From Magnetococcales bacterium (lineage in GTDB: Bacteria; Pseudomonadota; Magnetococcia; Magnetococcales; Magnetaquicoccaceae), in NCBI GenBank assembly GCA_015231755.1, contig JADGAZ010000001.1:62001-126000 (forward strand): a stretch of DNA of 64,000 nt. The letters are read 5' to 3'. This document shows positions 1 to 64,000 of this stretch, piece by piece; the stretch's first letter is position 1; each line of letters opens with the position of its first letter. Below the pieces are notes generated by a model. It was not told the origin of the DNA. It saw only the letters and a program-made list of their open reading frames with translations, and did not search any database. A program made the position numbers and the translations under genes.

Positions 1-1730
1 CGGAGGCCGGATGGAACCGGTTTGGCGGGGAGGTTGGCAGGCTTGCTGGAGAGTTCCTCCTTTTCGCCGCCGTCGCCGGGGGGGATGATGGCGGCGGTGT
101 GGCGGGCCGCTGATGGCAGGGGCGGTGGTGGTGGAGGGGGCGGTGGGAGTCGCGGGGGATCCCGGGGTTTGGCGGACTCTTCCGCATCGCCAGCCCCATC
201 CGGGCCGGAGGTCGGACGGGAGGTCTTGTTGGCGGCCAGTGGGAGCGGGGTTGCGGGAGGGGTGGCTTTTTTGGCTTCGGTCCCGGCAGCCGGTTCGCTA
301 GGCATGTCGACGGGTTGGGTTTCGGGAGCCGGAGCGGGAGCGTTGGCGCTCGCGGTTTTGGCAGTCTGATAGCGCTTGCGAAAGGCTTCGGGATCCGTCA
401 CCGGCGACCGGTTTCCCGGCAGCGGCGCCTCTGGGGAGGGCTTGGCCAGGGCGGCCAGCCCGGGTTCCGCCCGCTCGGGAATCGGTTGGGGCAAGGGGGT
501 GTCGGAAGCCCGATTCGGCAAACTCGGCTCCCAGTAGCGTTTTTTGGGAGCCGGGGAGCGGTCGTCGGTTTTTTCCTCCGGGGATTTGGCATCCTTGGGG
601 GGAGTGGGTTTGTCGGTTTTTTCGGTTTTGTCGGGTTTGGTCCCGGAACCGGGGGTTTCCGGCTGGACAATTCGGATGTAGGCGGAGCCTTCTCCGGAAT
701 CCCCTTTTTTGGCCACCGGTTTTTCGGACGGTTGCGAGGGAGAATCGAACAGGCCTGCCAGATATCCCGTGCCCGACACAAAAACCACACTGCCGGCCAG
801 CAGGGCGACCCGGGTTTTGACGGGCAGGGTGGCCAGAAACGATCCCCGTTCCATGGGTTTGCCCATGGTCATGGCCAGCCGCACCATGGAGCGGGTGACC
901 ACTTTGGCGTTGCGTTGCCGCACCAGGGGCAGGACCCGTCTGAGGAGCAGATCGATCTTGAGTGGAATCCCCAGGGAATAGGCGTAGATTTCCATCCAGC
1001 CGAACCAGGAGACCCGCACCGGCCATCCCATGGACTTGTCCAGTTGAAAGGCCAGATAATCCCAGACCTCCCCCCGGGTCAGGGGGGTCACTTCGCAGCT
1101 GCCGACGATTTTGTCCGCCAGGTTGCGACCGGTTTCCGATTCCAGCAGGGAACGCAGTTCGGGTTGCCCGGACAGCAGCAACTGTACCGGTTTGATGCCC
1201 TCGGAGACGAAGCGGGCCATCATGTCCAGCCACGCCAGGGTTTCGGGGTTGAGCAGATGGGCCTGATCCACCACCAGCACCAGTTTGCGACCCATGGCGA
1301 CCCGTTCTTCCATGGCATCCACCAGATCCTGCAAGGTCAGGGAGGGGTGATCCTCCTGAAAATCCGCCAGGGTCGGGACATCCGGGGCATGGGGATCCAC
1401 CGGGGAGAGGGAACCGGATTCCCCTTTGACCAGTGTGGTAGCGGCGATGAGTTGTTGCAGGAATTCGGAGTCGGGCAGATCGGCGGATTGCACCATCGCC
1501 AGATCCCGGTTGTCCGGGATCATGCCGGGCAGTCGCTTGAGCAGGGAGCTTTTGCCGCTCCCTTCCACGCCTGTGAGGAGGATTACCCCTTCGGCCCGGA
1601 GCAGAGCGGCACGCAGCACACGCCAAATGGCGGCATGGCTTTTGGCGGAGAAAAATTGTGGACGGCGACCCGACTGCCGTTGGTCGGCAGAGCGGGAGGG
1701 CGCGGGAGTCGCTGGTCTGACCGCTTCCAT
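1..1730 (-). CDS. ExeA/DamX-like AAA+ ATPase with membrane anchor (partial, C-terminus off the left edge)
   Basis: The reading frame is open from ATG at 1730 to the left edge, about 576 codons. Near residue 50 there is a P-loop GVEGSGKS, and further on a Walker B LVLVVDQAH. The fold order matches the ExeA/GspA-type ATPases, which use ATP hydrolysis at the inner membrane for secretin or cell-envelope assembly. A single hydrophobic segment (around VALLAGSVVFVSGTGYLAG) follows the ATPase, then a long Pro/Lys/Glu-rich and presumably periplasmic tail containing a run of nine prolines near 130-160. The C-terminal domain (SPOR as in Vibrio-type DamX, or peptidoglycan-binding as in GspA) would lie outside the window, so the exact family is undecided. 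No strong ribosome binding site is seen at the chosen ATG. Confidence 0.75.
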   Translation of the reverse strand, partial: MEAVRPATPAPSRSADQRQSGRRPQFFSAKSHAAIWRVLRAALLRAEGVILLTGVEGSGKSSLLKRLPGMIPDNRDLAMVQSADLPDSEFLQQLIAATTLVKGESGSLSPVDPHAPDVPTLADFQEDHPSLTLQDLVDAMEERVAMGRKLVLVVDQAHLLNPETLAWLDMMARFVSEGIKPVQLLLSGQPELRSLLESETGRNLADKIVGSCEVTPLTRGEVWDYLAFQLDKSMGWPVRVSWFGWMEIYAYSLGIPLKIDLLLRRVLPLVRQRNAKVVTRSMVRLAMTMGKPMERGSFLATLPVKTRVALLAGSVVFVSGTGYLAGLFDSPSQPSEKPVAKKGDSGEGSAYIRIVQPETPGSGTKPDKTEKTDKPTPPKDAKSPEEKTDDRSPAPKKRYWEPSLPNRASDTPLPQPIPERAEPGLAALAKPSPEAPLPGNRSPVTDPEAFRKRYQTAKTASANAPAPAPETQPVDMPSEPAAGTEAKKATPPATPLPLAANKTSRPTSGPDGAGDAEESAKPRDPPRLPPPPPPPPPLPSAARHTAAIIPPGDGGEKEELSSKPANLPAKPVPSGL

Positions 1731-1837
1731 GAGTTTTTTCTGTCGATGCCGATCATTGATCCTGGGTGGATACCATTCAACGCGGGCATCATAACAGAAC
1801 CTGTCCGTTCAAGACAGTCAGAAAAGTGTATCGCTGC

Positions 1838-2215
1838 TCACGCGGCTGCCAAAGTATTTTCGTTTACGGGCAGGCTGTCGAGCAGTCCGGTGAGTTCGCC
1901 GACGGCCATGCCGATGGGAGAGCCGGCCACGTCGGCCCGTTCTTGTAATTCCTGAAAGAATCCACGTACATACCGCAGTCTTCTCGCGGGAATGTGTTGC
2001 AGATCCTCTTCCCAGCGGGTCAACAGGGAGATCCATCCCTGTACCGAAAGGGTTCCCGGAGGGGTGCCGATCATCTGGGCATCCCGCACCAGGGAGTGGC
2101 GCAAGGATTCGATCAGGGGGCGGGCGCAGTCGAGGCGCTCTTTTTCGAGATCCCGTTCCAGCTGCATGAGCGTGATCATGATCTCGGCCTGGGTCACGGA
2201 GTGTCGGGTTTGCAT
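1838..2215 (-). CDS. hypothetical protein, 125 aa, mostly helical
   Basis: I do not recognise this protein. The ATG at 2215 has a good ribosome binding site (GGAAGG, six bases upstream), so I prefer it to the in-frame upstream start at 2239. The sequence is charged and Leu-rich, predicted helical and soluble, with no signal peptide, no cysteines and no membrane segment. It lies about 110 bases upstream of the ExeA/DamX-like gene on the same strand and just downstream of another small unknown gene, so the three may be co-transcribed. The function is unknown; the regular spacing and codon use suggest a real gene. Confidence 0.6.
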   Translation of the reverse strand: MQTRHSVTQAEIMITLMQLERDLEKERLDCARPLIESLRHSLVRDAQMIGTPPGTLSVQGWISLLTRWEEDLQHIPARRLRYVRGFFQELQERADVAGSPIGMAVGELTGLLDSLPVNENTLAAA

Positions 2216-2251
2216 GGTGATTCCTTCCATCCAAAGCAAGGTATGGGTTTT

Positions 2252-2701
2252 TTAACGACGGGGTTCTTCGCCCCGTTCATCGGGGTGTGCAGAGGCCGGG
2301 GCCGGATCCGCGAGCGGATGGGCGGCACGGGCGTAAATCCGGAACGCTGCGTTGCCGGCCATGGACGATCGGACACGGGGCAGGGCAACGGTTGGCGCCA
2401 TCAGGGTCCACGGCTCCGGTTCGGAGTCCAGAGCGGTCAACGCCGTCTCGCCGGATTCCGACGGGGCGGAGGTTTGTCCGTTCAAGGCGGCCAACTCCGC
2501 CGGGGAGCCGTTCATGAGGGCGGAGGGGCGTTCCTCCGACTCCGCCGGATCCTGCCGGGGGTTGACCGGGGATAAAAAATCACGAAAATGAATCCGTGCC
2601 TCACCGGATTTTCCGGTTTCCGCATCACCGCTGGTGGAGAGTCGTGTGGCATCCCGCCCCCAGGCGCGTGGTTGAACGGATGGCAACATGGACTCACTCA
2701 T
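2252..2701 (-). CDS. hypothetical protein, 149 aa, low complexity
   Basis: I do not recognise this protein. I take ATG 2701 (MSESMLPSVQ), preceded by AGAGAGAG as a possible ribosome binding site, rather than the much longer frame that begins at 2866 and would reach into the ilvE upstream region. The product is rich in Ala, Ser, Pro and Glu, looks disordered, and has no membrane segment or recognisable motif. It is followed after 36 bases by another small gene on the same strand. Reality is supported mainly by position and the ribosome binding site; a spurious open frame in high-GC DNA cannot be excluded. Confidence 0.45.
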   Translation of the reverse strand: MSESMLPSVQPRAWGRDATRLSTSGDAETGKSGEARIHFRDFLSPVNPRQDPAESEERPSALMNGSPAELAALNGQTSAPSESGETALTALDSEPEPWTLMAPTVALPRVRSSMAGNAAFRIYARAAHPLADPAPASAHPDERGEEPRR

Positions 2702-2873
2702 GGACTCTCTCTTTCGGGCTGACGGTCTGGAAAACAGGGCCGGGAGCGAAATTCCCGAGTTGCTGATAGTTAAAAAGCAACATTGATGCCAATCTATGTG
2801 CGCCACCTTCTTGTCAAGTGGATGAAATTCCTTCGCGCCGTGCTTTTGTCCGCTCCCGCAATCCAAAGCGATG

Positions 2874-2882
2874 TGCTAGAAT
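2874..2882 (+). promoter_or_regulatory. extended -10 promoter candidate for ilvE
   Basis: TGC followed by TAGAAT (2877-2882) forms an extended -10 element; no good -35 is visible. Transcription would start near 2889 and leave a leader of about 60 bases before the preferred ilvE start at 2951. An ATG at 2891 would then be nearly leaderless, which argues against using it. Confidence 0.35.
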
Positions 2883-2950
2883 CCCTCACCATGGGTTTTT
2901 TAAAATGGCATTACCCTTTCCATCACAACCCCGAGACAACGAGCACGCTC

Positions 2951-3868
2951 ATGCACGATAAAGACGGAAAAATCTGGCTGGATGGACAACTCACCGAGTG
3001 GCGGGAGGCCAAGGTCCATGTCCTGACCCATACCCTGCATTATGGTCTCGGTGTCTTCGAGGGCATCCGTTGTTACCAGACCGACTCGGGACCGGCGGTT
3101 TTCCGGCTCGCCGAACATATTCATCGTCTGTTCGGCTCGGCCCATGTGTTGGGCATGACCATTCCTTATACCCGCGAAGCGCTTTCCGCCGCCTGTCTGG
3201 CGGTGCTCAAGGCCAATGGCCTGCAATCCGGCTATATCCGTCCGTTGGTTTTTTACGGCGCGGAGAGCATGGGACTCAATCCGGCCAAGTGTCATGTCCA
3301 TGCCACCGTGGCCGCCTGGGAGTGGGGAGCCTATCTGGGAGAAGAGGGTATGGAACACGGCATCCGTGTCAAAACCTCTTCGTATACCCGTCACCATCCC
3401 AACATCACCATGACCCGCGCCAAAGGGGTAGGCAACTATCCCAACTCCATCCTGGCCAAGTCCGAAGCCATCGCCTGTGGATTCGACGAGGCCTTGCTGC
3501 TGGATCCGGAAGGGTTCGTCTCCGAAGGCTCGGGGGAGAACATCTTCATCTTGAAAAAAGGTCGTCTGATCACCCCGCCCCTGGATTCCGCCCTGGATGG
3601 CATCACCCGGGATACGGTGATCACCCTGGCCGCCGAGATGAACCTGCCGGTGATCGAGCAACGTTTTCCCAGAGATGAGGTGGTTTTGGCCGATGAGGCA
3701 TTTTTTACCGGAACGGCGGCGGAAATCACCCCGATCCGGGAGCTGGATGGCCGCAAGATTGGCGTGGGTCACGCCGGTCCGGTCACCAAGGAGATCCAGA
3801 AACGGTTTTTCGATGTGGTGCAAGGACGCCATCCCGGACATCTGGGCTGGCTGACACGGGTGGAGTGA
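2951..3868 (+). CDS. ilvE: branched-chain amino acid aminotransferase
   Basis: A PLP-dependent fold-type IV transaminase that interconverts leucine, isoleucine and valine with their 2-oxo acids, using 2-oxoglutarate/glutamate. The start (HDKDGKIWLDGQLTEWREAK) matches the usual family N-terminus and gives 305 aa, the normal length. The characteristic THTLHYGLGVFEGIRCY segment is near residue 25-40, the PLP lysine lies in VGNYPNSILAKSEA, and the ESGEN-like EGSGENIF loop follows. The open frame extends upstream to 2783, but that part has no family similarity. ettA begins seven bases after the stop, so the two are probably co-transcribed. Confidence 0.93.
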   Translation: MHDKDGKIWLDGQLTEWREAKVHVLTHTLHYGLGVFEGIRCYQTDSGPAVFRLAEHIHRLFGSAHVLGMTIPYTREALSAACLAVLKANGLQSGYIRPLVFYGAESMGLNPAKCHVHATVAAWEWGAYLGEEGMEHGIRVKTSSYTRHHPNITMTRAKGVGNYPNSILAKSEAIACGFDEALLLDPEGFVSEGSGENIFILKKGRLITPPLDSALDGITRDTVITLAAEMNLPVIEQRFPRDEVVLADEAFFTGTAAEITPIRELDGRKIGVGHAGPVTKEIQKRFFDVVQGRHPGHLGWLTRVE

Positions 3869-3875
3869 CGCAAAC

Positions 3876-5549
<1,674 letters not shown>

Positions 5550-5560
5550 TCCGTCACGCG

Positions 5561-5619
5561 GGTTTTCCAGGGGGAGTCGTTTCCCTGGAAAACCTGTTGT
5601 GAAGCTGGATTTTTTTTTT
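5561..5619 (+). terminator. terminator after ettA
   Basis: A perfect 12-bp inverted repeat, GGTTTTCCAGGG (5561-5572) and its complement (5583-5594), has a ten-base loop. A run of ten T follows at 5610-5619, a few bases further downstream than is ideal. It lies between the convergent genes ettA and tlyA and could serve either. Confidence 0.65.
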
Positions 5620-5645
5620 CGTGGATCAATCGGGTCGATGCGATT

Positions 5646-6389
5646 TCAATCGTGACAAGATGGTTTGCGGAAACAATACAGAAATTCCCGATTGCCCGCC
5701 GGGCCGAGAATGGGTGAGGGGAGGGTGTGGATGGTGGTCAGGCCCAGTTTTTCCCCCACGGCCAACGCTTGATCGATGGCCTGCTGGTGGTGTCGGGGGT
5801 CGGTGACCACGCCCCCTTTGGGGATCTGTTCCCGGGGGAGTTCAAATTGGGGTTTGACCAAAGCCACCCCCACGCCCCCGTCCCGCAGACAGGCCACCGC
5901 CGGAGGCAGCGCCAGGGTCAACGCGATGAAACTGATGTCGGTGGTGAGAAAATCCACCGGTTCGGGCAGATCCTTGGGTTGCAGATGACGGATGTTGCAG
6001 CGGTCCATGACCACCACCCGGGGATCCTGCAATAACTTCCAGGCCAGTTGACCATAGCCCACGTCCAGGGCGAAGACCCGCGCCGCGCCACGGGACAGCA
6101 ACAGATCGGTGAATCCCCCGGTGGAAGCCCCCACATCCAGACAGATCAGACCGGTGACATCCAGTCCGCATCCGTCCAGGGCCGCTTCCAGCTTGAGCGC
6201 CCCGCGGGAGACCCAGGGCAGGGGCGGATCCTTGAGGCGGATCGGCGCGTCATCCGCAATCAGGCTGCCGGGCTTGAGGCTGGGCCGGTCGCAGACCAGT
6301 ACCTTGCCGGTCATGATCAATCCCCGGGCGGTGGCTTCGTCGGGAACCAGTCCCCGGGCGATCAGCAGACGATCCAACCGTTGGGCCAT
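5646..6389 (-). CDS. tlyA: TlyA-family S4/FtsJ-like rRNA 2'-O-methyltransferase
   Basis: 247 aa with an N-terminal S4 RNA-binding domain (about residues 3-60, RLDRLLIARGLV...AR...G) and a C-terminal Rossmann-like FtsJ methyltransferase domain with the SAM loop LDVGASTGGFTD near residue 85. TlyA proteins 2'-O-methylate cytidines in 16S and 23S rRNA; some homologues have been described as haemolysins. It is the last gene of the xseB-ispA-dxs-tlyA run, 21 bases after dxs, an arrangement found in many bacteria. Length and motifs are normal. Confidence 0.93.
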   Translation of the reverse strand: MAQRLDRLLIARGLVPDEATARGLIMTGKVLVCDRPSLKPGSLIADDAPIRLKDPPLPWVSRGALKLEAALDGCGLDVTGLICLDVGASTGGFTDLLLSRGAARVFALDVGYGQLAWKLLQDPRVVVMDRCNIRHLQPKDLPEPVDFLTTDISFIALTLALPPAVACLRDGGVGVALVKPQFELPREQIPKGGVVTDPRHHQQAIDQALAVGEKLGLTTIHTLPSPILGPAGNREFLYCFRKPSCHD

Positions 6390-6410
6390 GGCTGGCCGCC
6401 TCCGTGGGGA

Positions 6411-8282
6411 CTATCGGGACAACAGTTTTTTGACACGTTGCACCAGACCCTCCACGTTCAGTTCCAACTCGGCCCGCAGTTCCGCCTGGGTGCCGTGGGG
6501 AATGAACCGGTCCGGCAGACCCCAGTTGCGGATCTTCAATCCGGTGTCCAGCAGGCCATCTTCCGCCAGAAATTCCAGCACCGCCGCGCCGAATCCCCCC
6601 AAGGTGGTGTTTTCCTCCAAGGTGACCAGGGCCTGGCTTTGGGCGGCGTGGCGCAACAGGGCCGTATCCAACGGTTTGACGAAACGGGCGTCGAACACTC
6701 CGGCCTGGATGCCTTCTTGTTCCAGTTGCAAGGCGGCCTGCAACGCCACATGCACCGGTTGGCCCACAGCCACCAAAGCCACGTCACCGCCTTCCCGCAG
6801 GGTGCGTCCCACCCCCACGGACAGGGTCCGGATCGGTTCGGGGGGGAGGTTCATGGCCGTGCCGCGGGGATAGCGCAACGCCACCGGTTTGCCCAGGGCA
6901 ATGGCGGTGGCGAGCATGTGGCGCAGTTCGTTTTCGTCCGCCGGGGCCATGATCACCAGTTCGGGAATGGCCCGCAGAAAGGTCAGGTCATAGGCTCCGG
7001 TATGGGTGGGACCGTCGGCCCCCACCAGTCCGGCCCGATCCAGGGCGAATACCACCGGCAGCTTTTGCAGCACCACGTCGTGAATCAGTTGATCATAGGC
7101 CCGTTGCAAAAAGGTCGAGTAGATCGCCACCACCGGGATGTAACCCTCGCAGGCCAGACCGGCGGCGAAGGTGACCGCGTGCTGTTCGGCGATGCCCACG
7201 TCGAAGAAGCGATCCGGGAACTGCTCGCTGAAATCGTTGAGTCCGGTCCCTTCCGGCATGGCGGCGGTGATGGCCATGATTTTGGGATTTTTCCGGCCCA
7301 ACTCCACCAGGGTTTCGGAGAAGACCTGGGTGTAAGAGGGGGTCACATCCCGGGCGGGCATCACCCCTTGGCGACGGTCGAAGGGGTTGACCCCGTGATA
7401 GGTGCAGGGATTGTTTTCCGCGGGGGTGAACCCTTTGCCTTTTTTGGTCACCACATGCACCAGGATCGGTCCCGGCAACTGCCGCACGTTGCGCAAGGTG
7501 GGCAGCAACTGGTTGAAATCATGGCCGTCGATGGGGCCGAAGTAATCGAAACCCAACTCCTCGAACAAGGTGCCCGGGGTGAGCATGCCTTTGACATGTT
7601 CTTCGGCCTTGCGGGCCGCGTCCAGCAGTGGTGGGGAGATGCGACCCAGCATCCGTCCGGTTCCCCCCTTGATGCGGGTGTACATCTGTCCGCTCATGAT
7701 GCGGCTCAGATAGGCGGAAAAAGCCCCCACATTGGCCGAAATCGACATGTCGTTGTCGTTGAGGATCACGATCAGATTGACCTGCTTTTGATACTCGCCG
7801 CCATTGTTGAGAGCCTCGAACACCATGCCCGCCGTCATGGCCCCATCGCCGATGACCGCGATGGCGTGACGCTTGTTGCCCTGGTGACGGCTGGCCATGG
7901 CCATGCCCAGCGCCGCCGAGATGGACGTGGAGGAGTGTCCGGCCCCGAAGGGATCATAGGGGCTTTCCGTGCGGTTGGTGAATCCGGAAAGTCCATGGCG
8001 TTGCCGCAGGGTGGCCATGCGTTCCCGTCGTCCGGTGAGGATCTTGTGGGGATAGGATTGATGGCCCACATCCCAGATGAGTCGATCTTCCGGAGTGTCG
8101 AAGATGTAATGCAGGGCGATGGTGAGTTCCACCACTCCGAGGCTGGCTCCGAGATGGCCTCCGGTCTTGGAGACGGTCTCGATGGTGAAGTCGCGCAATT
8201 CGTCCGCCAACTGGCGCAACGCCGATTCCGGGAGGTTGCGCAGTTGACGGGGTTCTTGAATGGATTGCAGCAATGGATGCAT
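6411..8282 (-). CDS. dxs: 1-deoxy-D-xylulose-5-phosphate synthase
   Basis: A thiamine diphosphate enzyme that condenses pyruvate and glyceraldehyde 3-phosphate in the first step of the MEP isoprenoid pathway. I chose ATG 8282 (MHPLLQSIQEP), giving 623 aa, the usual length; the open frame extends upstream but there overlaps ispA and has no family similarity. Seen: GGHLGASLGVVELTIALHY near residue 45, ThDP motif GDGAMTAGMVFEALNN near 150, and GIAEQHAVTFAAGLA in the transketolase-like central domain. It follows ispA by 14 bases, so the genes for isoprenoid precursor supply and prenyl chain elongation are together. Confidence 0.96.
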   Translation of the reverse strand: MHPLLQSIQEPRQLRNLPESALRQLADELRDFTIETVSKTGGHLGASLGVVELTIALHYIFDTPEDRLIWDVGHQSYPHKILTGRRERMATLRQRHGLSGFTNRTESPYDPFGAGHSSTSISAALGMAMASRHQGNKRHAIAVIGDGAMTAGMVFEALNNGGEYQKQVNLIVILNDNDMSISANVGAFSAYLSRIMSGQMYTRIKGGTGRMLGRISPPLLDAARKAEEHVKGMLTPGTLFEELGFDYFGPIDGHDFNQLLPTLRNVRQLPGPILVHVVTKKGKGFTPAENNPCTYHGVNPFDRRQGVMPARDVTPSYTQVFSETLVELGRKNPKIMAITAAMPEGTGLNDFSEQFPDRFFDVGIAEQHAVTFAAGLACEGYIPVVAIYSTFLQRAYDQLIHDVVLQKLPVVFALDRAGLVGADGPTHTGAYDLTFLRAIPELVIMAPADENELRHMLATAIALGKPVALRYPRGTAMNLPPEPIRTLSVGVGRTLREGGDVALVAVGQPVHVALQAALQLEQEGIQAGVFDARFVKPLDTALLRHAAQSQALVTLEENTTLGGFGAAVLEFLAEDGLLDTGLKIRNWGLPDRFIPHGTQAELRAELELNVEGLVQRVKKLLSR

Positions 8283-8296
8283 GAATCGCTCGTTTG

Positions 8297-9193
8297 TCAG
8301 TGGGTCCGGTCCAGCAGGAGGGTGACCAGGGCACGCAACGGATCGGCTGCCGAGGAAAAGGGTGAAAGAGCCTCCAGGGCTGCGTTCACCATGTTTTGCG
8401 CCTCTTGTCGGGCCTGGGTGATGCCCATCAGGGCTGGATAGGACGCCTTGTTGTGTTTCTGGTCGTTGCCGGGTTGTTTGCCCATGATCAGGGGATCCCC
8501 CACCACATCCAGGATGTCGTCGGTGATCTGAAAGGCCAGTCCGAAGGCCTCGCCGAAGCGGTTGAGACGGCGGACCTGGTTTTCGTCGCCGCCGCCGAGC
8601 CGGGCACCGATCAGACAACAGGACCGCAGCAGGGCGCCGGTCTTGTGAATGTGGATGTTTTGCAGTTCCGCCAGGGTGGTTTCCTGGTCTTCGGCCTGGA
8701 TGTCGAGCATCTGCCCGCCCACCATGCCATGAATGCCCGCATCCCGGGCCAATTGGGCGATCATGGCCAATACCGCCCCATCGTTTTGTCCGGGGACCGG
8801 GGTGGCGGCCAACTCGAAGGCCAAAGTCAGCAGGGCGTCTCCGGCCAGAATCGCCGTGGCCTCGTCGAATGCCTTGTGGCAGGTGGGCACCCCTCGGCGC
8901 AGGTCATCGTCGTCCATGGCGGGCAGATCGTCATGGATCAAAGAGTAGGTGTGGATGCACTCCAGGGCGCAGGCCATGGGCAGCAGAGGCCCGATGCTTC
9001 CCCCCACGGCTTCGGCTGCGGCCAGCACCAGAATCGGTCGCAACCGTTTGCCTCCACCCCCCAACAGGCTGTGGCGGATCGCGGCGTTGAGCCGTTGCGG
9101 CGGGCGACTGGCGGACGGGACATGAGCATCCAGATGTTTTTCCACCAGCAGTTTGCGGTCATCCAGATAGTGTTGCAGTTCCAGGGGGGTCAT
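8297..9193 (-). CDS. ispA: short-chain polyprenyl (farnesyl/geranylgeranyl) diphosphate synthase
   Basis: A trans-isoprenyl diphosphate synthase of 298 aa. It adds isopentenyl diphosphate to allylic diphosphates to supply quinone, hopanoid and undecaprenyl synthesis. The first aspartate-rich motif is DDLPAMDDDDLRRG and the second is QITDDILDVVGD; GGKRLRP marks the substrate-binding start. I chose ATG 9193, which overlaps the xseB stop as ATGA and shows translational coupling; the longer open frame to 9271 runs through xseB. The IspA assignment rests on context and size; geranylgeranyl product specificity is possible. Confidence 0.93.
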   Translation of the reverse strand: MTPLELQHYLDDRKLLVEKHLDAHVPSASRPPQRLNAAIRHSLLGGGGKRLRPILVLAAAEAVGGSIGPLLPMACALECIHTYSLIHDDLPAMDDDDLRRGVPTCHKAFDEATAILAGDALLTLAFELAATPVPGQNDGAVLAMIAQLARDAGIHGMVGGQMLDIQAEDQETTLAELQNIHIHKTGALLRSCCLIGARLGGGDENQVRRLNRFGEAFGLAFQITDDILDVVGDPLIMGKQPGNDQKHNKASYPALMGITQARQEAQNMVNAALEALSPFSSAADPLRALVTLLLDRTH

Positions 9194-9408
9194 CACTGGC
9201 CCAACCCCTGGCCGGGATTGCCCAGCAACTCTTCGATCCGTTTTTCGGCAGCGTCCAGACGCAACTGGCAATGCCGGGAGAGATTCATGCCCTCTTCAAA
9301 GGCGGTCAATCCTTCTTCCAGGGGAAGATCCCCTTTTTCCAGGCGGGAGACCACCTCTTCCAGACGGCTTAAGGATCGCTCGAAATCGAGTGATGTCATC
9401 GTGTTCAT
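9193..9408 (-). CDS. xseB: exodeoxyribonuclease VII small subunit
   Basis: 71 aa. XseB packs against the XseA large subunit to form ExoVII, which degrades single-stranded DNA to oligonucleotides. The sequence FERSLSRLEEVVSRLEKGDL followed by LPLEEGLTAFEEGM is the family hallmark. It is separated from xseA (10376-11722) only by the M23 peptidase gene. Its stop overlaps the ispA start by four bases, and a sigma70-like promoter lies 51 bases upstream. A second in-frame ATG at 9399 is also possible as the start. Confidence 0.93.
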   Translation of the reverse strand: MNTMTSLDFERSLSRLEEVVSRLEKGDLPLEEGLTAFEEGMNLSRHCQLRLDAAEKRIEELLGNPGQGLGQ

Positions 9409-9458
9409 GCGTGTTTCCCCCCGCGCTCCATCCGGATCGGATCCCTATAAATAAAGAA

Positions 9459-9487
9459 AGTATAACATCGCGGGTGTCCGGAATCAA
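9459..9487 (-). promoter_or_regulatory. sigma70-type promoter for xseB-ispA-dxs-tlyA
   Basis: On the minus strand TTGATT and TATACT are separated by exactly 17 bases, the best sigma70 match I found in the window. It starts just downstream of the M23 peptidase stop and points at xseB, so this four-gene block can be transcribed independently of xseA and the genes above it. Confidence 0.65.
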
Positions 9488-9499
9488 TCGCCGTGATGG

Positions 9500-10375
9500 T
9501 CATTCGGCGACTGGATGTCCATGGCGGATGCCCGGCAGTCCCATGGGATCCACCCGGTCGCCCCGTACCAGCACCCCCCAATGGAGATGGGGACCGGTGG
9601 CCCGACCGGTCATGCCGACGGTTCCCAGAGTGGCGCCCGCCTCCACCCAATCCCCTTCTTTGACCTGCATGTGTTCCAGATGGGCATACAGGGAGACCAC
9701 CCCATGGCCGTGATGCACCACCAGGGTGTTGCCGGTGAAGAAATAGTCCCGACCCGCCAAAACCACGGTGCCGGGAGCGATGGTGGTCACCGGGGTGCCG
9801 GCGGCAGCGGCGATGTCCACCCCGTTGTGGCGTTTGCGCGGCTGACCGTTGAGAACCCGGCGACTGCCGAATACCCCGGAAAAGCGTCCCAGAACCGGTT
9901 GCTTGAATCCATGCTCGAAACCGGTGCGTCCTTCCCGGACTTTCAGGGCGGCGGCGATGGTTTCGGTTTCTCGGGTGGCGCGGGTCATGTCGGGCTGATC
10001 CAGATCGACCTTTTTCTTGGGCAGGTCGATGCGTTCTTCCTTGTAGGCGCGTTTGGGAATGGTCAAGGTGCGGGTCAGGGTTTCGGGAGGGGCGCCCGTG
10101 GGGGTGATCACCACCTGAAGCGTGATCCGTTCCGGTTGTTTTTCCATGTCCACAGCGACCATGGCCTGTCCCTGGGGGGTGATCGGGAACGGTTGCCGGT
10201 CCAGCGAGCCGCTCAGTTTGGCTCCTTGCGGGAAACCTTTCACGGTCAACAACACCGCCATGCCCGGCTGCAGATCACCGGACAACTCCAGCGTGGCGGC
10301 GGAGACCGCAACAGGACACAGCGTCCACCACATCAGAGCGCACAACAGCGGGAAACGCATGCGAAGAATCAGCAT
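9500..10375 (-). CDS. M23 family peptidoglycan metallopeptidase (LytM domain)
   Basis: 291 aa with an N-terminal signal peptide (hydrophobic through about residue 26, cleavage after VSAA), an intermediate beta-rich region, and a C-terminal LytM/M23 domain from about residue 170. The zinc-site motifs HNGVDIA (HxxxD) and HLHWG (HxH) are both present, so it should be an active endopeptidase cutting peptide crosslinks of peptidoglycan in the periplasm, not an EnvC-like degenerate activator. Its ATG directly abuts the TAA of xseA, so it is co-translated with it. The exact crosslink cut cannot be told. Confidence 0.9.
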   Translation of the reverse strand: MLILRMRFPLLCALMWWTLCPVAVSAATLELSGDLQPGMAVLLTVKGFPQGAKLSGSLDRQPFPITPQGQAMVAVDMEKQPERITLQVVITPTGAPPETLTRTLTIPKRAYKEERIDLPKKKVDLDQPDMTRATRETETIAAALKVREGRTGFEHGFKQPVLGRFSGVFGSRRVLNGQPRKRHNGVDIAAAAGTPVTTIAPGTVVLAGRDYFFTGNTLVVHHGHGVVSLYAHLEHMQVKEGDWVEAGATLGTVGMTGRATGPHLHWGVLVRGDRVDPMGLPGIRHGHPVAE

Positions 10376-11722
10376 TTAAGGCTCCTTGACCCCGGTGACC
10401 TGGACCGTGAGGGTTCCGGAGGCCAGGGTCACCCGCAGGGTGGTTCCGGGTGGAAAAAGCGTAGCGTCACGCGCGATGGTACCGTGTTCATCTTGGACCA
10501 GGGCGTAACCCCGCGTCAATACGTGCAACGGGGAGATGGCGGTCAGACGTGCGTTCAGCAGTCGGAGGCGGTCCTGGTGATGTTTCAGCCCTTGGCGCGT
10601 CTGGGAGATGAGTCTGGTTTCCAGATGGTGGAGCCGGGTCCCCCGCAACATCAATGGTTTTCCATTCCCCCATCCCGCGAGTCGGGCCGCCAGATGCTCG
10701 GTGGTCTGCCGACGCCTTGCGATCAGACGGTGCAGGGCCAACAGCAGTCGCTGTTGCAGTTCGTCGCAGCGCAGGCGGGCCTGCTCGATGCGGCGGCGGG
10801 GATGCACCAGTCGGGCGCGCAGGGAAGCGAGGCGCTCTTGTCGGGTTTGAATTCGGGCTATGACCACGGCCAGCAGTCGGGTTTGCAGTCCGTTCAGACG
10901 GGTGGCGAGCATGGCCATTTCCGGCATGGCCATTTCAGCGGCGGCGGAGGGAGTCGAGGCCCGGGCGTCCGCCGCCAGATCCGCCAGGGTTACGTCAATT
11001 TCATGACCCACCGCCGAAATCACCGGAATGGGGCAGTGGGCGATGGCCCGCACCACGATTTCGGCGTTGAAGGCGGCCAGATCCTCTGCGGAGCCTCCCC
11101 CGCGACCACACAGGATCACCTCGGCCCGGTCATCTGCGGCCAGTCGTTGCAAAGCCTGCACGATCTCTTCCGGCGCCCCTTCCCCCTGGACGCGGGCATG
11201 GGCCAGGATCAGATGATAGGCGGGAAAACGGCGGTCCAGGGTGCGGGTGATGTCGTGAATGGCCGCCCCGGAAGCCGAGGTCACCACCCCCACCGCCCGG
11301 GGCAGAAACGGCAAGGGCCGCTTGCGACTCACCTCGAATACCCCTTCGGCGGTCAATTTGGCATGCAGGGCCAACAGCTTTTCCCGTTCCCCCCCCGCGC
11401 CATCGGGCCGCAACCCCTCGACCACCCATTGATATTCGCCCCGCGGGGTGTAGACGGAAATCCGCCCCGTGGTCACCACCGCATCCCCGGAGCGGGGCAG
11501 GGTGGGAATGCGCATTCGGGTGGTCTTCCAGATCACCGCCCGAATGCGGGATTGGGCATCCACCAAGGAGAAATAGACATGCCCCGACGGGGCGATCTTC
11601 CAATCCGCGATCTCTCCGCGCACCTGAAGATAGGGATATTCCTCCTCCAGCAGGTCACGGATCTCCTCGTTGAGTTGGGAGACGGTCAGGCAGGTGGCGA
11701 ATCCGGTCACGTTTTTTTCCAC
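10376..11722 (-). CDS. xseA: exodeoxyribonuclease VII large subunit
   Basis: 448 aa, normal length. N-terminal OB-fold DNA-binding domain (YTVSQLN-like LTVSQLNEEIRDLLEEEYP, then VRGEIADWK), catalytic domain with TSASGAAIHDITRTL, RGGGSAEDLAAFN and AVGHEIDVTLADLAAD, followed by a coiled-coil region that binds XseB. ExoVII acts processively on single-stranded DNA from both ends in repair. The start is GTG at 11722, six bases after the stop of the upstream TOPRIM gene, so it may be translated from the same message as that accessory pair. Confidence 0.96.
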   Translation of the reverse strand: MEKNVTGFATCLTVSQLNEEIRDLLEEEYPYLQVRGEIADWKIAPSGHVYFSLVDAQSRIRAVIWKTTRMRIPTLPRSGDAVVTTGRISVYTPRGEYQWVVEGLRPDGAGGEREKLLALHAKLTAEGVFEVSRKRPLPFLPRAVGVVTSASGAAIHDITRTLDRRFPAYHLILAHARVQGEGAPEEIVQALQRLAADDRAEVILCGRGGGSAEDLAAFNAEIVVRAIAHCPIPVISAVGHEIDVTLADLAADARASTPSAAAEMAMPEMAMLATRLNGLQTRLLAVVIARIQTRQERLASLRARLVHPRRRIEQARLRCDELQQRLLLALHRLIARRRQTTEHLAARLAGWGNGKPLMLRGTRLHHLETRLISQTRQGLKHHQDRLRLLNARLTAISPLHVLTRGYALVQDEHGTIARDATLFPPGTTLRVTLASGTLTVQVTGVKEP

Positions 11723-11728
11723 ACGGTT

Positions 11729-12388
11729 TCAGCTCTCATCGTCGAACAATTGGCGCAGCCATTTTGAAAAAGTCTGGGCCGTGGGGGTGTCGGGTTGCAA
11801 GGCGTGTTGGGTGATGGAACGGCCCAAGGGGGAACCCGGCTCCTTTTGCCAAGCCAGATAGGTGTGAATTTCGGCTTTGCGGCGATGAATGGGGTTGAAG
11901 CGTGCGATTTCTTGCGTTTCTGCCAGAGTCACGCACGCTTGCGCCAGTTGGATCGCGTCGTGAGGTGCCATTTCCAGCAAAAAATCTTCGAGTCGGCCGG
12001 GGTCTGCGTTGTTGGGCATGATCCAGATGCCCAGCCTGGGCAGCTCCGCAGTGGTGAGGATGGTGCCATCGGGGCCCGGTTTTTCCGGTATGGTATACGC
12101 TCCAAGATCCATGAGTTTCTGGATCTCTTGCCAGCGAAAATCCGCCGCTGCCTCGTCGGCATCCAGCACCAGACCGATTTTGTGTTTTGATTTATGAATC
12201 GGACTCTCCGTAGGAGCCCGAAGCAGACCATCCGCATACTCCAGAACTTGTGTGTCGCTGCCGCATTCATGGATGCCGAACGTTTGGGGAATTTTGAAAT
12301 GAGCGCACAAGGCCATGATTACATGACAATCATTGGTCCCTTCGACAAGCAGCACCTGGGCGCCTTTGTGTGTGCAGGGATCCCCCAT
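11729..12388 (-). CDS. TOPRIM-domain protein (DUF3226/DUF4435-like), partner of the upstream AAA ATPase
   Basis: 219 aa from ATG 12388, which overlaps the upstream ATPase stop by one base (TGATG), so the two are translationally coupled. The TOPRIM signature is complete: the conserved glutamate in LLVEGTND (E16) and the DxD pair in LVLDADE (D76, D78), residues that bind Mg2+ in OLD nucleases, primases and topoisomerases. The fold and size suit the DUF3226 family, related to the TOPRIM partner of PARIS (DUF4435). G+C looks intermediate between the AT-rich ATPase and its host. Probable role, by inference: nuclease effector of an ATPase-gated defence module. It reads into xseA after six bases. 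Confidence 0.75.
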   Translation of the reverse strand: MGDPCTHKGAQVLLVEGTNDCHVIMALCAHFKIPQTFGIHECGSDTQVLEYADGLLRAPTESPIHKSKHKIGLVLDADEAAADFRWQEIQKLMDLGAYTIPEKPGPDGTILTTAELPRLGIWIMPNNADPGRLEDFLLEMAPHDAIQLAQACVTLAETQEIARFNPIHRRKAEIHTYLAWQKEPGSPLGRSITQHALQPDTPTAQTFSKWLRQLFDDES

Positions 12389-13470
12389 CAACGCATCTCC
12401 ACCTGGGATTTCAAGGCGTTGCCGAGGGTCTTCAAAGAATAGGGCATGACCTTGGCCCCTTCTTCCGGATCGGCATCCAGGCGAAAGAAGGCGCCTTCCT
12501 CGGGATTTTCCAGCCAAGCCTCATGAAATCCCGCGATGCAGTCTTTGCTGTGGGTGGTGGCGAAGACCTGGATGTTCAATTGCTGGGATAGATGGAAGAT
12601 GATTTTCCATAATTTGGGGTGGACAGACCAGTGGAGACCGTTTTCGGCTTCGTCGATCAACAGAACACCCTCTTTTGCATTGACCATGGCCAGAATGATA
12701 TGCAGGATTCTGACTGCGCCATCACCGAGGCTTTTCAGGGGGATTCTGTCATAGGAATGACCAATCCGGACGGCAGGTATTCTTCTGTCTTCCAGGTCTG
12801 TTGTAACAGAAAAAGTCAGGCCTGTTATTTGATCGTTGATAAAATTGAGAGCTTGAATGACGTGTTCTTCAAGTGGGGTCAGGGTGATTTCATCCCACAG
12901 GCGAGCGGTGATATTCTTGTCAAGAAAGCCGTATGAATCCAAATGATGCAATTTTTGACTGTAACCGTAACCGTCTCTTGCATAAATGGGTTGCCCTTTA
13001 TTCTTCGATTGGTTGATCGGGGATATGGGATTGAATTTTCCTTCACGACTGGACATGAGAAAGATATAATCTTCATTGTCTGATGTGATGAAGATCTGAT
13101 TGTTTTTTTCGATTGTTTTTCTTGTGCAGATTTGGAGCAGGTTTGTTTGATCTGCCTTTCCAATTTGAATGCCATCTTCAGACGTGGGGGGAAAGGCGCG
13201 TCCTCTGAAAAGGTGTCTGAACGGGTTGTTCTTCAGGCCGTTTTCCAGATCCAGGTAATCTGCCTGATTGGGGTATTTGTCTTCATTTCTTGAGGCGATC
13301 AAGTCGGCCAACAACCGCTGATGGCCGTTTCCAAAGTAGATGTTCAACGCCTCCAGCAGACAACTCTTTCCGCTGCCATTTTTTCCGGAGAACAGATTGA
13401 CCATCCCCAATCGTTTGATTTTGAGTTCACGAAACAGCCTGAAATTGGCAATATAGAGCGAGTCCAACAT
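12388..13470 (-). CDS. AAA_21/AAA_15-type ABC-like ATPase (OLD-family N-terminal-like)
   Basis: 360 aa. N-terminal ILxxYIANFRxF-type strand then Walker A GKNGSGKS (residues 29-36), signature-like LKSLGDGAVRIL in the second half, Walker B GVLLIDEAENGLHW (about 268-281) and His-switch FATTHSKDC (H307). This is the SMC/OLD-like ATPase fold found alone or with TOPRIM or HNH partners in defence systems. The gene is unusually AT-rich: 13081-13140 has 21 G or C of 60 bases, while neighbouring genes are clearly GC-rich. That suggests recent transfer. It starts 14 bases after the acetolactate synthase stop, with GAGG as ribosome binding site, and couples to the TOPRIM gene. Confidence 0.85.
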   Translation of the reverse strand: MLDSLYIANFRLFRELKIKRLGMVNLFSGKNGSGKSCLLEALNIYFGNGHQRLLADLIASRNEDKYPNQADYLDLENGLKNNPFRHLFRGRAFPPTSEDGIQIGKADQTNLLQICTRKTIEKNNQIFITSDNEDYIFLMSSREGKFNPISPINQSKNKGQPIYARDGYGYSQKLHHLDSYGFLDKNITARLWDEITLTPLEEHVIQALNFINDQITGLTFSVTTDLEDRRIPAVRIGHSYDRIPLKSLGDGAVRILHIILAMVNAKEGVLLIDEAENGLHWSVHPKLWKIIFHLSQQLNIQVFATTHSKDCIAGFHEAWLENPEEGAFFRLDADPEEGAKVMPYSLKTLGNALKSQVEMR

Positions 13471-13484
13471 TTTTTTTCCTCACT

Positions 13485-15176
13485 TCAAACGCGTTGCGGC
13501 ATCAGGCAGCTTTTGGCCTGCAACTCTTCGGTCAGCACGCGGATGTTTTCCGTGTAGTCCACCGGCACATCGATCAAGTGGACCCCACCCGACGCCAGAC
13601 AGGTTTGCAGCAGGGGAAAGAGTTCGTCGGCGGTCATGACCCGGTGGCCGTGGGCGCCGTAGCTTTGGGCGTAGAGCACGAAGTCGGGATTGGAGAAATT
13701 CAGGCCGTAATCCGGCAGTCCCATGCTTTCTTGTTTCCAGCGGATCATGCCGTAGGCGTCGTCCCGCAGGATCAGGATCACCAGATCCTGTTTCAGGCGG
13801 ACGGCGGTTTCCATTTCCTGGGAGTTCATCATGAAGCCGCCGTCGCCGCACACCGCCACCACCTTGCGTTCCGGGTGGACCATCTTGGCCGCGATGGCCG
13901 AGGGCAGACCCGTGCCCATGCTGGCCAGGGCGTTGTCGAGCAGCACCGTGTTTTGCTGATGGGCCGGATAGTTGCGAGCGATCCAGAGTTTGTACATGCC
14001 GTTGTCCAGCGCCAGAATGCCGTCACTGGGCATGGCGCGGCGCAGATCTCGCACCACCCGTTGGGGCAGGAGGGGGTAGTTGTTCGCATCGCCCCGGTCC
14101 AAGACGTGTTGGGCGTGATCCGCGCCCACTTGATGAAAATAGGAAAAATCCCACTCCGGGGAGGGAATCAACAAGCGGGTCAACGCCTCGATGCCCCGGG
14201 AAATGTCGCCCACCACCTCCAGTCCCGGGAAATAGACATCATCGATCTGGGCGGCGGTGAAGTTGATGTGGATCACATCCGCCGAGCCGTCGTGTCCCAT
14301 GATGGCCGGGGGTTTTTCGGTGACATCGTGGCCCACGGCGATGATCAGGTCGGCCCAGTCGATGGCGCAGTGGAGATAATCCCCGTCGGTGAGGGCGGCG
14401 GTGCCCAGATAGCCGGGACGGCTTTCGTCCACCACACCCTTGCCCATCTGGGTGGAGACGAAGGGAATGCCGGTCTTGTCCACAAAGGCGGTGAGGCTGG
14501 CGGAGACCTGTTTGCGATTGGCGCCGGCGGCGATCAGCAACAAGGGACGTTTGGCCATGGCGATGCGTTCGGCGGCGGCGATGATCGCTTCGGGATCCGG
14601 GGCGGCGCGCCGTGAGGTGACCTTGCGCAAGGGGGTGGCTTCGGTGTATTCCCTGGCGATGTCTTCGGGCAGTTCCAGATGGGTGGCGCCGGGTCGTTCC
14701 TCTTCGGCCCGCTTGAAGGCCTCCCGCACCAACGAGGGAATCTTGTCCGCCGAGGGGATCTGTTCGGCCAATTTGGTGATGGGGCGCATGGTGCCCACCA
14801 CGTCGATGATCTGAAAGCGGCCCTGTTTGCTTTTTTTGATGGGTTTTTGTCCGGTGATGGCCACCAGTGGCATGCCGCCGAGCTGGGCATAGGCCACGCC
14901 GGTGATCAGATTGGTGGCTCCCGGCCCCAGGGTGGAGAGTACCACCCCTGCCTTGCCGGTCAAACGTCCGAAGGTGGCCGCCATGAAGGCCGCCGCCTGT
15001 TCGTGACGGGTGAGTACCAGTTCGATGGACGAGGCGCGCAACGATTCCAAAAGATCCAGGTTCTCTTCTCCCGGCACACCAAAGATGCGTTCCACACCTT
15101 CGGCCTCCAGACACTGGACAAACAGATCGGCGGCCTTGATGGACTCTTTTTTGGAGGATTGGTCGGGTTGGGACAT
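13485..15176 (-). CDS. acetolactate synthase, catabolic AlsS/IlvB-like large subunit
   Basis: 563 aa ThDP enzyme with the three-domain pyruvate decarboxylase fold. The catalytic glutamate lies in the segment RHEQAAAFMAATFGRLTGK near residue 60, STLGPGATNLITG follows, and the ThDP/Mg motif GDGGFMMNSQEMETAVR is in the C-terminal third, followed by DDAYGMIRWKQ. It should condense two pyruvates into 2-acetolactate. No small regulatory subunit (ilvN) lies next to it and the sequence looks closest to the AlsS-type, so either an acetoin-type or a biosynthetic role is possible. It heads the minus-strand run and diverges from ubiX. Confidence 0.85.
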   Translation of the reverse strand: MSQPDQSSKKESIKAADLFVQCLEAEGVERIFGVPGEENLDLLESLRASSIELVLTRHEQAAAFMAATFGRLTGKAGVVLSTLGPGATNLITGVAYAQLGGMPLVAITGQKPIKKSKQGRFQIIDVVGTMRPITKLAEQIPSADKIPSLVREAFKRAEEERPGATHLELPEDIAREYTEATPLRKVTSRRAAPDPEAIIAAAERIAMAKRPLLLIAAGANRKQVSASLTAFVDKTGIPFVSTQMGKGVVDESRPGYLGTAALTDGDYLHCAIDWADLIIAVGHDVTEKPPAIMGHDGSADVIHINFTAAQIDDVYFPGLEVVGDISRGIEALTRLLIPSPEWDFSYFHQVGADHAQHVLDRGDANNYPLLPQRVVRDLRRAMPSDGILALDNGMYKLWIARNYPAHQQNTVLLDNALASMGTGLPSAIAAKMVHPERKVVAVCGDGGFMMNSQEMETAVRLKQDLVILILRDDAYGMIRWKQESMGLPDYGLNFSNPDFVLYAQSYGAHGHRVMTADELFPLLQTCLASGGVHLIDVPVDYTENIRVLTEELQAKSCLMPQRV

Positions 15177-15251
15177 GGGAGTTCTCCAAAGTTGGCGGGG
15201 TGGATGGCATCAGTGTATACGAATCGTTGGATCCATGAGAAGTCTATTCCT

Positions 15252-15866
15252 GTGACCCTGGCCATGACCGGGGCTTCCGGCGCGCCTTACGGGTTGCGGC
15301 TGTTGGCGCGGCTGTTGGCCGCCGGGTACCGGGTGGATCTGCTGATCTCGGACGCGGGGCGGGAGGTGATTCGTCAGGAGTGCGCTCTGGAGTTGCCGGA
15401 GCATGGCCCGGAGTGGACCAAGAGGCTTGCGGATTACCTGAACCGGGAAACCGGATCGGCGCTTTCGTTGGAGGGACTGCGCCATTATGCCAGAAACGAC
15501 TGGTATGCCCCCATGGCCTCGGGTTCCACCGGTCCCAGGGCCATGGTGGTGTGTCCGTGTTCCATGGGTTCGCTGGCGGCCATGGCGCGGGGACTTTCGG
15601 ACAACCTGATCGAACGGGCCGCCGACGTGGCCTTGAAAGAAGGATGGCCTGTGATCCTGGTCCCCCGGGAAACCCCGCTGTCGGTGATCCATTTGGAAAA
15701 CTTGCTGACCCTGGCCCGGGCCGGAGCGGTGATCCTGCCGGCGGCGCCCGGATTTTATCATGTACCGGAAAGCGTGGGACAACTGGTGGATTTTGTGGTG
15801 GATCGGATCTTGGTCCGACTCGGGGTGCCGGTGGAGCCAAATCCCAATGGATGGTCCAGCAGGTAG
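15252..15866 (+). CDS. ubiX: UbiX flavin prenyltransferase
   Basis: 204 aa from GTG 15252 (VTLAMTGASGAPYGLRLL), preceded by GAGAAG; an ATG at 15204 would add 16 residues that are not family-like and overlap the divergent upstream region. UbiX prenylates FMN with dimethylallyl phosphate to make the prenyl-FMN cofactor of the UbiD decarboxylase in ubiquinone synthesis. Seen: the N-terminal FMN-binding GASGAPYG, VVCPCSMGSLAAMARGLSDNLIERAADV and LVPRETPLSVIHLENL, all hallmarks. It opens a run of quinone genes (ubiU, ubiV, ubiK). Confidence 0.92.
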   Translation: MTLAMTGASGAPYGLRLLARLLAAGYRVDLLISDAGREVIRQECALELPEHGPEWTKRLADYLNRETGSALSLEGLRHYARNDWYAPMASGSTGPRAMVVCPCSMGSLAAMARGLSDNLIERAADVALKEGWPVILVPRETPLSVIHLENLLTLARAGAVILPAAPGFYHVPESVGQLVDFVVDRILVRLGVPVEPNPNGWSSR

Positions 15867-15989
15867 ACCGATGGTGATTTCAGTGTGTTTTTGTTGCAGG
15901 AAGGTTTGATTCCCCGCGCTTCGGTGGTAAACTGACCCTTACCTTGTGATCCACACACGACAAACATTTCCGGGTTTGCGAGAGTCATC

Positions 15990-16994
15990 ATGAAGAAAGT
16001 GGAAGTCCTGGCCCCGGCTGGCAATCTCCCCTCGTTGCGGGCGGCTGTGGACAATGGCGCGGATGCGGTCTATTTCGGCTTTCGCGATGCCACCAACGCC
16101 CGCAATTTCGAGGGGCTGAATTTTTCCGAAAGCGAGGCGGTCCAGGGCATCGACTACGCCCGGCGTCACGGAGTCAAGGCCAATGTGGTCTTGAACACCT
16201 TTCCCCAGGTCAACGATCCGTCCCCTTGGTACCGGGCCGTGGACGCCGCCGCGCGCCTCAAGGCCGATGCCATCATTCTGGCCAACGCCGCCTTGCTGCG
16301 CTACTGCCGGGAACGCCATCCCCAGTTGCCGATTCATCTTTCGGTGCAGGCTTCCGCCAGCAATGCCGAGGCGATCCGGTTTTATCAGCGCCATTTCAAC
16401 ATCGCCCGGGTGATCCTGCCCCGGGTGCTGACCGCTCCGGAAATCCGCGCCCTCCACGAAAAAATCGATGTGGAACTGGAAGTGTTCGCCTTTGGCGGCC
16501 TGTGTGTCATGGCCGAGGGGCGCTGTCATCTCTCCTCGTTCGTCACCGGGGTGTCACCCAATATCGAGGGGGTCTGCTCCCCGGCGCGGGCGGTCCGGTT
16601 TGAAAATACCGATGGCAAGTTGCGTACCCGTCTGGGTGGGGCGTTGATCGCCGAATACGCCGAAGGGGAGGACGCCGCCTATCCCACCATCTGCAAGGGG
16701 CGCTTCGAGGCCAACGATCGGGTCTATCATGTGATGGAAGAGCCGGGATCGTTGAACATTCTGGAAATCTTGCCCCAGGTGATCGAGGCCGGGGTCTCTT
16801 CTTTGAAGATCGAAGGACGGCAGCGCACCAAGTCCTATGTGGGCACGGTGACCAAGATTTTGCGGCAGGCGGTGGACGCCTACTATGAGGCGCCCGGGGC
16901 CTACCGGGCCAAACCGGCTTGGCTGCGCGCCCTGAACGCCACGTCCGAGGGCGCCACCCATACCCTGGGCACCTATGAGGAGAGCTGGCAATAA
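15990..16994 (+). CDS. ubiU: O2-independent ubiquinone hydroxylase subunit UbiU (U32 peptidase family)
   Basis: 334 aa U32-family protein. UbiU with UbiV forms a heterodimer that hydroxylates ubiquinone precursors without oxygen, using prephenate. Four cysteines suited to a [4Fe-4S] cluster are present: FGGLC, GRC, EGVC and PTIC, spaced as in UbiU and not as in the YhbU or RlhA proteases. N-terminal VLAPAGNLPSLRAAVDNGADAVYFG is typical. The UbiV start overlaps its stop by one base (TAATG). UbiT, the third known member of the anaerobic pathway, is not in this window. Confidence 0.92.
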   Translation: MKKVEVLAPAGNLPSLRAAVDNGADAVYFGFRDATNARNFEGLNFSESEAVQGIDYARRHGVKANVVLNTFPQVNDPSPWYRAVDAAARLKADAIILANAALLRYCRERHPQLPIHLSVQASASNAEAIRFYQRHFNIARVILPRVLTAPEIRALHEKIDVELEVFAFGGLCVMAEGRCHLSSFVTGVSPNIEGVCSPARAVRFENTDGKLRTRLGGALIAEYAEGEDAAYPTICKGRFEANDRVYHVMEEPGSLNILEILPQVIEAGVSSLKIEGRQRTKSYVGTVTKILRQAVDAYYEAPGAYRAKPAWLRALNATSEGATHTLGTYEESWQ

Positions 16995-17899
16995 TGAAAA
17001 TCTCCATGGGTCCGGTGCTGTTCGAGTGGGGACGGGCGGCATTGAAGGATTTCTACCGCCGCATGGCCTTCGAGACGGCGGCGGATGTGCTGTATCTGGG
17101 GGAGGTGGTCTGCTCCAAGCGTCAGGGGATCCATCTGGACGAGCTGGAACCTCTGGTGCGGGAGTTGGCCCCATCGGGCAAGGAGTTGGTGGTCTCCACC
17201 CTGGGTCTGGTGATGAGCGACGAGGAGCAGGAAAATCTGCACCGTCTCAAGGATCTGGCCGTGGGGATGGGGCTGAAGCTCGAAGCCAACGACATGGCCG
17301 GAATCGGCGTGGGCGAAGGGCATGCCCTGGTGGCCGGACCCCATGTGAATGTCTACAATCCCGCCACCCTCGACTTTTTGCAAGAGGTCGGGGTGGTGCG
17401 GATGGTGTTTCCGGTGGAACTGCCCGCCGATTCCATTGCCGGCATCATCCAGGCGCCCCGGGCCAGACCGGTGGAGTTCGAGGTGTTCGCCCATGGCCGG
17501 CTGCCGTTGACCTTTTCCGCCCGTTGTTACACGGCGCGGGCCTTTCGTCTTTCCAAGGCGAACTGTCAGTACAAGTGTGGGGATTTTCCCGATGGCCTGA
17601 TCACCCGTACCCAGGAGGGGGAAGGTCTGCTCTCCATGAACGGCATTCAAACCATGTCGGAAAAGGTCCACACCCTCATCGGCGAGGTTGCGCGTCTTGA
17701 GGCGTTGGGCGTCGATCTGGTGAGGCTCTCCCCGCAAAGCCGGTTCATGCCCGAGATCGTGGCGGTCTGGCGCGATACGGTGGACAGGCGCCTCTCCCCC
17801 GAGGAGGGATTGGCGAAGCTGGCGGAGTTCAATGGCGGGGAGCCGTTTTGCAACGGCTATTTCCACAACAAACCGGGTATGAGTTATCATCGCCCCTGA
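16994..17899 (+). CDS. ubiV: O2-independent ubiquinone hydroxylase subunit UbiV (U32 peptidase family)
   Basis: 301 aa. Partner of UbiU. The four cluster cysteines are seen at GEVVC (about residue 37), ARC, NCQYKC in the C-terminal half, matching the UbiV pattern of one early and three late cysteines. The product is cytosolic. Its ATG overlaps the ubiU stop by one base, which fits the obligate heterodimer. ubiK follows 18 bases downstream. Having both subunits implies that the organism can make ubiquinone under anoxic or microoxic conditions. Confidence 0.92.
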   Translation: MKISMGPVLFEWGRAALKDFYRRMAFETAADVLYLGEVVCSKRQGIHLDELEPLVRELAPSGKELVVSTLGLVMSDEEQENLHRLKDLAVGMGLKLEANDMAGIGVGEGHALVAGPHVNVYNPATLDFLQEVGVVRMVFPVELPADSIAGIIQAPRARPVEFEVFAHGRLPLTFSARCYTARAFRLSKANCQYKCGDFPDGLITRTQEGEGLLSMNGIQTMSEKVHTLIGEVARLEALGVDLVRLSPQSRFMPEIVAVWRDTVDRRLSPEEGLAKLAEFNGGEPFCNGYFHNKPGMSYHRP

Positions 17900-17917
17900 T
17901 CTTTTTGGAGACGACAC

Positions 17918-18181
17918 ATGCAAATCGACAACGCGATTTTGGATCAGATCACCCAGAACGTCATGGGGGTGTTCAACCGGGTGGGGGAGACCCGCGAAGA
18001 GCTGAAACGCAAGGCTCAGGACATGGTGCGGGAAGGGGTGGAGCATTTCGATCTGGTGACCCGTGAAGAGTTCAACGTGGTCAACGAGATGTTGAGTGAG
18101 GCGCGCATCCGGGCCGAGGCGTTGGAAAAGCGGGTGGGTGAGCTGGAAGAGGCCCTGGCCCGACTGGGTGAGCCCACATGA
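17918..18181 (+). CDS. ubiK: ubiquinone biosynthesis accessory factor UbiK (BMFP family)
   Basis: 87 aa. The product begins with an amphipathic N-terminal helix (MQIDNAILDQITQNVMGVFN) and ends with a coiled coil rich in Glu and Leu (ALEKRVGELEEALARLG), the signature of the BMFP/YqiC family. In E. coli UbiK trimerises through the coiled coil, binds lipids, and assists the soluble Ubi complex under aerobic conditions. The placement directly behind ubiX-ubiU-ubiV supports the call. Its TGA overlaps the ATG of the next gene as ATGA. Confidence 0.88.
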   Translation: MQIDNAILDQITQNVMGVFNRVGETREELKRKAQDMVREGVEHFDLVTREEFNVVNEMLSEARIRAEALEKRVGELEEALARLGEPT

Positions 18182-19632
18182 GCCGCTCTTTGAACGGTTC
18201 CGGGAAATGTCTGGCCTATCTGGCCGGGGAGTGGGTGGATACCCCGGAGTCGTTGGAGGTGATCAATCCCTACAACGGGGAGTTGGTGGCCACGGTCGCC
18301 TTGTGCGGACCCGGCGAGATCGATCGGGCCTTGGATGCGGCGGTGGAGTCGCTGGAAGAGACCCGACGGCTGGAACCCTGGCAGCGCGCCAAGGCTTTGG
18401 CGCATGTGCGGGATCGGCTGATCGCGCGGCGGGAGGAGTTCGCCCGGATTCTGAGCCAGGAGAACGGCAAGACCATCACCGAATCCCGTCTGGAGCTGGA
18501 TCGGGCCGCCGCCACCTTCGACATCGCCGTGGGGGAGGCCACCCGGGTGTATGGCGAAGCCTATGACCTGGGAATCAATCCCATGGGGGCCGGTCGGCGG
18601 GCGCTGGTGCGTCACTATCCGGTGGGGGTGGTGGCCGGGGTGGCGCCGTTCAATTTTCCCCTCAATCTGGCCATCCATAAGATCGCCCCGGCCATGGCCG
18701 CCGGCTGTCCCATGGTGCTCAAACCCGCCTCCAAAACGCCGGTCACCGCGCTGATGCTCGCCGGGATCATCCAGGAGTCGGGTTGGCCCTTAAAGGCGTT
18801 TTCCGTGCTGCCGTGCAATCGGGTCGCCGGTCAGATGCTGGTGGAAGACGAACGGGTCAAACTGCTCACCTTCACCGGCTCGCCCGAGGTGGGCTGGAAG
18901 ATGAAACAGCAGGCCGGACGCAAAAAGGTGGTGCTGGAACTGGGTGGCAACGCGGGTCTGATCGTGGATCGGGAGGTGCGGGACTGGGACTGGCTGATCA
19001 AACGGGCGGTGATGGGCGCTTTTTATCAGTGTGGTCAGGTGTGCATCTCGGTGCAGAGGATTTTCCTGCATCAAGAGATCGTGGGGGAGTTTCGCGCCCG
19101 TTTCCGCAAGGCCGCCGAGGCGTTGCGGCCTGGGGATCCGCTGGATGAAGCCACCACTTTAGGTCCGATGATCGACCGGGCCAACCGGGAACGCTTGCAG
19201 ACCTGGATCGGCGAAGCCATGGATCTGGGCGCTCATCTGGTGACCGGCAATACGGTTCCGGCCTCGGGGCAGGGCAACGGCCTGACCGCCACCATCCTGG
19301 AAGAGGTGGATCCGGACAGCCGGGTGGTGGCGGAAGAGGCCTTCGGACCGGTGGTGGTGTTGACCCCGGTGGAGTCCATGGAAGAGGCCTTCGCCCGGGC
19401 CAATGCGTCGCGTTTCGGGTTGCAGTGCGGGATTTTCACGCCGGATTTCTCCACGGTGATGCGGGCCTTCGACGCTTTGGAGGTGGGAGGGGTGATCCAT
19501 GACGATGTGCCCTCCCTGCGGGTGGACAGCATGCCTTATGGCGGCGTCAAGGATTCGGGGTTGGGCCGGGAAGGGGTGAAATACGCCATGCGGGATATGC
19601 TGGAGGAGCGGGTGCTGGTCTATCGTGTCTGA
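18178..19632 (+). CDS. NAD(P)-dependent aldehyde dehydrogenase
   Basis: 484 aa of the ALDH superfamily. Rossmann cofactor segment VAPFNFPLNLAIHKIAPAMAAG and FTGSPEVGWKM, catalytic glutamate in LELGGNAGLIV and the nucleophile cysteine in FYQCGQVCISVQRI (second Cys, about residue 287), then EEAFGPVVVL. The sequence is closest in feel to the lactaldehyde/succinate-semialdehyde/GapN-like branch, but the substrate cannot be assigned from sequence. The start overlaps ubiK by four bases, so it is co-translated with the quinone genes, though no link in function is known. Confidence 0.9.
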   Translation: MSRSLNGSGKCLAYLAGEWVDTPESLEVINPYNGELVATVALCGPGEIDRALDAAVESLEETRRLEPWQRAKALAHVRDRLIARREEFARILSQENGKTITESRLELDRAAATFDIAVGEATRVYGEAYDLGINPMGAGRRALVRHYPVGVVAGVAPFNFPLNLAIHKIAPAMAAGCPMVLKPASKTPVTALMLAGIIQESGWPLKAFSVLPCNRVAGQMLVEDERVKLLTFTGSPEVGWKMKQQAGRKKVVLELGGNAGLIVDREVRDWDWLIKRAVMGAFYQCGQVCISVQRIFLHQEIVGEFRARFRKAAEALRPGDPLDEATTLGPMIDRANRERLQTWIGEAMDLGAHLVTGNTVPASGQGNGLTATILEEVDPDSRVVAEEAFGPVVVLTPVESMEEAFARANASRFGLQCGIFTPDFSTVMRAFDALEVGGVIHDDVPSLRVDSMPYGGVKDSGLGREGVKYAMRDMLEERVLVYRV

Positions 19633-19649
19633 AACAGGGATTGACTGCC

Positions 19650-21188
19650 GTGCTTGCCCGCGTTGACACCATCGCCCTGGATGGCATCCGGGCCATTCCC
19701 GTCGAGGTGGAAGTGGACCTGGGGCGGGGATTGCCCATGCTCAACATGGTGGGATTGCCGGATGGGGCGGTGCGGGAGGCCAAGGATCGGGTGCGGGCCG
19801 CGTTGAAGAACTCCGGCGTGCAACTGCCGGCGCGGCGGGTCACCATCAATCTGGCGCCGGCGGATCTGCCCAAGGAGGGCAGCGGCTATGATCTTCCCAT
19901 GGCGCTGGGTTTGCTGGCGGCCATGGAGTTGTTGCCGGGAGAGTCGTTGCGTGGGCGGTTGTTCCTGGGGGAGTTGGCCCTGGATGGTCGTTTGAAGCCG
20001 GTTCCCGGCTGTCTGCCCGCAGCCATGCTGGCCAAAGAGTTGGGCATGACCGAGTTGATCGTGCCGTTGGCCAACGGGGTGGAAGGCTCCTTGGCCGGGG
20101 GACGGGTGGTGGCTCCAGAGACTCTGCTGGAACTCATGCGCCATCTCAACGGCGAAAAGCCCCTGGATCCGGTTCCCCCCACCGATTGGCGCAAGGCGCT
20201 GGAAGAAGAACCCAGAAGCGGGGGGAGCATTCGGGATCTGGCGGATGTCAAAGGTCAGGAGCATGCCCGGCGCGCCCTGGAAGTGGCGGCGGCGGGTGGA
20301 CACAATCTGATCATGAGCGGCCCTCCGGGATCGGGCAAGACCCTGCTGGCCCGCTGTCTGCCGGGGATTCTGCCGGCCCTCACCATCGAAGACGCTCTGG
20401 AAGTCACCGCCATCCATTCCGTGGCCGGACGGCTGGAGGGGCGTTCCCCTTTGGTGACCCGGCGTCCGTTTCGCACCCCGCATCACACCTCCTCCCATGT
20501 GGCCCTGATCGGCGGCGGGGGCATCCCCAGGCCCGGCGAGGTGAGTCTGGCCCATCGGGGCGTGTTGTTTCTGGACGAAATCCCCGAGTTCGGTCGCAGC
20601 GCCCTGGAATCCCTGCGGGAGCCTTTGGAGGCCGGAGACGTGGGCATCTCCCGCGCCGCCCGTTCCACCCGTTTTCCAGCCCGGTTTCAACTGGTTTCCG
20701 CCTGCAATCCCTGTCCCTGCGGTTTTCGGGGCCATTCCCAGCGTCCTTGCCGTTGTACGCCGATCCAGGTGGAACGCTACGCCTCCCGGTTGTCCGGACC
20801 CTTGCTGGACCGCATCGATCTGCATGTGGAAGTGCCTCCGGTTCCCCCCGAAACCCTGGCGGCGCTTCCGTCGGGAGAGAGTTCCGCCATGGTGCGTCAG
20901 CGGGTGACCGAGGCCCGAATGCGGCAGTTGGCCCGCAACGGTCCCGGCGTGTTGAACGCGGATCTGGATGGCGCGCCCCTCGACCGTTTTGCCGCGTTGG
21001 ACGACGAAAGCCGGGAACTGTTGTTGATGGCCAGTCGCAAGCTCTGTTTTTCCGCCCGTACCCACAACCGCATTCTCAAGGTCTCCCGTACCATCGCGGA
21101 TCTGGAAGGGGCGGAGTCCATTGCCGCCGGGCATCTGGCGGAGGCGATCCAGTTTCGCATGGGGGGGAGGTTTCCGGGGAGCGGGTGA
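19650..21188 (+). CDS. comM: YifB/ComM-family Mg-chelatase-like AAA ATPase
   Basis: About 512 aa. I prefer GTG 19650 (MLARVDTIALDGIRAIPVEVEVDLG), which matches the family start; a TTG at 19641 is the alternative. N-terminal ChlI-like domain, then a P-loop GPPGSGKTLLARCLPGILP, Walker B LFLDEIPEFGR, and the zinc-type motif CNPCPCGFRG...CRC. In transforming bacteria ComM is a hexameric helicase that drives branch migration during integration of single-stranded DNA. Whether this organism is transformable cannot be judged. A methyltransferase gene overlaps its stop (TGATG). Confidence 0.93.
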   Translation: MLARVDTIALDGIRAIPVEVEVDLGRGLPMLNMVGLPDGAVREAKDRVRAALKNSGVQLPARRVTINLAPADLPKEGSGYDLPMALGLLAAMELLPGESLRGRLFLGELALDGRLKPVPGCLPAAMLAKELGMTELIVPLANGVEGSLAGGRVVAPETLLELMRHLNGEKPLDPVPPTDWRKALEEEPRSGGSIRDLADVKGQEHARRALEVAAAGGHNLIMSGPPGSGKTLLARCLPGILPALTIEDALEVTAIHSVAGRLEGRSPLVTRRPFRTPHHTSSHVALIGGGGIPRPGEVSLAHRGVLFLDEIPEFGRSALESLREPLEAGDVGISRAARSTRFPARFQLVSACNPCPCGFRGHSQRPCRCTPIQVERYASRLSGPLLDRIDLHVEVPPVPPETLAALPSGESSAMVRQRVTEARMRQLARNGPGVLNADLDGAPLDRFAALDDESRELLLMASRKLCFSARTHNRILKVSRTIADLEGAESIAAGHLAEAIQFRMGGRFPGSG

Positions 21189-21967
21189 TGTCTGAATCCT
21201 TCAAGGACCATTTTTCCACAGTGGCTGGCCATTATGCCGGGAATCGTCCCGGTTATCCGCCGGAGCTGTTCGTTTGGCTGGCCGGACAATGTGCGGAGCG
21301 GGGGTTGGCCTGGGATTGCGGGGCGGGAACCGGGCAGGCGTCCGTTGAGTTGGCGCGGCATTTCGAGCGGGTGGAGGCCACCGATGCCAGTATGGCCCAG
21401 ATTGCCCAGGCCACCCCTTGTCCGGGGGTGGTTTATCGGCAGGCTCGGGCCGGGGCGAGTGGTCTGGTGTTGGGTTCGGTGGATTTGATCGTGGTGGCTC
21501 AGGCGCTGCATTGGTTTGATCTGGAAGCGTTTTATGCCGAGGTGCGCCGGGTGTTGAAACCGGGCGGCGTGTTGGCGGTGTGGAGTTATGGGGTGTTGAG
21601 CGTTGAAGGAGAGGAGGTCAACACCCTGGTTCAAGATTTCTATCATCACGAAGTCGGTCCCCATTGGCCGCCGGAGCGGTATCATGTGGAAAACGGCTAT
21701 CGGGATTTGTCTTTTCCTTTTGCCGCCATCCCCGCCCCGACTTTTGCCATGAGGGCGCGGTGGCATCTGGATTCATTGTTGGGTTATTTTTCCAGTTGGT
21801 CGGCCACGGCCCAGTATTGCAAGGTGCGGGGAATCGATCCGGTGGCGTTGTTGCGCCCCCGTTTGCGTGCCATCTGGGGGGATGTGGACAGACGGCGGGG
21901 GGTGGCATGGCCTTTGGCGTTGCGGGTGGGGCGCGTCGCCGCATCCTCCCTCCAATCCCAATCCTGA
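21188..21967 (+). CDS. class I SAM-dependent methyltransferase
   Basis: 259 aa from ATG 21188, which overlaps the comM stop by one base. It has the SAM-binding loop WDCGAGTGQASVELARHF near residue 40, acidic AT-DAS strand end, and the post-motif VAQALHWFDLEAFYAEVRRVLKPGGVLAVWSYG, typical of Methyltransf_11 proteins related to yeast Tmt1-like trans-aconitate methyltransferases. The substrate is unknown. The open frame continues far upstream, but that part is a shadow of comM in another frame. Confidence 0.85.
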   Translation: MSESFKDHFSTVAGHYAGNRPGYPPELFVWLAGQCAERGLAWDCGAGTGQASVELARHFERVEATDASMAQIAQATPCPGVVYRQARAGASGLVLGSVDLIVVAQALHWFDLEAFYAEVRRVLKPGGVLAVWSYGVLSVEGEEVNTLVQDFYHHEVGPHWPPERYHVENGYRDLSFPFAAIPAPTFAMRARWHLDSLLGYFSSWSATAQYCKVRGIDPVALLRPRLRAIWGDVDRRRGVAWPLALRVGRVAASSLQSQS

Positions 21968-21976
21968 CCCCTGTTG

Positions 21977-22012
21977 AAAAAAAAGAGCGGGTCTGGGAGA
22001 TTCCTCTCCCAG
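21977..22012 (-). terminator. terminator after the TetR gene (possibly bidirectional)
   Basis: An 8-bp perfect inverted repeat, CTGGGAGA and its complement, with a four-base loop at 21993-22012. Reading on the minus strand it is followed by a run of eight T (A-run at 21977-21984), so it best terminates the tetR transcript. It also sits just after the methyltransferase stop on the other strand. Confidence 0.55.
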
Positions 22013-22062
22013 GGTGTTGACCTTGGCCTTTGATTTTTGCTTTTCAAGAGTGCAGCGCGGCC

Positions 22063-22659
22063 TCATTTCTCAGTCAATGCCGCCACCATCTGCTTGGCAC
22101 ACAGCGCCATGCGTCGGATGATGGCCGGATCGTTTTCCGCTTTGGCCACCAGGATGGCGCCTTCCAGCAGGGAGAAGACCGCTTCGGCCTGTTCTTTGAT
22201 TTTGGCGGGTTCGGCGGCAGGGGAGCCGGAGCGGATGGTGGATTCCAGGCGGGCGATGGTTTCCCGCAGCACCCGTGCCAGCACGAGGCGCAGGCTTTCG
22301 TCCCGGGTACTCATTTCCAAGACCAGATTGCCGAATGGACATCCTTTGACCACTCCGGCTTCGTGGCGGAAGTTTTCCTGGATGGTGGCGACCATGAGAA
22401 ACAACCGTTCGATGCGTTCCGGGGCCGGCAGATCCTTGGCCAAAGCCTGATCCAGCAATTCAATGGAGGCGGCGTGGAACTGTTCCACCACCGCCAGACC
22501 CAGATGGCTTTTCGTGGCGAAGAAGTGATAGAAACTTCCCTTGCGCACGCCGGCGCGGGCGCAGATTTCCTGCACGCCGGCCTGGGCGTAGCCTCCGGCT
22601 TGCAAGAGATCCATGCCGCTTTGAATCAAGCGTTCCCTGGCGTCGCTGGTACGTCCCAC
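22063..22659 (-). CDS. TetR/AcrR-family transcriptional regulator
   Basis: 198 aa. N-terminal helix-turn-helix (RERLIQSGMDLLQAGGYAQAGVQEICARAGVRKGSFYHFFATKSHL, residues about 8-55) then a helical ligand-binding domain with GCPFGNLVLEMS, typical of the TetR_C-11/YxaF-like group. It would repress genes in response to a small ligand. It lies 19 bases downstream of metX on the same strand, an unusual position because MetX is often followed by metW. Target and ligand are unknown. Confidence 0.9.
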   Translation of the reverse strand: MGRTSDARERLIQSGMDLLQAGGYAQAGVQEICARAGVRKGSFYHFFATKSHLGLAVVEQFHAASIELLDQALAKDLPAPERIERLFLMVATIQENFRHEAGVVKGCPFGNLVLEMSTRDESLRLVLARVLRETIARLESTIRSGSPAAEPAKIKEQAEAVFSLLEGAILVAKAENDPAIIRRMALCAKQMVAALTEK

Positions 22660-22678
22660 GGCAGATTGCTCCGTTGTT

Positions 22679-23869
22679 TCACAGGGTGATTTGGGCTGCC
22701 GGGTGTCTGGATTCCTGGTGGAGCCGTTTGAGAAACGAGCTTAAGGATTCCATGTAGAGGGGATCTTCGATCAAAAAGGCGTCGTGTCCGTGCAGGGAGC
22801 GGAACTGCTCGAAGGTGACGTTTTTCTGATGCCAATTGAGCATCTTGACCAGTTCCTTGGAGCGGGAGGTGTCGAAGCGCCAGTCGGTGTCGAAGCTGAT
22901 CACCAGCAGACGGGCCGTGACCTTTTGCAGTCGTTTGGCGGAGGTCTCCGGATCCGGGAAGGGATCGAAGTAGTCCATGGCCTTGGTGATGTACAGGTAG
23001 GTATTGGCGTCGAACTTGTTGACGAAAGACGATCCCTGATAATGCAAATAACTTTCCACGGCGAAATCCCGCTCGAAGCCGAAGGAGAGTTCCCTCCTGT
23101 CTTGCAACTGGCGTCCGAATTTTTCGTGGAGTCCTTTTTCCGATAGATAGGTGATATGGGCCACCATGCGGGCCAGGGCCAGTCCGTTGACGGGTCTGGG
23201 CACCCCTTCGCCGTAGTAGTCGCCGCCATTGAAACCGGGATCCACCATGATGGCCTGACGGGCCACGGCGTTGAAGGCGATGTTCTGGGCCGACAGGCGG
23301 GGGGTGGAGGCGATGATGATGGAGGCCCGCAGGGCATCCGGGTAGTCCAGCGCCCATTGCAAGGCGATCATGCCGCCCATGGAGCCGCCGGCCACGGCCA
23401 GCAGTCGGGGGATGCCCAGATGGTCGATGAGGGCTTTTTGCAGTCGGGCCATGTCGCCGATGGTGATCATGGGAAATTGCAGGCCAAAGGGGCGTCCGGT
23501 GGCCGGATTGATGCTGGATGGACCCGTGGTCCCATCGCAACCTCCCAGGTTGTTGCTGCAAATCACATAGAAACGATCGGTATCGAAAGGTTTGCCGGGA
23601 CCGATAAAGTTGTCCCACCAGCCGGGTTTGCGGTCATCCTCTTTGTGGCGTCCGGCGGCGTGGGCATTGCCGGAGAGGGCGTGACAGATCAGCAGCGCGT
23701 TGCTTTTGTCGGCGTTGAGGCGACCGTAAGTTTCGTAGGCGACCCGAACCGGGGCCAACGAGGCGCCGCAATCGAGGGTCAGGGCGCTGGAACCATCGGT
23801 GAAGAGTTCCGCGTGCCTGGTTTGCACGATCCCGACAGAGTGGGAGTGGGATGGCTCGGTGGTGGTCAT
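22679..23869 (-). CDS. metX: homoserine O-acyltransferase (MetX)
   Basis: 396 aa from ATG 23869 with AAGGA as ribosome binding site; the frame extends to 24076 but with no family similarity. An alpha/beta-hydrolase fold enzyme that acylates homoserine at the first committed step of methionine synthesis. Catalytic triad: Ser in GGSMGG, Asp in SFDTDWRF, His in LHGHDAFL. NLGGCDGTTGPSSINP is a family hallmark. Acetyl and succinyl donors cannot be told apart from these motifs alone. No metW follows. Confidence 0.93.
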   Translation of the reverse strand: MTTTEPSHSHSVGIVQTRHAELFTDGSSALTLDCGASLAPVRVAYETYGRLNADKSNALLICHALSGNAHAAGRHKEDDRKPGWWDNFIGPGKPFDTDRFYVICSNNLGGCDGTTGPSSINPATGRPFGLQFPMITIGDMARLQKALIDHLGIPRLLAVAGGSMGGMIALQWALDYPDALRASIIIASTPRLSAQNIAFNAVARQAIMVDPGFNGGDYYGEGVPRPVNGLALARMVAHITYLSEKGLHEKFGRQLQDRRELSFGFERDFAVESYLHYQGSSFVNKFDANTYLYITKAMDYFDPFPDPETSAKRLQKVTARLLVISFDTDWRFDTSRSKELVKMLNWHQKNVTFEQFRSLHGHDAFLIEDPLYMESLSSFLKRLHQESRHPAAQITL

Positions 23870-23963
23870 CGGTTCCTTGCAGGCTTGGAGGTGGCTCACG
23901 GTGATTTGGCCTTGCGCGTTTTCGATTGTACGTTTTTTTCGTGGATCAAGGGAAGGGGCGTCA

Positions 23964-23979
23964 TGGCCGGGGATCTGCA
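23964..23979 (+). promoter_or_regulatory. weak sigma54-like element upstream of flhA
   Basis: TGGCCGG-N4-CTGCA has the invariant GG and GC separated by ten bases and matches the rest of the -24/-12 consensus partly. It lies about 130 bases before flhA in the metX-flhA divergent region. Such matches arise by chance in GC-rich DNA, so this is a tentative call. Confidence 0.25.
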
Positions 23980-24106
23980 AGGAAACCGGGGGTGGGTGAA
24001 GGGGGGAAGTGTTGGAATCTGGGCATGATAGTTGCTTTGTCGATGTCAAGGATTCCCCGGTACGAGCCCGGACCAAGCCGTCGCGGATGTTTGGGAGCGA
24101 AAGAAT

Positions 24107-26182
24107 ATGGTGCCATTCTTCAGTCGATTCAAGGGACTCAATGACATCGTCATGGCCGGTGGGGTCATGACGGTGTTGGCGATCATGATCATCCCCGTGC
24201 CCTCGTGGCTGTTGGATGTATTTTTGTCCGTCAACATCTCACTGGGTATCGTCATTCTTCTGACGACCGTTTATGTCCATCGGCCATTGGAGTTTTCCTC
24301 CTTTCCCAGTGTGTTGCTCATCACCACCATGTTCCGGCTGGCGCTGAACATCGCCACCACCCGTCTGATCCTGTTGCACGGCGCCGAGGGGGAAGGCGCG
24401 GCGGGTGAGGTGATCCGCTCGTTCGGCCAGTTCGTGGTCGGAGGCAATCCGGTGGTGGGTATGATCATCTTCGGCATTCTGGTGATCATCAACTTTGTGG
24501 TCATCACCAAAGGTGCCGGGCGTATCGCCGAAGTGGCGGCCCGTTTCACTTTGGACAAAATGCCGGGCAAACAGATGGCCATCGACGCGGATCTCAACTC
24601 GGGTCTCATTTCCGAGACCGAAGCCAAAACCCGCCGGCGTGAAATCGAACAGGAATCGGAATTCTTCGGAGCCATGGACGGTGCCTCGAAGTTCGTCCGT
24701 GGGGATGCGATCGCGGGCATCATCATCACCTTCATCAACATCATCGGTGGTTTCATCATCGGCGTGGGTCAGCATGGGCTGTCGGCGGCGGATTCGGCCA
24801 ACATCTACACCATTTTGACCGTGGGTGACGGTCTGGTGGCGCAGATTCCGGCCCTGGTGATCTCCACCGCCGCCGGTTTTCTGGTGACCCGCGCCTCCTC
24901 GGACGAAAATCTCGGGGATCACATCGGTGGTCAGGTCACGGCCCAGCCCCGGGTGATCCTGTTGAGCGCCGGTGTGTTGGGACTGTTCGCCCTGATGCCG
25001 GGCATGCCCACGATTCCGTTCGCGCTGCTGGCCATCTTGATGGGCGGATGGGCCTATTTTCTCTTCAAGCGGCTGGAGACCGTGGAACTGGTCACGGCCC
25101 GCAAGGAGACCGCACGGGCGCAAACCGAGGCCCTGGTGGAAGAACCCATCGAAAATTTCCTCGCCCTGGACCTGCTGCGTCTGGATGTGGGCTATGGGTT
25201 GATCTCTTTGGTGGACGAGAGCCAACAGGGAACCTTGCTGGAAAAGATCCGTTCGATTCGCAAGCAGTTTGCCGCGGATATGGGCTTTGTGGTGCCGCCG
25301 ATCCACATCAAGGACAATTTGCAGTTCAGACCCGGTGAGTATGCCTTCATGATCCGGGGTGTGGAAGTGGGTCGGGGCGAACTCAAGCCATCGCAGTTTC
25401 TGGCCATGGAAGGGGGCGCGGTCTCCGGACGGATCGACGGTTATCCGACCATCGAACCGGCTTTTGGTCTGCCGGCGTTGTGGATCTCCGCCCACGACCG
25501 GGAGCGGGCCGAAATGATGGGCTATACGGTGGTGGATCCGGCCACGGTGCTGGCCACCCACATCACGGAACTGGTCCACACCCATGCCCATGAGATGCTC
25601 AACCGTCAGGAGGTGCAAAACCTGTTGGATCTGACCGCCAAGAGCCAGCCCAAGCTGGTGGAGGAGTTGATCCCCCATGTGATCACTCTCGGAACGTTGC
25701 AGAAGGTCTTGCAGGGATTGTTGCGGGAACGGGTTTCGGTGCGGGACATGAGCACCATTTTGGAGACCATTTCCGATTATGCCCGGGTGGTCAAGCAGCC
25801 TTCCCAGTTGGTGGAGTTGACCCGTCAGGCATTGGCCCGTTCTCTGGTGACCCGTTATCTGGACGAGGATGGCCGCCTTTCGGCGTTGATTTTGGGGGCG
25901 GACGCGGAAAATCTGGTCAACGAGGCGATCGTGGACGGGGAGTATGGCTCTTATCTGTCGCTGGCGCCACGGGCCGCGGGTCTGCTGATGGTGCGCATCC
26001 GGGAATCCGTGGATCGCATCGCCTCTCAGGTGCAACAGCCGGTGATCATCACCGGTGCCCGGGCGCGGCCCTTTTTCAAGCAGGCGGCGGAGGCCACCTT
26101 GCCCCATTTGGCGGTGCTGTCGCAAAACGAAATTCCCACCAACATTCCGGTACACTCTCTTGGGACGGTGACGCTCTCGTAA
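24107..26182 (+). CDS. flhA: flagellar type III export gate protein FlhA
   Basis: 691 aa from ATG 24107 (MVPFFSRFKGLND), preceded by GGGAGCGAAAG. N-terminal half: eight hydrophobic segments with the conserved cytoplasmic FHIPEP-type loop (SSFPSVLLITTMFRLALNIATTRLIL; KGAGRIAEVAARFTLDKMPGKQMAIDADLNSG). C-terminal half: the soluble cytoplasmic ring domain that docks chaperone-substrate complexes. It is the proton-motive-force-driven gate of flagellar export. It heads a flagellar run flhA-flhF-fleN-fliA; flhB is not next to it here. Confidence 0.96.
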   Translation: MVPFFSRFKGLNDIVMAGGVMTVLAIMIIPVPSWLLDVFLSVNISLGIVILLTTVYVHRPLEFSSFPSVLLITTMFRLALNIATTRLILLHGAEGEGAAGEVIRSFGQFVVGGNPVVGMIIFGILVIINFVVITKGAGRIAEVAARFTLDKMPGKQMAIDADLNSGLISETEAKTRRREIEQESEFFGAMDGASKFVRGDAIAGIIITFINIIGGFIIGVGQHGLSAADSANIYTILTVGDGLVAQIPALVISTAAGFLVTRASSDENLGDHIGGQVTAQPRVILLSAGVLGLFALMPGMPTIPFALLAILMGGWAYFLFKRLETVELVTARKETARAQTEALVEEPIENFLALDLLRLDVGYGLISLVDESQQGTLLEKIRSIRKQFAADMGFVVPPIHIKDNLQFRPGEYAFMIRGVEVGRGELKPSQFLAMEGGAVSGRIDGYPTIEPAFGLPALWISAHDRERAEMMGYTVVDPATVLATHITELVHTHAHEMLNRQEVQNLLDLTAKSQPKLVEELIPHVITLGTLQKVLQGLLRERVSVRDMSTILETISDYARVVKQPSQLVELTRQALARSLVTRYLDEDGRLSALILGADAENLVNEAIVDGEYGSYLSLAPRAAGLLMVRIRESVDRIASQVQQPVIITGARARPFFKQAAEATLPHLAVLSQNEIPTNIPVHSLGTVTLS

Positions 26183-26220
26183 GGGCGTGATGTCAAAACT
26201 GTCAAGGATTCGACCGTATC

Positions 26221-27465
26221 ATGAACATTACAAAATTTCAGGCCCGGGACATGCGGGAAGCGCTCCAGATCGTCAAGGAGCAGTTGGGTCCCGATGCGGT
26301 GATTCTCTCCACCCGAAGCATTCGGGAGAAAGGACCAGGGGGGTTGGCTCTGGGCAAGACCATGATCGAGGTGAGCGCTTGTCCTAGTCCGGCGGCCCAG
26401 GGAGGCGCCGGAGGGGGCGCACGCAGCGAGCCGGGTCGTTTTTCGGCGGTGGTGGATGATCCCATCGAGCGTCCGGAACCGGAAATGCCGTCCCGTGCCC
26501 TGGAACCCCGCGCCAGACCCGAGCGTAACTCCGCCCAGGCCAATACCCGGGCCGTGGGATCGGTGGGACCGGGAACCACCGCCCGCACCCAGGCTTCAAA
26601 CCGGGATGCGAACCGGGATTCGGAACCGGTGATGCCTTCGCCGATCGTGCAGAGTCTGGGGGATCTGCCGCCGGAGTTTCCCCTGGTGGGGGACGCCTCG
26701 GGGCTGGACGTGATGGGCAAGCGTCATTACGGCACCTTGTTGATGCACGGCGTGGAAGAGCCGATTGCCCGCAAGATCGCCATGATGGATCAATCCGGCA
26801 AGGAACGGGGGCTGGATGTGGCCTTCTCCCGCACCCTGAAATTTCGCGATCCGCTGGATGGCAAGTCACGGGTGATCGTGCTGGTGGGGCCCACGGGTGT
26901 TGGCAAAACCACCACACTGGCCAAACTGGCGGCGGATCTGATCCTGAATCGTCAACGTTCCGTGGGCATGATCACCCTGGATACCTTCCGGGTCGGGGCC
27001 GTGGCCCAGTTGGAAACCTACGCCAAGCTGTTGCAGGTGCGTCTGGTGGTGGCCCGCACCCTGTCGGAGGTCAAAGCCGGGCTGCACTCCTTGAACCGTT
27101 GCGATTTCGTGTTGGTGGATACGGTGGGCTCCAGCCCCTATAACCGGCGTCAGGTCAACTCCACCGCCGGACTGCTGCCCATCATGGGGGATGACCGGGA
27201 GGTGATCCTGACCATGGCCGCCAATGTGCGCGAAACCGAGCAGCAGGCCATTTTCCGACGGTTTTCGGTGCTGAAGCCCACGGGATTGATCTTCACCAAA
27301 CTCGACGAGACCGTCACCTACGGGGGCATCCTGAATGTGGCGGTGCGGGCCGGATTGCCCTTGACCATGTATACCGATGGCCAGAGGGTGCCGGAGAATC
27401 TGGGCTGGATGTCTCCGAAGACCATGGCACGCTGGTTTCTGGAAGAGCGGGATCTGGATCAGTAA
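26221..27465 (+). CDS. flhF: flagellar biosynthesis GTPase FlhF
   Basis: 414 aa. An SRP-like GTPase that places polar flagella and sets their number with FlhG/FleN. N-terminal B domain (MNITKFQARDMREALQIVKEQLGPDAVIL), a long Pro/Arg-rich low-complexity linker (about residues 55-145), then the NG domain: P-loop GPTGVGKTTTLAKLAADL, LDTFRVGAVAQLETYA, DTVG (the usual FlhF variant of DTAG) and TKLDET. It starts 38 bases after flhA. FlhF with FleN nearby predicts polar flagellation. Confidence 0.94.
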   Translation: MNITKFQARDMREALQIVKEQLGPDAVILSTRSIREKGPGGLALGKTMIEVSACPSPAAQGGAGGGARSEPGRFSAVVDDPIERPEPEMPSRALEPRARPERNSAQANTRAVGSVGPGTTARTQASNRDANRDSEPVMPSPIVQSLGDLPPEFPLVGDASGLDVMGKRHYGTLLMHGVEEPIARKIAMMDQSGKERGLDVAFSRTLKFRDPLDGKSRVIVLVGPTGVGKTTTLAKLAADLILNRQRSVGMITLDTFRVGAVAQLETYAKLLQVRLVVARTLSEVKAGLHSLNRCDFVLVDTVGSSPYNRRQVNSTAGLLPIMGDDREVILTMAANVRETEQQAIFRRFSVLKPTGLIFTKLDETVTYGGILNVAVRAGLPLTMYTDGQRVPENLGWMSPKTMARWFLEERDLDQ

Positions 27466-27480
27466 AGCGAGGGATTGCAT

Positions 27481-27502
27481 GCTTGGAATGCGAATTGCAT
27501 GA
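27481..27502 (+). promoter_or_regulatory. sigma54-type promoter candidate for fleN-fliA
   Basis: CTTGGAATGCGAATTGCAT carries TTGG at 27483-27486 and TTGCAT at 27495-27500, with exactly the -24/-12 spacing (GG-N10-GC) of sigma54 promoters. It lies in the only sizeable gap of the flagellar run, 79 bases before fleN. Sigma54 control of class II or III flagellar genes is common in polar-flagellated proteobacteria. Confidence 0.5.
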
Positions 27503-27580
27503 GATGTATCGATACCAACTTTTTGATCCGTGCTGATCCGGCGGATCCCGGTTATGGGATGTCGCGGTGGCGGGGGAGTC

Positions 27581-28531
27581 ATGATTAAGGATCTGGACAA
27601 TCAAGTCGCCACATTGAAGGAACTTGCCGAGCGTCGCAGGACCGGCGCCCTGACGCGGGGGTCGTTGGCTACGCCTCCGGTCAACGAGGAGCTTTCGCAA
27701 CGTCGGGTGCCTCACACCATGGCCATCACCAGTGGCAAGGGTGGGGTGGGCAAGACCCTGGTGACGGTCAACCTGGCGATTCAGTATGCCCGTCAGGGGC
27801 TGAAGGTGCTGTTGATCGACGCGGATTTGGGATTGGCCAACATCGACGTGGTGTTGGGGATCTCTTCTCCGGAATATACCATCCAGGATGTGCTGGAGGG
27901 GCACCTGACTCTGGATCAGGTGGCGATCCAGGGGCCGGAAGGGATCACCATTCTGCCGGCAGCGTCGGGTGTGGCGGGTTTGTCAGCCCTCACCGAGGAG
28001 CAGAAGTTGGCCTTGATGGACCACATCGATCACTGGAATGCGGAGTTTGACGTGGTGCTGGTGGATACCGGCGCGGGCATTTCGGAGAATGTGCGATTTT
28101 TTGTGCTGGCGGTGGAACGGATCATGGTGGTGGCCACGCCGGACCCCACCAGCGTGACCGACGCTTACGCCTTGATGAAGGTGCTGTTTTTGAACCATCG
28201 GGCTTCCCATTTCGACTTGGTGGTCAATCAGGTGCGCGACGAGGCCGAAGCCAAGGATGTCTACCGCACCTTGTCCCAGGTGGCGGACAAGTTTTTGAAC
28301 ATTGTGTTGAATTTTGTCGGGTCGATCCCGGAGGATCCGTTGTTGGCCCAGTCGGTGCGGGTGCAAAAGCCGGTCTCCGTCTCCCATCCGGACGCGGTGG
28401 TTTCCAGGGCGTTCCTGAAACTGTCCACGAGCCTGATGCGTCTGTGGCGGGAGAAACGTCAGGAGGAGGGCAGGATGATCTTTTTCTGGCGGCGGCTGTT
28501 GCGGGACACCCACGAGCAATCCGGATCGTGA
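27581..28531 (+). CDS. fleN: flagellar number regulator FleN/FlhG (MinD-like ATPase)
   Basis: 316 aa from ATG 27581, with GGGGGAG as ribosome binding site. A MinD/ParA-type ATPase with deviant Walker A SGKGGVGKTLVTVNLA near residue 50, Walker A' LLIDADLGLANIDVVLG and DTGAGIS (Walker B region). FleN/FlhG limits the number of polar flagella and opposes FlhF. The N-terminal 40 residues carry a DQA-type segment (VATLKELAERRR), as seen in homologues that bind FlrA/FleQ. Its C-terminal end (FFWRRLL) has a short amphipathic stretch. Confidence 0.93.
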   Translation: MIKDLDNQVATLKELAERRRTGALTRGSLATPPVNEELSQRRVPHTMAITSGKGGVGKTLVTVNLAIQYARQGLKVLLIDADLGLANIDVVLGISSPEYTIQDVLEGHLTLDQVAIQGPEGITILPAASGVAGLSALTEEQKLALMDHIDHWNAEFDVVLVDTGAGISENVRFFVLAVERIMVVATPDPTSVTDAYALMKVLFLNHRASHFDLVVNQVRDEAEAKDVYRTLSQVADKFLNIVLNFVGSIPEDPLLAQSVRVQKPVSVSHPDAVVSRAFLKLSTSLMRLWREKRQEEGRMIFFWRRLLRDTHEQSGS

Positions 28532-28544
28532 TCGAGGGGGCGTG

Positions 28545-29324
28545 ATGTCCAAGAAAGCGGATAGCGTCCGGGATCCTGCGGACAATGATCAGGGCCAGAC
28601 CTGGGAAGGATTGACCCGGGATGAGGTGATCCTCAAATATGCCCCGATCGTCAAGTACGTGGCGAGCCGGATCTCGATGAAGCTGCCCCAGTCGGTGGAC
28701 ATCGACGATCTGATCCAGGTGGGGATTCTGGGCTTGATCGACGCGGTATCCAAGTTTGATCCCCATCGGGGCATCAAGTTTCAGACCTATGCGGAATTCC
28801 GGGTGCGTGGGGCGATTCTGGACGAATTGCGTTCCATGGACTGGGTACCCCGGGCGGTGCGTCAGACCGCTTCCCAGATCCAGGAGACCTATCTGCTCCT
28901 GGAAGGCCAGCACGGCAAGGCGGTGGAGGATCTGGAGGTGGCGGCCCATCTGGGCTTGTCTCTGAACGAATTTTATCGCAATCTTGATGCGGTGCGCGGG
29001 ATTGCCATCTTGTCGTTCGACGATCTGCGTCCTTCCCTGGACGAGGACGAATGGGATGTGCTGGACATTCTGGCGGATCCGGACATCGTGGATCCGGTGG
29101 ACAGCATCGGATTGAATGAATTGCGCTTCTCTCTTTCCGAGGCGATTTCCGCCTTGCCGGAAAAAGAAAGATTGGTGGTTACGCTCTATTATTTCGAGGA
29201 GCTGACCATGAGCGAAATCGGGGAGGTGCTGGGCTTGACCGAGTCCCGCATCTCCCAGTTGCACAGCAAGGCCGCCATGCGCATGCGGGCGCGGATGCGA
29301 CGGGGATCGGGGCGAATCACGTGA
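28545..29324 (+). CDS. fliA: flagellar sigma factor 28
   Basis: 259 aa from ATG 28545 after GAGGGGG. Sigma70-family member lacking region 1: region 2 (ILKYAPIVKYVASRISMKLPQSVDIDDLIQVGILGLIDA...RGAILDELRSMDWVPRA), region 3, and region 4 with helix-turn-helix (TMSEIGEVLGLTESRISQLHSKA). FliA transcribes late flagellar, motor and chemotaxis genes. It follows fleN by 13 bases and overlaps the next gene as GTGA. Its antagonist flgM is not in the window. Confidence 0.95.
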   Translation: MSKKADSVRDPADNDQGQTWEGLTRDEVILKYAPIVKYVASRISMKLPQSVDIDDLIQVGILGLIDAVSKFDPHRGIKFQTYAEFRVRGAILDELRSMDWVPRAVRQTASQIQETYLLLEGQHGKAVEDLEVAAHLGLSLNEFYRNLDAVRGIAILSFDDLRPSLDEDEWDVLDILADPDIVDPVDSIGLNELRFSLSEAISALPEKERLVVTLYYFEELTMSEIGEVLGLTESRISQLHSKAAMRMRARMRRGSGRIT

Positions 29325-29824
29325 ATATCTGGAATCTTCTCATCGTGCTATGTTTCATAGCCCTTTATCTGGCTGTCTCCCTGGTGTTTCTGCAGGTGCA
29401 GAAAATGCGTGAGGAGATGAAAGCGGTCCGGGCTGCCGAACCGGATGTGGAACCGGTGGATACCCTGGAGTGCGTCAACACGGTGCGCCGGGAGATCGCC
29501 AACCTGGAAGAGCGTCTGGATTCCGCCATACGCGCCATCCCCGAGCAGTTGCAAAAGGATTTGCAGGGGATTCAGTCGGATTTGCGTTTCATGGCCCGTC
29601 CCGGTCCCGGCTCCGGCAATATGATGAACATGGGGGGACATGGGAGCAAACTTTCCGAAAACAACGGACCGGCCAGCATGTCGGATGCTTATCGGGAAGC
29701 CCGTCTGTTGCTCGCCAACGGCGTGGACGAGGACCGGGTGGTCAACGAGACCGGTCTGGCGGTGGAAGAAGTGAGTCTTTTGAAGCGTCTGCATCGCAAT
29801 CAGCAGGAGGATCGGGATCTATGA
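29321..29824 (+). CDS. DUF2802-like membrane-anchored protein
   Basis: 167 aa from GTG 29321, overlapping the fliA stop by four bases. One N-terminal transmembrane helix (about residues 5-26), then a charged coiled-coil-like region (residues 28-90), a Gly/Met-rich linker and a C-terminal DUF2802-type HTH-like motif (SDAYREARLLLANGVDEDRVVNETGLAVEEVSLLKRLH). Proteins of this family lie in flagellar/chemotaxis clusters of Pseudomonas-like bacteria, but their function is not established. Here it sits between fliA and the fliK-like gene. Confidence 0.7.
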   Translation: MNIWNLLIVLCFIALYLAVSLVFLQVQKMREEMKAVRAAEPDVEPVDTLECVNTVRREIANLEERLDSAIRAIPEQLQKDLQGIQSDLRFMARPGPGSGNMMNMGGHGSKLSENNGPASMSDAYREARLLLANGVDEDRVVNETGLAVEEVSLLKRLHRNQQEDRDL

Positions 29825-29840
29825 TCGGCGGAGTGGGCCG

Positions 29841-31004
29841 ATGATCCTTTCGGGAGTCCCGCTCCCTCCGGGAGAAACCGCTCCGGTTTCTTCCAATCTG
29901 TTTACCCCGCCATCCCCCCCCGAGTTGCTGGAGGGTCGGCTGTTGGTCGGTCGGATCAGTCAATTGAGTCCGGACGGTCACGGTGTGATCCGATTTCCCA
30001 ATGGCAGTGGTTTTTCATTTTCCGGAGGACAATCCCTGCGGGTCGGCGAACAGGTGACGCTGGAAGTCACGCGACTGGTCCCGGAGATCGGTGTGCGACT
30101 GGTGGCCAGCGAATCCGGCAGCGCCTCCGCATTGGCCCAAAACGCCGAACAAAGTCTGGCCCGCGCCCCGGATCTGATGGGACGTTTGATGGTTCTGACG
30201 GGTTTGTCCCGTGGTGGGGCCACCGGCAGTGCGTTGACCGCCTCTTTGGGGGGGCGGGCGCCGGTGTTGCTGGTGGGGCGGGAGAGTCTGGCGTCGGTGA
30301 TTCAGCGGGCCTTGCCGAATCTTTCCGCCGAGGCGCTGTTCAAGGGGGATTTGTCGGGCCTGACGCAGCTTCTGGAAGGCGGCAGCCGTCAGGAGGTGAC
30401 CAGCGCGGTGCGTCTGGTGCGCCAGGCCGCCGACCTGATCCAGCAGGAGGCCGGAAAAGGGGGCGGTGGGGGAGGTGTGGCCGGGGCCGCCGGGGAAGGA
30501 AGCGAGGTGGCCGGTGCCCGTCACGCCTTGCAGCGCCTCGGAGATCTGTTGGCCATGCAACAGATTCTGCCTCACACCGCGCCGGCCCCGGAGGATGGCG
30601 CGGCTTTGCTGGGCTATCGGCTCTTCTGGTTGAACGAAGGGGGGTTGGGGGAGGTGGTCTGGCGCAAGGAACGGGAGAAGCGCAAGCGCGGAGGGCGTCA
30701 GGGGGACGAATCGGTGCTGTCGGTGCTGCTGTCTTTGAATATGACCCGTCTGGGCACGGTGCAGGCCCGTCTGGTGCTGGGAGAGGGGATGCTGGCGGTG
30801 GGAATCGCCGCCGGGGAGGAGGAGACACTCTCTGCGTTGCGGGGCGACATCGGGGCGTTGCGGCAAGGGTTGCTGGCTGCGGGATTGCCGCTGCGGGCCT
30901 TGGATCTGACCATGCTGGGGGAGGGGGGCATGAAGGCCGAACGGGCCGAATTTCTCGGCATGGGCACCACGGAGGGAGGTGGGGGATTCCGCACCGAGGC
31001 GTGA
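29841..31004 (+). CDS. flagellar hook-length control protein, FliK-like
   Basis: 387 aa. The C-terminal region (SLNMTRLGTVQARLVL...LRGDIGALRQGLLAAGLPLRALDL) resembles the Flg_hook C-terminal domain of FliK, which binds FlhB and switches export from hook to filament substrates. The N-terminal half is Gly/Ala-rich and low in complexity, as FliK ruler regions are. It ends the flagellar run, and its stop is only six bases from the stop of the convergent cytochrome gene. A FlhB-C-like gene lies at 39182. FliK homology is clear only over the C-terminal part. Confidence 0.65.
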   Translation: MILSGVPLPPGETAPVSSNLFTPPSPPELLEGRLLVGRISQLSPDGHGVIRFPNGSGFSFSGGQSLRVGEQVTLEVTRLVPEIGVRLVASESGSASALAQNAEQSLARAPDLMGRLMVLTGLSRGGATGSALTASLGGRAPVLLVGRESLASVIQRALPNLSAEALFKGDLSGLTQLLEGGSRQEVTSAVRLVRQAADLIQQEAGKGGGGGGVAGAAGEGSEVAGARHALQRLGDLLAMQQILPHTAPAPEDGAALLGYRLFWLNEGGLGEVVWRKEREKRKRGGRQGDESVLSVLLSLNMTRLGTVQARLVLGEGMLAVGIAAGEEETLSALRGDIGALRQGLLAAGLPLRALDLTMLGEGGMKAERAEFLGMGTTEGGGGFRTEA

Positions 31005-31010
31005 GACGCG

Positions 31011-32210
31011 TTACGGGGGCAGGGTGGTGGGGGTGTTGGCGGCTGGCGTGTGGATGGCGTGGGAATCAAAGCGGCCACTGAGGGCGTCGTGATGACAGAC
31101 CGGGCAGTTGGTCCGTGAGCGGACCGGGGGGGCGCTGAAACGTTCGGGATCGATCCGGGCGTGGATTTTCTCCCAGATCGGATGGTCGGAGACGGCCTGA
31201 ACCGATGCGGGCGCGGCTTTGCGGAAACGGTGGGCGGCTTCCGTGTTCCAGTCCTCGGCGGCGTGAACCAGTATGAAGGTGCTGATGGCCATGGCTTCCG
31301 GGCCGGTGAGGATCACCTTTTTGCCATAGTGGTCGCTCAAATGGTGCAGCAGATCCCGCCAGCGCTCTTCGGGCATCAGGCTGGGATGGATGGTCCAGTG
31401 GCACTGACCACACTTTTCCTGATAGGCGGTGGGAAACTGGAGGGGACGCCAGCCATCCATGGGGAGTTGTCCCAGGGTTTTGGATGCGTGATCGATGCCG
31501 AACATCAACCCCATACCCAACAGCATGGCCCAGGTGGCGTTTCCGGAACGGGCCGGGAGTTTGGGCAGATCCGGATCCAAAGGCTTGCAGCCGGTGATCA
31601 TGCTGCGCAGAATCGGAATGCGGGTCAGACGGGTTTCCCGCTCGATGATCCAGTAATGCAGGACCACCAGGGCGATGAGCAGCATCGACAGCCATTCGTG
31701 CAACTGTTGGCTCTGTTCTCCGGTCTTGAAACTCACCAGCGTGGCGAGGGGGCCCAGATGTTCTTCGCCGCCATAGGCCATGAGGCCGGTCCCCATCAGG
31801 GCCACCAGGGTGAGGAGTAGGGCGAGGCTGACCCAGGCGTTGAGGGGATTCAGTCCCGGGGAGGCGAGTTTGAGCCGTTCATCCAGGAGGGAGGAGAGAT
31901 CCTCCCGCACCAGGGTGGGCCTGACGAAAAAATGGGAGAAACGGCTGAATTCCGGTCCGAACACCCCCCAGATGAAACGGAACAGCATCAAACCCGCCAC
32001 CATGCCCCCGATGATCAGATGGCGATCCAGTTGCCAGGGGGGATCGAACCAGCCGGTGATCAGGGCGGCCACCAGTACCACGGTCAGTGCCCAGTGGGTG
32101 AAACGGGTCGGACGGTCCCACACCTCCCGTTCGATGAAGGTGCAGGCGCGCCAATAGCGTCGCAACCGTTGCCAGCGGGTCGTCGGTTTTTTGGAAGCAG
32201 GCTGGATCAC
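31011..32210 (-). CDS. cytochrome b561 fused to diheme cytochrome c (DHC) domain
   Basis: 399 aa. N-terminal part is a four-helix Ni/Fe-hydrogenase-type b561 cytochrome (RFTHWALTVVLVAALITGW, HLIIGGMVAGLMLFRFIWG, HEWLSMLLIALVVLHYW, with His ligand candidates in helices), then after a further membrane helix a periplasmic segment with two c-type haem motifs CGQCH and CPVCH, which fits the DHC domain. It should carry electrons between the quinone pool or a dehydrogenase and a periplasmic acceptor. The usual state is two separate genes; here they are one protein. It overlaps the upstream UspA gene by four bases. Confidence 0.85.
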   Translation of the reverse strand: MIQPASKKPTTRWQRLRRYWRACTFIEREVWDRPTRFTHWALTVVLVAALITGWFDPPWQLDRHLIIGGMVAGLMLFRFIWGVFGPEFSRFSHFFVRPTLVREDLSSLLDERLKLASPGLNPLNAWVSLALLLTLVALMGTGLMAYGGEEHLGPLATLVSFKTGEQSQQLHEWLSMLLIALVVLHYWIIERETRLTRIPILRSMITGCKPLDPDLPKLPARSGNATWAMLLGMGLMFGIDHASKTLGQLPMDGWRPLQFPTAYQEKCGQCHWTIHPSLMPEERWRDLLHHLSDHYGKKVILTGPEAMAISTFILVHAAEDWNTEAAHRFRKAAPASVQAVSDHPIWEKIHARIDPERFSAPPVRSRTNCPVCHHDALSGRFDSHAIHTPAANTPTTLPP

Positions 32211-33061
32211 TCCGCAGCGCCGTTTTTCTGGGCACCGTGGACCACCAGCACCGGGCAGTGGGCCTTGCCGATCAGTTGGACCAGTTTGTTGATGTTGAAC
32301 AGCCGATCCAGAACCGAGCGGTCCCGGGGTTCGCAGACGATCAGATCCGCGGAACGCTGTCTGGCCACTTCCAGGATCACATCATCGATGTCGCCGGATT
32401 GGATCAGACCTTCGGCATGCACTCCTTGCAGCCCGGCCATGGCCACCAGACGGTTGACGGTTTGATTGGCTTCCCGGCTTTCGTCGCCGCTTGCGTCGGC
32501 CACCAGCAGGATGGTCAGGGGGATCGCGGCGGATTTGGCCAGTTGGATCGCCACCATGGCCACCCGATCCCCTTCGGTATTATCCGGATCGATCACCAGC
32601 AGCACGCCGTTGCTCCAAAAGGAGAACAAACGGGGCACCACCAGGACCGAACAGGCCTGTTTGTCGAGGATGCGGGTGGTGGCCTCCCCCACGTTGTGTT
32701 TGGCCAGTCCACGGCGTCCGCGACGCCCGATGATGATCAAATGGCTCTGAATCTCCCGGGCCACGGTCAGAATGCCTGGAGCGGGTTCTTCGCAACGACG
32801 CATCACCGGCGTATGGTTGATGCCCCGCTGGGTGCAGGTCGAACCGATCTGTTCCAGGCTCGCGATGGCGTCTTGTTCTTCGACAATGGCCTCGTCGGTG
32901 CCCGGTTGGGTCAGCAACAGCCGCAACACATGCAAATGCGACTGGTTTTGCACCGCCATCTCCATGCCCACCCGTTCGACTCCGGCGGAAAACTCCGATC
33001 CGTCGGTGGCCAGGAGGATGACCTTGCAGGGTTCCGGAACCTCGATGTCGTGGTCATTCAT
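32207..33061 (-). CDS. tandem-domain universal stress protein
   Basis: 284 aa with two UspA-like domains: first about residues 14-145 (VILLATDGSEFSAGVERV...IIIGRRGRRGLAKHNVGEATTRILDKQACSVLVVP), second about 150-275 (GVLLVIDPDNTEGDRVAMVAIQLA...DLIVCEPRDRSVLDRLF...CPVLVVH). The first carries a GxxG ATP-type loop; the second is degenerate there. Tandem Usps sense stress or energy state in the cytoplasm. It is co-translated with the b561/DHC gene, which suggests a redox-linked role. Confidence 0.88.
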   Translation of the reverse strand: MNDHDIEVPEPCKVILLATDGSEFSAGVERVGMEMAVQNQSHLHVLRLLLTQPGTDEAIVEEQDAIASLEQIGSTCTQRGINHTPVMRRCEEPAPGILTVAREIQSHLIIIGRRGRRGLAKHNVGEATTRILDKQACSVLVVPRLFSFWSNGVLLVIDPDNTEGDRVAMVAIQLAKSAAIPLTILLVADASGDESREANQTVNRLVAMAGLQGVHAEGLIQSGDIDDVILEVARQRSADLIVCEPRDRSVLDRLFNINKLVQLIGKAHCPVLVVHGAQKNGAAE

Positions 33062-33871
33062 GTGCTGTGTAGTCCCAAGGTGTCGTGTGGTTTGGGTGCG
33101 TTGCGTCGCGCCTTCGGGAGTGCCTTTGCGTCAAGACGCCACACCATGCCGGTGTAGAGTAGCAGATGGATGCGCAAGGTTTCAAGCGTTCGGGATCGGT
33201 TCTCCAAGATCCGGTGGGGTGGAACGGCTTTTTTTTAGGTGGTTAAGCAAGTTGAATCTTGACGGCTTTCCGGGGGTTGGGTTAGACTGCGCGCCAGTAT
33301 TAACTACTATCGGAGGATGTGTGGACACATTGATGGTTGCGACTCTGGTTCGCCGTTGGACGGTGATACGGTTCGACAGAGACTCCATCTCCTTCGAGCC
33401 TTTCCTGCCTACCCGCTCCAGACTCATGCCTTGCTTGTCTTGACCACAAGAAGGGATGCCCGTTTTATTCTCCCGCGAAAAAACGTAGAATAGGCGTTTG
33501 GCTTTTCCTTAAGAATCGACGGCAATCCTTAGAGAGCTTTGCAAAATCCCGGCACAGGGATGGTGTACTTTTTTTTGTTTTGCCTTTCTGGCCTGTTTGC
33601 GCGCCAAGAGGGCAAGGCGGAAGAACAGTATCGATTCTCCTTGGGGTGATTCGGAAAACAAGGCGTCGGTTTTGTGGATCAACCGGCCCAAGATGTTTTC
33701 CGGTCACTGGAGCAGCCAAGGATTTCGGTGTATACCCGAACGCTCCGGCAGGATGGTTGACATGGTCATGCCCGGTTCTTCCGATCTGTTTCGGTGGATC
33801 GGGTCCGCAAGGTCGCAGCCCATCGATCGTCTCCTCACCTCCTCACGGAAACCGTGAAGGAAGGACGAGAC
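33062..33871 (+). other. 810-base intergenic region upstream of the mgtE triplet
   Basis: The longest stretch without a convincing gene. Short open frames in several phases overlap each other and look random. It is more AT-rich than the genes around it, especially 33440-33600. Contents I can point to: a candidate promoter at 33440-33468, a small inverted repeat CGTTTT/AAAACG at 33461-33487, and a T/G-rich run at 33568-33590. The last 400 bases would be a long 5' leader of the first mgtE. I could not match it to the M-box or yybP-ykoY riboswitch consensus. Confidence 0.5.
33440..33468 (+). promoter_or_regulatory. candidate promoter before the mgtE cluster
   Basis: TTGACC and TTTTAT are separated by 17 bases. 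Transcription from here would give a leader of about 395 bases before the first mgtE ATG. The -35 is good and the -10 weak, so this is a candidate only. Confidence 0.35.
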
Positions 33872-35269
33872 ATGAGCATGATCGTGGTCGATGAACCGCA
33901 AACCCCCATGGAAGCTGGTCACTCTCCCATGTACGTCGAGACGATCCGTCGCCTCTACATCAAGGGTGCCAATGCCCAGCTCTCCCGCATTCTGGCCAAG
34001 CTGTTGCCGGGTGATATCGCCCTGGTCATCAACTCTTCCGAGGACGTGGAAGAGGCGGCGGATATCTTCAATCTGATCACCGATCCCCAGCAGGCCGGGG
34101 AAACCCTTCAGGAGGTCAACGAGGATTTCCAGATCCACATCATTTCGGTGTGCGGTCTGGACCGGGCTGTGGCGATCCTGGAGGGACTGCCACCCGATAC
34201 CCGTGGCCACATCATCGGCAAGCTGAATCCCGAAGTGGGGCAGCACCTGATGAACGCCCTGGATCGGGAAACCCAGAAAGAGGTGCAGACCCTGCTGCAA
34301 TACCTGCCGGATTCGGCGGGTCACATCATGAATTCCCAGTTTTTCGCCATCCAGGAGACCGTCACCGCCAAAGAGGCCCTGGAAGCCGTGCGGGGTCTGG
34401 CGGACCATGAGTTCGTTTTTTATGTCTACGTCCTGGATGAACACCAGCGTCTCACCGGGGTCAGTTCCCTGCGTCGTCTGCTGCTCACCAAGCCGGATCG
34501 CCTGGTCCGGGATATCATGGATGACCGGGTTCACACCGTCAACGTCGATACCGCCCAAACCGAAGCGGCCAAACTGGTCACGGAGATGGATCTCATGGCC
34601 GTGCCGGTGGTCAACGACCAGGGGGTGATGCGGGGCATCATCACCGTGGACGACCTGATCCACGTCATCCAGCGGGCCGATACCGAATCCATGTTGAAAT
34701 CCGTCGGCGCGGACGCCGAACACAAAATGAGCATCCTTTCCGAGGCCATCACCAGTGTGGCCCGTACCCGTCTTCCCTGGCTGATCGCGCCGTTTTTTGG
34801 CGGATTGTCGGCGGCCTGGATCCTCGGCATGTTTGAAGACACCATGTCCAAGGTGATCCAGTTGAGCTTCTTCATGCCCATGATCTTCGGCATGGCGGGC
34901 AATGTGGGCAGTCAGACCGCCGTGGTGGCGGTGCGTGGATTGGCCACCGGCGTGATCAAGGTCAGCGACTATTTCGCTTTGCTGTTCAAGGAGACCCAGA
35001 CCGGCCTTCTGATCGGAATGTTTTATGGTGTGTGTCTTTCGGGCTACGCCCTGGTGGTCTTCAAGAGTACCACGTTGGCCTTTGTGGTGGGCATCAGCAT
35101 CTTAAGCAACATCACCTACGCGGGGGTCATCGCCTCCAGTCTGCCGCTTTTGTTGCAGAAACTCGGACATGATCCGGCGGTGGGCGGAGGGCCGTATGTG
35201 CTGACTACAGTCGATGTCCTGGGGGTGATCAACTATCTGCTGATCGCCACCCTGGTCTACGGGCTGTAA
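33872..35269 (+). CDS. mgtE: MgtE-family magnesium channel, copy 1
   Basis: 465 aa from ATG 33872, with GAAGGAAGG as ribosome binding site. MgtE architecture: superhelical N-domain, tandem CBS domains (about 135-255) that sense Mg2+, a plug helix, and five membrane helices. GMAGNVGSQTAVVAVRGLATG in the third membrane segment is the conserved GNxGxQ pore motif, and GHDPAVGGGPYVLTTVDVLG carries the pore aspartate of the last helix. It should be a gated Mg2+ (or Co2+) importer. First of three tandem paralogues. Confidence 0.9.
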   Translation: MSMIVVDEPQTPMEAGHSPMYVETIRRLYIKGANAQLSRILAKLLPGDIALVINSSEDVEEAADIFNLITDPQQAGETLQEVNEDFQIHIISVCGLDRAVAILEGLPPDTRGHIIGKLNPEVGQHLMNALDRETQKEVQTLLQYLPDSAGHIMNSQFFAIQETVTAKEALEAVRGLADHEFVFYVYVLDEHQRLTGVSSLRRLLLTKPDRLVRDIMDDRVHTVNVDTAQTEAAKLVTEMDLMAVPVVNDQGVMRGIITVDDLIHVIQRADTESMLKSVGADAEHKMSILSEAITSVARTRLPWLIAPFFGGLSAAWILGMFEDTMSKVIQLSFFMPMIFGMAGNVGSQTAVVAVRGLATGVIKVSDYFALLFKETQTGLLIGMFYGVCLSGYALVVFKSTTLAFVVGISILSNITYAGVIASSLPLLLQKLGHDPAVGGGPYVLTTVDVLGVINYLLIATLVYGL

Positions 35270-35323
35270 GGTTCACCGCGCCGCCGTTTTCTTGCAACGA
35301 CTCGAAAAGAAAGGTTTATCGCC

Positions 35324-36718
35324 ATGGCCATGATGGTTCTGGATGACAACAAGCCCACCGCACAACCGCCTCTCAAGAACAATATCGCCGAGGCGATCGT
35401 GCGTTTGCACCGACGGGGCGCTTCCGCCCACCTCACCCAACTGTTGAGCAAACTCAAACCCGCCGACATCGGTACAGTATTGAACGGATTTCCCGGACCC
35501 CGCGCCCTGGAGATCTTCAGAAGAATCGAGCCGGCGGAGCATGCCGCCCAGGTGCTGACGGAACTGGATGATGATCATCGTCGTTTTGTGATCATCAACG
35601 GCCCGATGGAACAGATGGCGGAGACGCTCCTGACTCTGCCTGCCGAGGTGCGGCAGATGGCCTTCACCGGACTCGACGAAGAGAACAGCACCCGTCTGTC
35701 CCATGCCCTGACCCGCGCCGAATCCCCCGAGGTGATGGATGAACCGCTCAGCTACGAGCAGGGAACCGCCGGCAGCCTGATGGATGTCAACATCATCGCC
35801 ATGTCGGATCAGACCATTGCCAAGGATGCCATCCAGGCGGTGCAGGCGCTCTCTTCCCACGATTCCATTTTCTATCTGTATGTGCTCGATGACATGCAGC
35901 GTTTGATCGGCGTGTGTTCGTTGCGTCGTTTGATCCTGGCGGATCCGAACAAAACCCTGCGGGAGTTTACCCAAACCCGACTGGTCAAGGTGCATGTGGA
36001 TACGCCGCAAGGGGTGGTGGCCAATCTCATCTCCCGCTATCGCCTGTTGGCCATGCCGGTGGTGGATGAGTTCGACGTGTTGGTGGGACAGGTGACCATC
36101 GACAATCTGATCGATATCATCCAGGAGGAGAATACCAACTCCATCCTGAAAATGGCTGGTATCGGCTCCAAAGATACCAACGTTCTGGCCCAATCCCCCT
36201 TTGCCATTTTCCGGACCCGGGTGCCTTGGCTGATCACCGCCTTCGTCGCCTATCTGATCGTCTCCGCCATCCTGGAAGGATTCGAGCATACCTTGGAAAA
36301 AGTGGTGCAATTGGCCTTTTTCTTCCCCATCGTCATTGGCATGTCGGGCAACGCCGGCAGTCAGACCGGGGCTGTGGTGGTGCGGGGTCTGGCCCTCGGG
36401 ACCATCCATAACGCCCATTTCTTCAAGCTGCTGTTCAAGGAACTCGGGGTCAATTTCATTCAGGGAGGCTTTTACGGGGTCTGTCTGGCGGTGGCCTCCT
36501 ACGCGATTTTCCAGAATCCGTTGCTCTCCATCACCCTGGGCGTGGCCATGACCTTGAGTATCATCTGTTCGGCGGCGATTGCCATGTCCTTGCCGTTTTT
36601 CTTCAAGCGTCTCGGTGCCGATCCGGCGGTGGCGGCGGGACCGTTGGCGTTGGCTTTCATCGACATGGTGGGCTCCATCAACTATTTGACCGTGGCCTAT
36701 TTTGTGTTCAAGCTTTAA
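35324..36718 (+). CDS. mgtE: MgtE-family magnesium channel, copy 2
   Basis: 464 aa. Same domain order as copy 1: N-domain, two CBS domains, five membrane helices. Pore motifs are intact: GMSGNAGSQTGAVVVRGLALG and GADPAVAAGPLALAFIDMVGS with the pore aspartate. It starts 54 bases after copy 1 and is about as divergent from copies 1 and 3 as those are from each other, so the duplications are old rather than recent. Why three are kept is unknown: different affinity, ion choice, or hetero-oligomers are possible. Confidence 0.9.
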   Translation: MAMMVLDDNKPTAQPPLKNNIAEAIVRLHRRGASAHLTQLLSKLKPADIGTVLNGFPGPRALEIFRRIEPAEHAAQVLTELDDDHRRFVIINGPMEQMAETLLTLPAEVRQMAFTGLDEENSTRLSHALTRAESPEVMDEPLSYEQGTAGSLMDVNIIAMSDQTIAKDAIQAVQALSSHDSIFYLYVLDDMQRLIGVCSLRRLILADPNKTLREFTQTRLVKVHVDTPQGVVANLISRYRLLAMPVVDEFDVLVGQVTIDNLIDIIQEENTNSILKMAGIGSKDTNVLAQSPFAIFRTRVPWLITAFVAYLIVSAILEGFEHTLEKVVQLAFFFPIVIGMSGNAGSQTGAVVVRGLALGTIHNAHFFKLLFKELGVNFIQGGFYGVCLAVASYAIFQNPLLSITLGVAMTLSIICSAAIAMSLPFFFKRLGADPAVAAGPLALAFIDMVGSINYLTVAYFVFKL

Positions 36719-36741
36719 GAAACCTTCAAGACCGGCAGGGG

Positions 36742-38142
36742 ATGGGTGACATGGTTAACGAAGAGAAGTTGTCTTCCCAGGAATTTGGCAAGAAAAGAAA
36801 CCACCGTCTGGTCGAAACCATCGACCGTTTGTTGCACATGAAGGCCACGGCCAATTTGCAAAAATTGTTGATGCGGATCATTCCGGCGGATCTGGCCAAG
36901 GTGATGGAGAGTTTCCCCGGGGATGAGGCCCGTGAGATTTTCATGAGCATCCCGGATGTTCTGCACGCGGCCCTGGTGTTGAAGGAGGTGCCGGTCTTTT
37001 TGCAGCAGACCATCCTGTCGGAGAGTCCGCCCACCGATGTGCTGCCCATTCTGGAAAAGCTGGCACCGGATACCCGTGCGGACTTGATCGCCCTGCTGGA
37101 GCCGGAGTTGGCCTCCCGCTATCTGGGCAAGATGGATATCCAGATCCAGCGGGACTTGAAAAGCCTGATGCAATATGCCCCGGACACCGCCGGTGGTTTG
37201 ATGACCTCCCAGTTTTTCGCCCTGCCCGAGGCGACCACCGTGGCCGAGGCCATCGAGTCGGTGCGTGGTCTGGCGGCCTATGAGATGGTGTTTTATCTGT
37301 ATGTGGTGGATGCGGATGGCCGTCTTACCGGGGTCAGTTCCTTGCGCCAGTTGCTGTTGGCCAATCCGGACTCCACCTTGGAACGGATGATGAACAAAAA
37401 GGTGGTCAAGGTGCGGGCCGATGCGCCCCAATCCGAAGTGGCCGATGTGGTGGGACGTTACCGTCTGCTGGCCGTACCGGTGGTGGATGACTCCGGCATT
37501 GTGCTGGGATTGGTCACGGTCGATGATGTCATGGACGTGATGGAGCAGGAGACTACCGACGAACTGCTCAAGGTGGCGGGTACCAGTTCCTCGGAGATCG
37601 ATGTCCTTTCGCCCTGGAAAATTTTTCGCATCCGTCTGCCTTGGATGATGGCCTCGTTCGCCGGCGGCCTGATGTGCAGCCTGATCGTCAATTATTTTGA
37701 CCACGATCTCACCCGCGCCTTGATCCTGACCGCCTTTTTGCCATTGATCCTGGGGTTGTCCGGCACCTTCGGCACCGTGATCGCCACCGTGGTCTCCCGT
37801 ACCCTCTCTGCGGATGTGCTGTCGGCGGGTCAATATTTCGTTCTGGTGTGGCGCGAAGTGCGCACCGCCGTGATGATGGGGGGGTTGTACGGGGCTTTGG
37901 CCGGGGTGGTCTCCTGGGTGGCTTTTCAGGACCATGTGCTGACGCGGACCGTGGGATCGAGCATTCTGGTGAACATGGTCCTCGCGGCCCTGATCGCCAC
38001 CGGTCTGCCTGGCATCTTCCGACGTTTTGGTGTGGATCCTTCCAAGGCCCAGGGGCCGATTGTGGTCATGGTGCTGGATGCGGTGGGGGTGACAGCCTAC
38101 TTTTTCATCGCCACCCTTTTTCAGCAACAGGTGGGAGGCTGA
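36742..38142 (+). CDS. MgtE-like protein, copy 3, divergent pore motif
   Basis: 466 aa; a second ATG at 36751, with AGGGG nine bases upstream, may be the real start. N-domain, CBS pair (QYAPDTAGGLMTSQFFALPE... to ...VTVDDVMDVMEQ) and membrane domain are all present, and the last-helix aspartate remains (GVDPSKAQGPIVVMVLDAVG). The GNxGxQ motif is lost: the third membrane segment reads GLSGTFGTVIATVVSRTLSAD. Since that motif lines the pore in MgtE, this copy may conduct differently or be a regulatory subunit. It is followed by the ZntB-like gene six bases later. Confidence 0.85.
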   Translation: MGDMVNEEKLSSQEFGKKRNHRLVETIDRLLHMKATANLQKLLMRIIPADLAKVMESFPGDEAREIFMSIPDVLHAALVLKEVPVFLQQTILSESPPTDVLPILEKLAPDTRADLIALLEPELASRYLGKMDIQIQRDLKSLMQYAPDTAGGLMTSQFFALPEATTVAEAIESVRGLAAYEMVFYLYVVDADGRLTGVSSLRQLLLANPDSTLERMMNKKVVKVRADAPQSEVADVVGRYRLLAVPVVDDSGIVLGLVTVDDVMDVMEQETTDELLKVAGTSSSEIDVLSPWKIFRIRLPWMMASFAGGLMCSLIVNYFDHDLTRALILTAFLPLILGLSGTFGTVIATVVSRTLSADVLSAGQYFVLVWREVRTAVMMGGLYGALAGVVSWVAFQDHVLTRTVGSSILVNMVLAALIATGLPGIFRRFGVDPSKAQGPIVVMVLDAVGVTAYFFIATLFQQQVGG

Positions 38143-38148
38143 TCGATC

Positions 38149-39168
38149 ATGGTTGCCGCATATCCTGTCATTCATGCCTGGCGGTTTGATGGTGTCGGGG
38201 GGGGCAAGCCCCTGACATGGTCGGAGATTCAGGCCTCCAACGTCACCAAACTGCAACCGTTCTGGCTGTATCTCAACCGCAACTCCGATACCGCCACCCA
38301 CTGGATCCAGGGTCGCTCCGGGGTGGAGCACAGTGCCGTCAAGGCGTTGATGGCCAGCGAAACCAGACCCCGTTGTTCCCGGTTCAACGATGGCGCGGTC
38401 TTGTTGTTGCGCAGCGTCAACGAAAACGAAGGACACGATTTCCACGACATGGTGGCGTTGCGCCTGTGGGTGGATGCCACGGGGGTGGTGAGCCTGCGTG
38501 GACGGCGCATGTATTTTGTCGAAGAGGTCTATCACGCCCTGGAAAACGGTAACGGCCCCAAAACCCCGGCGGAACTGCTGGTGACCTTCCTGGAACGGCT
38601 GACCGCCCGCATGGAACCGATTCTGGAACATATGCGCTCCCAGATCGAGGAGTTGGAGGCTTATACCCTCACCGAGCGGGATCCCTACGAGGCCCGCCGC
38701 GACGGACCCCGGATCCGTCAGCAACTGGGGCGTTTGCGGGTGGCGGCGGTGGCCATGCGTCGTTATCTGTCGCCGCAAAAAGAGGCCATCACTCGGCTGA
38801 TGAGCGAAGAGTTTCCCTGGATGGGGCCGGAATACAAACCCCGTCTTCACGAGGTGATCAACGAAACCACCCGTCACATGGAAGACCTGGACGAAATTCG
38901 CGATACCGCCGGGATCATTCAAGACTCGGTGGCCAACGTGGTCAACGAAGGTTTGAATGACCTGTTGTTCAAATTGACCATGATGTCGGCCTTTTTCATG
39001 CCCCTGTCGTTTGTGGTGGGGTGGTTTGGCAGCAATGTCAGCGGGTTGTATCTCAACACGGACAGCGCCTGGTTTCCCACCGAGCATGGATTCACCATGG
39101 AAGGAATCATTCTGGTGGTGATCGGCGTGATCGAGGTGTGGTTTTTCAAGCGACTCAAGTGGCTGTAG
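38149..39168 (+). CDS. CorA/ZntB-family divalent cation transporter with GSN motif
   Basis: 339 aa from ATG 38149 after GTGGGAGG. N-terminal alpha/beta cytoplasmic domain and long helix (about 200-270), then two C-terminal membrane helices ending in FFKRLKWL, as in ZntB. In CorA proteins the first membrane helix ends with GMN (GIN in some); here it reads VVGWFGSNVSGL, so GSN. GMN is central to Mg2+ passage in CorA, so ion choice may differ. It is the last member of the four-gene metal-transport run. Confidence 0.85.
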   Translation: MVAAYPVIHAWRFDGVGGGKPLTWSEIQASNVTKLQPFWLYLNRNSDTATHWIQGRSGVEHSAVKALMASETRPRCSRFNDGAVLLLRSVNENEGHDFHDMVALRLWVDATGVVSLRGRRMYFVEEVYHALENGNGPKTPAELLVTFLERLTARMEPILEHMRSQIEELEAYTLTERDPYEARRDGPRIRQQLGRLRVAAVAMRRYLSPQKEAITRLMSEEFPWMGPEYKPRLHEVINETTRHMEDLDEIRDTAGIIQDSVANVVNEGLNDLLFKLTMMSAFFMPLSFVVGWFGSNVSGLYLNTDSAWFPTEHGFTMEGIILVVIGVIEVWFFKRLKWL

Positions 39169-39181
39169 CGGAGGTGGGGGG

Positions 39182-39490
39182 ATGAGTGTCTCGGGTGCGG
39201 ATTCCGGCGACAACCCGCAGCGTGGCTTGCCCAGGCGCAAGGCGGTGGCCTTGCGCTATCAACGCAACCAGGACACCGCCCCCCGTGTCACCGCCTCCGG
39301 ACGGGGATTGATCGCCGAAACCATCATGAAAAAAGCCCGGGAGGCGGGCATTCCCCTCATGGAGGATCCGGATCTGGTCAATCTTTTGGGCAAGGTTGCC
39401 GTCGGCGATGCCATTCCGCCCACCCTTTACAAGGCCGTGGCCGAGGTGTTGGCCTACGTCTACCGCATGAACAAAAGCTTCCCGGTTTGA
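39182..39490 (+). CDS. FlhB C-terminal-like (FhlB) type III export switch homologue
   Basis: 102 aa, preceded by GGAGGTGGGG. It matches the cytoplasmic C-terminal domain of FlhB/YscU: KAVALRYQRNQDTAPRVTASGRGLIAETIMKKAREAGIPLMEDPDLVNLL. No membrane helices are present and the NPTH autocleavage motif is missing, as in the stand-alone FhlB or YlqH proteins. These can replace the C-terminal part of FlhB in export switching. It lies 13 bases after the ZntB-like gene, far from flhA and fliK in the window, but in the motility neighbourhood. Confidence 0.8.
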   Translation: MSVSGADSGDNPQRGLPRRKAVALRYQRNQDTAPRVTASGRGLIAETIMKKAREAGIPLMEDPDLVNLLGKVAVGDAIPPTLYKAVAEVLAYVYRMNKSFPV

Positions 39491-39543
39491 ACCGGGCATG
39501 ATAGACTCCCCAGCTTGATACTCATTTATTCGCGGAGGCGTTC

Positions 39544-39924
39544 ATGGCCAAGGAGAAACGGTTCTTTCCAATGGGATGCGACGCGATTTCCGGTGATCTC
39601 ACGGTGCGGCTCGACCAGTTGTATCAGCGTCACGCCTCTTTGGTGGGGCGTCTGGACGAATTGGAACGCACCACCCGCGAACGTCTGGAACACTTTTCCG
39701 CCACGCTTCCCCGACAGCTCGACGAACTGACCATCCGGCAGGAGCGGTTGATGCGCATGGCCGAAGAGCAGGAGGAGGAGAGCAACCGTATTTTCGCCAA
39801 TCAGAACGATCTGCTCCACTCTCTCAACGACACCCTCACCGATATCCATGAGCGCATCCATCAACTGGCCGCACGTCAGGAAGTGCTGATGCGTCGGGTT
39901 GATGTCACGGACGGTTCGGAGTAG
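39544..39924 (+). CDS. hypothetical coiled-coil protein, 126 aa
   Basis: I do not recognise this. A ribosome binding site GCGGAGG lies upstream of ATG 39544. Residues 18-125 are almost all charged or Leu in heptad-like spacing ([45 protein letters not shown]), predicting a long cytosolic coiled coil. It has no membrane segment and no domain hit that I know. It sits between the fhlB-like gene and glnS. Confidence 0.65.
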
Positions 39925-39997
39925 GATTGAAAGTTGCAAAGATTTTGGCACTGGTTTTACTCCTGGATCCCTTTTGACGCGCTGGTACTCCGAAATC

Positions 39998-41692
39998 ATG
40001 ACCGAATCGACCCAACCCGCAGACTTCATTCGCGACATCATCGCCCACGACCTGGCAACCCGGGTCAACGACGGACGCCTTCAGACCCGTTTTCCACCCG
40101 AACCCAATGGCTATTTGCACATTGGCCATGCCAAGTCCATTTGTCTGAATTTTGGCGTGGCGGCGGAGAATCCGGGAGGGAAATGCAATCTGCGTTTCGA
40201 TGACACCAATCCGGAAAAAGAGGATGTGGAGTATGTGGACTCCATCCAGGAGGATGTGCGCTGGTTGGGATTCGACTGGGAGGAGCGCAAGTTCTACGCT
40301 TCCGATTATTTCGAGCCGCTTTATCAGTTTGCCGAGGAGTTGATCCTCAAGGGCAAGGCGTATGTCTGCGACCTGTCCGCCAACGACATGCGGGAATACC
40401 GGGGCACTCTGACCGAACCGGGGCGGGAGAGTCCTTTTCGGGACCGGTCGGTGGCAGAGAATCTGGATCTGTTCCGGCGCATGCGTGCCGGGGAATTTCC
40501 GGATGGCGCCCGGGTGCTGCGCGCCCGGATCGACATGGCCTCTCCCAACATGAACATGCGGGATCCCGCCTTGTATCGGATCCGTCGGGTGGAACATCAC
40601 CGTACCGGCATGGCTTGGCTGATCTATCCCACCTATGACTATGCCCACGGGATTTCCGACGCTTTGGAGTGTGTCACCCACTCCTTGTGTACCTTGGAGT
40701 TCGAGGATCATCGACCGCTGTACGACTGGATCCTGGACCAGTTGGATCTGCCCTGTCGGCCACGTCAGATTGAGTTTTCCCGTCTGTCGTTGGAATACAC
40801 GGTGATGAGCAAGCGCAAGCTGAACGCTTTGGTCCAATCCGGGGTGGTGTCCGGCTGGGACGATCCCCGCATGCCCACCATTTCCGGGCTGCGGCGTCGG
40901 GGTTACACCCCGGAGGCGATTCGGGAGTTTTGTCGCTGTATCGGCATTTCCAAGTCTCCGAACCGGGTGGAACACGCCCTGTTGGAAAACTGTCTGCGCA
41001 GCGATCTGGAAACCCGTTCCCCCCGGACCATGGCGGTGCTGCGTCCCTTGAAGGTGGTGATCGACTCTTTGCCCGAAGGTTATGAAGAGGCTTTGACGGT
41101 CCCGGTTCATCCCCAGAATGAGGACATGGGGCGGCGGACGATCCATTTCACCCGGGAAATTTTCATCGAACAGGAGGATTTCCGCGAATCCGCCCCCAAG
41201 CAGTACAAACGGTTGGTGGCCGGCGGGGAGGTGCGTTTGCGCAACGCCTATGTGATTCGTTGCCGCGAGGTGGTGAAGGATCCGGTCAGCGGCGAGATTT
41301 GCGAACTGCGTTGTGATCACGATCCCGCCACCCTCAACGCCAATCCCGTGGGACGCAAGGTGCAGGGGGTGATCCATTGGGTCTCCGCCTCCCGTTGCGT
41401 GAGCGGCGAGGTACGGCTTTACGCCCCTTTGTTCACCATGCCCGAACCGGATGGCTTGAAAGGGGAGATCGTGGAACATGTCAATCCCGACTCCATCGAG
41501 GTGTTGACCGGATGTCGGTTTGAACCGGAGTTGGCCGAGGCCGATGGGATTTTGCCCTATCAGTTCGAGCGGTTGGGATATTTCCATCGGGATCGGGATG
41601 CGGTGCCGGGCAGTCCGGTGTTCAATCGCGCCGTGAGTCTGCGTGACGCTTGGTCCAAGATCGAGCAGCGTTCGGTAAAAGCAACCGTTTGA
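39998..41692 (+). CDS. glnS: glutaminyl-tRNA synthetase
   Basis: 564 aa from ATG 39998 ([15 protein letters not shown]), the normal length; the frame extends upstream but not in the family. Class I synthetase that charges tRNA-Gln: [13 protein letters not shown] with the HIGH motif, [10 protein letters not shown], and VMSKRKL (KMSKS-type) followed by C-terminal anticodon-binding beta-barrels. Having GlnS means the direct route is used for Gln-tRNA, typical of gamma/beta-type proteobacteria and scattered others, rather than only GatCAB. A hairpin terminator follows. Confidence 0.96.
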
Positions 41693-42016
41693 GCCGGAGG
41701 AGGTTACCCCTGCCATCCGCGCTGTAGCCTTTGTTTGCAGAAGGTCACGCCTTGTTTCTCCCCCACCCGGGAATCTTTTCTGATTTTTCGGGTGGGGCGT
41801 TTTCCGCCGCTCCACTTTCCGCTTTTCCATTTCCGCCTCGTTGAGTTCACGTGTTTCCGGTTCAGTTTCAGTTTCATATGGCCTGTATTGTGCAAGATAC
41901 CCCTTCGTCACAGTCGTGAATCCGGGTTGACCTGTGTTGGCAATCGGGATCATGCAGGCGGATTGACGAGGTTTGTCGGTTTTTTGACATTTTGAACAGG
42001 CTCTGGGGTAAGGACA
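41693..42016 (+). other. 324-base intergenic region between glnS and motA
   Basis: The first third holds the glnS terminator. The rest is AT-richer with short direct repeats (TTCAGTTTCAGTTTCAT at 41860-41878). A TTGACG-type element near 41964 and a good ribosome binding site (GGTAAGGAC) sit before motA. A sigma54-like GG...GC pair near 41938 has the wrong spacing (N13). I see no RNA gene. Confidence 0.4.
41761..41803 (+). terminator. terminator after glnS
   Basis: A perfect 9-bp stem CCCCACCCG (41761-41769) with its complement at 41789-41797 and a 19-base T-rich loop, followed by CGTTTTCC. The loop is larger and the T-run shorter than in ideal intrinsic terminators. Confidence 0.5.
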
Positions 42017-42772
42017 ATGAAACTTGACATTTCGACCGTCATTGGCATGTTGATCGGAGCATTGATCATTATCGGCTTGATGGGGCACAATATCGGTTTG
42101 TTCTGGAGTATGCATGCGACCATTGTCGTTATTGGTGGCCTGATTGCGAGTACATTCATCAAGTTCAATATCGAAGATATCATGAATACCGCGGGTATCC
42201 TTTCCAAGTTGTTCAAGGTGCCCAAGGAACATCCCAAAGAGATCATCGAGCAGATTGTCAACTGCTCCAATATTGCCCGCAAGGAGGGGATCCTGGCCCT
42301 GGAAAAGGTGCAGATTCACAATCCGGTGTTGAAAACCGCCATCACCTTTTGCGTCGATGGGGTGGATCCGGTCTATCTGCGGGAGATGATGACCAAAGAG
42401 CTGGAATACATGCAGATTCGTCACCACGTGGGGGTGGTGATGTTTGAAAGTATGGGTGAGGCCGGACCGGCCATGGGTATGGTGGGTACGTTGGTGGGTA
42501 TGGTGGAGTTGCTGTCCAACTTGAGCAACCCGGACGCTATCGGACCTTCGATGGCCACGGCCCTCCTCGCCACCATGTACGGCGCCATCGTCGCCAACCT
42601 GATCGTGATTCCGTTCGGCATCAAGCTGCATCATTACAGTACCCATGAGGGGGTCATTTACGAGTTGGTCATGGATGGCGTGCAGGGGATTCAACGTGGC
42701 GTCAATCCCCGGATCCTGGAAAAGTCCCTGATTTCGGCTCTTTCCCGCAAGCACCGCGAGATGATGGTCTGA
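42017..42772 (+). CDS. motA: flagellar motor stator protein, MotA/PomA-like
   Basis: 251 aa with four membrane helices: pairs at about residues 5-45 and 150-205. Seen: SMHATIVVIGGLIASTFIKF, the cytoplasmic loop, and AMGMVGTLVGMVELLSNLSNP...AIGPSMATALLATMYGAIVANLIVIPFGIKL, the conserved region next to the ion channel. The length matches the PomA/MotP (short) type rather than the 295-aa E. coli MotA. It forms a 5:2 complex with the B subunit encoded 32 bases downstream. Whether H+ or Na+ is used cannot be told. Confidence 0.9.
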   Translation: MKLDISTVIGMLIGALIIIGLMGHNIGLFWSMHATIVVIGGLIASTFIKFNIEDIMNTAGILSKLFKVPKEHPKEIIEQIVNCSNIARKEGILALEKVQIHNPVLKTAITFCVDGVDPVYLREMMTKELEYMQIRHHVGVVMFESMGEAGPAMGMVGTLVGMVELLSNLSNPDAIGPSMATALLATMYGAIVANLIVIPFGIKLHHYSTHEGVIYELVMDGVQGIQRGVNPRILEKSLISALSRKHREMMV

Positions 42773-42804
42773 CGGACCTCTCCAGATTATAAGGATGCCG
42801 GACC

Positions 42805-43533
42805 ATGGCCAAAAAATGCCCCACATGCAAAAAAGGAACACCGCTCTGGTTCATCTCCTGGGCGGATATGGCCACGCTGTTGCTGTGTTTGTTCGTGATT
42901 CTGTTTTCCATGTCCACGGTGAACGCCACCAAGTTCAAGAAACTCCAAGGCACCATGCGTCACGCCTTTGGCTTGAACAGTTCGGAGCAGGTCAATCCGG
43001 TGGGTGGCGACAGTCTGGTCAGTGTGGACTTTCAGCAGGAGATCAAGCTGGTGCAGTTGGTCGAGAAGCTGGAGTTGATGGTCAACAACTTGGTGGACAA
43101 TGGCGAGGCGGAACTGCGGGAGAGCGAATCGGGCATCTTCCTGAAACTGGCCAAAAAGAGCCTGTTCAAACCCAAGACCCTGGAAATCCATCCGGACGCC
43201 AAGTTGAAGTTGAGTCAGATTGCCAACATGTTGCAAAGTTTGCGCAATGAAATCCAGGTGACCGGCTTTCCCGACCCCGCACCGCCCCCGCCTCTGGCGG
43301 GTCTGTTGAATCCCTGGGCCGCCGGCATGGTGGAAGCCCAGGCGGTGGCTGAATATCTGATCGGTGAAGGGGGTATCGACCCCAGACGGGTCCGGGTGGT
43401 TTCGCCGGCCAAGAAACTGGGTGAGGTGCCGGGGGAACGGCATGACGCCTCCCATTATCTGGTGGAAATCGGAGTGATGCGGACTTCCGAGGTGCGGGGA
43501 GCGGGTGACGCGTCGGCTCCGGGTGACAACTGA
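42805..43533 (+). CDS. motB: flagellar motor stator protein, MotB/PomB-like, with divergent PG-binding domain
   Basis: 242 aa. The N-terminus CPTCKKGTPLWFISWADMATLLLCLFVILFS carries the ion-binding Asp21 at the start of the single membrane helix and resembles PomB. The OmpA-like C-terminal domain is degenerate: the canonical GHTD is GFPD followed by PAPPPP, the helix Arg of the SxxRAxxV segment is missing (GMVEAQAVAEYL), and the NRRVEI block reads SHYLVEI. The aspartate is kept but the arginine that binds diaminopimelate in OmpA/Pal/MotB is not visible. Two extra cysteines (5 and 8) lie before the helix. Confidence 0.85.
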   Translation: MAKKCPTCKKGTPLWFISWADMATLLLCLFVILFSMSTVNATKFKKLQGTMRHAFGLNSSEQVNPVGGDSLVSVDFQQEIKLVQLVEKLELMVNNLVDNGEAELRESESGIFLKLAKKSLFKPKTLEIHPDAKLKLSQIANMLQSLRNEIQVTGFPDPAPPPPLAGLLNPWAAGMVEAQAVAEYLIGEGGIDPRRVRVVSPAKKLGEVPGERHDASHYLVEIGVMRTSEVRGAGDASAPGDN

Positions 43534-43551
43534 TCTCCTTGATAGGGGTGC

Positions 43552-43965
43552 ATGAGAATGGCTGAACAGGTGCCGGTCCACAAGGAACGGAAAAATCGAC
43601 GCAAAACAGCGTACAATCCGGCAAGCAATCCGCTGTTGTGGTGCAAGTGGGTGGGCTATTTGTTCTGGTCCATGGCCATGTATTTCGCCCAGTTGGCCAA
43701 GCCACCGGATGAGTCGTTCTTTCATCGGCTCATGGAGATGGGGGTAGCCAAACACTGGAATCGGGACTTGATGACCCTGAGCTGGTTCTTCATGTGGCTG
43801 ACGGTGCTGGTGGCCCTGGGCGGTCTGCTGCTCAATGGCATGCGGTTGCGGCGCCGGGATGATCGGATGAGTGTTGGTTTGATGATTCTGGTGGTGTTGA
43901 CCCTGTTTGCCATGGCCAGACTCCCATCCGGCAATCCCATCGGGGTGTTTCTGTCGCATCTGTGA
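43552..43965 (+). CDS. hypothetical membrane protein downstream of motAB
   Basis: 137 aa, not recognised. A basic N-terminus (KERKNRRKTAYNP) precedes hydrophobic segments at about residues 30-47, 73-95 and 106-122, so three membrane helices are likely. GTG-free start at ATG 43552 or 43558 with AGGGG upstream. It follows motB by 18 bases on the same strand, with no gap for a promoter, so it is probably co-expressed with the stator and may act in the motor or in membrane anchoring. No known domain is apparent. Confidence 0.7.
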   Translation: MRMAEQVPVHKERKNRRKTAYNPASNPLLWCKWVGYLFWSMAMYFAQLAKPPDESFFHRLMEMGVAKHWNRDLMTLSWFFMWLTVLVALGGLLLNGMRLRRRDDRMSVGLMILVVLTLFAMARLPSGNPIGVFLSHL

Positions 43966-44014
43966 TGGTTGGATTGATTCTTGCTTGAAGGCAGGTCAAG
44001 CGTCAAGCAGGAAG

Positions 44015-44056
44015 GATTTTCGGTTCAGGGTTTGGGGTGGCCCTGGACCGAAAATC
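44015..44056 (+). terminator. 16-bp inverted repeat between the motAB operon and a small membrane protein gene
   Basis: GATTTTCGGTTCAGGG (44015-44030) and its complement (44041-44056) pair over 16 positions with one G-U, loop of ten. No T-run follows on either strand, so it could be a rho-independent-like end of the motAB transcript, an RNA stabiliser, or a leader structure of the 49-aa gene that starts 45 bases later. Confidence 0.4.
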
Positions 44057-44101
44057 ATCTCTACACAAGGAAACCGATCACCCTTTCGCACGGGAGGAGC
44101 C

Positions 44102-44251
44102 ATGCAGGACATGCGTACCGGTCAAAAATTGGAGGAGGGTTCCAAGTTCACGGTTAAGGTTCTCAACGCCCTGTATGTGGGGGGAGCCTATGGTTTGATT
44201 GGGATGGCCGTGGTTCAGGTCATGATTCTGGTCTCCTGGATTCGGCATTAG
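44102..44251 (+). CDS. small single-span membrane protein, 49 aa
   Basis: ATG 44102 has a strong ribosome binding site, GGGAGGAG. The product is MQDMRTGQKLEEGSKFTVKV followed by a hydrophobic helix of about 25 residues and a short basic end (WIRH). It is not recognised. The ideal ribosome binding site and clear topology argue for a real microprotein. It lies five bases from the convergent panE stop, with a large hairpin upstream. Confidence 0.6.
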   Translation: MQDMRTGQKLEEGSKFTVKVLNALYVGGAYGLIGMAVVQVMILVSWIRH

Positions 44252-44255
44252 AGGG

Positions 44256-45272
44256 TTAAGAGTGCTCGTTCGGGCACTGGTTCCGGCTTGATTCCCCGTT
44301 TTTTCTTTCCAGCAGTTTCAGTAAGATAAAGATGTTTTCCAACAGTGGCATCGTCGATCCGACCGAGTGCGCGGCTTTTATGGCCGCGCCAAGGATCGCG
44401 TCGAGTTCCATCCGTCGGCCTGCCATATGGTCTTGCGCCATGGTGGTGTGATAGGGCGCCACGGAACGGGTGGCCGCCAGATGATCATCGATCAGGGTAT
44501 CCGGCAAGGGGTGGCCCAGGGCTCTGGCAACCCCGATCACCTCTTGCATGAGGGTGCGGATCAGTTTTTCCCCTTCGGGCAGGGCGAGCATGGCGTGGGT
44601 GGTGATATCCCCGGCCAATACCGACACCGGATTGAACGCCGCGTTCCAGACCAGTTTGGTCCAGCGCGCCCTGGCCGGGGAGTCGGTGACTTGACAGGGG
44701 ACTCCCCCGGCCTGGAACAACGATTCTAGACGCCGCACCGCCGGAGAGATCCCTTCGGGATGACGCCCCAGGGTGATCTTGCCGTGACACAGATGTTGAA
44801 TGTGTCCGGGAGTCGTGCGTTGCAGGCAGACAAAGGCCAGACCCGCGATGATTTCATGGTTCGGGAAGGCTTGCTGGACCGGCTCTTCGGCCCCCAGGCC
44901 GTTTTGTACCATGATGATGACGGTATTGGGTCCCACAGCCGGACGGATGATCTCCGCCACCGGCTGACCGGGCAGCGCCTTCATGGCCACCAGCAGAAAA
45001 TCCGGAGTGTCGCAGGCTTCGACCCGGTTGGTGACCCGGTAGGGGCGAAACAAAAACGATCCATTCAGACTGTCGATGTGGATACCGTGTTGTCTGACGG
45101 TGTCAAAATCGGAACGGTGTACCGTGGTGACCTGCGCTCCGGCCCTGGCCAGGGCGGCCCCGTAGAATCCCCCCACCGCCCCGGTGCCCACGATCAGCAC
45201 CGTGGGGGGGGATGGGGGATCTTGAGACTTTTCTGGATGTTTGTCGCCGGGGGGTGTATCGTGCTGTTTCAT
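44256..45272 (-). CDS. 2-dehydropantoate 2-reductase (ketopantoate reductase family)
   Basis: 338 aa from ATG 45272 with AAGGA upstream; the TTG at 45278 is less likely. N-terminal Rossmann fold with TVLIVGTGAVGGFYGAALARAG near residue 25, MVQNGLGAEE in the middle and the catalytic-lysine block ARARWTKLVWNAAFNPVSVLAGD in the C-terminal ApbA/PanE domain. PanE reduces ketopantoate to pantoate with NADPH in CoA synthesis. Paralogues with other 2-keto substrates exist, so I give no symbol. Confidence 0.88.
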   Translation of the reverse strand: MKQHDTPPGDKHPEKSQDPPSPPTVLIVGTGAVGGFYGAALARAGAQVTTVHRSDFDTVRQHGIHIDSLNGSFLFRPYRVTNRVEACDTPDFLLVAMKALPGQPVAEIIRPAVGPNTVIIMVQNGLGAEEPVQQAFPNHEIIAGLAFVCLQRTTPGHIQHLCHGKITLGRHPEGISPAVRRLESLFQAGGVPCQVTDSPARARWTKLVWNAAFNPVSVLAGDITTHAMLALPEGEKLIRTLMQEVIGVARALGHPLPDTLIDDHLAATRSVAPYHTTMAQDHMAGRRMELDAILGAAIKAAHSVGSTMPLLENIFILLKLLERKNGESSRNQCPNEHS

Positions 45273-45305
45273 GTCCAATCCTTTTTTATGGGGGAGTCAA
45301 CCAGG

Positions 45306-45614
45306 ATGAAACAAGTTATGTGTTGGGGTGTGGGGCTGGCGGTTTTGCTTCTGGGAGCGCAATCCGTCTGGGCGGCGGATCCGGTCAAGGGCAAGGCGCT
45401 GCACGATGCCAGTTGTACCAGCGGATGTCATGCGGCCAAGGGCAAGGGGGATCCCAATGCCTTGTATCAGCGTCCGGGACGCAAGGACTCTTTGGAGAAA
45501 TTGAAGGCTCAGGTGGCCTTTTGCAATCAGCAGGCGCTTCAATCCAAATGGTTCCCGGAAGATGAGGCGGATGTGGTCGCCTATCTCAACGCAACGTTTT
45601 ATCATTTCAAATGA
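45306..45614 (+). CDS. small periplasmic cytochrome c with CX3CH haem motif
   Basis: 102 aa. Signal peptide MKQVMCWGVGLAVLLLGAQSVWA, then a haem region ALHDASCTSGCHAAKG: C37, C41 and H42 give CXXXCH instead of CXXCH. The rest (SLEKLKAQVAFCNQQALQSKWFPEDEADVVAYLNATFYHF) matches a family of small soluble cytochromes in sulphur-oxidising and related proteobacteria that usually have CxxCH. The three-residue spacer could be a variant or abolish ordinary haem attachment. It diverges from panE by 33 bases and its last 13 bases overlap the convergent macro-domain gene. Confidence 0.8.
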   Translation: MKQVMCWGVGLAVLLLGAQSVWAADPVKGKALHDASCTSGCHAAKGKGDPNALYQRPGRKDSLEKLKAQVAFCNQQALQSKWFPEDEADVVAYLNATFYHFK

Positions 45615-46123
45615 CGTTGCAGGATCGCTTCGTCTGCGGGTGAAAAGGCCACCAGGGTCACGTGCAATCCGGCTTCCGGAAACCGGGCGAAAAAGTGTCG
45701 GATCGTCTGGATGGCGATACGGGCGGCATCCTCCTTGGGAAAACCATACACCCCGGTGCTGATGCCGGGAAAGGCGATCCGGCGGGCGTCGTGTTCCACC
45801 GCCAGTTCCAGGCAGCGACGATAACAACGGGCCAGATTGCCTTCCGGGTCGGGGTCGGAGTGATGGATGGGGCCGGCGGTGTGGATCACCAGACGGGCGG
45901 GCAGTTGTCCACCTGTGGTCACCACCGCCTCTCCCATGGGCAGACCATCCGGAAAGCGGGTTTGGCGGATCTGTCGGCACGCCTCCAGAATGGCGACTCC
46001 TCCGGCCCGATGGATGGCCCCGTCCACACCCCCGCCACCCAGCAGCGAGGCGTTGGCCGCGTTGACGATGGCATCCACCGCCAGTCGGGTGATGTCTCCG
46101 GTGAGGGTCTGGAGGGTGTTCAC
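45602..46123 (-). CDS. macro-domain protein, ADP-ribose/O-acetyl-ADP-ribose hydrolase-like (YmdB type)
   Basis: 173 aa from GTG 46123, which overlaps the mobB stop as GTGA; an upstream GTG at 46162 gives a longer version. Macro-domain hallmarks: VDAIVNAANASLLGGGGVDGAIHRAGG near residue 15-40 and FPGISTGVYGFPKEDAA near 110-125. It should bind or hydrolyse ADP-ribose derivatives or reverse ADP-ribosylation. Co-translation with mobB is unusual. Its 3' end overlaps the cytochrome c gene by 13 bases. Confidence 0.9.
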   Translation of the reverse strand: MNTLQTLTGDITRLAVDAIVNAANASLLGGGGVDGAIHRAGGVAILEACRQIRQTRFPDGLPMGEAVVTTGGQLPARLVIHTAGPIHHSDPDPEGNLARCYRRCLELAVEHDARRIAFPGISTGVYGFPKEDAARIAIQTIRHFFARFPEAGLHVTLVAFSPADEAILQRHLK

Positions 46124-46653
46124 GTCCGGGGATCCTGGACGGTTGGGGCGGTCCGGAGCCACTCCTGAATGAAACCGGCCACCCGCCGGGGATCGTTCAG
46201 GGGCAGCATGGGCAGGTGGGTGGTCAGTTCCGGGTCGTCCGTGGCCACGGCCACAACCTGTTTGAGACTTTGGTGCAGGGCATGGACTCCGGCCTCGCGG
46301 CGTACCATGACGATTTTTGCGTGCGCCTCCTCCTTGTAGCCTTCCACCACAATCAGATCATGACCGATCAGACGCTCCACCTGTTGGGCCAGGGTGGGTT
46401 CCGGAAGGTGATGCAGATCCTGGATCATGAACCAACGTTCGGGACAGGCGAACAGCACGGTTTGCGCCCCGGCTTGCCGGAAGCGGTGGGTATCCTTGCC
46501 GGGAATGTCCGGGTCGGCGGGGTGGTGTCCATGTTTGATGGCCGCCACCTTCAGGCCTGAAGCCACCAGATGGGTGATCACCTGTTCCAAAAGGGTGGTC
46601 TTTCCGGTACCGCTCGGGGCCACGAAACCGATGACCGGGGGGAGTGTGGGCAT
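46120..46653 (-). CDS. mobB: molybdopterin-guanine dinucleotide biosynthesis adaptor MobB
   Basis: 177 aa from ATG 46653 (MPTLPPVIGFVAPSG), with AAAAAGGAA upstream. P-loop GPSG-like APSGTGKTTLLEQVI at residue 13, then AAIKHGHHPADPDIPGKDTHRFRQAGA, characteristic of MobB GTPases, and HDLIVVEGYKEEAHAKI. MobB assists MobA in attaching GMP to molybdopterin for enzymes such as nitrate or DMSO reductases. It lies 14 bases after moaD. Confidence 0.92.
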   Translation of the reverse strand: MPTLPPVIGFVAPSGTGKTTLLEQVITHLVASGLKVAAIKHGHHPADPDIPGKDTHRFRQAGAQTVLFACPERWFMIQDLHHLPEPTLAQQVERLIGHDLIVVEGYKEEAHAKIVMVRREAGVHALHQSLKQVVAVATDDPELTTHLPMLPLNDPRRVAGFIQEWLRTAPTVQDPRT

Positions 46654-46667
46654 GAAAGCTTCCTTTT

Positions 46668-46919
46668 TCAACCGCCGCTGACCGGGGGGAAGATGGCGAT
46701 TTCGTCTCCATCGGCAACCGGATCCGTCGGGCGGGCATGGGTTTGGTTGACCGCCACCCGCAAGGCGGGATGGGCCAGGGCCGAGGCGTGGACTTCATCC
46801 CGTGTCTTGAGAAAATCCAGCAGCGCTTGCACCGTGACCACCTCGGGGGGCAGGGGGAGGGTCTCGGATGAAACGCCGATCTTCTCCCGTACCCAGGAAA
46901 AATAGAGCAGTCTGGCCAT
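46668..46919 (-). CDS. moaD: molybdopterin synthase sulfur carrier subunit MoaD
   Basis: 83 aa from ATG 46919 (MARLLYFSWVREKIG). Ubiquitin-like fold, with LLDFLKTRDE and GDEIAIFPPVSGG ending in the Gly-Gly that is adenylated and thiocarboxylated to donate sulphur to MoaE. MoaE itself is not in the window. It forms a short Moco set with mobB. Confidence 0.9.
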   Translation of the reverse strand: MARLLYFSWVREKIGVSSETLPLPPEVVTVQALLDFLKTRDEVHASALAHPALRVAVNQTHARPTDPVADGDEIAIFPPVSGG

Positions 46920-47031
46920 GTTGGTTCGGAGACTCCGGGCTGGGGATGCCATCGTTTTCGACGGATTGTACCCTGAAGCCCGGAGGGGATTCAATGGCGC
47001 GGATGGTGTTGGCGACGGCTGGAGTGTCGGA

Positions 47032-47736
47032 TCAAAACGGTTCGAACTCTTCGTCCTGTTTGTCGTGGGGGGCTTCAGGTCCACCGATGGCCAAGCGTCG
47101 GGCGTGGTGGGGGGGAGTCATGGTATAGTGCTGCGAGGCGAACGGTGAGGCGATCGGCGTCAGGGGGGCCAACAGATTGGTCGGCGGCGCATGAACCGGG
47201 GGGAGCGGTGGGGTGTTCGCCAAGGTTTCGGCCCGCAGGGCGCTTTCCTTGAGGGTGGCCAGTTCCGCTGCCATTTCCTGGGAGGCCTTGGTTTGGTTGG
47301 CGAGGGTTGCCGCCATCTCTTTGAAGATTTCGGTCTGGGTGGTCAGAGCGACCGTCATTTCCTTGGAAGTTTCGGTCTGGGCGGTCAGCAGGGTTTCCAG
47401 CCGGGCGATTTCCGTTTGGCGGGTTTCGTGGGTGTCGGCGAGCATGCGGGTCAGGCGGGATTGCCAGTCGGCTTGATCCCGGAGCGTGCTGCGGCGCATC
47501 CACAGGCCTGCCCCGAGCACGCCGCAGCCGCTTCCCAAAGCGAGAATCACCAGATTCAGGGCTCCTTGCAAACGGTCCAACGTCCCGGTCAGGTCCGGGT
47601 CGGGGTTGGTGACCCCGACCTGAATCCAGAGACGTTGCAACTGGGTCAGCAGATCGTCCAGCGTGGCCATGGCCACGCCCAGGCCCGCGCCCCCCAACAG
47701 CAAAAGGAGCGCGAGCCCTGGCAGAATCCGGTTCAA
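47032..47736 (-). CDS. hypothetical two-helix membrane protein with coiled coil
   Basis: About 234 aa if it starts at TTG 47736, just inside the porin stop region with GGAG upstream; a start further in is possible. Two hydrophobic segments (about 5-25 and 60-80) flank a short periplasmic loop; then heptad-like repeats (LTRMLADTHETRQTEIARLETLLTAQ, then three near-copies of TQTEIFKEMAATLA-type units), and a Pro-rich C-terminus. The repeated ~15-residue units look internally duplicated. Not recognised. Membrane-anchored coiled coil with MCP-like appearance but no methylation domain. Confidence 0.6.
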   Translation of the reverse strand: MNRILPGLALLLLLGGAGLGVAMATLDDLLTQLQRLWIQVGVTNPDPDLTGTLDRLQGALNLVILALGSGCGVLGAGLWMRRSTLRDQADWQSRLTRMLADTHETRQTEIARLETLLTAQTETSKEMTVALTTQTEIFKEMAATLANQTKASQEMAAELATLKESALRAETLANTPPLPPVHAPPTNLLAPLTPIASPFASQHYTMTPPHHARRLAIGGPEAPHDKQDEEFEPF

Positions 47737-47738
47737 GC

Positions 47739-48992
47739 TCAGAACTCCACAGCCAGTTTGACCGTGCCGGTATTGGCCGTGTTGTTGGTGCCGGGCGCGG
47801 TGGAGATGTCGGTGGTGTTGTAGTCCTTGTCGTGCATCCATTCCATGGCGAGGGTGGTGTGGTCGTAGATGCCCATGGAAAAGCCAACCATGAGACGATT
47901 TTCCGGGAAGCCCAATCCGCCCCCCAGACCCAACGCCTCCTCACTGCCCTGCCAGGCGCCGGCGATGGTGGTCTCCTTGCCCATCATCGTAAAGCCGTAG
48001 CCGGCTTCCAGATTCCAGGCGCTCGGTTTGGCCCCGCCGCCGTTCCAGGCCAACTCCGTCGGAGCGAAGCGGTCCAGAGCCGTGATGTATTCGCCGATCA
48101 GGGTGAAACCGGAAAAGCCCACCTGGGCATGCAAGCCGGCGCCGCCGATGTGCTGCTGCATGGCGTTCACCGTGGCAATCCGGGAGGTCAGCACTTCCGA
48201 GTCTTCCAGGGAGTTGATCAGACTGCCGCCGAAGTCGAAGGTCACTTCCCGGATCTTGCCGCCATAACCCAGATTGGCGCCGAACTGGTCGATGGTATCG
48301 TTGCCGCCGGCCTTCTGGGCGTTGCCGTTGAAGGCGTAGACCGAACCATACCCGCCTTTATGCTGGAAACCCACCTCCAGAACCGATTCCTTGGTTTCGC
48401 CAAGCTGCATGGTGAGGGGGTCGCTGATCAGGTTGGTGGTGAATTTGCCAAAGGGTACGGTTTTGCGTCCGGCGGTCAGATAGAGGGGCTGACGTTCCGT
48501 GTCTCCGAGGGTGATGGTGGCTTCATCCACATCCACGAAGGCGGTATCGGGGGCGTTGTAGGGTTCTTCGTGCAAGAAGACGATGCGACCGGTCACCATG
48601 TCGGCGATCTTGACATCGATCCCCAGTTTTACGGTATCGATGACCACATCACTGGTGGCGGCGTTCTTGAACGTCTCGACCGTATTGGCCCGCACATCCA
48701 CCGCACCGCTCAAGGTGATGCGATCCGACCAGTTCAAGCCTTCTTTTTTGGGAGGCTCTTTGCCGGCTTCCGCCGCCTGAGGTGCGGCCTGAGGCGGGGG
48801 CGCGGCTTGCTGAGGAGCCGGGGCGCTTTTCTGCGACTGGAGTTCCTGCCTCAATCCGTTGATTTCTTGTTGCTGTTGCTGGAGCATTTTCCACATTTCT
48901 TCCCGCGAGGGCAGATCCGCGGCCATGGCGACCGAGGCGGTCCCCATCAGGGCGGTCGCGGCCAGAAGCGCAGGGGTGGTTCTTTTGTGCAT
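47739..48992 (-). CDS. LbtU-family siderophore porin-like outer-membrane protein
   Basis: 417 aa from ATG 48992, with AAAGGA upstream. Signal peptide (MHKRTTPALLAATALMGTASVAMA), an N-terminal short coiled coil (WKMLQQQQQEINGLRQELQS), a Pro/Ala/Gln linker, then a beta-barrel with alternating hydrophobic strands and C-terminal Phe (KLAVEF). LYLTAGRKTVPFGKF followed by NLISDPLTMQLGE matches the LbtU group first described for legiobactin uptake in Legionella. It lies about 100 bases downstream of feoABC on the same strand, which fits iron uptake. Substrate is inferred. Confidence 0.75.
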   Translation of the reverse strand: MHKRTTPALLAATALMGTASVAMAADLPSREEMWKMLQQQQQEINGLRQELQSQKSAPAPQQAAPPPQAAPQAAEAGKEPPKKEGLNWSDRITLSGAVDVRANTVETFKNAATSDVVIDTVKLGIDVKIADMVTGRIVFLHEEPYNAPDTAFVDVDEATITLGDTERQPLYLTAGRKTVPFGKFTTNLISDPLTMQLGETKESVLEVGFQHKGGYGSVYAFNGNAQKAGGNDTIDQFGANLGYGGKIREVTFDFGGSLINSLEDSEVLTSRIATVNAMQQHIGGAGLHAQVGFSGFTLIGEYITALDRFAPTELAWNGGGAKPSAWNLEAGYGFTMMGKETTIAGAWQGSEEALGLGGGLGFPENRLMVGFSMGIYDHTTLAMEWMHDKDYNTTDISTAPGTNNTANTGTVKLAVEF

Positions 48993-49094
48993 GGTCAATC
49001 CTTTTGGACAGTTGTGAGTGTCAACGCACACGCACGGTTGGAAGGTGGATCATGAAAGCCCTTAGAAGGTGTATCGGGTCGATTGGCGATGGTC

Positions 49095-49340
49095 TCAAGG
49101 GCGTTTTTCCGCGTCGCTGATCCATGTATAGGCCTCATCCCGGCTTCCGGTGGGGCAACCGGAGCAACCGGATTGACAAGAACCTGAAATTTTTATCATT
49201 TTTACTTTTCCTTTACGCATCCAGTGGGAGAGCCTGTCGCGTACCGTTGCAGGGTCCATTTGCAAATGCTGCGCCAGTTCTTCCATGGCGACCACCTCCC
49301 GTCCCTGGAGACAGGTTTTGATATCGTTCAATGTGGCCAT
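49095..49340 (-). CDS. feoC: FeoC-like [Fe-S] transcriptional regulator
   Basis: 81 aa from ATG 49340. Winged-helix N-terminus (LNDIKTCLQGREVVAMEELAQHLQMDPATVRDRLSHWMRKGKV) and the cysteine loop SGSCQSGCSGCPTG that binds an Fe-S cluster in FeoC proteins. In enterobacteria FeoC protects or regulates FeoB. Its start lies inside the last 13 bases of feoB, so the two are co-translated. Confidence 0.85.
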   Translation of the reverse strand: MATLNDIKTCLQGREVVAMEELAQHLQMDPATVRDRLSHWMRKGKVKMIKISGSCQSGCSGCPTGSRDEAYTWISDAEKRP

Positions 49341-51685
49341 GAGAGGGCCTCCTTGTTGGGTTGGATCTGGAGTGGGAGCGCCATGCCGGCGGGTCTGGAG
49401 GAGAGTCGGCGCATCATTCCCACCACCAGTATCCAAAAGAGCGCCAGGGCGGCAATCCAGGCCAGAGAGGATCCCGGATGACGCGCCAGGGTGCCGATCT
49501 GGTAAAACAGGGTCGCAGCACTCCAGGCCACGCCCGTGGTCCAGGCGGCGGCGAACAGGGTCCATTTCCAGCCGGTCTCTTGATAAATGGCGGAAGTGGC
49601 TGCCACACAAGGAAAATACAGCAGAACAAACAGCATGTAGGCGAACGCTCCGATGGTGCCGTCAAACAGCCGGGTCATGGCCCCCAGGGTTCCGGTGGTG
49701 ACCTTGCCCGCTTTGGCCGCCTCCTCCAGGTTTTCGAAGGAGTCAACCCGCAGCTTGAGGGGATCCGCGAGGGTTTTGCCCAGTTCAGAGAATTTTCCCC
49801 CGATGGAGGCCACGGCTTCTTCGGCCTTGGCCATGAGATCGAAGGATTTTTTCTCTTCGTTTGCGTTTTCCTGTCCGCTCATCTGGTTGTAGAGAGCATC
49901 CAGGGCGCCGATGACCGCCTCTTTGGCGAAGATGCCGATGAACAGTCCCACCGTGGCGGGCCAATTCTCCTCTTGGATGCCCATGGGGGTGAAAACCGGG
50001 GTGATCTGGCGACCGATCTGGCTCAACACCGATTTTTCCTGATTGGTGTTGCCAAAACTGCCGTCGGTACCCATGGAGTTGAGCAGGCTCAAGACCATGA
50101 TGACCGGAATCAACACCTGGCCGGCGCGGGTGACGAACCCCCGCAACCGGTTGGCGGCATGTCTGAGTACCGCTCCAGGGGCCGGGAGATGATACAAAGG
50201 CAGTTCCATGATGAAGGGGGACGGTTCACCCCGCAGCAGGGTGTTTTTGAGGATCAGACCGGTCAGAATGGCGAAGCCCACCCCTGCCAGATACAGAAAG
50301 AACACCACATTCTGTCCGCCCTGGGGAAAGAAGGCGGCCACGAACAGGGCGTAGACCGGCATGCGGGCGCCGCAGGACATGAAGGGGTTCATCAGGATGG
50401 TCAGGATGCGGTCCCTTGGGTTTTCCAGGGTTCTGGCGCCGAGAATCGCCGGCACGTTGCACCCGAAACCCACCATCATCGGAATGAAGGCCTTGCCGGG
50501 CAGGCCGATGAACCGCAACAGCCGATCCAGGATGAAGGCCGCCCGGGCCATGTAGCCCGAATCCTCCAGCCACGACAGGAACAAGAACATGAATCCGATG
50601 GGGGGAATGAAGGTGGACAGCGTTTGAATGCTGCCACCCAGGCCATCCGCCAGCACGGTGATCAGCCAGTCCGGGGCGTGGGCCCATTGCAACAGTTCCC
50701 GGGTGCCTTCGACAAAGATCGCGCCGAACAGAATGTCGAAGAAATCGATGAAGGTGCCCCCCAGATTGATGGTGAACATGAACATTCCGTACAACACCGC
50801 CAGAAAGATGGGAATGCCCAGCAGTCGATGCAGCAGAATGGCATCCAGTCGATCGGTCAGGGCGTGGGAGGCCACGCCCCGGTGTCCCACCGCTTGCGCC
50901 ATGATCCGGTCGATCACCCGATAGCGGGCGTCGGCCACCAGAATGTCGGGTTCGTCGCCGGAACTCTCTTCCAAGCTGTCCCGCCAGGGGGTGGCCAGCG
51001 CGGCGTATTCCGACTCCCGGAACAGGGCGGGGGCGCCCCCATCCCCTTCGATCAGTTTGAGGGCGATCCAGCGGGGATCCATCCGGGCATGACGCGCCGC
51101 CGGTTCCAACCCGGGGATCAGAGCGTCGATGGCCCGGGACAACGCTTCCGGAAGCTCTGGTCGGTTGGGCAGGGTGGGGGTCTCCCGGGCGGTCTCATGG
51201 GCGATGACCTGACGCAAGGCTTCCAGTCCGGTGCGTTTTTTGGCTACCACCGCCACCACCGGACAGCCCAGCATTCGGGAGAGGGCTTCCGGATCCAGCA
51301 CGATTTGCCGCTCATCAGCCACGTCCATCATGTTCAGGACCACCATCAGGGGAACCCGCATCTCCATGAGTTGCAGGGTCAGATAGAGATTGCGTTCCAG
51401 ATTGGAGGCGTCCAGAATGTTGACGATCAGGTCGTGCTGCCCGGAGAGGATGAAATCCCGGGCCACCTGTTCGTCTGGGGAGTGGGCCGCCAGAGAGTAG
51501 ACCCCCGGCAGATCCACCACCGTGATCTCCCGGTCGTTGTCCAAGCGACAGATCCCCTCTTTGCGTTCCACGGTCACCCCCGGCCAGTTGCCCACGGTCT
51601 GTTGGCTGCCGGTCAGACGGTTGAACAGGGTGCTTTTGCCGCAGTTGGGATTGCCGACAATCCCGATCACTCGATTGGTGTTCAT
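49328..51685 (-). CDS. feoB: ferrous iron transporter FeoB
   Basis: 785 aa from ATG 51685 (MNTNRVIGIVGNPNCGKSTLFNRL), the family start; the open frame runs on to 51961 across feoA. N-terminal GTPase: G1 GNPNCGKST, G3 DLPGVYSL, G4 NMMD. The middle is a helical domain and the rest carries the Gate membrane helices (GCNVPAILGARTLENPRDR; SCGARMPVYALF; FAKEAVIGALDALY). It imports Fe2+ across the inner membrane. Two bases separate it from feoA. Confidence 0.95.
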   Translation of the reverse strand: MNTNRVIGIVGNPNCGKSTLFNRLTGSQQTVGNWPGVTVERKEGICRLDNDREITVVDLPGVYSLAAHSPDEQVARDFILSGQHDLIVNILDASNLERNLYLTLQLMEMRVPLMVVLNMMDVADERQIVLDPEALSRMLGCPVVAVVAKKRTGLEALRQVIAHETARETPTLPNRPELPEALSRAIDALIPGLEPAARHARMDPRWIALKLIEGDGGAPALFRESEYAALATPWRDSLEESSGDEPDILVADARYRVIDRIMAQAVGHRGVASHALTDRLDAILLHRLLGIPIFLAVLYGMFMFTINLGGTFIDFFDILFGAIFVEGTRELLQWAHAPDWLITVLADGLGGSIQTLSTFIPPIGFMFLFLSWLEDSGYMARAAFILDRLLRFIGLPGKAFIPMMVGFGCNVPAILGARTLENPRDRILTILMNPFMSCGARMPVYALFVAAFFPQGGQNVVFFLYLAGVGFAILTGLILKNTLLRGEPSPFIMELPLYHLPAPGAVLRHAANRLRGFVTRAGQVLIPVIMVLSLLNSMGTDGSFGNTNQEKSVLSQIGRQITPVFTPMGIQEENWPATVGLFIGIFAKEAVIGALDALYNQMSGQENANEEKKSFDLMAKAEEAVASIGGKFSELGKTLADPLKLRVDSFENLEEAAKAGKVTTGTLGAMTRLFDGTIGAFAYMLFVLLYFPCVAATSAIYQETGWKWTLFAAAWTTGVAWSAATLFYQIGTLARHPGSSLAWIAALALFWILVVGMMRRLSSRPAGMALPLQIQPNKEALSWPH

Positions 51686-51687
51686 TT

Positions 51688-51918
51688 TCAACCGATCCTT
51701 TCCACCAAAACGGCGCTGGCTTCGTCTTTGCGCAGCACCAGGGCAAATCCTTTCAGCAGAATTTCCACTGGATCCCCCATGGGCGCCATGCGGCGTACCT
51801 GCACGGTTTCTCCCCGGGTGACCCCCATGGCCAACAGGCGGGAGCGGTATGCGACGGATCCTTTGTTGTAACCGATGACGCGCGCTTGCGCGCCCACTTC
51901 CAGATCGCCAATGGTCAT
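51688..51918 (-). CDS. feoA: ferrous iron transport protein FeoA
   Basis: 76 aa from ATG 51918 with GGAG upstream. SH3-like fold: MTIGDLEVGAQARVIGYNKGS, LLAMGVTRGETVQVRRMAPMGDPVEI and VLRKDEASAVLVERI. FeoA is a small cytoplasmic partner of FeoB. It is the first gene of feoABC. A Fur-box-like site and promoter lie about 50-90 bases upstream. Confidence 0.93.
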   Translation of the reverse strand: MTIGDLEVGAQARVIGYNKGSVAYRSRLLAMGVTRGETVQVRRMAPMGDPVEILLKGFALVLRKDEASAVLVERIG

Positions 51919-51959
51919 GGCTGTGTCTCCGTGATGAGGGGTTAACATGTGTTAAGACC

Positions 51960-51989
51960 ATGCTAGCTGACGGGAGGTTCCGGAGTCAA
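51960..51989 (-). promoter_or_regulatory. promoter of feoABC
   Basis: TTGACT and TAGCAT on the minus strand are 18 bases apart and point towards feoA. The -35 element directly abuts the Fur-box-like site. Confidence 0.5.
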
Positions 51990-52009
51990 TAGAAATAATT
52001 CTCATTTGT
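51990..52009 (-). promoter_or_regulatory. Fur box-like operator upstream of feoA
   Basis: On the minus strand ACAAATGAGAATTATTTCTA resembles the Fur consensus (ATGAGAATTATT core, A/T-rich palindromic). It overlaps the edge of the promoter, so Fe2+-Fur would repress feoABC when iron is sufficient. Confidence 0.6.
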
Positions 52010-52229
52010 ATTTGTCTGCCGTAGGGCGGAATCGGGCCTCCATCCAGCCCCGATTCCGCCCCGGCTCCCCCGTTGGCGCATGCGCTGTTCATCCTTTGTT
52101 TGTGAGACCTTTCCGCGGTGCCGGACGGGTAGTATCATGGGGAGAATGCGGAATTGAAAAAAAAGCCTCGGGACGGGTGCATGGATCGAGGAGTCCATAC
52201 TTGGCTGGCGTCTTCTTGAAGCAACCCCA

Positions 52230-52258
52230 TTGTTTTTCCTCGCGTGATTTTGCATAGT
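52230..52258 (+). promoter_or_regulatory. candidate promoter for ymdB-purC-purL
   Basis: TTGTTT and CATAGT are 17 bases apart, 50 bases before the ymdB-like start. Matches to -35 and -10 are moderate. Confidence 0.35.
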
Positions 52259-52307
52259 GCCGGGCAACTCAAGGAGAGTGGGACTCAATGTTTGATCCAC
52301 GGCTGGC

Positions 52308-53156
52308 ATGGCCATAAATCAACCCCGGGCAAACTCCCGGCGGATCGGCGTGTTGGTGATCGGCGACATTTTCGGTCGTCCGGGTCGTCGGGCCATTGCC
52401 CGGCATCTGGAAGCCCTTAAAACGGCCTCCGGCGCCGAATTCGTCATCGCCAACGGCGAGAACGCCGCCGCCGGTGTGGGCATCACCCCGGATGTGGCCG
52501 ACGAGCTGTTCAAGGCCGGTGTGGATGTGATCACCTCCGGCAACCACATCTGGCGCCACAAGGAGATTCAGGTGGCCCTGGCGGATCAAAAACGCCTGTT
52601 GCGTCCCTTGAACTTTCCCCCCGGTGCGCCGGGTCGGGGATTCGGGGTGTTCACCAGCCGCAGCGGGGCGCGCATCGGGGTGCTGAATCTGCAAGGCCGG
52701 GTCTTCATGGAAGATCTGGATTGCCCGTTTCGCGCCGCGGACGCGGTGCTGGACGCGAACCGGCTGGGACGGGACGTGGATCTTTGGATCGTGGACATGC
52801 ACGCCGAAGCCTCTTCCGAAAAGACGGCTTTGGCGTTTCATCTGGATGGACGGGTGACGGCGGTGGTGGGTACCCATACCCATGTGCCCACTGCCGATCA
52901 CCGGGTGCTCAAGCAGGGAACCGGATTCATCACCGATGTGGGCATGACCGGTTGTTACGATTCGATCATCGGCATGCAGGCCGAAACCGTGATGCCGAGA
53001 TTCCTGACCAAACTGCCCACCCGTTTCGAGCCTGCCACGGGTGAGGGCATGTTGTGCGCGGTACTCGTCCGGGCTGATTTTCAGACCGGGCGCTGTCAAA
53101 CCATCATCCCGGCCCGTGTCGGCGCGGGGTTGAGCGAAAGTTACTCATTTCAATAA
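52308..53156 (+). CDS. YmdB-like metallophosphoesterase (TIGR00282 family)
   Basis: 282 aa. Calcineurin-like fold: VLVIGDIFGRPGR near residue 15 (DxxG), NGENAAAGVGIT (GENAA), SGNHIW, then GTHTHVPTADH with the metal His pair near 190. Members such as B. subtilis YmdB act on cyclic nucleotides or RNA and affect biofilm and motility gene expression. A nine-codon open frame with the good ribosome binding site AAGGAG starts at 52288 and overlaps this ATG. It is followed 13 bases later by purC. Confidence 0.88.
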   Translation: MAINQPRANSRRIGVLVIGDIFGRPGRRAIARHLEALKTASGAEFVIANGENAAAGVGITPDVADELFKAGVDVITSGNHIWRHKEIQVALADQKRLLRPLNFPPGAPGRGFGVFTSRSGARIGVLNLQGRVFMEDLDCPFRAADAVLDANRLGRDVDLWIVDMHAEASSEKTALAFHLDGRVTAVVGTHTHVPTADHRVLKQGTGFITDVGMTGCYDSIIGMQAETVMPRFLTKLPTRFEPATGEGMLCAVLVRADFQTGRCQTIIPARVGAGLSESYSFQ

Positions 53157-53169
53157 GGATTGGTTGATC

Positions 53170-53891
53170 ATGGAAAAACGGGACCGGCTGTACGAGGGCA
53201 AGGCCAAGGTGATTTTCGCCACCGAGGATCCCAACCTGTATGTTCAATATTTCAAGGATGACGCCACCGCCTTCAATGGGGTGAAAAAAGGCACCATCAC
53301 CGACAAAGGCGCGGTCAACAATCTGGTGGCCTCCAAGCTGATGACCATCCTGGAAGCGGTGGGGATTCCGGTTCATTTCGTCAAGCGTCTCAACGCCCGG
53401 GAACAACTGATCCGCAAGGTGGAAATCATCCCGGTGGAGGTGGTGATCCGCAATGTGGTGGCGGGTTCCATGGCCAAGCGGCTCGGACTGCCCGAAGGTC
53501 AGGCCCTCCCCAGGCCGATCCTGGAGTTTTATTACAAGGCCGACGCCTTGGACGACCCCCTGGTCATCCGCGACCATGTGCTGGTATTCGGCTGGGCCTC
53601 GGAGGCGGAACTGGCCTGGATCGAACAGACCTGCCTGCGCATCAACGATGTGCTGATCGGCTTTTTCGCCAACATCGGCATCCGTCTGGTGGATTACAAA
53701 CTGGAATTCGGACGTCTGGCCTCCCAGCCGGGTCAGGTGGTGCTGGCGGATGAAATCTCGCCGGATACCTGTCGGCTGTGGGATCTGGTCACCGGGGAGA
53801 AACTGGACAAGGATCGTTTTCGTCGTGATCTCGGCGGTGTGGTCGAGGCCTATCGCGAAGTGGCCCGGCGCATGGGATTGGCTCTCGACTC

Positions 53892-53895
<4 letters not shown>
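53170..53895 (+). CDS. purC: phosphoribosylaminoimidazole-succinocarboxamide synthase
   Basis: 241 aa from ATG 53170. SAICAR synthase adds aspartate to CAIR with ATP in purine synthesis. Motifs: [13 protein letters not shown] near the start, [20 protein letters not shown], and LVDYKLEFG then [14 protein letters not shown]. Its stop overlaps the purL start as ATGA, so purC and purL are made together. Length is standard for the bacterial short type. Confidence 0.96.
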
Positions 53896-57719
<3,824 letters not shown>

Positions 57720-57750
57720 CATGGCGGGTTGAAGAGTCGGGAGAAGACCC

Positions 57751-58365
57751 ATGGACGAAGATGAAATCTCGGAACAAGAAGGGTCCAAGCCTGGGAAGAA
57801 CAAGCGCCTCCTGCTCGGAGCGCTGGTTATTGGCGCGGTGTTGATTGCGGGTGGCGGCTGGCTGGTCGCCACCAAATTGTTGAAAGGCATGTCCGGGGCC
57901 GAGCAGGCGCATCACGAGGTGGCACCAGGGGAAAAAACGGTGCGTCAGACGGGTCCGCTCACGGGATTGCCCTCCGGAATCGAAGGTCCGGAACCGCCTC
58001 CTTCCCTTTCTCTTTCGGTCCAGGGGGTGAGTGTGGATCAACTGACCGTGTTGGTCATGGAGAGCGGAGAGCGGCGTGTTCAGGGGAGGGTGTACAATCA
58101 GGGGCGTCAGCCGTTGATGGCCGCCCGGGTGGATATTCAGTTTCTGAACGCCAATGGAGAGGTGTTGCTGTCGCGCCCGATCAATCCGATGGTGGTTTCG
58201 GGAGGGGTTTTTGGTGATCAGTCCGAACCCTTGCCGGCTGGTACCGGACGGACTTTCCTGGTTTCCACCGATGACATCCCCACCAGTTGGAGCGGTAAAC
58301 TCGCTGCCCGGGTCCGGGAGATCCAGTTCGGAGGGCAACTGCTGGTCGAGGTGGCCCAACCATGA
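57751..58365 (+). CDS. DUF3426-like single-pass membrane protein
   Basis: 204 aa. An acidic-then-basic N-terminus, one membrane helix at about residues 20-42 (LLLGALVIGAVLIAGGGWLVA), then a Pro-rich linker and a beta-sandwich (about 90-200; VQGRVYNQGRQPLMAARVDIQF, LPAGTGRTFLV), resembling DUF3426/FxLYD domains. The zinc-ribbon that usually precedes DUF3426 is missing. Its stop overlaps the maf ATG as ATGA. Function unknown. Confidence 0.65.
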   Translation: MDEDEISEQEGSKPGKNKRLLLGALVIGAVLIAGGGWLVATKLLKGMSGAEQAHHEVAPGEKTVRQTGPLTGLPSGIEGPEPPPSLSLSVQGVSVDQLTVLVMESGERRVQGRVYNQGRQPLMAARVDIQFLNANGEVLLSRPINPMVVSGGVFGDQSEPLPAGTGRTFLVSTDDIPTSWSGKLAARVREIQFGGQLLVEVAQP

Positions 58366-58946
58366 GTTTTTCCCGATTGGTGTTGGCCTCCACCTCCCCT
58401 TATCGACGGGAGTTGCTCGAAAGACTGGGATTGCCTTTTGCCGTGGCCGCTCCCGGTGGCGAGGAGAGATCTTTGCCCGGGGAACCCCCGGAGCGGATGG
58501 TGTGCCGTCTGGCCGAAGAAAAGGCCCGTTCCGTGGCGTCGCTTGATCCCGACGCGGTGGTGATCGGTTCGGATCAGGTGGCGGTGATCGACGGACGGGT
58601 GATGGGCAAACCGGGCACTGTCGAAAACGCCGCCGCCCAGTTGCGTCTGGCCTCCGGGCGGGAGGTGGTGTATTGCAACGGCTTGTGCCTGTTGAGTCCC
58701 ACCGAACCGCGCCGACAGATCGCGATGATTCCTTTCCGGGTGTTTTTCCGGACGCTGAGCGACGATCAGATCCAGCGTTATCTGGAGCGGGATCGGCCTT
58801 TCGATTGCGCCGGAGGATTCAAATCCGAGCGTTTGGGCATCGCGTTGTTTTCCCGTATGCAAGGGGATGATCCCACCTCCTTGATGGGATTGCCCCTCAT
58901 CGCCTTGACCGGCATGCTCAACCGGATCGGGATGCCGGTCGTGTGA
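58362..58946 (+). CDS. Maf-family nucleotide pyrophosphatase (YceF-like)
   Basis: 194 aa. Maf motifs: ASTSPYRRELLERLGLPF (residues about 8-25), VVIGSDQVAVIDGRVMGKPGT, DCAGGFKSERLGIALFSRMQGDDPTSLMGLPLIAL. Maf proteins hydrolyse modified NTPs. The lack of the D-Q-R signature of YhdE and the presence of DCAG...G(D)DP fit the YceF (7-methyl-GTP) type. It is translationally coupled on both sides (ATGA upstream, GTGA downstream). Confidence 0.9.
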   Translation: MSFSRLVLASTSPYRRELLERLGLPFAVAAPGGEERSLPGEPPERMVCRLAEEKARSVASLDPDAVVIGSDQVAVIDGRVMGKPGTVENAAAQLRLASGREVVYCNGLCLLSPTEPRRQIAMIPFRVFFRTLSDDQIQRYLERDRPFDCAGGFKSERLGIALFSRMQGDDPTSLMGLPLIALTGMLNRIGMPVV

Positions 58947-60940
58947 ACATGCCTCGGCTTCTGCGCCATTTGCTTCTGCGGTTTGAACGGTTGCGGCATG
59001 GCGTGCCCCTGACGGTGCAGGCCCTGATTGTCACCGGGGCGGCGGGGGTGATGTTCTGGTTTCTGCAAGATTCCCTGCATACCCAAAGGCTGCGGGAGAT
59101 TGTGCAGAACTATCTGTTCGAGGATCTGCGCCGGGCCGTGCATATCGACTGGCTGCGGTTGGATGAGCGGTTGCGTTTGCAGGTGCGCACCACCCGTCTG
59201 CTGGTGGAACGCAAAGCGTTTGTGGATTATGTCACCCAACTGGAGGGGGTGGGCTGGTCCCAGAGTGGCAGCGTGGCCCTGATCCGTCATCAGGAGCCTC
59301 CGGGCTGGTGGCCTGTGCGCCGGACCTTGCGGGAACTGGGTTACGAGGTCCATGCCCTGCTGGTGGATGGTCTGGGGCGTCCCCGGGAACTTCAGGCCGC
59401 CAAAGGCAAAAGTTTGCCCCTGACCACCATGGAGGCGTTCGCCAAAGAGTGCCTCTCCGTGGAGACCGGCAGTATTTTGCGGGTTGACGGAGGGATATCG
59501 TATTATATGAGTTGTGCCGCTTTGGATGGTCCCGCCGGTGGGGTCCGGGCCGTGCTGCTGCTGGTCGCCCCTTTGGACAACGATTTTTTGTTGTCGTTCG
59601 ACGCCTTGCGTGACCAGGATGGCATGCTGGTCTTTCTGGACGAATCCGGTCAGCGGGTCATGGCCAGCAGTCGTCCCGATCGGGTGGCGGGCGCCACGCC
59701 CCTCAAGGAGTTGCAAGCCAATTACCTGATGTTCGGCAAGGAGATCGCCGATGACAGTCTGTCATCCACGGTTTACATCCGTTTTGCCGGTTTGATTCCC
59801 AAGAGCCGTCTGGACGAGTTGTCCATGTATCTGGTGGAAGAAGGCCGAAAACAGTGGGCGATTGGTCATTTGTTGATGATTGCCGTATTTGTTCTCATCA
59901 TTTACTGGATGGGCCGGACCATGGAGAACTTGACCCGGCGGATGGTGACGTTTGCCCGGCAACGCCTGAATCTCTCCTTGTCCGCCGCCGCTCCCGGCAA
60001 TGCCTTGCGCCAGATGATTCAGCAGTTCGACATGCTTTCCGCAGAGATCGAAGAGGCCCGCTCCCGGGAGGCTCAGGCTTCGGCGCGTCTGGCCCAGTCC
60101 AATCAGGCGCTGGAGTCGTCGTTGACCATGCTCAAACGGACCCATGTGCAACTGTTGGCCTCGGAAAAGATGGCGGCCCTCGGAGGTCTGGTGGCGGGAG
60201 TGGCCCATGAGATCAATACCCCGGTGGGCATCGGCGTGACCGCCGCTTCGTTTCTGGAAAGCAAGACACGGGAGTTCCAGAACCGTTATCTCGAAGGGAA
60301 CATGTCCCGGGCCGACCTGGAAGCCTATCTGCAAGATGCCAGCGAAGCGTCGACGATGATTCTGGCCAATCTGATCCGGGCCGCCGAACTGGTGCGCAGT
60401 TTCAAGCAGGTGGCGGTGGACAGCAGCAGCGAGGCTTCCCGGTTGTTTGATTTTCATACGGTCATCCATCAGATTCTGCAAAGTCTGCATCCACGCCTGA
60501 AAAAAACACCCCACAAGGTGACGGTCGTCTGTCCCGAGGATCTGGTCCATTTCGGTCGGCCCGATGTTTTTTCTCAAATCATTACCAATTTTGTGCTAAA
60601 TTCGTTGCAGCATGGCCTGATGGATGATCAGGCCGGAGAGATGCGCATCGAAATGGCCAGCAGTGGGGCCGAGATCGTGCTTCACTACGCGGATAACGGG
60701 CGGGGCATGGGTGAAGAGGAGCGGGGGCGCATCTTTGAACCCTTTTTCACCACGGCCCGGCACAAGGGGGGAAGCGGCTTGGGTATGCATATCGTCTTCA
60801 ATCTGGCCACCGCCACCCTGGGTGGGGAGATTCGCTGCCAGTCCGCGCCGGGTCAGGGCACGGCGTTCACCATTACCTTTCCCGCCCGTCGTGAACGCTC
60901 CCTGGCGGAGTCGCTGTCGGCTTCGGAGCGGTCCGCATGA
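58943..60940 (+). CDS. membrane sensor histidine kinase
   Basis: 665 aa from GTG 58943 (overlap GTGA with maf), with ATG 58949 as alternative. A membrane helix at about residues 20-45, a periplasmic sensory domain of about 250 residues without clear family, a second membrane helix near 308-328, a coiled coil, then HisKA with phosphoacceptor GGLVAGVAHEINTPVG and HATPase_c with ITNFVLNSLQHGL (N box), DNGRGM (G1) and KGGSGLGMHIV (G2). The downstream REC/HD-GYP gene overlaps it by four bases and is the likely partner. Confidence 0.9.
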   Translation: MNMPRLLRHLLLRFERLRHGVPLTVQALIVTGAAGVMFWFLQDSLHTQRLREIVQNYLFEDLRRAVHIDWLRLDERLRLQVRTTRLLVERKAFVDYVTQLEGVGWSQSGSVALIRHQEPPGWWPVRRTLRELGYEVHALLVDGLGRPRELQAAKGKSLPLTTMEAFAKECLSVETGSILRVDGGISYYMSCAALDGPAGGVRAVLLLVAPLDNDFLLSFDALRDQDGMLVFLDESGQRVMASSRPDRVAGATPLKELQANYLMFGKEIADDSLSSTVYIRFAGLIPKSRLDELSMYLVEEGRKQWAIGHLLMIAVFVLIIYWMGRTMENLTRRMVTFARQRLNLSLSAAAPGNALRQMIQQFDMLSAEIEEARSREAQASARLAQSNQALESSLTMLKRTHVQLLASEKMAALGGLVAGVAHEINTPVGIGVTAASFLESKTREFQNRYLEGNMSRADLEAYLQDASEASTMILANLIRAAELVRSFKQVAVDSSSEASRLFDFHTVIHQILQSLHPRLKKTPHKVTVVCPEDLVHFGRPDVFSQIITNFVLNSLQHGLMDDQAGEMRIEMASSGAEIVLHYADNGRGMGEEERGRIFEPFFTTARHKGGSGLGMHIVFNLATATLGGEIRCQSAPGQGTAFTITFPARRERSLAESLSASERSA

Positions 60941-62568
60941 GCAACGCCAGCGATCTGCTGTTCGCCGACGATTCTCCCCCGGTCGGGAACTCGCCATTCC
61001 CCCGCCGGCGGGAGCCATCCCCTCCCCGGCGGGAACTGCGTCCTTGGAAAGTGATGATCGTCGATGACGATCCGGACGTGCATGCCTTGAGTTGTCTGGT
61101 GTTGCGTCAGTTCAGCTTCGAGGGACGGGGCTTGAACTTTGTCCATGGCTACTCCCGAATGGATGTCGAACGGTTGATGGGAGAACATCCGGATACGGCG
61201 GTTTTGCTGCTGGATGTGGTGATGGAGAGTGATCATGCCGGGTTGGAGGCGGTGCGTTTCATTCGTGAAACCTTGAAGAATCGTTTTGTCCGCATCATCC
61301 TGCGCACCGGTCAGCCGGGTTATGCCCCGGAACAAAAGGTCATCCTGGATTACGACATCAACGACTACAAAGAAAAAGCCGATCTGACCGACATCCGTTT
61401 GACCACGGCGGTGATCACTTCGTTGCGCTCGTATCGGGACATGATGATCATCGAGCACAACCGTCGGGGCCTGAAAAAGATCATTCATGCCACCGGCAGT
61501 CTGTTTGAGCCGCGCTCCATCACCAAACTGGCCGCTGGCGCCTTGACCCAGTTGGTTTCCATTCTGGGACTGGATGAAAGCGCCTTGTATGCCCAGGCTT
61601 CCGGGTTGGCGGTCAACGAAGAGAGCGGACGACTGTTTCTGTACGCCGGGACCGGTCGTTTCAGCGACCGGATCGGGGAATCTTTGGAAAGCGTGGTGGA
61701 TCTGGACACCATGGAGACCGTCCGGCAGGCTCTGGCGCGACAGGAGAGTCTGTTTGAAAACGACTGTTTCATGGGTTATTTTCGTACCCGTCAGGGTTCG
61801 GTCAATCTCTTGTTGCTCAAGGGGATCGGTCCGTTGGAGGAGTGGGACCGGGAACTGGTGCGGCTTTATGCGGCCAATGTGGGATTGGCGTTTGATAATG
61901 TGTTGATGAACCGGGAGATCTTCGAGACGCAACAGGATCTCACCTTCACCCTCGGGGAGTTGATCGAGGGGCGCAGCAACGAAACCGGCCATCATGTCAA
62001 ACGGGTGGCGGAGTTTTCCCGGTTGCTGGGGAGGCTGGCGGGTCTGGGGGAGGATGACCTGGAAATGTTGTGGCTGGCCGCGCCCCTGCATGATCTGGGC
62101 AAGATCGGCATTCCGGAATCGATCCTCAGAAAACCCGGCGAACTCGACAGCGTCGAATGGGAGTTGATGAAGGATCACGCCCTGTTGGGGGCGCGCATGC
62201 TCAAGGGATCGAACCGGCGGATTTTCCGCATGGCGGGCATCATCGCGGTGCAGCACCATGAGCGTTGGGACGGAGCGGGCTATCCGTTGGGATTGAAAAA
62301 TGAGGAGATTCATCTGTTTGCCCGGATCGTCTCCCTGGTGGAGGTGTTCGACGCCTTGGCCCATGAGCGGCTCCACAAAAAGGCTTGGTCTTTGGAAAGC
62401 ACGCTGGAGTTTATCCGCAGTGGTCGGGGTAAGCGGTTCGATCCCCGATTGGTGGATCTGTTTTTGGAAAACCTGGATGAGTTTCTGCGCATTCGTGCGC
62501 AACTCGCCGATTTGCCATCTGTCCCGGAATCGGGGACGGAATGTGGAGTGGGGAGCAAGGGGGAATGA
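60937..62568 (+). CDS. response regulator with DUF3369-like and HD-GYP domains
   Basis: 543 aa. N-terminal REC domain (VMIVDDDPDVHALS near residue 40; LLLDVVMESDHAGLEAV with the phosphorylatable Asp; conserved KE-K pattern DYKEKADL), central DUF3369-like region, C-terminal HD-GYP from about 340 with HDLGKIGIPESIL and QHHERWDGAGYPLGL. HD-GYP enzymes hydrolyse c-di-GMP. So phosphorylation by the neighbouring kinase should alter c-di-GMP breakdown. A stop-start ATGA links it to the rhodanese gene. Confidence 0.92.
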   Translation: MSNASDLLFADDSPPVGNSPFPRRREPSPPRRELRPWKVMIVDDDPDVHALSCLVLRQFSFEGRGLNFVHGYSRMDVERLMGEHPDTAVLLLDVVMESDHAGLEAVRFIRETLKNRFVRIILRTGQPGYAPEQKVILDYDINDYKEKADLTDIRLTTAVITSLRSYRDMMIIEHNRRGLKKIIHATGSLFEPRSITKLAAGALTQLVSILGLDESALYAQASGLAVNEESGRLFLYAGTGRFSDRIGESLESVVDLDTMETVRQALARQESLFENDCFMGYFRTRQGSVNLLLLKGIGPLEEWDRELVRLYAANVGLAFDNVLMNREIFETQQDLTFTLGELIEGRSNETGHHVKRVAEFSRLLGRLAGLGEDDLEMLWLAAPLHDLGKIGIPESILRKPGELDSVEWELMKDHALLGARMLKGSNRRIFRMAGIIAVQHHERWDGAGYPLGLKNEEIHLFARIVSLVEVFDALAHERLHKKAWSLESTLEFIRSGRGKRFDPRLVDLFLENLDEFLRIRAQLADLPSVPESGTECGVGSKGE

Positions 62569-63407
62569 GCGGCAGCAAGGAAAGAGTACCTTTTTTCGTG
62601 GATGGGGCTTGGCTTCAGGCCCGTCTGGAAGGAGCGGGATTGCGGGTGGTGCAGGTGGGAGGGGAGCGGGATTATCCCCGTTTGCATGTGCCGGGTGCGG
62701 TGCTGGTCTCTTATGCGGCGTTCACCACCCAGCGGGATGGCCTGCCGGGCATGCGGCCCGAGGATGAGGATCTGGCGCCTTTGTTGGGTCGGTTGGGGAT
62801 TACGTTGGATACCCCGGTGGTGGTGTACGATCTGTCGGGGGGGACCGACGCGGCCCGGTTCGCCTGGACTCTGGCCACGTTGGGACATCGGGCCGGCTGT
62901 GGGGTTTTGAATGGGGGCTTGTCGGTCTGGTATCACGAACAGCGTCCTCTTGAATCCCGTGTGCCGACGGTGACGCCGGTGGTGTGCGTGCCGGAGCCGG
63001 ATGAGTCGTGGCTGGCGGAGCGGGATGCGGTGCTGGCTTTGACCCAGGGACAAGGCGAGGCCCAACTGCTCGATACCCGTTCCCGCAACGAGTATGTGGG
63101 ATTGACCCTGCGCGCCCCCAGAGGACATCTCCCCGGCGCTTTGCATTGGGACTGGATGGATGCCCTGGTGGGACGCCAGGATCCCCGCTTGCAGTCGGTG
63201 GAGCGGTTGCGTGCCCAGTGTGGTGCCCTGGGATTGGAGGATCCGGGACGCGAGGTGATTCTGTATTGCGAAACCGCGCACCGTGCGGCCCATTCGTGGA
63301 TTTTGTTGCGTCATCTGGGCTGGGAGCGGGTTCGTCTGTACGACGGTTCCATGGCCGAATGGCGTTTGTGCGATCTGCCGGTAGTGGCCGGCGACACCCC
63401 CCGTTAA
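62565..63407 (+). CDS. tandem rhodanese-domain sulfurtransferase
   Basis: 280 aa from ATG 62565 (ATGA overlap); the frame extends back to 62541. Two rhodanese domains: the first about residues 5-120 (inactive, no Cys in the loop), the second about 140-275 with active-site loop YCETAHRAAHSW. Such proteins move sulphane sulphur from thiosulphate or mercaptopyruvate to acceptors. Active-loop CETAHRA differs from the TST (CRKGVT) and MST (CGTGV/S) patterns, so the substrate is unclear. Confidence 0.88.
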   Translation: MSGSKERVPFFVDGAWLQARLEGAGLRVVQVGGERDYPRLHVPGAVLVSYAAFTTQRDGLPGMRPEDEDLAPLLGRLGITLDTPVVVYDLSGGTDAARFAWTLATLGHRAGCGVLNGGLSVWYHEQRPLESRVPTVTPVVCVPEPDESWLAERDAVLALTQGQGEAQLLDTRSRNEYVGLTLRAPRGHLPGALHWDWMDALVGRQDPRLQSVERLRAQCGALGLEDPGREVILYCETAHRAAHSWILLRHLGWERVRLYDGSMAEWRLCDLPVVAGDTPR

Positions 63408-63428
63408 GTCAAGGTTTTAGGATTGCCC

Positions 63429-64000
63429 ATGTTTGATTCTCTCTCCGACCGTCTCGAAGCGGTCTTCAAGAAGCTCAAGGGACAAGGCTCCCTGAACGAG
63501 AAAAACATCCGCGACGCCATGCGGGAGGTGCGCATGGCCCTGCTGGAGGCGGATGTCCATCTGGACGTGGTCAAGTCCTTCATCGCCCGGGTGCGGGAGA
63601 AGTCCCTGGGTCACGAGGTGATGGGTTCCTTGACGCCGGGTCAGCAGGTGATTCATCTGGTTCACAAGGAGTTGATCCAGGTGATGGGTGGGGTGAACGA
63701 GCGGTTGAATCTCGCCGCCCAACCTCCGGTGGTGGTGGTGATGGTGGGTCTGCAAGGATCCGGCAAGACCACCACCACGGCCAAGTTGGCCAAGCGTCTG
63801 CTGGAAAAGGATCGTCGCAAGCCTCTGCTGGCTTCGTTGGATGTCTATCGTCCCGCGGCCATGGATCAGCTCGCCACGGTGGGCGCGGCGGTGGGGGCCA
63901 AGGTGATGCCCACCCTGCCTAGCGAAAATCCCCGGGAGATCGCCAAACGGGCCTTGCAGACCGCCCGCACCGGTGGTTTCGATGTGCTGCTGCTCGACAC
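63429..64000 (+). CDS. ffh: signal recognition particle protein Ffh (partial, C-terminus off the right edge)
   Basis: The frame begins at ATG 63429 (MFDSLSDRLEAVFKKLKGQG) and is open to the window end, about 190 codons. N domain (ALLEADVHLDVVKSFIARVREKSLGHEV), then the GTPase P-loop GLQGSGKTTTTAKLAKRLL, DVYRPAAMDQL and the start of the DLLLLD-type G3. SRP54/Ffh targets nascent inner-membrane proteins to the translocon. The G4 to M domain is missing because of the edge. Confidence 0.96.
   Translation, partial: MFDSLSDRLEAVFKKLKGQGSLNEKNIRDAMREVRMALLEADVHLDVVKSFIARVREKSLGHEVMGSLTPGQQVIHLVHKELIQVMGGVNERLNLAAQPPVVVVMVGLQGSGKTTTTAKLAKRLLEKDRRKPLLASLDVYRPAAMDQLATVGAAVGAKVMPTLPSENPREIAKRALQTARTGGFDVLLLD

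Follow-up and report, generated by a model that had tools for sequence, protein, structure and literature searches.

Two overlapping genes in the analysed stretch of Magnetococcales DNA (64,000 nucleotides; hereafter the window) form a pair that belongs to the catalogued phage defence candidate PDC-M38 and is not new in kind. We consider it likely that this pair is a split OLD-family module, working as a toxin-antitoxin-like abortive-infection system. What is noteworthy about it is an operon-embedded life-style, together with a variable middle region in its ATPase.

An ATPase and a TOPRIM-fold protein of the PDC-M38 type

The first gene of the pair (12388 to 13470; this and all other window features given here lie on the minus strand) encodes a 360-aa ATPase of the OLD/SMC/RecF type (AAA_15). 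The second (11729 to 12388) encodes a 219-aa TOPRIM-fold protein of the DUF3226 family (PF11536), the proposed nuclease effector. A preliminary description, made from the sequence alone, had placed both open reading frames at these positions, and we found them there, intact and with all catalytic motifs kept. The ATPase stop codon overlaps the start of the TOPRIM gene in TGATG, the A being common to both. Reading the neighbouring genes from their sequence, we named the upstream flank an acetolactate-synthase-like (ALS-like) TPP enzyme (13485 to 15176) and the downstream flank xseA, the exonuclease VII large subunit (10376 to 11722). The minus-strand order is ALS-like gene, ATPase, TOPRIM gene, xseA, M23 peptidase, xseB (the last two also named from sequence) and more genes.

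Performing a PADLOC search, we matched the ATPase to PDC-M38A (PDLC04611, E = 2.2e-89) over residues 1-360 of 360 and the TOPRIM protein to PDC-M38B (PDLC04624, E = 3.2e-54). The ATPase had lesser matches to AbiLi (1.5e-54, whole length), AriA (2.6e-22) and, weakly, GajA; no other PADLOC family matched the TOPRIM protein. Pfam assigned AAA_15 (4.9e-23) to the former and DUF3226 (5.3e-63) to the latter, and in NCBIfam neither protein had a named match above the cut-off. M38A and M38B were both matched at full length in an identical two-gene order, and no defining feature sets the pair apart from PDC-M38. PDC-M38 is itself still a candidate, and most prevalent PDCs still await validation (PMC12988326).

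The ATPase motifs claimed earlier were all found: the Walker A GKNGSGKS (residues 29-36, 13363 to 13386), the ABC-type signature SLGDG (residues 247-251, 12718 to 12732), LLIDEAENG, which holds the Walker B LLIDE (residues 270-274, 12649 to 12663), and TTH, with the H-loop/switch histidine H307 (12550 to 12552). In 87 relatives, conservation was 97-100% at R360 and at the residues of the Walker A, signature, Walker B and H-loop motifs (G29, N31, G34, K35, G251, E274, H307 and R360 100%; D273 99%; G249 98%). Across about 87 aligned relatives, G34/K35, G251, D273/E274 and H307 are essentially invariant. Comparing the AlphaFold model of the ATPase with the PDB, we obtained Septu PtuA, retron PtuA, Rad50 and SMC heads as the best matches (top E about 1e-12). 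The protein ends in an E-x-R motif (residues 358-360, 12391 to 12399; E358 91%), which is seen in nearly all relatives, its final arginine in all of them, directly before the TOPRIM start. Perhaps this end contacts the TOPRIM protein and is the counterpart of the linker that joins the domains of fused OLD proteins.

For the TOPRIM protein, AlphaFold (pLDDT 86, pTM 0.85) predicts an OLD-like TOPRIM fold. Its five best Foldseek matches were all solved OLD TOPRIM domains from Burkholderia and Xanthomonas (6NK8/6NJV), with probabilities of 0.96-0.99 and modest E values of 0.007-0.015. The TOPRIM/OLD fold proposed earlier thus holds in structure prediction and, together with the PDC-M38 match, bears out the suggested pairing of an OLD-type ATPase with a TOPRIM protein. 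The metal-A, metal-B and lysine residues of OLD are E400/E404/D455/D457/E508/K562 (PMC7049728). The motif order here, E-x3-D ... D-x-D ... E ... K, parallels these residues, the mapping (that of E134 and K171 included) being by motif order and spacing, not by superposition. The candidate catalytic E16 (12341 to 12343; 99% conserved) and D20 (12329-12331; 98%) give the E-x3-E/D pattern of OLD E400/E404, followed by D76-x-D78 (12155 to 12163; 100%), E134 as a candidate second-metal ligand (11987 to 11989; 100%) and K171 as a candidate equivalent of OLD K562 (11876 to 11878; 100%). All of these residues lie at 97-100% conservation in about 87 aligned relatives, among them the glutamate and D-x-D metal ligands E16, D76 and D78 (99-100%), which the preliminary description had singled out.

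The partner had also been described as DUF3226/DUF4435. The first name stands, but the second does not, as neither Pfam nor PADLOC gave a match to DUF4435 or AriB at E <= 1, and we rejected that identity. Kinship to DUF4435 appeared in profile-profile comparison only (E 4e-4, probability 35%). Searching the PDB by sequence, we found no match with the single TOPRIM protein as query; a 50-row TOPRIM profile returned AriB alone at E 0.19, plus two chance-level matches. Comparison of the TOPRIM profile with four OLD C-terminal halves gave a weak result (0.025).

Among known systems, PARIS (AriA/AriB; class 4 OLD) likewise keeps its ATPase and TOPRIM protein on separate genes, and its AriA model matches our ATPase; its effector, however, is AriB/DUF4435, whereas here it is the 219-aa DUF3226 protein. 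We rejected PARIS on the lack of an AriB/DUF4435 effector; on the ATPase, the PDC-M38A and AbiLi models match far more strongly than AriA. AbiL of Lactococcus (AbiLi/AbiLii) is a two-gene AAA and TOPRIM-like Abi system (PMC10440598). The AbiLi model matches the ATPase over the whole length, but the AbiL partner is the RloB-type AbiLii, and ours matches only PDC-M38B in PADLOC and DUF3226 in Pfam, so AbiL was set aside as well. Gabija (GajA/GajB) and class 1 OLD also combine an ABC ATPase with TOPRIM, and solved OLD domains are nearest to our TOPRIM fold. In contrast to them, the domains here lie on separate genes; with neither a GajA fusion nor a GajB helicase, and with the ALS-like gene and xseA as neighbours, Gabija was rejected. 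The solved structures nearest to the ATPase model are those of Septu and retron PtuA, but PtuA is partnered by the HNH nuclease PtuB and our ATPase by a TOPRIM protein. In its mode of action, the pair probably resembles class 4 (split) OLD systems.

Insertion site polymorphism and the ATPase middle

Nothing lies between the ALS-like gene and xseA in the congener G009, where they are 5 bp apart. The pair occupies the same site in G006 (94-99% identical) and G010 (57%), and the GC content, 60-66% in the flanking DNA, drops to 41-57% within the pair. The pair is an insertion between the ALS-like gene and xseA, in agreement with the earlier proposal of an insertion into a housekeeping operon, a habit that recurs in the family; the empty state in G009 fits loss or original absence. 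A third congener, G003 (L024, G003:C65, 2654-3691), carries at this site an ATPase intact to its EMR end and no TOPRIM gene, the xseA start lying 2 bp past the ATPase stop. This orphan ATPase fits an antitoxin that has outlived its toxin. A clade test on the four same-site ATPases did not reject a single origin (p 0.69), and separate insertions at one site are therefore unneeded.

A same-site relative without its TOPRIM gene is also what one might see if the inserted pair were a non-functional relic, drifting after insertion. We regard this as very improbable, since both open reading frames of the window are intact with all motifs, and dN/dS against the sister genome is 0.17 for the ATPase and 0.29 for the TOPRIM gene, near the 0.18 of xseA (values based on few substitutions).

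Comparing the proteins of this locus and G010, we found the ATPase only 31% identical over residues 56-235 (12766 to 13305) and 86% identical over residues 236-360. Copies in other phyla reach 26-29% in this middle region, so the value for G010 is hardly better. At the DNA level, the two loci are about 82-94% identical in the flanks and 78-83% in the C-terminal core of the ATPase, compared with 47-54% in its middle, which also shows the lowest GC (the 41% trough) and the lowest GC3 of the locus. These sequence comparisons suggest that the hypervariable middle is likely a sensor or partner-recognition region under diversifying selection or exchange.

Related pairs in operons, plasmids and defence loci

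Scanning genomes for relatives of the TOPRIM protein, we found at least 527 and kept 80 for neighbour analysis. The same ATPase lies directly upstream of the TOPRIM gene in 78 of the 80, mostly with an overlap of 1-4 nt, so the pairing is not due to chance. The relatives are spread over Cyanobacteria, Bacteroidota, Pseudomonadota, Planctomycetota, Chloroflexota and other phyla, and the tree shows coherent clades as well as strays.

Next to the 78 pairs we found mainly housekeeping genes, and time and again a pair is embedded in, or follows, a housekeeping operon of unrelated function (his, trp, fhc, purH, aspS, leuS). Methylococcaceae pairs have an fhcA-like amidohydrolase gene and ftr flanking either side; a Latescibacterium pair is flanked by a class-I glutamine amidotransferase gene and a Glycos_transf_3 (trpD-type) gene. 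Other neighbours are purH, two GH57 genes, argJ, aspS, leuS, lepA, secA, a ribosomal S1-domain gene, dapB, proC, RelA/SpoT, an RNB ribonuclease gene and truA. In G026 (L035, G026:C199, 7213-10581), two tandem pairs split hisF from hisI within the histidine operon, at a junction that is empty (11-108 bp) in each of the 29 further copies we examined from Magnetococcales. PADLOC matches (1e-15) were few among the nearest neighbours, the top families reaching 2-3 of 104; the background from distant genes on the same contigs was PDC-M03B only, 1 of 100, below the nearest-neighbour level. A same-strand neighbour lies at most 150 bp upstream of 30 of 56 non-redundant pairs versus 4 of 17 hand-counted DUF4435 loci. 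With this borderline difference (p = 0.05), we gave up the claim of a strong operon enrichment over other split systems and keep it as a pattern, not a proven difference. A simple consensus scan, which is weak evidence, found no promoter-like minus-strand site ahead of the ATPase in the window. The pair has no obvious promoter of its own and would probably be co-transcribed from the host housekeeping operon.

Such surroundings could also point to a cellular nucleic-acid maintenance enzyme that processes RNA or repairs DNA and is tied to growth via the housekeeping operons. The neighbours include aminoacyl-tRNA synthetases, the RNB-domain ribonuclease, lepA, the S1-domain ribosomal protein and RelA/SpoT, and the copies from cyanobacteria and from Methylococcaceae group into coherent clades that look vertically inherited. 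There is also a non-defence OLD protein on record, as the archaeal OLD ATPase Cran1 has a cell-cycle function and no antiviral effect (PMC12796447). The abortive-infection reading is weakened by the same facts, namely the mostly housekeeping neighbours with few defence matches, the clades of vertical appearance and the work of Cran1 in the cell cycle. Nevertheless, we find a maintenance role quite improbable. DUF3226 exceeds the cut-off in just 4 of 11 genomes within the genus and, phylum-wide, in 8 of 398, the host operons vary between lineages, the TOPRIM gene is missing in G003 and the whole pair from the G009 site, and pairs are carried by plasmids. A conserved housekeeping pair is ruled out by the empty site in the congener and the patchy DUF3226.

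Related pairs reside on 4-40 kb plasmids in Acinetobacter, Citrobacter and Klebsiella; some plasmid-borne pairs adjoin BrnT/BrnA or RelE-type pairs, and on a Plesiomonas plasmid the pair adjoins phage tail genes. On ColE-type plasmids of Citrobacter (6.4 kb; L039 4096-5942) and Klebsiella (4.1 kb; L040 2791-3897), the pair is nearly the sole cargo. We found no relatives of the TOPRIM protein in the viral contigs and phage records searched, and no DNA matches to three plasmid-borne relatives in E. coli genomes. Within the genus, G009 holds, at another locus, a pair of another branch with PDC-S06 (E 0) on one side and hmaB (3e-290), the gene of the Hma methylase, on the other (L029, G009:C262, 4140-11212), a stretch that makes up a defence island. 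The congener G004 (L030, G004:C155, 5745-7861) has another PDC-M38 subtype, with an M38B of 282 aa that the DUF3226 model barely detects.

A plain toxin-antitoxin or addiction module, keeping itself or its plasmid and giving no phage protection, seems to us an unlikely reading of the pair. It would account for a pair among very few cargo genes on 4-14 kb plasmids, for the adjoining BrnT/BrnA and RelE-type pairs on others, and for the G003 ATPase without a TOPRIM gene, as expected of an antitoxin after toxin loss. However, divergence mainly confined to the ATPase middle better fits an external antagonist, and a related pair lies inside the Hma defence locus of the same genus.

Proposed mechanism and significance

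In split AAA/TOPRIM_OLD pairs, the two proteins are antitoxin and toxin, and the AAA protein neutralises (PMC10440598). In PARIS, sensing falls to the ATPase, and AriB is a TOPRIM nuclease that cuts tRNA (PMC12409363). Our pair may work analogously, its ATPase restraining and triggering the TOPRIM effector. Besides these precedents, the abortive-infection reading draws on the PDC-M38 matches, the OLD-like and PtuA-like models, the invariant catalytic residues, the near-obligate pairing, the insertion polymorphism and patchy presence, the plasmid and defence-locus settings, and the divergent ATPase middle. Acting as an abortive-infection system, the ATPase would bind ATP, oligomerise and restrain the TOPRIM protein, and its fast-changing middle would sense an infection signal. 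The TOPRIM protein would then be released or activated and cut nucleic acid by a two-metal site comprising E16, D76 and D78, probably also D20, E134 and K171. The substrate could be tRNA, as for AriB, or DNA, as for OLD and Gabija. We found no experiments on any DUF3226 pair in the literature searched, nor, in the papers searched, a description of PDC-M38 residing in housekeeping operons.

A wider idea, which we hold as speculative and rather unlikely, is that DUF3226 modules are an operon-embedded form of defence. They would insert again and again between genes of unrelated housekeeping operons, relying on the transcription of these operons. The trigger would then be the shut-off of the host by a phage, since falling operon expression would deplete the ATPase and free the TOPRIM toxin, and the variable ATPase middle would tune which phage products are sensed.

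Defence genes are usually sought in defence islands. DUF3226 pairs would escape that search, because many copies sit singly in his, trp, fhc, purH, aspS and xseA clusters. The polymorphic sites within one order, which are empty or hold an ATPase only, a full pair or a tandem pair, offer ready comparison material. The same-site ATPases, with similar cores and strongly divergent middles, may help to locate the sensor and to test recognition by split OLD ATPases.
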